Source of the DNA: a virus | IMG/VR virus record: IMGVR_UViG_3300031801_000029 | Location: 1 to 21,560 of that record | Strand: one strand, 5' to 3' | Length of the DNA: 21,560 nucleotides | In this document: piece after piece, positions 1 to 21,560 of the stretch | How the letters are laid out: each line of letters starts with the position of its first letter | Numbering within the stretch: the first letter of the stretch is position 1 | Notes under the pieces: generated by a model | Seen by the model: only the letters and a program-made list of their open reading frames with translations | Databases searched by the model: none | Told to the model about the DNA's origin: nothing | Made by a program: the position numbers and the translations under genes

Positions 1-287
1 GTAATGTTTTATTACCTAATAATAAAGGAAATGGTTTAGTGGGTTCTGAAATCAACCATAATACTAGTAGTTATTCAGAAATTGACAAAGAATTAATACA
101 AACAAATCAAAGATTAATGCAACAGCAAAGACAAAAAATTATTTCTACACAAAATGCAGCTGACCGTTTAGTCGAGTTTAATGTAGGCAATGATTTAAGC
201 AAAGCAAGCCAAATAGTACATGGTAAGTATGGTGATCAATCATATACTTGGAAAGAGATTGGCTTTTATTCAAACGTAGGTGGTTAA
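1..287 (+). CDS. C-terminal part of an unrecognised structural-module protein (left-truncated)
   Basis: The frame is open from the left edge (first full codon at position 3) to TAA at 285-287, giving 94 visible residues. A GTG lies at 39-41, but the frame continues upstream of it without a stop and no Shine-Dalgarno sequence precedes it, so this is most likely the tail of a longer gene. The visible part is hydrophilic, with a Gln-rich segment that could form a helix or short coiled coil (around LMQQQRQKI) and an aromatic end (YTWKEIGFYSNVGG). I see no membrane segment or enzyme motif. It stops 4 bases before the gp5 start, so it is very probably co-transcribed with the hub gene. In T4 the gene just upstream of gene 5 is gene 53 (a baseplate wedge protein), so gp53 is possible by position, but I do not recognise gp53 in these residues. 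The coding call is firm and the function is unknown. Confidence 0.7.
   Translation, partial: NVLLPNNKGNGLVGSEINHNTSSYSEIDKELIQTNQRLMQQQRQKIISTQNAADRLVEFNVGNDLSKASQIVHGKYGDQSYTWKEIGFYSNVGG
278..283 (+). promoter_or_regulatory. Ribosome binding site of gp5 (AGGTGG)
   Basis: AGGTGG at 278-283 sits 8 bases before ATG 292, normal Shine-Dalgarno spacing. It decides the gp5 start: the alternative in-frame GTG at 280 lies inside this site and overlaps the end of the upstream gene. Confidence 0.55.
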
Positions 288-291
288 TGAT

Positions 292-1884
292 ATGGCAGAA
301 GATTACTTAGTAGGCAGGCCTGACGACCTTAAAGGGAATTTATCTGTTAGTTATGATGCTGGCCCTTATATTGGTATTGTTAAAGATTTTGGGGATCAAT
401 CTGGAATGGGTAGAATTGCAGTATTCTTTCCTTCATTAGTTGGCCAACGAACATCTAAAGAGTATAACCCAAAACTTAAAGCAGAAGAACGAGAAAATAT
501 AATATTATGTCATTTAGCATTGCCATATTATGGCAGGACTAATGCAACAGGTAAAGAGTCTGATAAAAAATATGCTAATACTACTAAATCATATGGTATG
601 TGGTTTCCTACACCTGATATTGATACACAAGTATTAGTAACATTTGTTCAAGGCAGGAGAGAACTTGGCTATATTATTGGATATGTACCGGATCATTTAA
701 TGTTACATATGGTTCCAGGTATACCAGTAAGTCCGGTTTTTTATGATACGGACAGAACAAAAGAAGCAAAATTATATTCTATGAAAGCCGGGGTAAAGCC
801 ACCAGCTCAATTACCAGTAGCAGAATATAATAAAATTGATCACAAGCCAGATACTTTATATAAAAATATTCAACGGCCAACACATCCATTAACCGACACA
901 TTATTAGAACAAGGTTTACATTTAGACTATAAAAGAGGACTTTCAACATCTGGTGCTCAACGTGAAACTCCTTCTAATGTATTTGGTATTTCTACACCAG
1001 GACCATTGGATAGACTAGGACCTAAAATATGGCAAGGATTACTTCATCCGGCTCGAAAAGGTATGGAGGCCGGTACTAGCTATGAGTATCCTGCTAGTCG
1101 TAAAAGTGGCCACACTTTTATCATGGATGATGGTGATACAAAAGGCAACAGTCAACTTATACGATTACGTACTAGTACTGGGCACCAAATACTATTAAAT
1201 GATACAGATGGTATAATTTATATTGGTAATTCAACTGGTAGTGCTTGGATTGAAATGACCAATACTGGAGAAATGGATGTTTTTAGTAAAAATGATATCA
1301 GAGTACATAGTGAAAGAAATATAAATTTTCTTGCAGATAGGGATATTAATATACAGTCTGGCGAGAATATTAACATAATGGCTGGTCACGATTTAACTCT
1401 TGAAACAAACCACCACGCAGTAAGTGGTAAGGGAAACTTAAAATTCTTTGTTAATGGTGACATGCAAATGACTTCTACTGGACATATGAATTTCCATACT
1501 GACAAAGAATTTAGACAAAATGCTAAAGAAGATATAAGTTATACTACCTTAGAAACAATACGTGTTAATAGTGGCGGCGGTTCATCAAAGCCTATTAAAA
1601 TGAATACAGAAGATGGGACAGATGCTGATAAAGCAACGGGTCTAATGTGGGCAGGCGTCCCACACGATAGCGAAGATAAGTTAAATAAAGCACCTTGGGT
1701 TACATTGGATAAAACTGTTACTAAAACATATAAAGATAACGAAACTTACGAATATAGAACAATAATGGACAGAGTACCAATGCACGAACCAGACACGCGT
1801 CTTACTGAACCTAATACAGATGAGCCCACTGCTAGTGATACACCACACATTGTAATAAAACCAACCGCAGCTAGTTCTACATAA
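292..1884 (+). CDS. gp5: Baseplate hub / central spike protein, gp5-like (no lysozyme domain visible)
   Basis: 530 residues. Gp5 forms the central hub and membrane-piercing spike under the tail tube of T4-like phages. Residues about 24-134 look like the gp5/VgrG OB fold, ending in the typical pattern of an aromatic/Pro stretch followed by a hydrophobic strand and a Gly-Arg turn (MWFPTPDIDTQVLVTFVQG, then GYIIGYV). Residues about 271-425 carry short Asn/Asp/Gly-spaced strands (NDIRVHSERNI, DRDINIQSGENINI) typical of the gp5/VgrG triple beta-helix needle. Near the C terminus is a VPMHEP motif (about 495-500), then a Thr/Pro-rich tail. T4 gp5 (575 aa) has a lysozyme domain between OB fold and helix. 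Here residues about 135-270 show nothing resembling the T4-lysozyme catalytic region. The start is ATG 292, supported by AGGTGG 8 bases upstream. The gene lies between the partial gene and gp25, in the baseplate cluster. Identification is strong; the absence of lysozyme is by eye. Confidence 0.9.
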   Translation: MAEDYLVGRPDDLKGNLSVSYDAGPYIGIVKDFGDQSGMGRIAVFFPSLVGQRTSKEYNPKLKAEERENIILCHLALPYYGRTNATGKESDKKYANTTKSYGMWFPTPDIDTQVLVTFVQGRRELGYIIGYVPDHLMLHMVPGIPVSPVFYDTDRTKEAKLYSMKAGVKPPAQLPVAEYNKIDHKPDTLYKNIQRPTHPLTDTLLEQGLHLDYKRGLSTSGAQRETPSNVFGISTPGPLDRLGPKIWQGLLHPARKGMEAGTSYEYPASRKSGHTFIMDDGDTKGNSQLIRLRTSTGHQILLNDTDGIIYIGNSTGSAWIEMTNTGEMDVFSKNDIRVHSERNINFLADRDINIQSGENINIMAGHDLTLETNHHAVSGKGNLKFFVNGDMQMTSTGHMNFHTDKEFRQNAKEDISYTTLETIRVNSGGGSSKPIKMNTEDGTDADKATGLMWAGVPHDSEDKLNKAPWVTLDKTVTKTYKDNETYEYRTIMDRVPMHEPDTRLTEPNTDEPTASDTPHIVIKPTAASST

Positions 1885-1912
1885 AACTATATAATAGCAT
1901 ATAATTAAAATA

Positions 1913-1920
1913 ACTAAATA
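1913..1920 (+). promoter_or_regulatory. Late-promoter-like box ACTAAATA before gp25
   Basis: ACTAAATA at 1913-1920 lies in the 42-base AT-rich gap between gp5 and gp25 and differs from the T4 late-promoter box TATAAATA at two positions (7-base core CTAAATA versus ATAAATA). It ends 6 bases before the gp25 ATG, the same distance as the box before the gene at 20336. No Shine-Dalgarno sequence lies between box and ATG. If used like a T4 late promoter, transcription would begin at or next to the start codon. Confidence 0.5.
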
Positions 1921-1926
1921 TTATAC

Positions 1927-2316
1927 ATGGCAACGAGGTATAAAGGGTTTTCCACCCACAATAAAAACTTTTCTAATTCATTTACTTTAAGTGGATTTGA
2001 CCTTGCGAAGCAAGATTTAGTAAATCACTTTAACATACGCAAGGGTGAAAAGTTACAAAATCCAGAATTTGGATCAATAATTTGGGATTCATTATATGAA
2101 CCATTAACAGAGGTTATAGTTGAAGAAATTGAAGAAGATATAAAAACAATTATAGCATATGATCCAAGAATTGAAGCAGAAAGTATACTAGTTGAGCAAC
2201 ATGAGAGCGGTTTATTAATTGAAATGCAATTATTATATATTCCAGACCAAATAATGGAACATTTATTATTTCAATTTGATACTGAAACCATTCAAACAAC
2301 ACTGAGTACATTATAA
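1927..2316 (+). CDS. gp25: Baseplate wedge subunit / sheath initiator, gp25-like
   Basis: 129 residues, close to T4 gp25 (132 aa), of the gp25/TssE family. Gp25 sits in the inner baseplate next to gp6 and gp53 and seeds polymerisation of the contractile sheath. The family pattern is clear: a basic N terminus, FNIRKGEKLQNPEFGS at residues 35-50 (the KGEK is the counterpart of the usual GER turn), an IIWDSLYEPLT stretch, an acidic amphipathic helix (about 62-76), and DPRI at 79-82 (the conserved EPR site), followed by two strands. The start is ATG 1927; conservation of the N-terminal residues in this family supports it although no Shine-Dalgarno is present. A late-promoter-like box ends 6 bases upstream. 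The stop overlaps the gp6 ATG (TAATG), suggesting coupled translation. Very confident. Confidence 0.95.
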   Translation: MATRYKGFSTHNKNFSNSFTLSGFDLAKQDLVNHFNIRKGEKLQNPEFGSIIWDSLYEPLTEVIVEEIEEDIKTIIAYDPRIEAESILVEQHESGLLIEMQLLYIPDQIMEHLLFQFDTETIQTTLSTL

Positions 2317-5300
2317 TGGCGTTAACTACTAGACAAAACACAATATATGAAGCAGAAGATTGGCAAGTATTATACCAATCTTTTATTAATGCGGACTTTG
2401 AAAGTTACGATTTTGAAACATTACGTAAATCAATGATTGATTATTTGCAATTATATTATCCTGAAGACTTTAATGATTTTATTGAAAGTTCAGAATTTAT
2501 AGCATTAATTGATCTTATTGCGTACATAGGACAAAACATTAGTTATAGAGTAGATTTAAATGCTAGAGAAAATTTCTTATCTACTGCAGAGCGTAGAGAA
2601 AGTATATTGCGGCTTGCTCGTTTAGTAAGTTATAATACAAAACGTAATGTAAATGCAAGTGGATTTTTAAAATTACAAAGTATGGTTACATCAGAGGACG
2701 TATATGATTCCAATGGTGCAAATTTAGCAAATACAGTTATTACTTGGAACGACATTAATAATATAGATTATGCTGAACAATTTAATTTAATATTAAATGC
2801 CTCAATGGTAACAACACAAAAAGTTGGTACACCAAACTTGTCAGGTACTATTAATGGTGTTAAAACAGAACAATACCAAATTAATGTACCAGCGGGCATT
2901 ATTCCAATATATGCTTTTACGTCATCAGTTGATGCAATAACAATGGATTTTGAAGCAGTTAGTGCAACGTTTAAAGACAAAACATATATTTACGAAGAAC
3001 CACCCAGCAATGTAGCTCCTTTCAATATTCTATATAAAAATGATGGCAGGGGAAATGGCAGTAATAACACAGGCTTTTTTATATACATTAAACAAGGCAG
3101 TTTACAAAGTGCTGATTTTACAATTGATGATTCTATTCCGAACAGGCAAATATTTATTAATACAAACAACATTTCTAATAGTGATGTTTGGTTATATGAA
3201 TTAGATACTAATAATGATTTATCTTCATTATGGACACAAGTTCCTGCTACTACTGGCAATAATATTATATACAACAGCTTAAACAAAGATACTAGAACAC
3301 TATACAGTGTTAATTCTCGTGAAAGTGACCAAGTAGCATATATTTTTGGTGATGGTATTTTCTCTGATATTCCACGTGGCAATTTTAGAGGATTTTTTAG
3401 GCAAAGTAATGGTCTAACTTATACTATTAAAACAGATGACATGCGAGGAATTACTCTTATTGTTAATTATATTAATAGAAATAATATTCAGCATTCATTG
3501 ACAATGACATATAATTTAGAAACAGAAATTTCAAATGCAGCTGCTAGGGAAACAATAGAAGATATTAGAATAAAAGCACCGCAAAGTTACTATTCACAAA
3601 ACCGCATGGTAAATGGTGAAGATTATAATATATTTCCTATTACTGCAACAAGTGATATTATTAAAGCAAAAGCAACAAATAGGACATCTAGTGGTATTTC
3701 TAGATATTTAGATATTGTAGATCCAACTTCAAAATATTCCTCAACAAATATATTTGGTGAAGATGGTATTTTATTTAGAGAATTTTTCTCTAACAATTTT
3801 GATTTTGAATTTAATAATGAAATGGATATATTGCGAGCGATACGTGATAAAATAGAACCAGTTTTACGTGATGTAGGTAGTAAGCAATATTATTATGACA
3901 AATATGATAGAATAACAGTTGGTGCAACAATTTGGGAGCAATCAACAACAAGCACTAACTCAAGTACAGGATATTTTAAAAATAGTTTAGGAGCATCAGT
4001 TCCTATAGGAGCATCTTCGCCAGCATCAGATAATAGAAAGTATATGGCCGCAAATGCCCTAGTAAAATTTAACGCACCAAGTGGCAAGTATTTTAAATCA
4101 GATGGTAGTTTACATACAGGTAGTGTAGGTGCCCCAGGCACATTTGCAGACATTTGGTCTTTAATTAAAATTGTTACAGGTGATGGACACAATAGTGGCG
4201 CAGGTAATTTATCTGACGGCTCAGGTCCAGTAACATTAAGTGAGTTAATTGGCGATGGTGCAGAAGTTGCTGAGATAATTCCTCAGTTTGTAACAGATTT
4301 ACCATCAGCAATGGAAACAGCAATGCTAACTAAAATCTTTAATCATGAAGAATTTGGTTTGCGTTTTGATGCTGATACAAGAGCGTGGGTTATTATATTA
4401 GCAGAAAACATAGATACAACTTCAGAATTTTCGTTTGCTTATGAAGGTGATACAACTAGTTTGAAGAAGGATGCTAGTTGGATGATTTGGCTAAAAAGTA
4501 ATGGTACAGCATATACTACAACATATAGGGGATTAAAATATAGTTTTGAAAGTAATTTAGAAACTAGATTTTATTTTGATAGTTCTATTAAAATTTATAA
4601 TTCACGCACAGGTAAAGTTATAACAGATCAAATTAATATTTTAAAAATAAACAGTCAACCAGATGTTAATACTGCAATGGATAGAGATCATATTTGGCAA
4701 ATTTATGGTTTAGATACGGAATTTTCTGGACGCACTAATTCACGTAGAGTGTTAATAACATTTTTGGACAGTGATGCTGATGGCATACCTGACAATCCAG
4801 ATCAGTTTACCAGTGTAGTTGATCCAACAGTTAATCCCACAATCAAATATGTATTTTTTGAGAAATTTACTGAGTCTAGTGGTGCAGAGCAATTCCAATT
4901 AACTACTAAAACAGTTAATGTTTCATATACTACGGCCGCATCCTTGCCAAGTGATACAAGCATATTTGCTGATAAAGAAGTTATTTACTTGACTACAGAC
5001 AAAACATTTAGAGTTTATAATAAGACTGACAGCACATTATTAGTTAGTACAGATTATAAAGTATATGTAGGACGTAAAACACTCAATTTTAATTATAAAC
5101 ATAACTCGCCATCGGATAGGAGAATTAATCCAGGCTTGAGTAATATTATTGATATGTATGTGTTAACACGAGCATATAGTAATTCTTATACTACATACAT
5201 TCAAGATAATACTGGTGTGATAATTGAGCCCACTACAAATACCACTAGTGATTTAACCACACAATTTAGTGATTTATTAAATTACAAAATGTTAAGTGAT

Positions 5301-5714
5301 GAAATAATTTTTCACCCAGTGAAATATAAACCATTATTTGGTAGTAGAGCAAGTTCAACATTGCAAGCATCATTTAAAATTGTAAAAAATACACAAACCA
5401 CTGTAACGGATACTGAAATTAAAACACAAGCAATTGAGGCAATTAACGATTATTTTAATATTAATAATTGGGATTTTGGTGAAACATTTTATTTTACTGA
5501 ACTTGCCGCGTATATACATAATCAATTGACCCCATATATTGCTACTGTTTTAATTGTACCAAAAGGAACTAATCAAAACTTTGGTAGTTTATTTGAAATA
5601 AAAAGTAATAATAATGAAATTTTTATTAGTGATTCAAAAGTAGAAGACATTGAAATTATTGATGCTATTACTGCATCTAAAATTAGAGCAAGCGGCACAA
5701 TACTTACTAGTTAG
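2316..5714 (+). CDS. gp6: Baseplate wedge protein, gp6-like, enlarged
   Basis: 1132 residues, against 660 in T4 gp6. Gp6 dimers form the inner ring of the baseplate wedges with gp25, gp53 and gp7, and belong to the baseplate J-like superfamily. The N-terminal 120 residues are typical: a helical acidic start, then FIALIDLIAYIGQNISYRVD (61-80) and an Arg-rich helix followed by SYNTKRNVNASG (105-116). A J-like FGDG loop lies at 344-347, followed by PRG. The C terminus (about 1025-1132) has the conserved TELAAYIHNQLTPYI helix and a mixed strand/helix ending. The extra length lies mainly in the middle, about residues 540-960. It includes a DxDxDGxxDxxD calcium-loop-like motif, DSDADGIPDNPD, at 818-829. 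The ATG overlaps the gp25 stop by one base and has no clear Shine-Dalgarno of its own, so translation is probably coupled. The identity is firm; the role of the expansion is not known. Confidence 0.92.
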   Translation: MALTTRQNTIYEAEDWQVLYQSFINADFESYDFETLRKSMIDYLQLYYPEDFNDFIESSEFIALIDLIAYIGQNISYRVDLNARENFLSTAERRESILRLARLVSYNTKRNVNASGFLKLQSMVTSEDVYDSNGANLANTVITWNDINNIDYAEQFNLILNASMVTTQKVGTPNLSGTINGVKTEQYQINVPAGIIPIYAFTSSVDAITMDFEAVSATFKDKTYIYEEPPSNVAPFNILYKNDGRGNGSNNTGFFIYIKQGSLQSADFTIDDSIPNRQIFINTNNISNSDVWLYELDTNNDLSSLWTQVPATTGNNIIYNSLNKDTRTLYSVNSRESDQVAYIFGDGIFSDIPRGNFRGFFRQSNGLTYTIKTDDMRGITLIVNYINRNNIQHSLTMTYNLETEISNAAARETIEDIRIKAPQSYYSQNRMVNGEDYNIFPITATSDIIKAKATNRTSSGISRYLDIVDPTSKYSSTNIFGEDGILFREFFSNNFDFEFNNEMDILRAIRDKIEPVLRDVGSKQYYYDKYDRITVGATIWEQSTTSTNSSTGYFKNSLGASVPIGASSPASDNRKYMAANALVKFNAPSGKYFKSDGSLHTGSVGAPGTFADIWSLIKIVTGDGHNSGAGNLSDGSGPVTLSELIGDGAEVAEIIPQFVTDLPSAMETAMLTKIFNHEEFGLRFDADTRAWVIILAENIDTTSEFSFAYEGDTTSLKKDASWMIWLKSNGTAYTTTYRGLKYSFESNLETRFYFDSSIKIYNSRTGKVITDQINILKINSQPDVNTAMDRDHIWQIYGLDTEFSGRTNSRRVLITFLDSDADGIPDNPDQFTSVVDPTVNPTIKYVFFEKFTESSGAEQFQLTTKTVNVSYTTAASLPSDTSIFADKEVIYLTTDKTFRVYNKTDSTLLVSTDYKVYVGRKTLNFNYKHNSPSDRRINPGLSNIIDMYVLTRAYSNSYTTYIQDNTGVIIEPTTNTTSDLTTQFSDLLNYKMLSDEIIFHPVKYKPLFGSRASSTLQASFKIVKNTQTTVTDTEIKTQAIEAINDYFNINNWDFGETFYFTELAAYIHNQLTPYIATVLIVPKGTNQNFGSLFEIKSNNNEIFISDSKVEDIEIIDAITASKIRASGTILTS

Positions 5715-5716
5715 GA
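5713..5716 (+). promoter_or_regulatory. Ribosome binding site of the giant gene (AGGA)
   Basis: AGGA at 5713-5716 overlaps the gp6 TAG stop and lies 6 bases before ATG 5723. It supports that start and fits translation re-starting as ribosomes leave gp6. No late-promoter box lies in this 8-base gap, so the giant gene must be read from an upstream transcript or an internal promoter. Confidence 0.5.
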
Positions 5717-5722
5717 AAAATT

Positions 5723-8700
5723 ATGGCCATAAGAAAAACTGTAAATCTATTACCACAACAGTTTCAAACTGATGTTAATAAGAAATTTTTAAATGCTACC
5801 TTAGATCAACTAGCATCTCCTGGTACATTAGATGTAATAAATGGTTTTATTGGGCGGCGTGATGTAGATAATTTTAAAACAACAGATCCATATATTGTTG
5901 AAACAAATTCAGATAGATTAAATTATCAACTTGAACCAGCAGTTACTATTAAAAAAGAATTATCAGAAACAAAATATGATTTTGCTTCAACATATATTGA
6001 TATAGTTAATTCAATTCAGGCGGCCGGTGCAAGTAATTATAATCACGATAAATTATTCAGTAATGAATATTATGTATGGTCACCACCAATTGATTATGAT
6101 AAAATTATTAACTATACAAAATATTATTGGCTACAACCTGGTCCTGATAGAATAGATCTTGTTGACCCTATCACTATTAGTGACATTGTAGGTAAGAAAA
6201 CTTACACATATACATCTGTTGATGGTACTAAATCAATTGTTTTCTCAACAGGACTTAAAGTGCGATTTACTGGCACAGTTACGCCGTCAACACAAGCAAA
6301 TATTGATTACATTGTTGCGGACGTAGGCGCCAGTATTAGACTAATTCCATATACTGACTTGCTTACACCAGAGTCTAGTATATACACATTAAGTAAAGAT
6401 TACTTAACTATTAAACGTGGTGCTATAGACGGCAACCAATGGAGTAATAATAACCGTTGGTTTCATGAAGATATTATTACAGCAACAGCAACATTTAATG
6501 AAACTACTGCTGTATATGATTCGGCGGTGCGAGCAAAACGTCCTATTATAGAATTTGATAATGATATTAAATTATATGATTATGGTACAAAACAATTAAC
6601 AACTATTGATTTAATAGATAATATTTTTACTGATGTTTTTTCAGAACTTGAAGGTAAACCAGCTATAGAATTTGATAGTTATATTGATGGTACAGCATTG
6701 GCTGCGGGACAAAAAGTTGTCTTTACTTCCGATACTGATCCATTAGTTAATGGTTTTATATATGATATACAAATAGTTTCAATTGGTGGCAAAAATGTAG
6801 TACATTTAGAAAAAAGTACTACAATAGCAGATCCTGCAACTAATAATACTATTATTGTTAAATCAGGTGTTGCCAATAAAGGAACACAATGGTATTATAA
6901 AAATGATAAGTGGAACAAAGGACAAGTAAAAACTGGATTAAACCAAGCACCAACATTTGATATATTTAACAAAAATGGTGATAATTTCTCAACATACTCA
7001 AGTAGCACATTTGCTGGTTCAAATATTTTTAGTTATGCAGTAAACAGTGCCGGTACTGCTGACACAGAATTGGGATTTGCATTATCATATAAAAACTTCA
7101 CTAATATTGGTGACATTATTTTTAATGACAATCTAATTAGAGATAGTTTTTCATATATATCTGATATTGTTAATGATACGAGTACATCAGTCAGATTAGC
7201 TACAGGATTCTTGCATAAAAATACCAGTATTAACACTTATTCTACATTTTCTAATTGGGAAAAAGCTCCAATTGAAAGTAGGCAATTATTACAACAAACT
7301 ATTGTTGTAGGCACAGAATTAAAACAATTTAAAGTTACTACTGTTCCAAAGACTGAAACTATAGTAAAGAATTTAATTGTTACAGTAAATGGTAAACTTA
7401 AAGAAAAAGGTGCAGGCACTACTACAACAAAAGATTATTTTATTGTAACAGATAGTGGTTTCCAATATGTAAACTTTACAAGTGAATTAATTGTTGGTGA
7501 TATTTTAGTTATTAAAGTACATAGTGACACTGGTATACAAAAATTAACTGGTGGTGAATTTTATACAATACCAACTAATTTAAGTAACAATCCATTAAAT
7601 GATATGTCTATTACTACTAATTTTACATTGGGGCAAGTAAGAGATCATATTGGTAGTTGTGTTGAAAACAGCCTAGACTTCTCTGGTAAAACATTAGGAA
7701 ATAATAATATTCGAGATATTGGTAATATTGCACCAATTGGCACTAGAATTATACAAAACACTAGTAGTTTATTAAAAGCTGGTTATATGCTGTCTAATAA
7801 AAATTATGATTTTTTCCAAGCACTAGATTATGCTGGAAATGAATATAATAGATTTAAAAATCAATTCTTAGATCAAGCAAAAAGTATGGTACAATTAACT
7901 GATACCTCAGCATTTGTTGATAGTATCTTACAAACAATGTTCTCAGGTAAAAGTAGCACAATGCCATATTATGATAGTGACATGGTTCCGTTTTCAACCG
8001 ATACAACCACACTAACATATTCTGTATTTGATATTGACAACGGCCAATTTGAACTCAACAAAACATATAGTGACATAGCACCTAGTCAAACAGCAGTACT
8101 AGTTTATAAAAACAATGTAATGTTATTAAAAGACCAAGACTACACAGTCTCTACAACAACGCCTTTCATAACTTTAACAAGTAATATAACTCTTGTAGAA
8201 AATGATATTATTAAAATTATTGAGTATATTAATACTGGTGGTAATTTTATACCACCAACACCAACTAAATTAGGATTGTATCCTAAATATGTACCAAGTA
8301 AGTATTCTGATGACACTTATACAACAACTATTAATGTTATACAAGGACATGATGGATCTCTTACTCCGGCATATAATGATTATAGGGATGATTTATTATT
8401 AGAATTAGAAAAAAGAATTTATAATAATATAAAAATAGCATATAATCCTAATTTAATTAAACTAACGGACACTTTTGCAGCTCGTTATAGAACAACAACA
8501 TTTACAAGAGAAGAAGTCAACAACATTTTAGGAATGCAATTTTCAAAATGGACTAATACGTTTGATGTTGACTATGCTAAAAACACAACCTATGATGGTA
8601 CTAATACTTTTACTTGGAATTACAGTAAAGTAAAAGATAGATTTGATGGAGCAGACATTGTTCCTGGATATTGGCGCGGCATATACAAATATTTTTATGA

Positions 8701-11700
8701 TACTGACAGGCCACATACCCATCCATGGGAAATGCTTGGTTTTAGTATTAAACCATTGTGGTGGAAAGCAACTTATGGCGCCGCTCCATATACAAAAGAT
8801 AATCTTGTACTATGGGCGGATCTAGAAGCAGGAAAAATTGTAAGTGGTGATAGAGCAGGAACATATCCTGAATATATAAGAACAGGAATGGTTGCCAATT
8901 ATATTCCAACAGATGCCGTGGGTGATTTAAAAAGTCCTACGGATATAGGAATATTAAGTGTAATTGATACAGATACAGCTGCTAATTTTGTAACAGGTGA
9001 CGAAGGTCCTGCAGAAACAGCGTGGCGTAGATCAAGTTATTATCCATTTGCTGTGCAACTGCTATTAGCATTAACAAAGCCTGCAAAGTATTTTGAACTG
9101 ATGTTTGATGTTAGTAAATTATACACCAATACATTAGGACACTATGTAGATAAATTGTCACTTTTACCAATTGTACCTAATTCAGTTAAAACAAACTCAT
9201 ATATTAATACAGACTCTTCTGTTGATTATACATTAGGTTATAATAATTGGATAGTAGATTATTCAAAGTATTTAGGTATTAGCACCATAACTTTTTATAA
9301 ACAACTAAATGCTTTAAATCTTAATTTAGCATATAAGATGTCGGGTTTTTCTGATAAAAGTAAATTAAAAATTATATTAGAGCAAATCTCCCCATCAAAG
9401 TCTACAACAGATATTTTTATACCACAAGAAGATTATAACTTCCATTTAATGGAAAGTAGTCCTATTCAAAGTATTAATTATAGTGGAATAATAATTGAAA
9501 GAACTCTTAATGGCTATAAGCTAAATGGTTATACAACTAAACAACCACATTTTAAAATTCTACCTAGTATTATTACATCTCCTAAAAAAACAACTATATC
9601 AGTTGGTGGACTAGAACAACCATTTACTCAATACATTACTGGACAATCATATAGCGCAGGCAATGTAATAAAAATCGTTAACGATTTTTATATGGTAACA
9701 ACTGGTTTTACTGCAACAGACACAGATTCTGATCGAGGCAATTATTATAAATTAGAAGCGTTGCCCAAAGTTGGTGGAGTATCAGTAATTAGATATGATG
9801 AATTTGAAAAAGAACATGTTGTTATACCGTATGGTAAAGAATATACTTCAATTCAAGAAGTATTTGATTTTATAATTGGTTATGGTAGGTATTTAGAAAG
9901 TTTCGGATTTGTATTTGAAAATATTACAAGTGGATTTGATTTAATAGAAAATTGGACTAGCACAGCAACAGAGTTTCTATTTTGGACTATGAGTAATTTT
10001 AATGTTGGATCATTAATTACATTAAGTGCTGGCGGCAATAAAATTAAATTAAACTTAACTACATCTCAAATTGAAACACTATCAAATAATATGGTGGCAT
10101 CTAGTGTATTAAATCAAAATAAAGAACGCATTGAAATTCGTGATTTATTTTATAGCCGCATAGATAATATTTTTGAAATTAGCGCAAGTCCAGACATAGA
10201 TGGAATATATGCCGCACAATTAAATCCAATCCAAACAGAACACTTGTTAATTATTGAAAATGAAACAGTTTTCAAAGATATTATTTGGTCACAAATGACA
10301 GGTAGTCGTCAAAATAGAATTAAATTAGTTGGTTATAAAACTGAATTGTGGGATGGAACACAACAATTGCCAGGTTATGTATTATTAGATGATTCTGTAG
10401 ATGAGTGGGACGTGAATATAAGTTATAAAATTGGTGATATAATTAAATTTAAAAGTAAATTTTATACTAGTAAAAAATCACATACCCCAAATGATTTATT
10501 AGAAACAGGCAAATTTGATTTCAGTAAATGGAAACAATTAGATAAAGTAAATAGCGGATTACTTCATAATCTAGACGCTAAAGCAGATGACTTTAGAGGT
10601 TTTTATGAGATTGAAGAAGATGGCAGAATAATTGGTACACAAACATTGGCATCTAATTTAATTGGTTTTCAAAAGAGAAAATATTTAGAAAACTTACAAA
10701 TTGATGAAACATCTCAGAAAAAATTCTATCAAGGATTTATTAAAGAGAAAGGCACATCATCAATGGTTAATAAACTATTGAGAGCAAAATTACCAGCAAT
10801 TGATAGTACCCTTAATTTATATGAAGAATGGGCATTTAGAGTTGGAGAGTACGGATCCGTAGCAAGTTCTCAAGTAATTGAATTTAAATTAGAAGAAGAT
10901 AAATTTACAGACAACCCAGAAGTAATAGAAATTATTAATTCCGCAGAACAATATAAAGATACACATATTACTCATCGGCCCAGTGATTTATATCAGAAAC
11001 CTTTAGAGCCAATACTGTTTGATAAAGATGTTTTTAAAAAGTTAACAGAAGATATTAGTACAAGAGATTATTTACCTGATGCAGGCTATGCTCGTTTAGA
11101 TGATGTTGAACATAAAATATTAAGTTTAGCTCAGTGGGTACCTAATGCTGTTATTATAATAGAAGAAGATATCAATATTGATACTCAATTTATAGGTAAA
11201 AAATCTTATACTACAACTAGTGGTACTATTGTTACATTAACAAATGGTACAGTTGTAAAATTTACTGGAACTAATACTAGACCAACTTCATATTTAACAG
11301 GAGAATATATTGTAACTGGTGTAGATGATGCTATACAATTAGCGTCAAAAAGCAAATATTTAAATGCATTTAATATAGGTGATAAAGTTTGGGTAGCAAA
11401 CTCTAATACATATCCACCAACGTTTGCAGAAAACTCAAATGATTGGAATATATACAGAATAGGTAGCACACGCAATACACCAATTAGTATTGCGAGTTCA
11501 ACAGCAAACGAAATTACAGTCGGATTTAAAAATTCAATAAGCACAATATTGACTGATGATTATATTATTTTACGTAGATTTATTAATGCAATTGATTCTA
11601 CTATAGATTATAGCGGAATATATAAAGTAAAAACTAACTTATCCAATACTGGGGTTAATTCTTTAATATTATATGCTAATACTCTACAGACATATAATAT

Positions 11701-14700
11701 AGATTTTTCAAAATTAACTTCAGCAAATGAAACCACATATGGTGAATTTTTATCTCTAATTGGTGCTAGATATGCTACTACTGCTAATTTACTTAATAGA
11801 ACAGAACCAACATTTGGTTGGGAAGATGGAGATTATGCTTGGATTGATAATCACAACAGCACTAATAAATGGATCGTGTTGGAAAAGAAAAATCCTTATG
11901 CATTAGGAAAAGAAATATTTCCTAATACAAAGACAACTAATACAGGATTTGGACAAGGTGTCGCAGGCAATAGTGACCTGTCGACAATACTAGTTGGTTC
12001 TACTTACGATACTACATCTGCAGGTAACATTGAACAATGGACACGTGATGTTGCAACAGTATTTGATGTTGCAAGTATATTTGTAAGTGATAACACATCA
12101 CAATCAGCAGGTACGTTAAGCACTTCAGGATATTTACTAACAGTAGAAAGTGACGGATTACCGCAGCCAGCAACTTTTGGAACATTTCCAAATGACAAGA
12201 ATCCTAATAGAGTGCTACCAAGAAGTCATAAACATACATTTAACTTGCGTGTAGGAACAAATACAACAGCAAGTCCACAAGTAGCAACACCATTAGGTGG
12301 TACTGCTATAGCGGCAAATGGTATAATAATTGCCAACCCGTCGGCAACAGCAACACTACCAAATGATAATGGTCCAGCAAAAGGTGTAGCTCCAACAGGG
12401 TTTGAATGGAATGCTGTAGCAAATTCAATAGCAGTAGGTATGGATGACTCACACGGGCATCCACAAGTAGATAATCAGTATCATTATCACAGTGGTAAGT
12501 TTTTAAGTCAATGGGACTATCACATATATCAAGCAAACTCATATTATCAAGACACTAATTATAGTGGTGATCATTGGAGACATACTAACGGCCATTCTAA
12601 AATATTAGGCTATGCATATGATGGTTATCCAATTTATGGCCCATATAGTTACTCAACTGCTGAAGATTCAACAACCACGCTAGTGCGTATGACATCATCA
12701 TACACTATTTGGGGAGACCCGGTATCTGGCCGTGGTTATACATATACAGAATATCCTGCAGAAACATTCATACAAGATTACCAATTTGTTGTTGGTGCAG
12801 GAACATTAGATAAGCATAATGGTCGTTATTGTGTAACGCCAGATTATCCGAACGGAACTTATGCTTACTTCTTAACATTAAAGACTGACGGCACGCCTGT
12901 GTATCCTTACATTATTGGTCCAACTTATAAAGAGTTACCAGTATTAGAAACAGACACAGTACCAGCAGATCCTAGTGGTAGTAATGCACAAACAGTTGCA
13001 TTAACACCAGGAGACTTTACATATAGCAACACCATCGTAGATGGTAGTAAATTGTATAACAGCGGTTGGGCAGGCTGGCAATTTGATACTGCTATAGATG
13101 ATGATTACATTGTAACAAGTGCGGCAAATAGTAATAGCGGGCAAGGTTATGCTATAATCCTTAAAGTAAAAACAGACAAGTCATATGAACCATTTGATAT
13201 AATGCGCTCACCAAGTCCTACAACAAATGGATTATTTGGTTATGATGTTGCTGTAAGTAAAAACGGAACATACGTATTAGTAGGCGCACCAGGCGAACTT
13301 AAAGCATATATGTATAAACTGCAAACTGGCATTACTGCTAATAATGAATATTTTAATGGCACAGGATCAACAACTGTTTTTACTTTTTCTACAACAACAT
13401 ATAGTGATACAGATGAAATTACTGTACTTGTAGATAATCAAATTAAAATTGAAGGTTTGGATTATACATTATCTGCAACACAAGTTACATTTACTGTTTC
13501 TCCTCCACTTGGTACTAATAGTATTATATTGCGTAAGGGAAATTATTATAATGCTATTAAAACATTTACTGGAGCAGTAGGATCAGACTTTGGACGTAGT
13601 GTTGCTATAAGTGACGATGGAACTATTGCTTTTATTGGCAAGCCAAATAAAGCAGATGGTGCTAGTGTAAATGCTGGTGCTTTAGAAATTTGGGGTAAAA
13701 CTCCTACAGACACATATTACAAAATACAAGATATTAAAAGTAATGTAACAGATGCTAATGAGAACTTTGGTAAAGAAATAGAGTGTGGTATTGATGGACA
13801 TATAATTGCAGTTGGATCGCCAGGTGCTGATTTTACTGTACTATTAGAGACAACTATATACGCTACAAATTCTGGTGAAGTAGAATGTTGGATAGATGAT
13901 GCTAAACACAATGGCACAATAACTGGTACTGTTGCTAATCCAACAGTGAGCATTGGTGACAAGATTGTAATTAATGGTACTGAAGTAACTTTTACCGGTA
14001 CTGATGTAGATTCAGTTGTGAGTGATATAACTGCTAGAGCAATTACATTTATAACAGCAGTAAAAACAAGTGACAATAAATTAAAAATTAGTAGCACAAA
14101 AACAGACGCTAATGCTAAACTTACAGTAAGACCCGGTACAACTAATGGTGGTGTAGTGTTTACAGCACTTGGTTTAACACTATACACATATAAATCAGCA
14201 TTGCGACATCCAGATGGCCCACAAAATGCATACTATGGAGAACATATTAGATTTAATAATACTGCTACTAATGTTATAATTGGTAGTCCAACAAGTACAA
14301 GCGAAGTAGCAATGACAATAGATAGTGGTGCTACACTATTTGATCAAGGCAATACTATTATTAGTGATGTAAAATTTGAATCAGGATCAGCATTAATTTA
14401 TGACATTAATACTGATTTAACTTACTCGTTAATACAACGAGTAGATTGGAGCGGCCGTAAAAAACTTGATAAGTTTGGTACTGGCCTTGCAATGATTGGA
14501 AATACAGCACTCATTGGTGCTCCAGGTGATGATTATTTTGTTGAAGAAACATTAATTGGTACTGGATTAACAGCCGCTTATACAATTACAGGACAATTTA
14601 CTACTGCTAATTTAGAAATTACTATGAATGGTAGAGTAATGTTACAGTCAGAATATTCTAGTAATAATGCATCACCAAGTATAGTAACATTTACTGAAAC

Positions 14701-17700
14701 GCCTGTTGCAACTTCTATTATTGTGTTTAAGAAATATACACAAAATACTGGTGCTGTAATGGAGGCAACTAATACAGGAAATAAAGTTTCTTGGAATTCA
14801 AAACGCACACAAAGTGATAAAGTAGATATTAATACAATTGATAAAGTTATAACGTATGATAAATCAACAAATACATTTATTGATTATATTGACTATATTG
14901 ATCCAATTAAAGGTAAAATTCCTGGAGTCGCAGATGAAGAAATTAGTTTTAAAACATTATATGATCCAGCAATATACAATTTAGCAACAGAAACTAATGT
15001 TGCTACTAATTTAAATGATCATTGGGGTCCTAATGAAGTAGGAATTTTATGGTGGGATTTAACTAACACAAAATATATTGACTATGAACAAGGCGAATTA
15101 GAATATAGACGTCTTAATTGGGGTAAATTGTTTCCAAGTACGCAAATTAATATATATGAATGGGTTGAAAGTGATACATTACCATCATCATATGTAATAT
15201 TGGGCGGTGACGGTACACCAAAATTTGCTAGTGATACAGCTTATGTAGAATATCAAAAGTATAATACATCTACAAGTACATTAGAACCAATTTATTATTA
15301 TTGGGTTAAAAATAAAACGTCTGTACCTAATGTTTCAACTACTTATTTAGATGCTAGTGGGCAAATTAAATACGCCGCATACGGTAAAGAAATTGAACTT
15401 AAAAGTTTTATCCCAGCAGCTACACGAAAATTGCCAGGGCAAACAATTGCTACTATATTAAAAGATCCCTCGGCGTATGGATTAAAGTATATTGGTGTTG
15501 CGGCCCAAAATGCTTTTGTTGGTCATAATTTACAAACAAATTTAACTGATGACAACATTATTTTAAGTATTAACTATGACACTATTAAGAATGATATACC
15601 ATTACATACAGAGTGGCAATTAGTACAAAAAGACAATGCGTTGTCTAAACCAAATCCTTATTTAATTACTAAATTAGGAGATAGTTTAGCAGGAAAAGAC
15701 GCTAATGATAATGAAGTACCAGATTCTTCAGTTCATGTAGCATCAAGATATGGTGTAATGGAGTATCCGCGACAAAGTATGTTTGTTGATAGATTGGGCG
15801 CCGTTAAAGTACTTGTACAATTTTGTAATACTGTATTTGCAAAATATAAAACGGCAATAGATTATAAGTTAACAACTATATCATCTGCTGAATTAGCACC
15901 AACATATGGTTATAATGAAACTGTTGCAAGTAAAGCAGAACTAAATTATATTAATGCATTGACTATTTCCGATGGACATAAAGTAATAGTTACAACAGAC
16001 GAAACTCAAGGAAATTATTGGACAACATATATTTGGGAAACCGCAACACAAAGATGGAATTTAGAAAAGAAACAAAAATATGATACAACAAAATATTGGG
16101 ATTATATAGATTGGTATGCTACTGGTTACAGTGCCAATACAATTATTGATTATACCGTTGCAATAGAAAATGATGTTGATAAATTAGATACTAAACTTAA
16201 TGATATAGTTAAAGTATTAAATGATGGGCAAAGTAAATGGATATTGTATAAAAATACAAGTGGTAGTACTGTTGATACATATGAAGTTGTTGGACAAGAA
16301 AACGCAACAATTAAGTTTAAAACAACATTATATACTACAACTACTCCATTAGTAGAATTAAGATATATTATTGACGCATTAAACACACAATTATTTGTAG
16401 GAAATATAGAAGTAGAATTTAATAAATTGTGGTTTGAACTAATTCATTATGTGTTATTTGATCAATCATTACAAGTAGACTGGGTATTTAAAACAAGTTT
16501 TATAACTATTAGCCAAACTGTAAGAAAATTAGCCGAACTAGTTAATTACAGCTATGATGTACAAGATAGTATTAAAGATTATATTAATGAAGCAAAACCA
16601 TACAGAACTAATATTAGAGAATATGTATACCGTTATAATTATACTGAAAATCCTCTAATAGGAAACAGTGATTTTGACTTGCCGGGGTATTATGATACAA
16701 CAGACAAATTATTTAGATCACTCAATGTATACGAAGCAGACGACGACGCAAAGATGCTTACAGCACCTTGGATAGATTGGTACAATCATTATACAAAGAA
16801 AGTAGATAATATTATTGTATTAACTGTTGGTAGTGGTTATGCTACTACAACATCATCAACATATGATGCAGTAGGTTATGACACGACTGGTTATGACTAT
16901 AGTGCTATTACAGCATCACCGCCAAATATAATAATTGAAAGCGGAGCACAATGGGAACTAGGTTATACTTATGCTACGGATAAAGTACCTGGTGCAACGG
17001 GCGCAGAAGCAACTCTTATTGTACCAGAACATAGTCCTGATACATTATGGTATTATAGCAGTACTATAAAAGATATGGGTTGGAAAATTAGAATACAACC
17101 TAAACTAGCAACAAATGAAAGCAAAACATTTGCAGTAACTGTAGTATTAGATAACACAGGCAGTCCAGATTTTTATATAGATGGCATAGAGCGTCCTAAC
17201 CTTATCTTATATAGAGGTTCAACATATACATTTACACATACAGATGCAAGTAACTTAAACTATGGTTTCTTTAGATTCTCAGCACTAGAAGATGGTACAC
17301 ATAGAGACGGTACTGGTGCTATTGCTGTACCTGTAATGGGATTACCAAGTCTTGAAACAGTAGCATCTATCACTGTAACAAATGGTGGTACAGGTTATGT
17401 AACTACTCCAAAAGTAACTATTACAGGTGGTAGTGGTTCAGGTGCTACGGCATATGCTAATGTAGAAAACTATAAAGTTAGAGATATTAAAGAAACAATG
17501 AAGTTTGATCGTGTAGATGAACCATCACACGTTACAACTATTGCCGTAACTGCTGGAGGTAGTGGATATACTTCAAATCCAACTGTAGTAATTACAAATG
17601 CCGCAGGAGACACAACAGGCGTTGGTGCCACAGCGGTTGCTAGTAGAATAGATACAAATCCACTCTCGGGCACTTATGGAAAAAACACCGATGCAGTTAC

Positions 17701-20308
17701 AGTTGTTAGTGTTACAATTAAAGGCACAGGATATACTGCCGCACCAACAATCAGTTTTACTGGTGGCGGTGGTAGTAGTGCCGCGGCAACAGCAACAGTT
17801 TCCTACTCATCCTATAATAAGTTAGAAACAGCACAAGAAAGTGCAAGCAAAAAGCATAGTGATCGTTTAACATTATATTATGCTGGTGGGCAAACTGGTA
17901 CAAATAGTGGTAAAAACTGGAAGAGCGAAACAGTAACTGATATACCTACATATGAAGCAGTTATATCAAGTTCAGGTATAGAATTTAAGGCTAATAAAGT
18001 ACTTGGTCCAACATTTGATATGGAGCCAGGTTATGATAGAGCAGCTTATTCCAAGTCAGCATTTGATGATTATGCTGTTAGTCCAGAAGGCACAAAACTT
18101 ATTGCTAGTGTCGATACAGATTTGGGCGGTGGTGATTTTAGTACAAGTGGAGGTATAGATCCAGCAAATGTTTCAGTTGATGGTGATGGATTTGTAACAG
18201 AATATACATCTCATGCGCCAGAAGAGCAAGTACCTGGTCGTGTATTTGATACATTAGACATTAAAGTATACGAAATGCCATCACCACGAGACTCTGGTGT
18301 TACTATTAGAAAATATACGTTTACTGGTGATGGTTCTACTACAACTTATGATTTCTCTGCATTATCAGCCTTACCTACAAATCTTGAAGGTATTGAAGTA
18401 TATGGAGGTAATTCAACATATGGATGGACGTTAAAAAAATTAACTACTGATTATACCGTCAATATGAGAAATAATGATATAACAATGGTTGTTCCGGCGG
18501 CCGCCGGCCAATTACTTCATTTTATACTTATTGAGACAGGTGGTGATACTGTTACATCAACTAACCAAGATTTTTATGCAGATGGTACACAAACACAATT
18601 TGTTGTAAATGTTCCATACGAATACGCACAATATCTATATATTACAGTAAACGGATTTGAAAATAATCCAACTTGGACAGCAGCTAGTTATTATAAAAAA
18701 ACAAGAATAACTTTTACATCAGCTCCAACAAATGGCGCTCGTGTAAGGGTACATACATTTAATAAGCCAGGCCTGACAATTACTAATGCAGGCAGTGGTT
18801 ATACAACTGCTCCAGCAGTAACATTTAGTGGTGGTGGTGGCACTAACGCGGCCGCGACAGCAGTTATTAATGCTGAGGGCAAAGTAAGTGGATTAATTGT
18901 AACAAACGCAGGCAGTGGATATACATCAACACCAACTGTTGCAATTGCAGGTACAGCAACCGCAACCGCTACAGTAACATCTGGCAAAATAGAAGCAATT
19001 AGACCATTTGTTAAAGTTGAAAATGAAGAACAAACAATTACAGTTCCAGGTAGTCCAACATGGCCTGCTAGTTATACATATAATTATGGACAAGATAACT
19101 TCTTTGAATTAGGTCCTGATGCCGCGAGAGTTTTTGTATATTTTAAAAATGAAAGATTAAGGCCACCAGATACAGAATATTATACTGGAAATGGATCTAC
19201 AACAGCATTTAATAGTCCAACTAATCCAACCATAGTATATGGTTCAGTAACTGATGCTGACGTTCAAGTACACGTTGATGGTGTATTAAAAACACTTACA
19301 ACACATTATACATTTACTGGTACGCCCGCTCGTGCTCAAATAACATTTACTAGTGGTAATATCCCAGCATCAGGTACAGATGTGGCAATTACAGTTAGAA
19401 ATGGTCAATATTGGATTGTAAATGATTATCAAGTAATACTTGAAAATGGCAGCGGAGTATCTACAACTGCTGGTGTAGTAGCAACTGGCGATAGGTTATT
19501 TGTACAATCATTTGCTAACCAAAGACATAGTAAAGGAAAAACTATAGTAATAAAAGGTAGTTCAACTGCTACAACAACAATTCCTGAAAGATTTGATTCA
19601 ACAATTTATGACACTATAGGATATTCTGGAGATGTAAGTATATCAATAGCAACACCAATATATGATATATCAGCATTGGGTGCTAATACAAATTACTTGT
19701 GGGTATGGTTAAATGGTGTGCCAAAAATAGCAAACCATGATTATACTGTTTCTGGAACCAATTTAATAATGACCCCAGATTCTGGTAGTATATTAGCATC
19801 AGATTATATTATAGTATCAGGAATGCGACAAGCAGAGCAACGACGTGGTTTAGCATTTAGAATTTGGAAAAATATGTTTGATGATGTAGAATACTATAGA
19901 ATTGCTACAGCAAATACAACAACGTTATCTACAGCATTAGTATTAACTGACTTAGAAATTAATGTAACAGATGCAACTAAATTGCTAACACCAGTGCCAA
20001 GTACAGGAACGCCAGGAGTAATATTCATTAACGGTGAAAGAATAGAATACTATGAAATAGATGGCAATAAACTAAAAAGATTGCGTCGTGGAACATGGGG
20101 AACAGGTGCTATTGCAACACATGCTATTTTAAGTGAGGTAGTAGATGGTAGTAAACAACAATTAATACCAGGTGATGATGTTCATACTAAAGTTTGGTAT
20201 GATCAAGGAGGATCAACTGCTACTAATGAATTAGGTTTAGGTATGGCAACATCTAAACAAGTAATATTCCTTAAAGAGGCACCGCTGTCAACTCCAAAGG
20301 TAATATAA
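5723..20308 (+). CDS. Giant modular virion protein (4861 aa) in the gene 7 position
   Basis: One open frame of 4861 codons, about 530 kDa, Thr/Ser/Asn/Asp/Tyr-rich with almost no Cys and no signal peptide or membrane segment. In T4 the gene after 6 is gene 7 (wedge protein, 1032 aa), so the N-terminal part may play that role; this is inference from position. Modules seen, in order: N-terminal region 1-140 (NLLPQQFQ, PIDYDKIINYTKYYWL); a strand module 156-207 with a second copy near 1820-1876; beta-sandwich modules at 533-604 and 766-838; a Trp/Tyr-rich block 918-1040 (PGYWRGIYKYF, HPWEMLGF, KPLWW); two CBM-like segments (about 1301-1350, 1563-1606); a YHYH domain 2159-2406; an FG-GAP propeller 2448-2940 with insertions; a Trp-rich block around 3100 (HWGPNEVGILWWDL); Gly-Ser-Gly-Tyr repeats 3694-4420; more beta-sandwiches 4193-4703; and a C-terminal domain 4732-4810. 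Such content fits an extended baseplate-attached protein contacting the host surface. Coding is certain; function is inferred. Confidence 0.85.
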   Translation: MAIRKTVNLLPQQFQTDVNKKFLNATLDQLASPGTLDVINGFIGRRDVDNFKTTDPYIVETNSDRLNYQLEPAVTIKKELSETKYDFASTYIDIVNSIQAAGASNYNHDKLFSNEYYVWSPPIDYDKIINYTKYYWLQPGPDRIDLVDPITISDIVGKKTYTYTSVDGTKSIVFSTGLKVRFTGTVTPSTQANIDYIVADVGASIRLIPYTDLLTPESSIYTLSKDYLTIKRGAIDGNQWSNNNRWFHEDIITATATFNETTAVYDSAVRAKRPIIEFDNDIKLYDYGTKQLTTIDLIDNIFTDVFSELEGKPAIEFDSYIDGTALAAGQKVVFTSDTDPLVNGFIYDIQIVSIGGKNVVHLEKSTTIADPATNNTIIVKSGVANKGTQWYYKNDKWNKGQVKTGLNQAPTFDIFNKNGDNFSTYSSSTFAGSNIFSYAVNSAGTADTELGFALSYKNFTNIGDIIFNDNLIRDSFSYISDIVNDTSTSVRLATGFLHKNTSINTYSTFSNWEKAPIESRQLLQQTIVVGTELKQFKVTTVPKTETIVKNLIVTVNGKLKEKGAGTTTTKDYFIVTDSGFQYVNFTSELIVGDILVIKVHSDTGIQKLTGGEFYTIPTNLSNNPLNDMSITTNFTLGQVRDHIGSCVENSLDFSGKTLGNNNIRDIGNIAPIGTRIIQNTSSLLKAGYMLSNKNYDFFQALDYAGNEYNRFKNQFLDQAKSMVQLTDTSAFVDSILQTMFSGKSSTMPYYDSDMVPFSTDTTTLTYSVFDIDNGQFELNKTYSDIAPSQTAVLVYKNNVMLLKDQDYTVSTTTPFITLTSNITLVENDIIKIIEYINTGGNFIPPTPTKLGLYPKYVPSKYSDDTYTTTINVIQGHDGSLTPAYNDYRDDLLLELEKRIYNNIKIAYNPNLIKLTDTFAARYRTTTFTREEVNNILGMQFSKWTNTFDVDYAKNTTYDGTNTFTWNYSKVKDRFDGADIVPGYWRGIYKYFYDTDRPHTHPWEMLGFSIKPLWWKATYGAAPYTKDNLVLWADLEAGKIVSGDRAGTYPEYIRTGMVANYIPTDAVGDLKSPTDIGILSVIDTDTAANFVTGDEGPAETAWRRSSYYPFAVQLLLALTKPAKYFELMFDVSKLYTNTLGHYVDKLSLLPIVPNSVKTNSYINTDSSVDYTLGYNNWIVDYSKYLGISTITFYKQLNALNLNLAYKMSGFSDKSKLKIILEQISPSKSTTDIFIPQEDYNFHLMESSPIQSINYSGIIIERTLNGYKLNGYTTKQPHFKILPSIITSPKKTTISVGGLEQPFTQYITGQSYSAGNVIKIVNDFYMVTTGFTATDTDSDRGNYYKLEALPKVGGVSVIRYDEFEKEHVVIPYGKEYTSIQEVFDFIIGYGRYLESFGFVFENITSGFDLIENWTSTATEFLFWTMSNFNVGSLITLSAGGNKIKLNLTTSQIETLSNNMVASSVLNQNKERIEIRDLFYSRIDNIFEISASPDIDGIYAAQLNPIQTEHLLIIENETVFKDIIWSQMTGSRQNRIKLVGYKTELWDGTQQLPGYVLLDDSVDEWDVNISYKIGDIIKFKSKFYTSKKSHTPNDLLETGKFDFSKWKQLDKVNSGLLHNLDAKADDFRGFYEIEEDGRIIGTQTLASNLIGFQKRKYLENLQIDETSQKKFYQGFIKEKGTSSMVNKLLRAKLPAIDSTLNLYEEWAFRVGEYGSVASSQVIEFKLEEDKFTDNPEVIEIINSAEQYKDTHITHRPSDLYQKPLEPILFDKDVFKKLTEDISTRDYLPDAGYARLDDVEHKILSLAQWVPNAVIIIEEDINIDTQFIGKKSYTTTSGTIVTLTNGTVVKFTGTNTRPTSYLTGEYIVTGVDDAIQLASKSKYLNAFNIGDKVWVANSNTYPPTFAENSNDWNIYRIGSTRNTPISIASSTANEITVGFKNSISTILTDDYIILRRFINAIDSTIDYSGIYKVKTNLSNTGVNSLILYANTLQTYNIDFSKLTSANETTYGEFLSLIGARYATTANLLNRTEPTFGWEDGDYAWIDNHNSTNKWIVLEKKNPYALGKEIFPNTKTTNTGFGQGVAGNSDLSTILVGSTYDTTSAGNIEQWTRDVATVFDVASIFVSDNTSQSAGTLSTSGYLLTVESDGLPQPATFGTFPNDKNPNRVLPRSHKHTFNLRVGTNTTASPQVATPLGGTAIAANGIIIANPSATATLPNDNGPAKGVAPTGFEWNAVANSIAVGMDDSHGHPQVDNQYHYHSGKFLSQWDYHIYQANSYYQDTNYSGDHWRHTNGHSKILGYAYDGYPIYGPYSYSTAEDSTTTLVRMTSSYTIWGDPVSGRGYTYTEYPAETFIQDYQFVVGAGTLDKHNGRYCVTPDYPNGTYAYFLTLKTDGTPVYPYIIGPTYKELPVLETDTVPADPSGSNAQTVALTPGDFTYSNTIVDGSKLYNSGWAGWQFDTAIDDDYIVTSAANSNSGQGYAIILKVKTDKSYEPFDIMRSPSPTTNGLFGYDVAVSKNGTYVLVGAPGELKAYMYKLQTGITANNEYFNGTGSTTVFTFSTTTYSDTDEITVLVDNQIKIEGLDYTLSATQVTFTVSPPLGTNSIILRKGNYYNAIKTFTGAVGSDFGRSVAISDDGTIAFIGKPNKADGASVNAGALEIWGKTPTDTYYKIQDIKSNVTDANENFGKEIECGIDGHIIAVGSPGADFTVLLETTIYATNSGEVECWIDDAKHNGTITGTVANPTVSIGDKIVINGTEVTFTGTDVDSVVSDITARAITFITAVKTSDNKLKISSTKTDANAKLTVRPGTTNGGVVFTALGLTLYTYKSALRHPDGPQNAYYGEHIRFNNTATNVIIGSPTSTSEVAMTIDSGATLFDQGNTIISDVKFESGSALIYDINTDLTYSLIQRVDWSGRKKLDKFGTGLAMIGNTALIGAPGDDYFVEETLIGTGLTAAYTITGQFTTANLEITMNGRVMLQSEYSSNNASPSIVTFTETPVATSIIVFKKYTQNTGAVMEATNTGNKVSWNSKRTQSDKVDINTIDKVITYDKSTNTFIDYIDYIDPIKGKIPGVADEEISFKTLYDPAIYNLATETNVATNLNDHWGPNEVGILWWDLTNTKYIDYEQGELEYRRLNWGKLFPSTQINIYEWVESDTLPSSYVILGGDGTPKFASDTAYVEYQKYNTSTSTLEPIYYYWVKNKTSVPNVSTTYLDASGQIKYAAYGKEIELKSFIPAATRKLPGQTIATILKDPSAYGLKYIGVAAQNAFVGHNLQTNLTDDNIILSINYDTIKNDIPLHTEWQLVQKDNALSKPNPYLITKLGDSLAGKDANDNEVPDSSVHVASRYGVMEYPRQSMFVDRLGAVKVLVQFCNTVFAKYKTAIDYKLTTISSAELAPTYGYNETVASKAELNYINALTISDGHKVIVTTDETQGNYWTTYIWETATQRWNLEKKQKYDTTKYWDYIDWYATGYSANTIIDYTVAIENDVDKLDTKLNDIVKVLNDGQSKWILYKNTSGSTVDTYEVVGQENATIKFKTTLYTTTTPLVELRYIIDALNTQLFVGNIEVEFNKLWFELIHYVLFDQSLQVDWVFKTSFITISQTVRKLAELVNYSYDVQDSIKDYINEAKPYRTNIREYVYRYNYTENPLIGNSDFDLPGYYDTTDKLFRSLNVYEADDDAKMLTAPWIDWYNHYTKKVDNIIVLTVGSGYATTTSSTYDAVGYDTTGYDYSAITASPPNIIIESGAQWELGYTYATDKVPGATGAEATLIVPEHSPDTLWYYSSTIKDMGWKIRIQPKLATNESKTFAVTVVLDNTGSPDFYIDGIERPNLILYRGSTYTFTHTDASNLNYGFFRFSALEDGTHRDGTGAIAVPVMGLPSLETVASITVTNGGTGYVTTPKVTITGGSGSGATAYANVENYKVRDIKETMKFDRVDEPSHVTTIAVTAGGSGYTSNPTVVITNAAGDTTGVGATAVASRIDTNPLSGTYGKNTDAVTVVSVTIKGTGYTAAPTISFTGGGGSSAAATATVSYSSYNKLETAQESASKKHSDRLTLYYAGGQTGTNSGKNWKSETVTDIPTYEAVISSSGIEFKANKVLGPTFDMEPGYDRAAYSKSAFDDYAVSPEGTKLIASVDTDLGGGDFSTSGGIDPANVSVDGDGFVTEYTSHAPEEQVPGRVFDTLDIKVYEMPSPRDSGVTIRKYTFTGDGSTTTYDFSALSALPTNLEGIEVYGGNSTYGWTLKKLTTDYTVNMRNNDITMVVPAAAGQLLHFILIETGGDTVTSTNQDFYADGTQTQFVVNVPYEYAQYLYITVNGFENNPTWTAASYYKKTRITFTSAPTNGARVRVHTFNKPGLTITNAGSGYTTAPAVTFSGGGGTNAAATAVINAEGKVSGLIVTNAGSGYTSTPTVAIAGTATATATVTSGKIEAIRPFVKVENEEQTITVPGSPTWPASYTYNYGQDNFFELGPDAARVFVYFKNERLRPPDTEYYTGNGSTTAFNSPTNPTIVYGSVTDADVQVHVDGVLKTLTTHYTFTGTPARAQITFTSGNIPASGTDVAITVRNGQYWIVNDYQVILENGSGVSTTAGVVATGDRLFVQSFANQRHSKGKTIVIKGSSTATTTIPERFDSTIYDTIGYSGDVSISIATPIYDISALGANTNYLWVWLNGVPKIANHDYTVSGTNLIMTPDSGSILASDYIIVSGMRQAEQRRGLAFRIWKNMFDDVEYYRIATANTTTLSTALVLTDLEINVTDATKLLTPVPSTGTPGVIFINGERIEYYEIDGNKLKRLRRGTWGTGAIATHAILSEVVDGSKQQLIPGDDVHTKVWYDQGGSTATNELGLGMATSKQVIFLKEAPLSTPKVI
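7319..8241 (+). other. Region with two N-terminal copies of the 'VNG...DYTV' beta-sandwich module
   Basis: Residues about 533-604 and 766-838 of the giant protein share the layout [I/V]xVxVNG/KNN, a short loop, DY(T/F)xV, a strand, then (V/E)xDIxxIxx. Examples are LIVTVNGKLKEKG with GDILVIKV, and AVLVYKNNVMLLKDQDYTV with NDIIKII. The pattern resembles beta domains in phage tail fibres and returns six more times further along the same protein (see 13339-14740 and 18299-19830). Confidence 0.55.
12197..12940 (+). other. YHYH domain within the giant protein
   Basis: Residues about 2159-2406 match the YHYH family: the YHYH tetrad at residues 2253-2256 (bases 12479-12490), preceded by DDSHGHPQVDNQ, followed by LGYAYDGYPIYGPY (about 2295-2308) and NGRYCVTPDYPNGTYAYF. 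The domain occurs in secreted bacterial proteins and in large marine-phage virion proteins; its biochemical role is not established. The His/Asp-rich motif suggests metal binding (inference). The domain appears complete. Confidence 0.85.
13064..14543 (+). other. FG-GAP-like beta-propeller with inserted modules in the giant protein
   Basis: Six blade-like repeats follow the pattern (F/Y)Gxx(V/I)xxxxxxxxxGxP: about residues 2448-2483 (GWQFDTAIDDDYIVTSA), 2503-2533 (FGYDVAVSKNGTYVLVGAPG), 2622-2659 (FGRSVAISDDGTIAFIGKP), 2680-2706 (FGKEIECGIDGHIIAVGSPG), 2837-2860 (YGEHIRFNNTATNVIIGSP) and 2915-2940 (FGTGLAMIGNTALIGAPG). This is the integrin-type FG-GAP propeller signature. Between blades 2 and 3 sits a tail-fibre-type beta module (2540-2610), and between blades 4 and 5 a separate strand-rich insert of about 130 residues. 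The fold is predicted from motifs only. Confidence 0.7.
16803..18980 (+). repeat. Gly-Ser-Gly-Tyr repeats in the giant protein
   Basis: Six copies of a roughly 35-residue unit, (I/V)xVTxGGxGYTxxPxVxI(T/S)GG followed by an Ala-rich stretch, begin near residues 3694 (degenerate), 3880, 3936, 3994, 4350 and 4392. The last two are also similar in DNA: GCAGGCAGTGG followed by T or A and then TATACA at 18787 and 18907, exactly 120 bases (40 codons) apart, suggesting a recent tandem duplication. A cupredoxin-like stretch (about 3803-3868: DFYIDGIERPNLILYRG, then TYTFTH) is embedded in the array. Confidence 0.75.
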
Positions 20309-20318
20309 GGTAATATAA
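20299..20318 (+). repeat. Perfect tandem duplication of 10 bp across the giant gene's stop codon
   Basis: GGTAATATAA occurs twice head to tail, at 20299-20308 and 20309-20318. The first copy ends with the giant gene's TAA; the second is the first half of the intergenic gap before the next late-promoter box. Confidence 0.85.
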
Positions 20319-20321
20319 TAG

Positions 20322-20329
20322 GATAAATA
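20322..20329 (+). promoter_or_regulatory. Late-promoter box GATAAATA before the 223-residue gene
   Basis: GATAAATA at 20322-20329 matches the T4 late box TATAAATA at 7 of 8 positions and lies in the 27-base gap after the giant gene. It ends 6 bases before ATG 20336. The gap has no Shine-Dalgarno next to the ATG. It probably allows the downstream virion genes to be transcribed independently of the 15-kb giant gene. Confidence 0.65.
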
Positions 20330-20335
20330 CTTCAG

Positions 20336-21007
20336 ATGGAAAACAAAGAAATCAAGCAAGAAAACAGCGAAGAGCAAGAAGAAATGGAAGAAAAGCAACC
20401 TAACGAAATTCCAGGCATTACAGTTGAAGGTTACATTAAAATATTTGATCCAGAAACAGATGAAGTATTTGTAGATCAACGCAATGCTATTCATTATGAA
20501 AATTTTTCCAAAGCATTAGCAGACAGTATTTCTAATCAAACTACTGGCTTTATTCATGAAATGCATTTTGGTAATGGTGGCACCTCGGTGTCAACCACTG
20601 GTATTATAACATATTTGCCTGCTAATAATTCAGGCAGTTCTGCAGATCTATATAATAAAACTTATTATAAAGTTGTTGATGCAACTAGTTCTTCTAATAC
20701 AGATCCTACAAGAAATAAAATGACAATTAGTCATACAAGTGGCACAATTTATACTGATATTCTTGTAACATGTTTGCTTGATTATGGAGAACCGGCCGGG
20801 CAAGAAGCATTTGATAACTCGGCATCTTTAGATGGAACATATGTTTTTGATGAATTAGGTTTAAAAAGTTGGGAAGGTACTATAGGAGAAGGTAACTTAT
20901 TAACACATGTGGTATTTCACCCAGTACAAAAATCACTTAATCGCTTAATTCAAATAGATTATACAGTAAGGATACAAACATTAACCAATCTAAGTAGTGC
21001 TACATAA
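20336..21007 (+). CDS. Putative virion (tail/baseplate-associated) protein, 223 aa
   Basis: I recognise no named family. The first 22 residues are a charged Glu/Gln/Lys/Asn-rich stretch, probably disordered or helical. From about residue 28 there is a compact beta-rich domain: strands ITVEGYIKIFD, a helix with NAIHYENFSKALADSI (50-65), a conserved-looking FGNGGT turn (78-83), and a strand-rich C terminus (VVFHPVQKSLNRLIQIDYTV). The NAIH helix followed by FGNGGT recurs in small tail-associated proteins of large marine phages, as far as I recall. No membrane segment or catalytic motif is seen. The start is ATG 20336, 6 bases after a late-promoter box; an in-frame ATG at 20384 (residue 17) would remove most of the charged leader and is a real alternative. 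It is too short for T4 gp8 (334 aa), although that is the T4 gene expected after gene 7. Coding is firm, function inferred from neighbours. Confidence 0.7.
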   Translation: MENKEIKQENSEEQEEMEEKQPNEIPGITVEGYIKIFDPETDEVFVDQRNAIHYENFSKALADSISNQTTGFIHEMHFGNGGTSVSTTGIITYLPANNSGSSADLYNKTYYKVVDATSSSNTDPTRNKMTISHTSGTIYTDILVTCLLDYGEPAGQEAFDNSASLDGTYVFDELGLKSWEGTIGEGNLLTHVVFHPVQKSLNRLIQIDYTVRIQTLTNLSSAT

Positions 21008-21012
21008 AAAAA

Positions 21013-21020
21013 GATAAATA
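21013..21020 (+). promoter_or_regulatory. Upstream late-promoter box GATAAATA
   Basis: GATAAATA at 21013-21020 is identical to the box at 20322 and matches 7 of 8 bases of the T4 late box. It begins 6 bases after the stop of the 223-residue gene and 24 bases before a second, perfect box. Confidence 0.5.
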
Positions 21021-21039
21021 ATATATACGTATATATTAT
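21018..21039. repeat. Perfect 22-bp AT-rich palindrome between two late-promoter boxes
   Basis: The 22 bases at 21018-21039, centred on the CG at 21028-21029, are a perfect inverted repeat of alternating A/T around ACGT. The arms overlap the end of the first GATAAATA box and the start of the second TATAAATA box. In RNA it could form an A/U hairpin, but no T-run follows it, so it is a poor intrinsic terminator; a protein-binding site or mRNA processing site is possible. Confidence 0.75.
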
Positions 21040-21044
21040 AAATA
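21037..21044 (+). promoter_or_regulatory. Late promoter TATAAATA for the fibre-like gene
   Basis: TATAAATA at 21037-21044 is a perfect match to the T4 late-promoter box. It lies 23 bases before the GTG start, leaving room for a leader carrying the AGGAG ribosome site. This is the best promoter candidate in the window. Confidence 0.75.
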
Positions 21045-21053
21045 ATTCGATTT

Positions 21054-21058
21054 AGGAG
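21054..21058 (+). promoter_or_regulatory. Strong ribosome binding site AGGAG for the GTG-started gene
   Basis: AGGAG at 21054-21058 lies 9 bases before GTG 21068. It is the strongest Shine-Dalgarno in the window and fixes the start at a GTG codon; no in-frame ATG lies nearby. Confidence 0.75.
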
Positions 21059-21067
21059 AGAGAAAAC

Positions 21068-21560
21068 GTGGCGTATACAGTTAATAAAACAAGTGGAGCC
21101 GTACTAACAGTTGTAGCTGATGGTACGCTTGACACAACAACGAATTTAACATTAATCGGTAAAAATTATGCCGGTTATGGTGAGGTTCAAAACGAAAATT
21201 TTGTAAAACTACTAGAAAACTTTGCTCACAGTTCCGCCCCTGGCTCACCATTGGCTGGCCAATTATGGTGGGACTCTACAAATGTAGCACTCAAAGTGTA
21301 TACCGGCTCTGCCTGGAAAGAGGCTGGCGGTATAACTTCAGCGGCAACAGCACCTTCCGGTGCTCAAGAAGGAGATGTCTGGTGGGACACCACTAACGAT
21401 CAATTAAAAGGATATGATGGTTCAACATGGATTATTATTGGACCAAGTTATGCAGGTGGAGTAATTAGTGGTGCAATAGTAGACACAATTACAGATAATG
21501 GATCAGTTGTACATACAGTAGTATTTTTATATGTTGCAAATACAAAAGTTGCAATTATTT
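21068..21560 (+). CDS. Fibre-like virion protein with WWD repeats (right-truncated)
   Basis: The frame opens at GTG 21068 and stays open to the right edge, giving 164 residues; the 3' end lies outside. It is preceded by a perfect TATAAATA box and AGGAG 9 bases upstream. The N terminus (YTVNKTSGAVLTV, then LTLIGKNYAGYGE and FVKLLENFA) is followed by two copies of a repeat with a 38-residue period: GQLWWDSTNVALKVYTGSAW from residue 64 and GDVWWDTTNDQLKGYDGSTW from residue 102. This layout is common in tail-fibre or fibre-associated proteins of marine T4-like phages, where the repeats continue toward the C terminus; I rely on memory of the family. No enzyme motif is visible. The stretch 21181-21420 is about 47% GC by hand count, well above the surrounding genes. 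It is probably a host-contact protein whose receptor-binding part lies beyond the window. Confidence 0.8.
   Translation, partial: MAYTVNKTSGAVLTVVADGTLDTTTNLTLIGKNYAGYGEVQNENFVKLLENFAHSSAPGSPLAGQLWWDSTNVALKVYTGSAWKEAGGITSAATAPSGAQEGDVWWDTTNDQLKGYDGSTWIIIGPSYAGGVISGAIVDTITDNGSVVHTVVFLYVANTKVAII

Follow-up and report, generated by a model that had tools for sequence, protein, structure and literature searches.

A giant structural-protein gene beside the gp6 wedge gene of a phage genome fragment: a conserved scaffold, a variable module site and a likely place in the jumbo-phage baseplate

The window analysed here is an entire IMG/VR record of 21,560 bases, evidently a fragment of a larger genome. 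By far its largest open reading frame lies downstream of genes resembling baseplate hub and wedge components, in the order gp5-like, gp25, gp6:

280 to 1884: gp5-like hub gene, with Phage_base_V and DUF2345 matches.
1927 to 2316, plus strand: gp25-like baseplate wedge gene (PF04965, E 1.4e-8).
2316 to 5714, plus strand: gp6-like baseplate wedge gene, 1,132 aa (phrog_10646, E 2e-301; phrog_219).
5723 to 20308, plus strand: giant virion-protein gene, 4,861 aa, ~536 kDa, PHROG 10938 family.

The gp6 of the window is long compared with the 660 aa of T4 gp6, and its relatives are likewise enlarged, mostly to 1,100-1,200 aa. Pfam found no lysozyme domain in the hub gene of the window; the hub proteins of RaK2 and CBB are annotated as tail lysozymes. 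A further gene starts at 21068 and is cut by the end of the record at 21560, with repeated GQLWWD/GDVWWD motifs and weak PHROG matches to tail-fibre and structural families.

The frame of the giant gene starts with an ATG preceded by AGGAAAAATT and placed 8 nt downstream of the gp6 stop, and it is read through 4,861 codons with no internal stop; the predicted protein has a pI of 4.9. Residues 1-1100 matched 29 loci in IMG/VR, the longest of the contigs having 322 kb, and the complete frame, of 4,851-4,949 codons, is stop-free in 12 other contigs. Relatives that were read out whole encode 4,847-4,936 aa, with 60-78% identity to the window protein. Comparison with contig L005 over the first 2,677 codons gave dN 0.08 and dS 0.43, and dN/dS against contig L061 was below 0.3 in all four parts compared. 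The giant gene is under purifying selection, substitutions being strongly biased towards synonymous changes in every compared part. An assembly fusion of several shorter genes, to which the size of the gene and a broken frame in one relative contig (L015) might point, is vanishingly improbable in view of the same unbroken frame in the 12 other contigs, of 44 complete frames found in relatives, 42 of which exceed 3,600 aa, and of the annotation of the gene as a single CDS in isolated phages. Since the stop-free frame recurs in independent contigs and substitutions are synonymous-biased, both chance and assembly fusion are excluded: the gene exists as one intact frame of 4,861 codons. The first-pass annotation had read the locus as a single unbroken giant gene directly after gp6, which is confirmed, and the assembly error that it named as the refuter of this reading is ruled out by the same 12 contigs. 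In L015 the giant gene is interrupted near codon 735 (about 10887) by a frameshift, either a sequencing error or a true break, and the remainder is open in another frame.

Separate pieces of the window protein matched PHROG 10938, 'virion structural protein' (E 1.5e-152, 1e-115 and 1.9e-84), a profile of 3,324 positions; the match covers the N-terminal part and the last of the four conserved blocks listed below. The category given to this family in PHROGs is head and packaging. By tblastn 57 phage records were matched, nearly all of them from jumbo phages above 280 kb, and a profile scan of IMG/VR found at least 587 related loci. In isolated jumbo phages of the RaK2, CBB, PA5oct and Atu_ph07 types the family members have 3,326-4,555 aa, and the individual lengths are 3,326 aa for RaK2 ORF070, 3,330 for Hallingskeid, 3,340 for CBB gp236, 3,771 for Vibrio phage 2.275.O, 3,807 for Salicola phage SCTP-2, 3,857 for PA5oct gp355, 4,449 for Atu_ph07 gp180 and 4,555 for Phosso. 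Environmental relatives with large inserts keep the frame open up to 6,292 and 6,444 codons. The family spans 3,326 to 6,444 codons, which puts the window gene inside its size range; the idea that 4,861 codons is an exceptional length was rejected, and the rarity implied earlier for such a gene was overstated. Judged by its sequence, the giant gene is an additional member of a known but little-described jumbo-phage family, one that counts among the largest phage structural proteins and is present in hundreds of environmental contigs under an annotation that says merely 'virion structural protein'.

Two homologues are present in virions by mass spectrometry. The PA5oct record notes ESI-MS/MS for gp355, and CBB_236 stands in the virion proteome table of the CBB paper (PMC5259590), with the values 21 and 7.72, read as peptides and % coverage. 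For none of the homologues was a biochemical or cryo-EM localisation found.

The linkage to gp6 is tight in most relatives. In each of the 103 contigs that could be tested, a gp6 profile located gp6 just upstream of the giant gene, at 31 nt or less in 101 of them, and gp6 precedes the giant gene in seven of the eight named phages whose maps were read. In SCTP-2, gp6 is found at 231-235 kb and the giant gene at 128-139 kb, ~92 kb apart, hence the linkage is not obligatory. Directly upstream of the SCTP-2 giant gene, in the place held by gp6 in other phages, lies gene 141 (L003:10633-19923), whose product of 3,096 aa combines WD40 propellers with a VWA domain. The slot after gp6 is filled by gp7 in T4, and by p084, of 3,048 aa and 5 nt after gp6, in cyanophage S-PM2 (L236:9073-18219); therefore a giant protein in this slot is not peculiar to the window.

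Alignment of the window protein with distant homologues, together with a conservation profile, brought out four conserved blocks, among which the following features are distributed:

5723 to 7972, plus strand: scaffold block 1, residues 1-750, aligning collinearly with each of the eight homologues from named jumbo phages.
7283 to 7534, plus strand: T7-fibre-N-like copy 1, residues 521-604, by our own HMM and fold match.
7973 to 8242, plus strand: T7-fibre-N-like copy 2, residues 751-840, by our own HMM and fold match.
8243 to 9592, plus strand: scaffold block 2, residues 841-1290, with a PWEMLGF motif.
9773 to 11122, plus strand: scaffold block 3, residues 1351-1800, containing FYQGFIKEKGT.
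10403 to 10486, plus strand: CBM5/12-like stretch, residues 1561-1588, inside block 3, in an insert missing from most distant homologues.
11126 to 14686, plus strand: variable insertion site between blocks 3 and 4, residues 1802-2988.
12272 to 12886, plus strand: YHYH domain (PF14240), residues 2184-2388, E 1.7e-38 (2.1e-38 in a repeat search).
12923 to 14722, plus strand: FG-GAP repeats (PF14312), residues ~2401-3000, E 8.6e-13, in three stretches.
Residues 2538-2610 and 2938-3010: T7-fibre-N-like copies 3 and 4, by our own HMM.
14690 to 16873, plus strand: scaffold block 4, residues 2990-3717, with a confident model in the relative L026.
16829 to 18982, plus strand: GSGYT-type beta repeats, residues ~3703-4010 and ~4355-4420, by pattern scan.
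18299 to 18769, plus strand: T7-fibre-N-like copies 5 and 6, residues 4193-4349, by our own HMM.
Residues 4481-4562 and 4634-4703: T7-fibre-N-like copies 7 and 8, by our own HMM.

AlphaFold2 modelled residues 1-1150 from 58 sequences with a pLDDT of 87.1 and a pTM of 0.82. Foldseek gave no overall match of this model in the PDB (best E 0.0098), and no PDB sequence was significantly matched in profile searches with residues 1-1150 or with block 4; the BFVD matches were to the family itself, among them Atu_ph07 and uncultured phages. VIA-align matched nothing beyond two small domains, at 522-613 and 757-837 (Z up to 8.9, over 64-77 residues); among its rows were T7-type fibre N-termini, the CBA120 protein TSP4 and chains from the baseplates of T4, P1 and phi812. 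A model of residues 1360-2557 of L026 had a pLDDT of 75.3 overall, good in block 4 and poor in block 3. Its Foldseek matches to the E1 FCCH barrel span only ~80 residues in the short insert and were put down to a common small beta-barrel; they imply no connection to ubiquitin.

The region separating block 3 from block 4 varies in length from 117 aa in CBB to 1,827 aa in L140 among more than 150 relatives, and its modules are exchanged. Among 48 inserts sampled for diversity, 38 carried FG-GAP repeats, five CBM5/12 and two YHYH, and RaK2-type members keep the scaffold with most of the insert missing. In the window the YHYH domain comes first and is followed by the FG-GAP repeats, a region that probably forms a beta-propeller. 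The CBM5/12-like stretch of block 3 reached 18.6-19.9 bits, under the Pfam curated cut-off of 26.2. Such an arrangement, in which a fixed scaffold bears one module site of high variability, apparently is undescribed; no published account of it, of the giant protein or of FG-GAP repeats in baseplates was found in a search that covered few subscription journals.

The C-terminal arm, of ~1,150 aa, is also variable and comprises the GSGYT repeats, a region with PHROG matches to repeat-bearing families, and four of the eight T7-fibre-N-like domains detected in the window protein. The HMM for these domains was seeded on copies picked by eye, so that the E-values of those copies carry no independent weight. 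External evidence is given by Pfam PF03906, which matched the C-terminal piece carrying such copies with E 1.1e-7, and by the fold of the two N-terminal copies. Copy 1 superimposes on 8i4m_M with Z 8.8 over 71 residues at 2.1 Å and on the T4 chain 5iv5_B with Z 7.2 over 77 residues at 2.5 Å; copy 2 superimposes on the N-terminal part of CBA120 TSP4 (7rfv) with Z 8.9 over 64 residues at 1.7 Å. The earlier description of the protein as a chain of recognisable extracellular-type modules is supported by the YHYH domain, the FG-GAP repeats, the T7-fibre-N-like domains and the GSGYT repeats, and the eight T7-fibre-N-like domains with the other beta-repeats suggest host-contact modules. A domain in common with the C-terminal arm occurs in two other genes, of 621 and 673 codons, near 20.3 kb and 255 kb in the contig of a 322-kb phage (G008).

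Taking into account that: (i) the position of the gene and its gp6 linkage point to a location in the baseplate, and (ii) the type of its modules would fit contact with the host, we propose, as a reasonably probable reading, that the giant protein is a structural component of the contractile-tail baseplate of a jumbo myophage, in which a scaffold on the gp6/gp25 wedge bears exchangeable modules directed outward. In the model, the four collinear blocks would constitute the conserved scaffold, most likely joining the gp6/gp25 wedge. The exchangeable modules, namely FG-GAP repeats, YHYH in the clade of the window and T7-fibre-N-like adaptor domains, would be accommodated at the permissive site that separates blocks 3 and 4 and in the variable C-terminal arm. 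These modules would reach outward, either to bind the host envelope or to dock separate fibres and receptor-binding proteins, or both. The head-and-packaging category in PHROGs and the separation of the SCTP-2 gene from gp6 speak against a baseplate reading. The insignificant gp7 comparisons and the lost YHYH motif of L063, both given below, also count against the model.

The locus had also been described as lying in the place of T4 gene 7 and as a nearly five-fold expansion of gp7. The first statement holds for the slot, which after gp25 and gp6 is identical, and is not supported for homology; the second found no backing. Comparisons were made with a gp7 profile built from T4 and six relatives, later from 30 sequences, and with gp6 profiles as positive control. 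The full-length profiles of T4 gp7 and the giant protein gave hhalign E 0.25-0.29, whereas the window gp6 was matched to T4 gp6 with E 1.5e-4. Profile-profile comparison block by block, which includes most of the N-terminal region for which a comparison with gp7 had been proposed, yielded no significant match to gp7 for any block (E 0.05-0.29), and larger profiles behaved likewise. When all blocks were run by hhalign against T4 gp7, T4 gp6 and S-PM2 p084 and p087, the sole match was that of half of the YHYH domain to p084; p087, a 'virulence associated' protein that we take to be VrlC, did not match the window protein.

Block 3 contains a motif, FYQGFIKEKGT (FYQGFIKEKGTSSMVNKLL), which is a weak look-alike, not significant, of the KGT motif of T4 gp7 and S-PM2 p084. 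This motif is the top-ranked alignment of block 3 to p084 (E 0.041) and is unaligned to T4 gp7, and p084 itself aligns to residues 701-754 of T4 gp7 with E 8e-4, so that a motif chain from block 3 through p084 to gp7 is a hint of kinship and no proof of it. Together with the shared slot and the resemblance of residues 522-602 to a T4 baseplate chain domain (5iv5_B), it favours a true, greatly enlarged gp7 orthologue, one that would supply the third chain of the (gp6)2-gp7 wedge core and have acquired outer domains. However, the profiles stay insignificant where the gp6 control succeeds, unrelated fibre domains match the fold as well as the T4 chain does, and the model of block 3 is poor. In the two VIA structure lists, whose comparison was effective for small domains, no row was recognised as T4 gp7, a result that is neutral as to orthology. 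We consider orthology with gp7 somewhat unlikely. As far as sequence comparison goes, the gp7 label would be only positional, and naming the gene gp7 by its position calls for caution; the role of gp7 may have been taken over by the giant protein. The table of T4 homologues in the CBB paper includes gp6, gp25 and gp53 among baseplate proteins (PMC5259590).

The giant protein might instead be a tail or whisker adhesin of the fibre type, a mere neighbour of the wedge genes that takes no part in building the wedge. Its T7-fibre-N-like, FG-GAP, YHYH and CBM-like modules are adhesin-like, the CBB tail bears whiskers along its length (PMC5259590), and the SCTP-2 gene is unlinked from gp6. This is an unlikely explanation for a protein with long conserved blocks, collinear across relatives and linked to gp6 in almost all of them, whose RaK2-type members keep the scaffold without most of the insert.

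It has also to be weighed whether the insert, chiefly its YHYH domain, breaches the host cell wall as a metal-dependent hydrolase, in which case the whole protein would be a very large carrier delivering a lytic enzyme. Where YHYH domains are fused to tail proteins, they have been predicted to bind Zn through a His/Asp site and to act as metal-dependent hydrolases (PMC7824862), and the window, L005 and L059-L062 have kept the YHYH motif intact. The activity is a prediction only, however, most sampled relatives have inserts without YHYH, and in L063 the motif is degenerate. Hence the activity cannot be essential in all members of the clade, and in L063 the domain would probably be structural or binding only. 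A carrier of this kind appears rather improbable.

Returning to a scaffold seated on the wedge, a more specific version of it can be put forward tentatively, as possible and no better than that: jumbo phages would use a wedge partner other than gp7, a giant scaffold offering a dedicated cassette site for the exchange of propellers, YHYH and carbohydrate-binding modules. If so, much of the adsorption apparatus would reside in one giant wedge chain and not in separate fibre genes. The map of four blocks and one site offers a basis for cryo-EM and for asking whether module exchange follows host range.

The nearest known systems are the PHROG 10938 homologues of PA5oct, Atu_ph07, Phosso, RaK2, CBB and 2.275.O, which have the four collinear blocks in common with the window protein at about 24-34% identity. 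In the isolates, as in the window, they lie directly after gp6, and they are in virions where tested; the window protein differs from them by its insert of ~1,190 aa with YHYH and FG-GAP repeats and by another C-terminal arm. T4 gp7, of 1,032 aa, likewise comes directly after gp25 and gp6, but it has no detectable sequence similarity and other modules, and the window protein is nearly five times longer. S-PM2 p084 is, like the window protein, a giant in the slot after gp6 and shares the C-terminal half of YHYH (hhalign E 5.7e-17), whereas the scaffold blocks are unmatched in p084, which carries the KGT-type motif of T4 gp7. The same YHYH module is thus seen in the same slot on two otherwise unrelated scaffolds. 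A protein in the gp7 slot may also be compared with VrlC, the apparent substitute of gp7 in pelagimyophages and cyanomyophages, which are reported to be without gp7 (PMC7029224). Finally, the N-terminal domain of the T7 gp17 fibre and the adaptor domain of CBA120 TSP4 share with the eight copies in the window a fold of ~70 residues; there it stands at the N-terminus of a separate fibre protein, whereas in the window protein the copies are internal modules of one giant chain.
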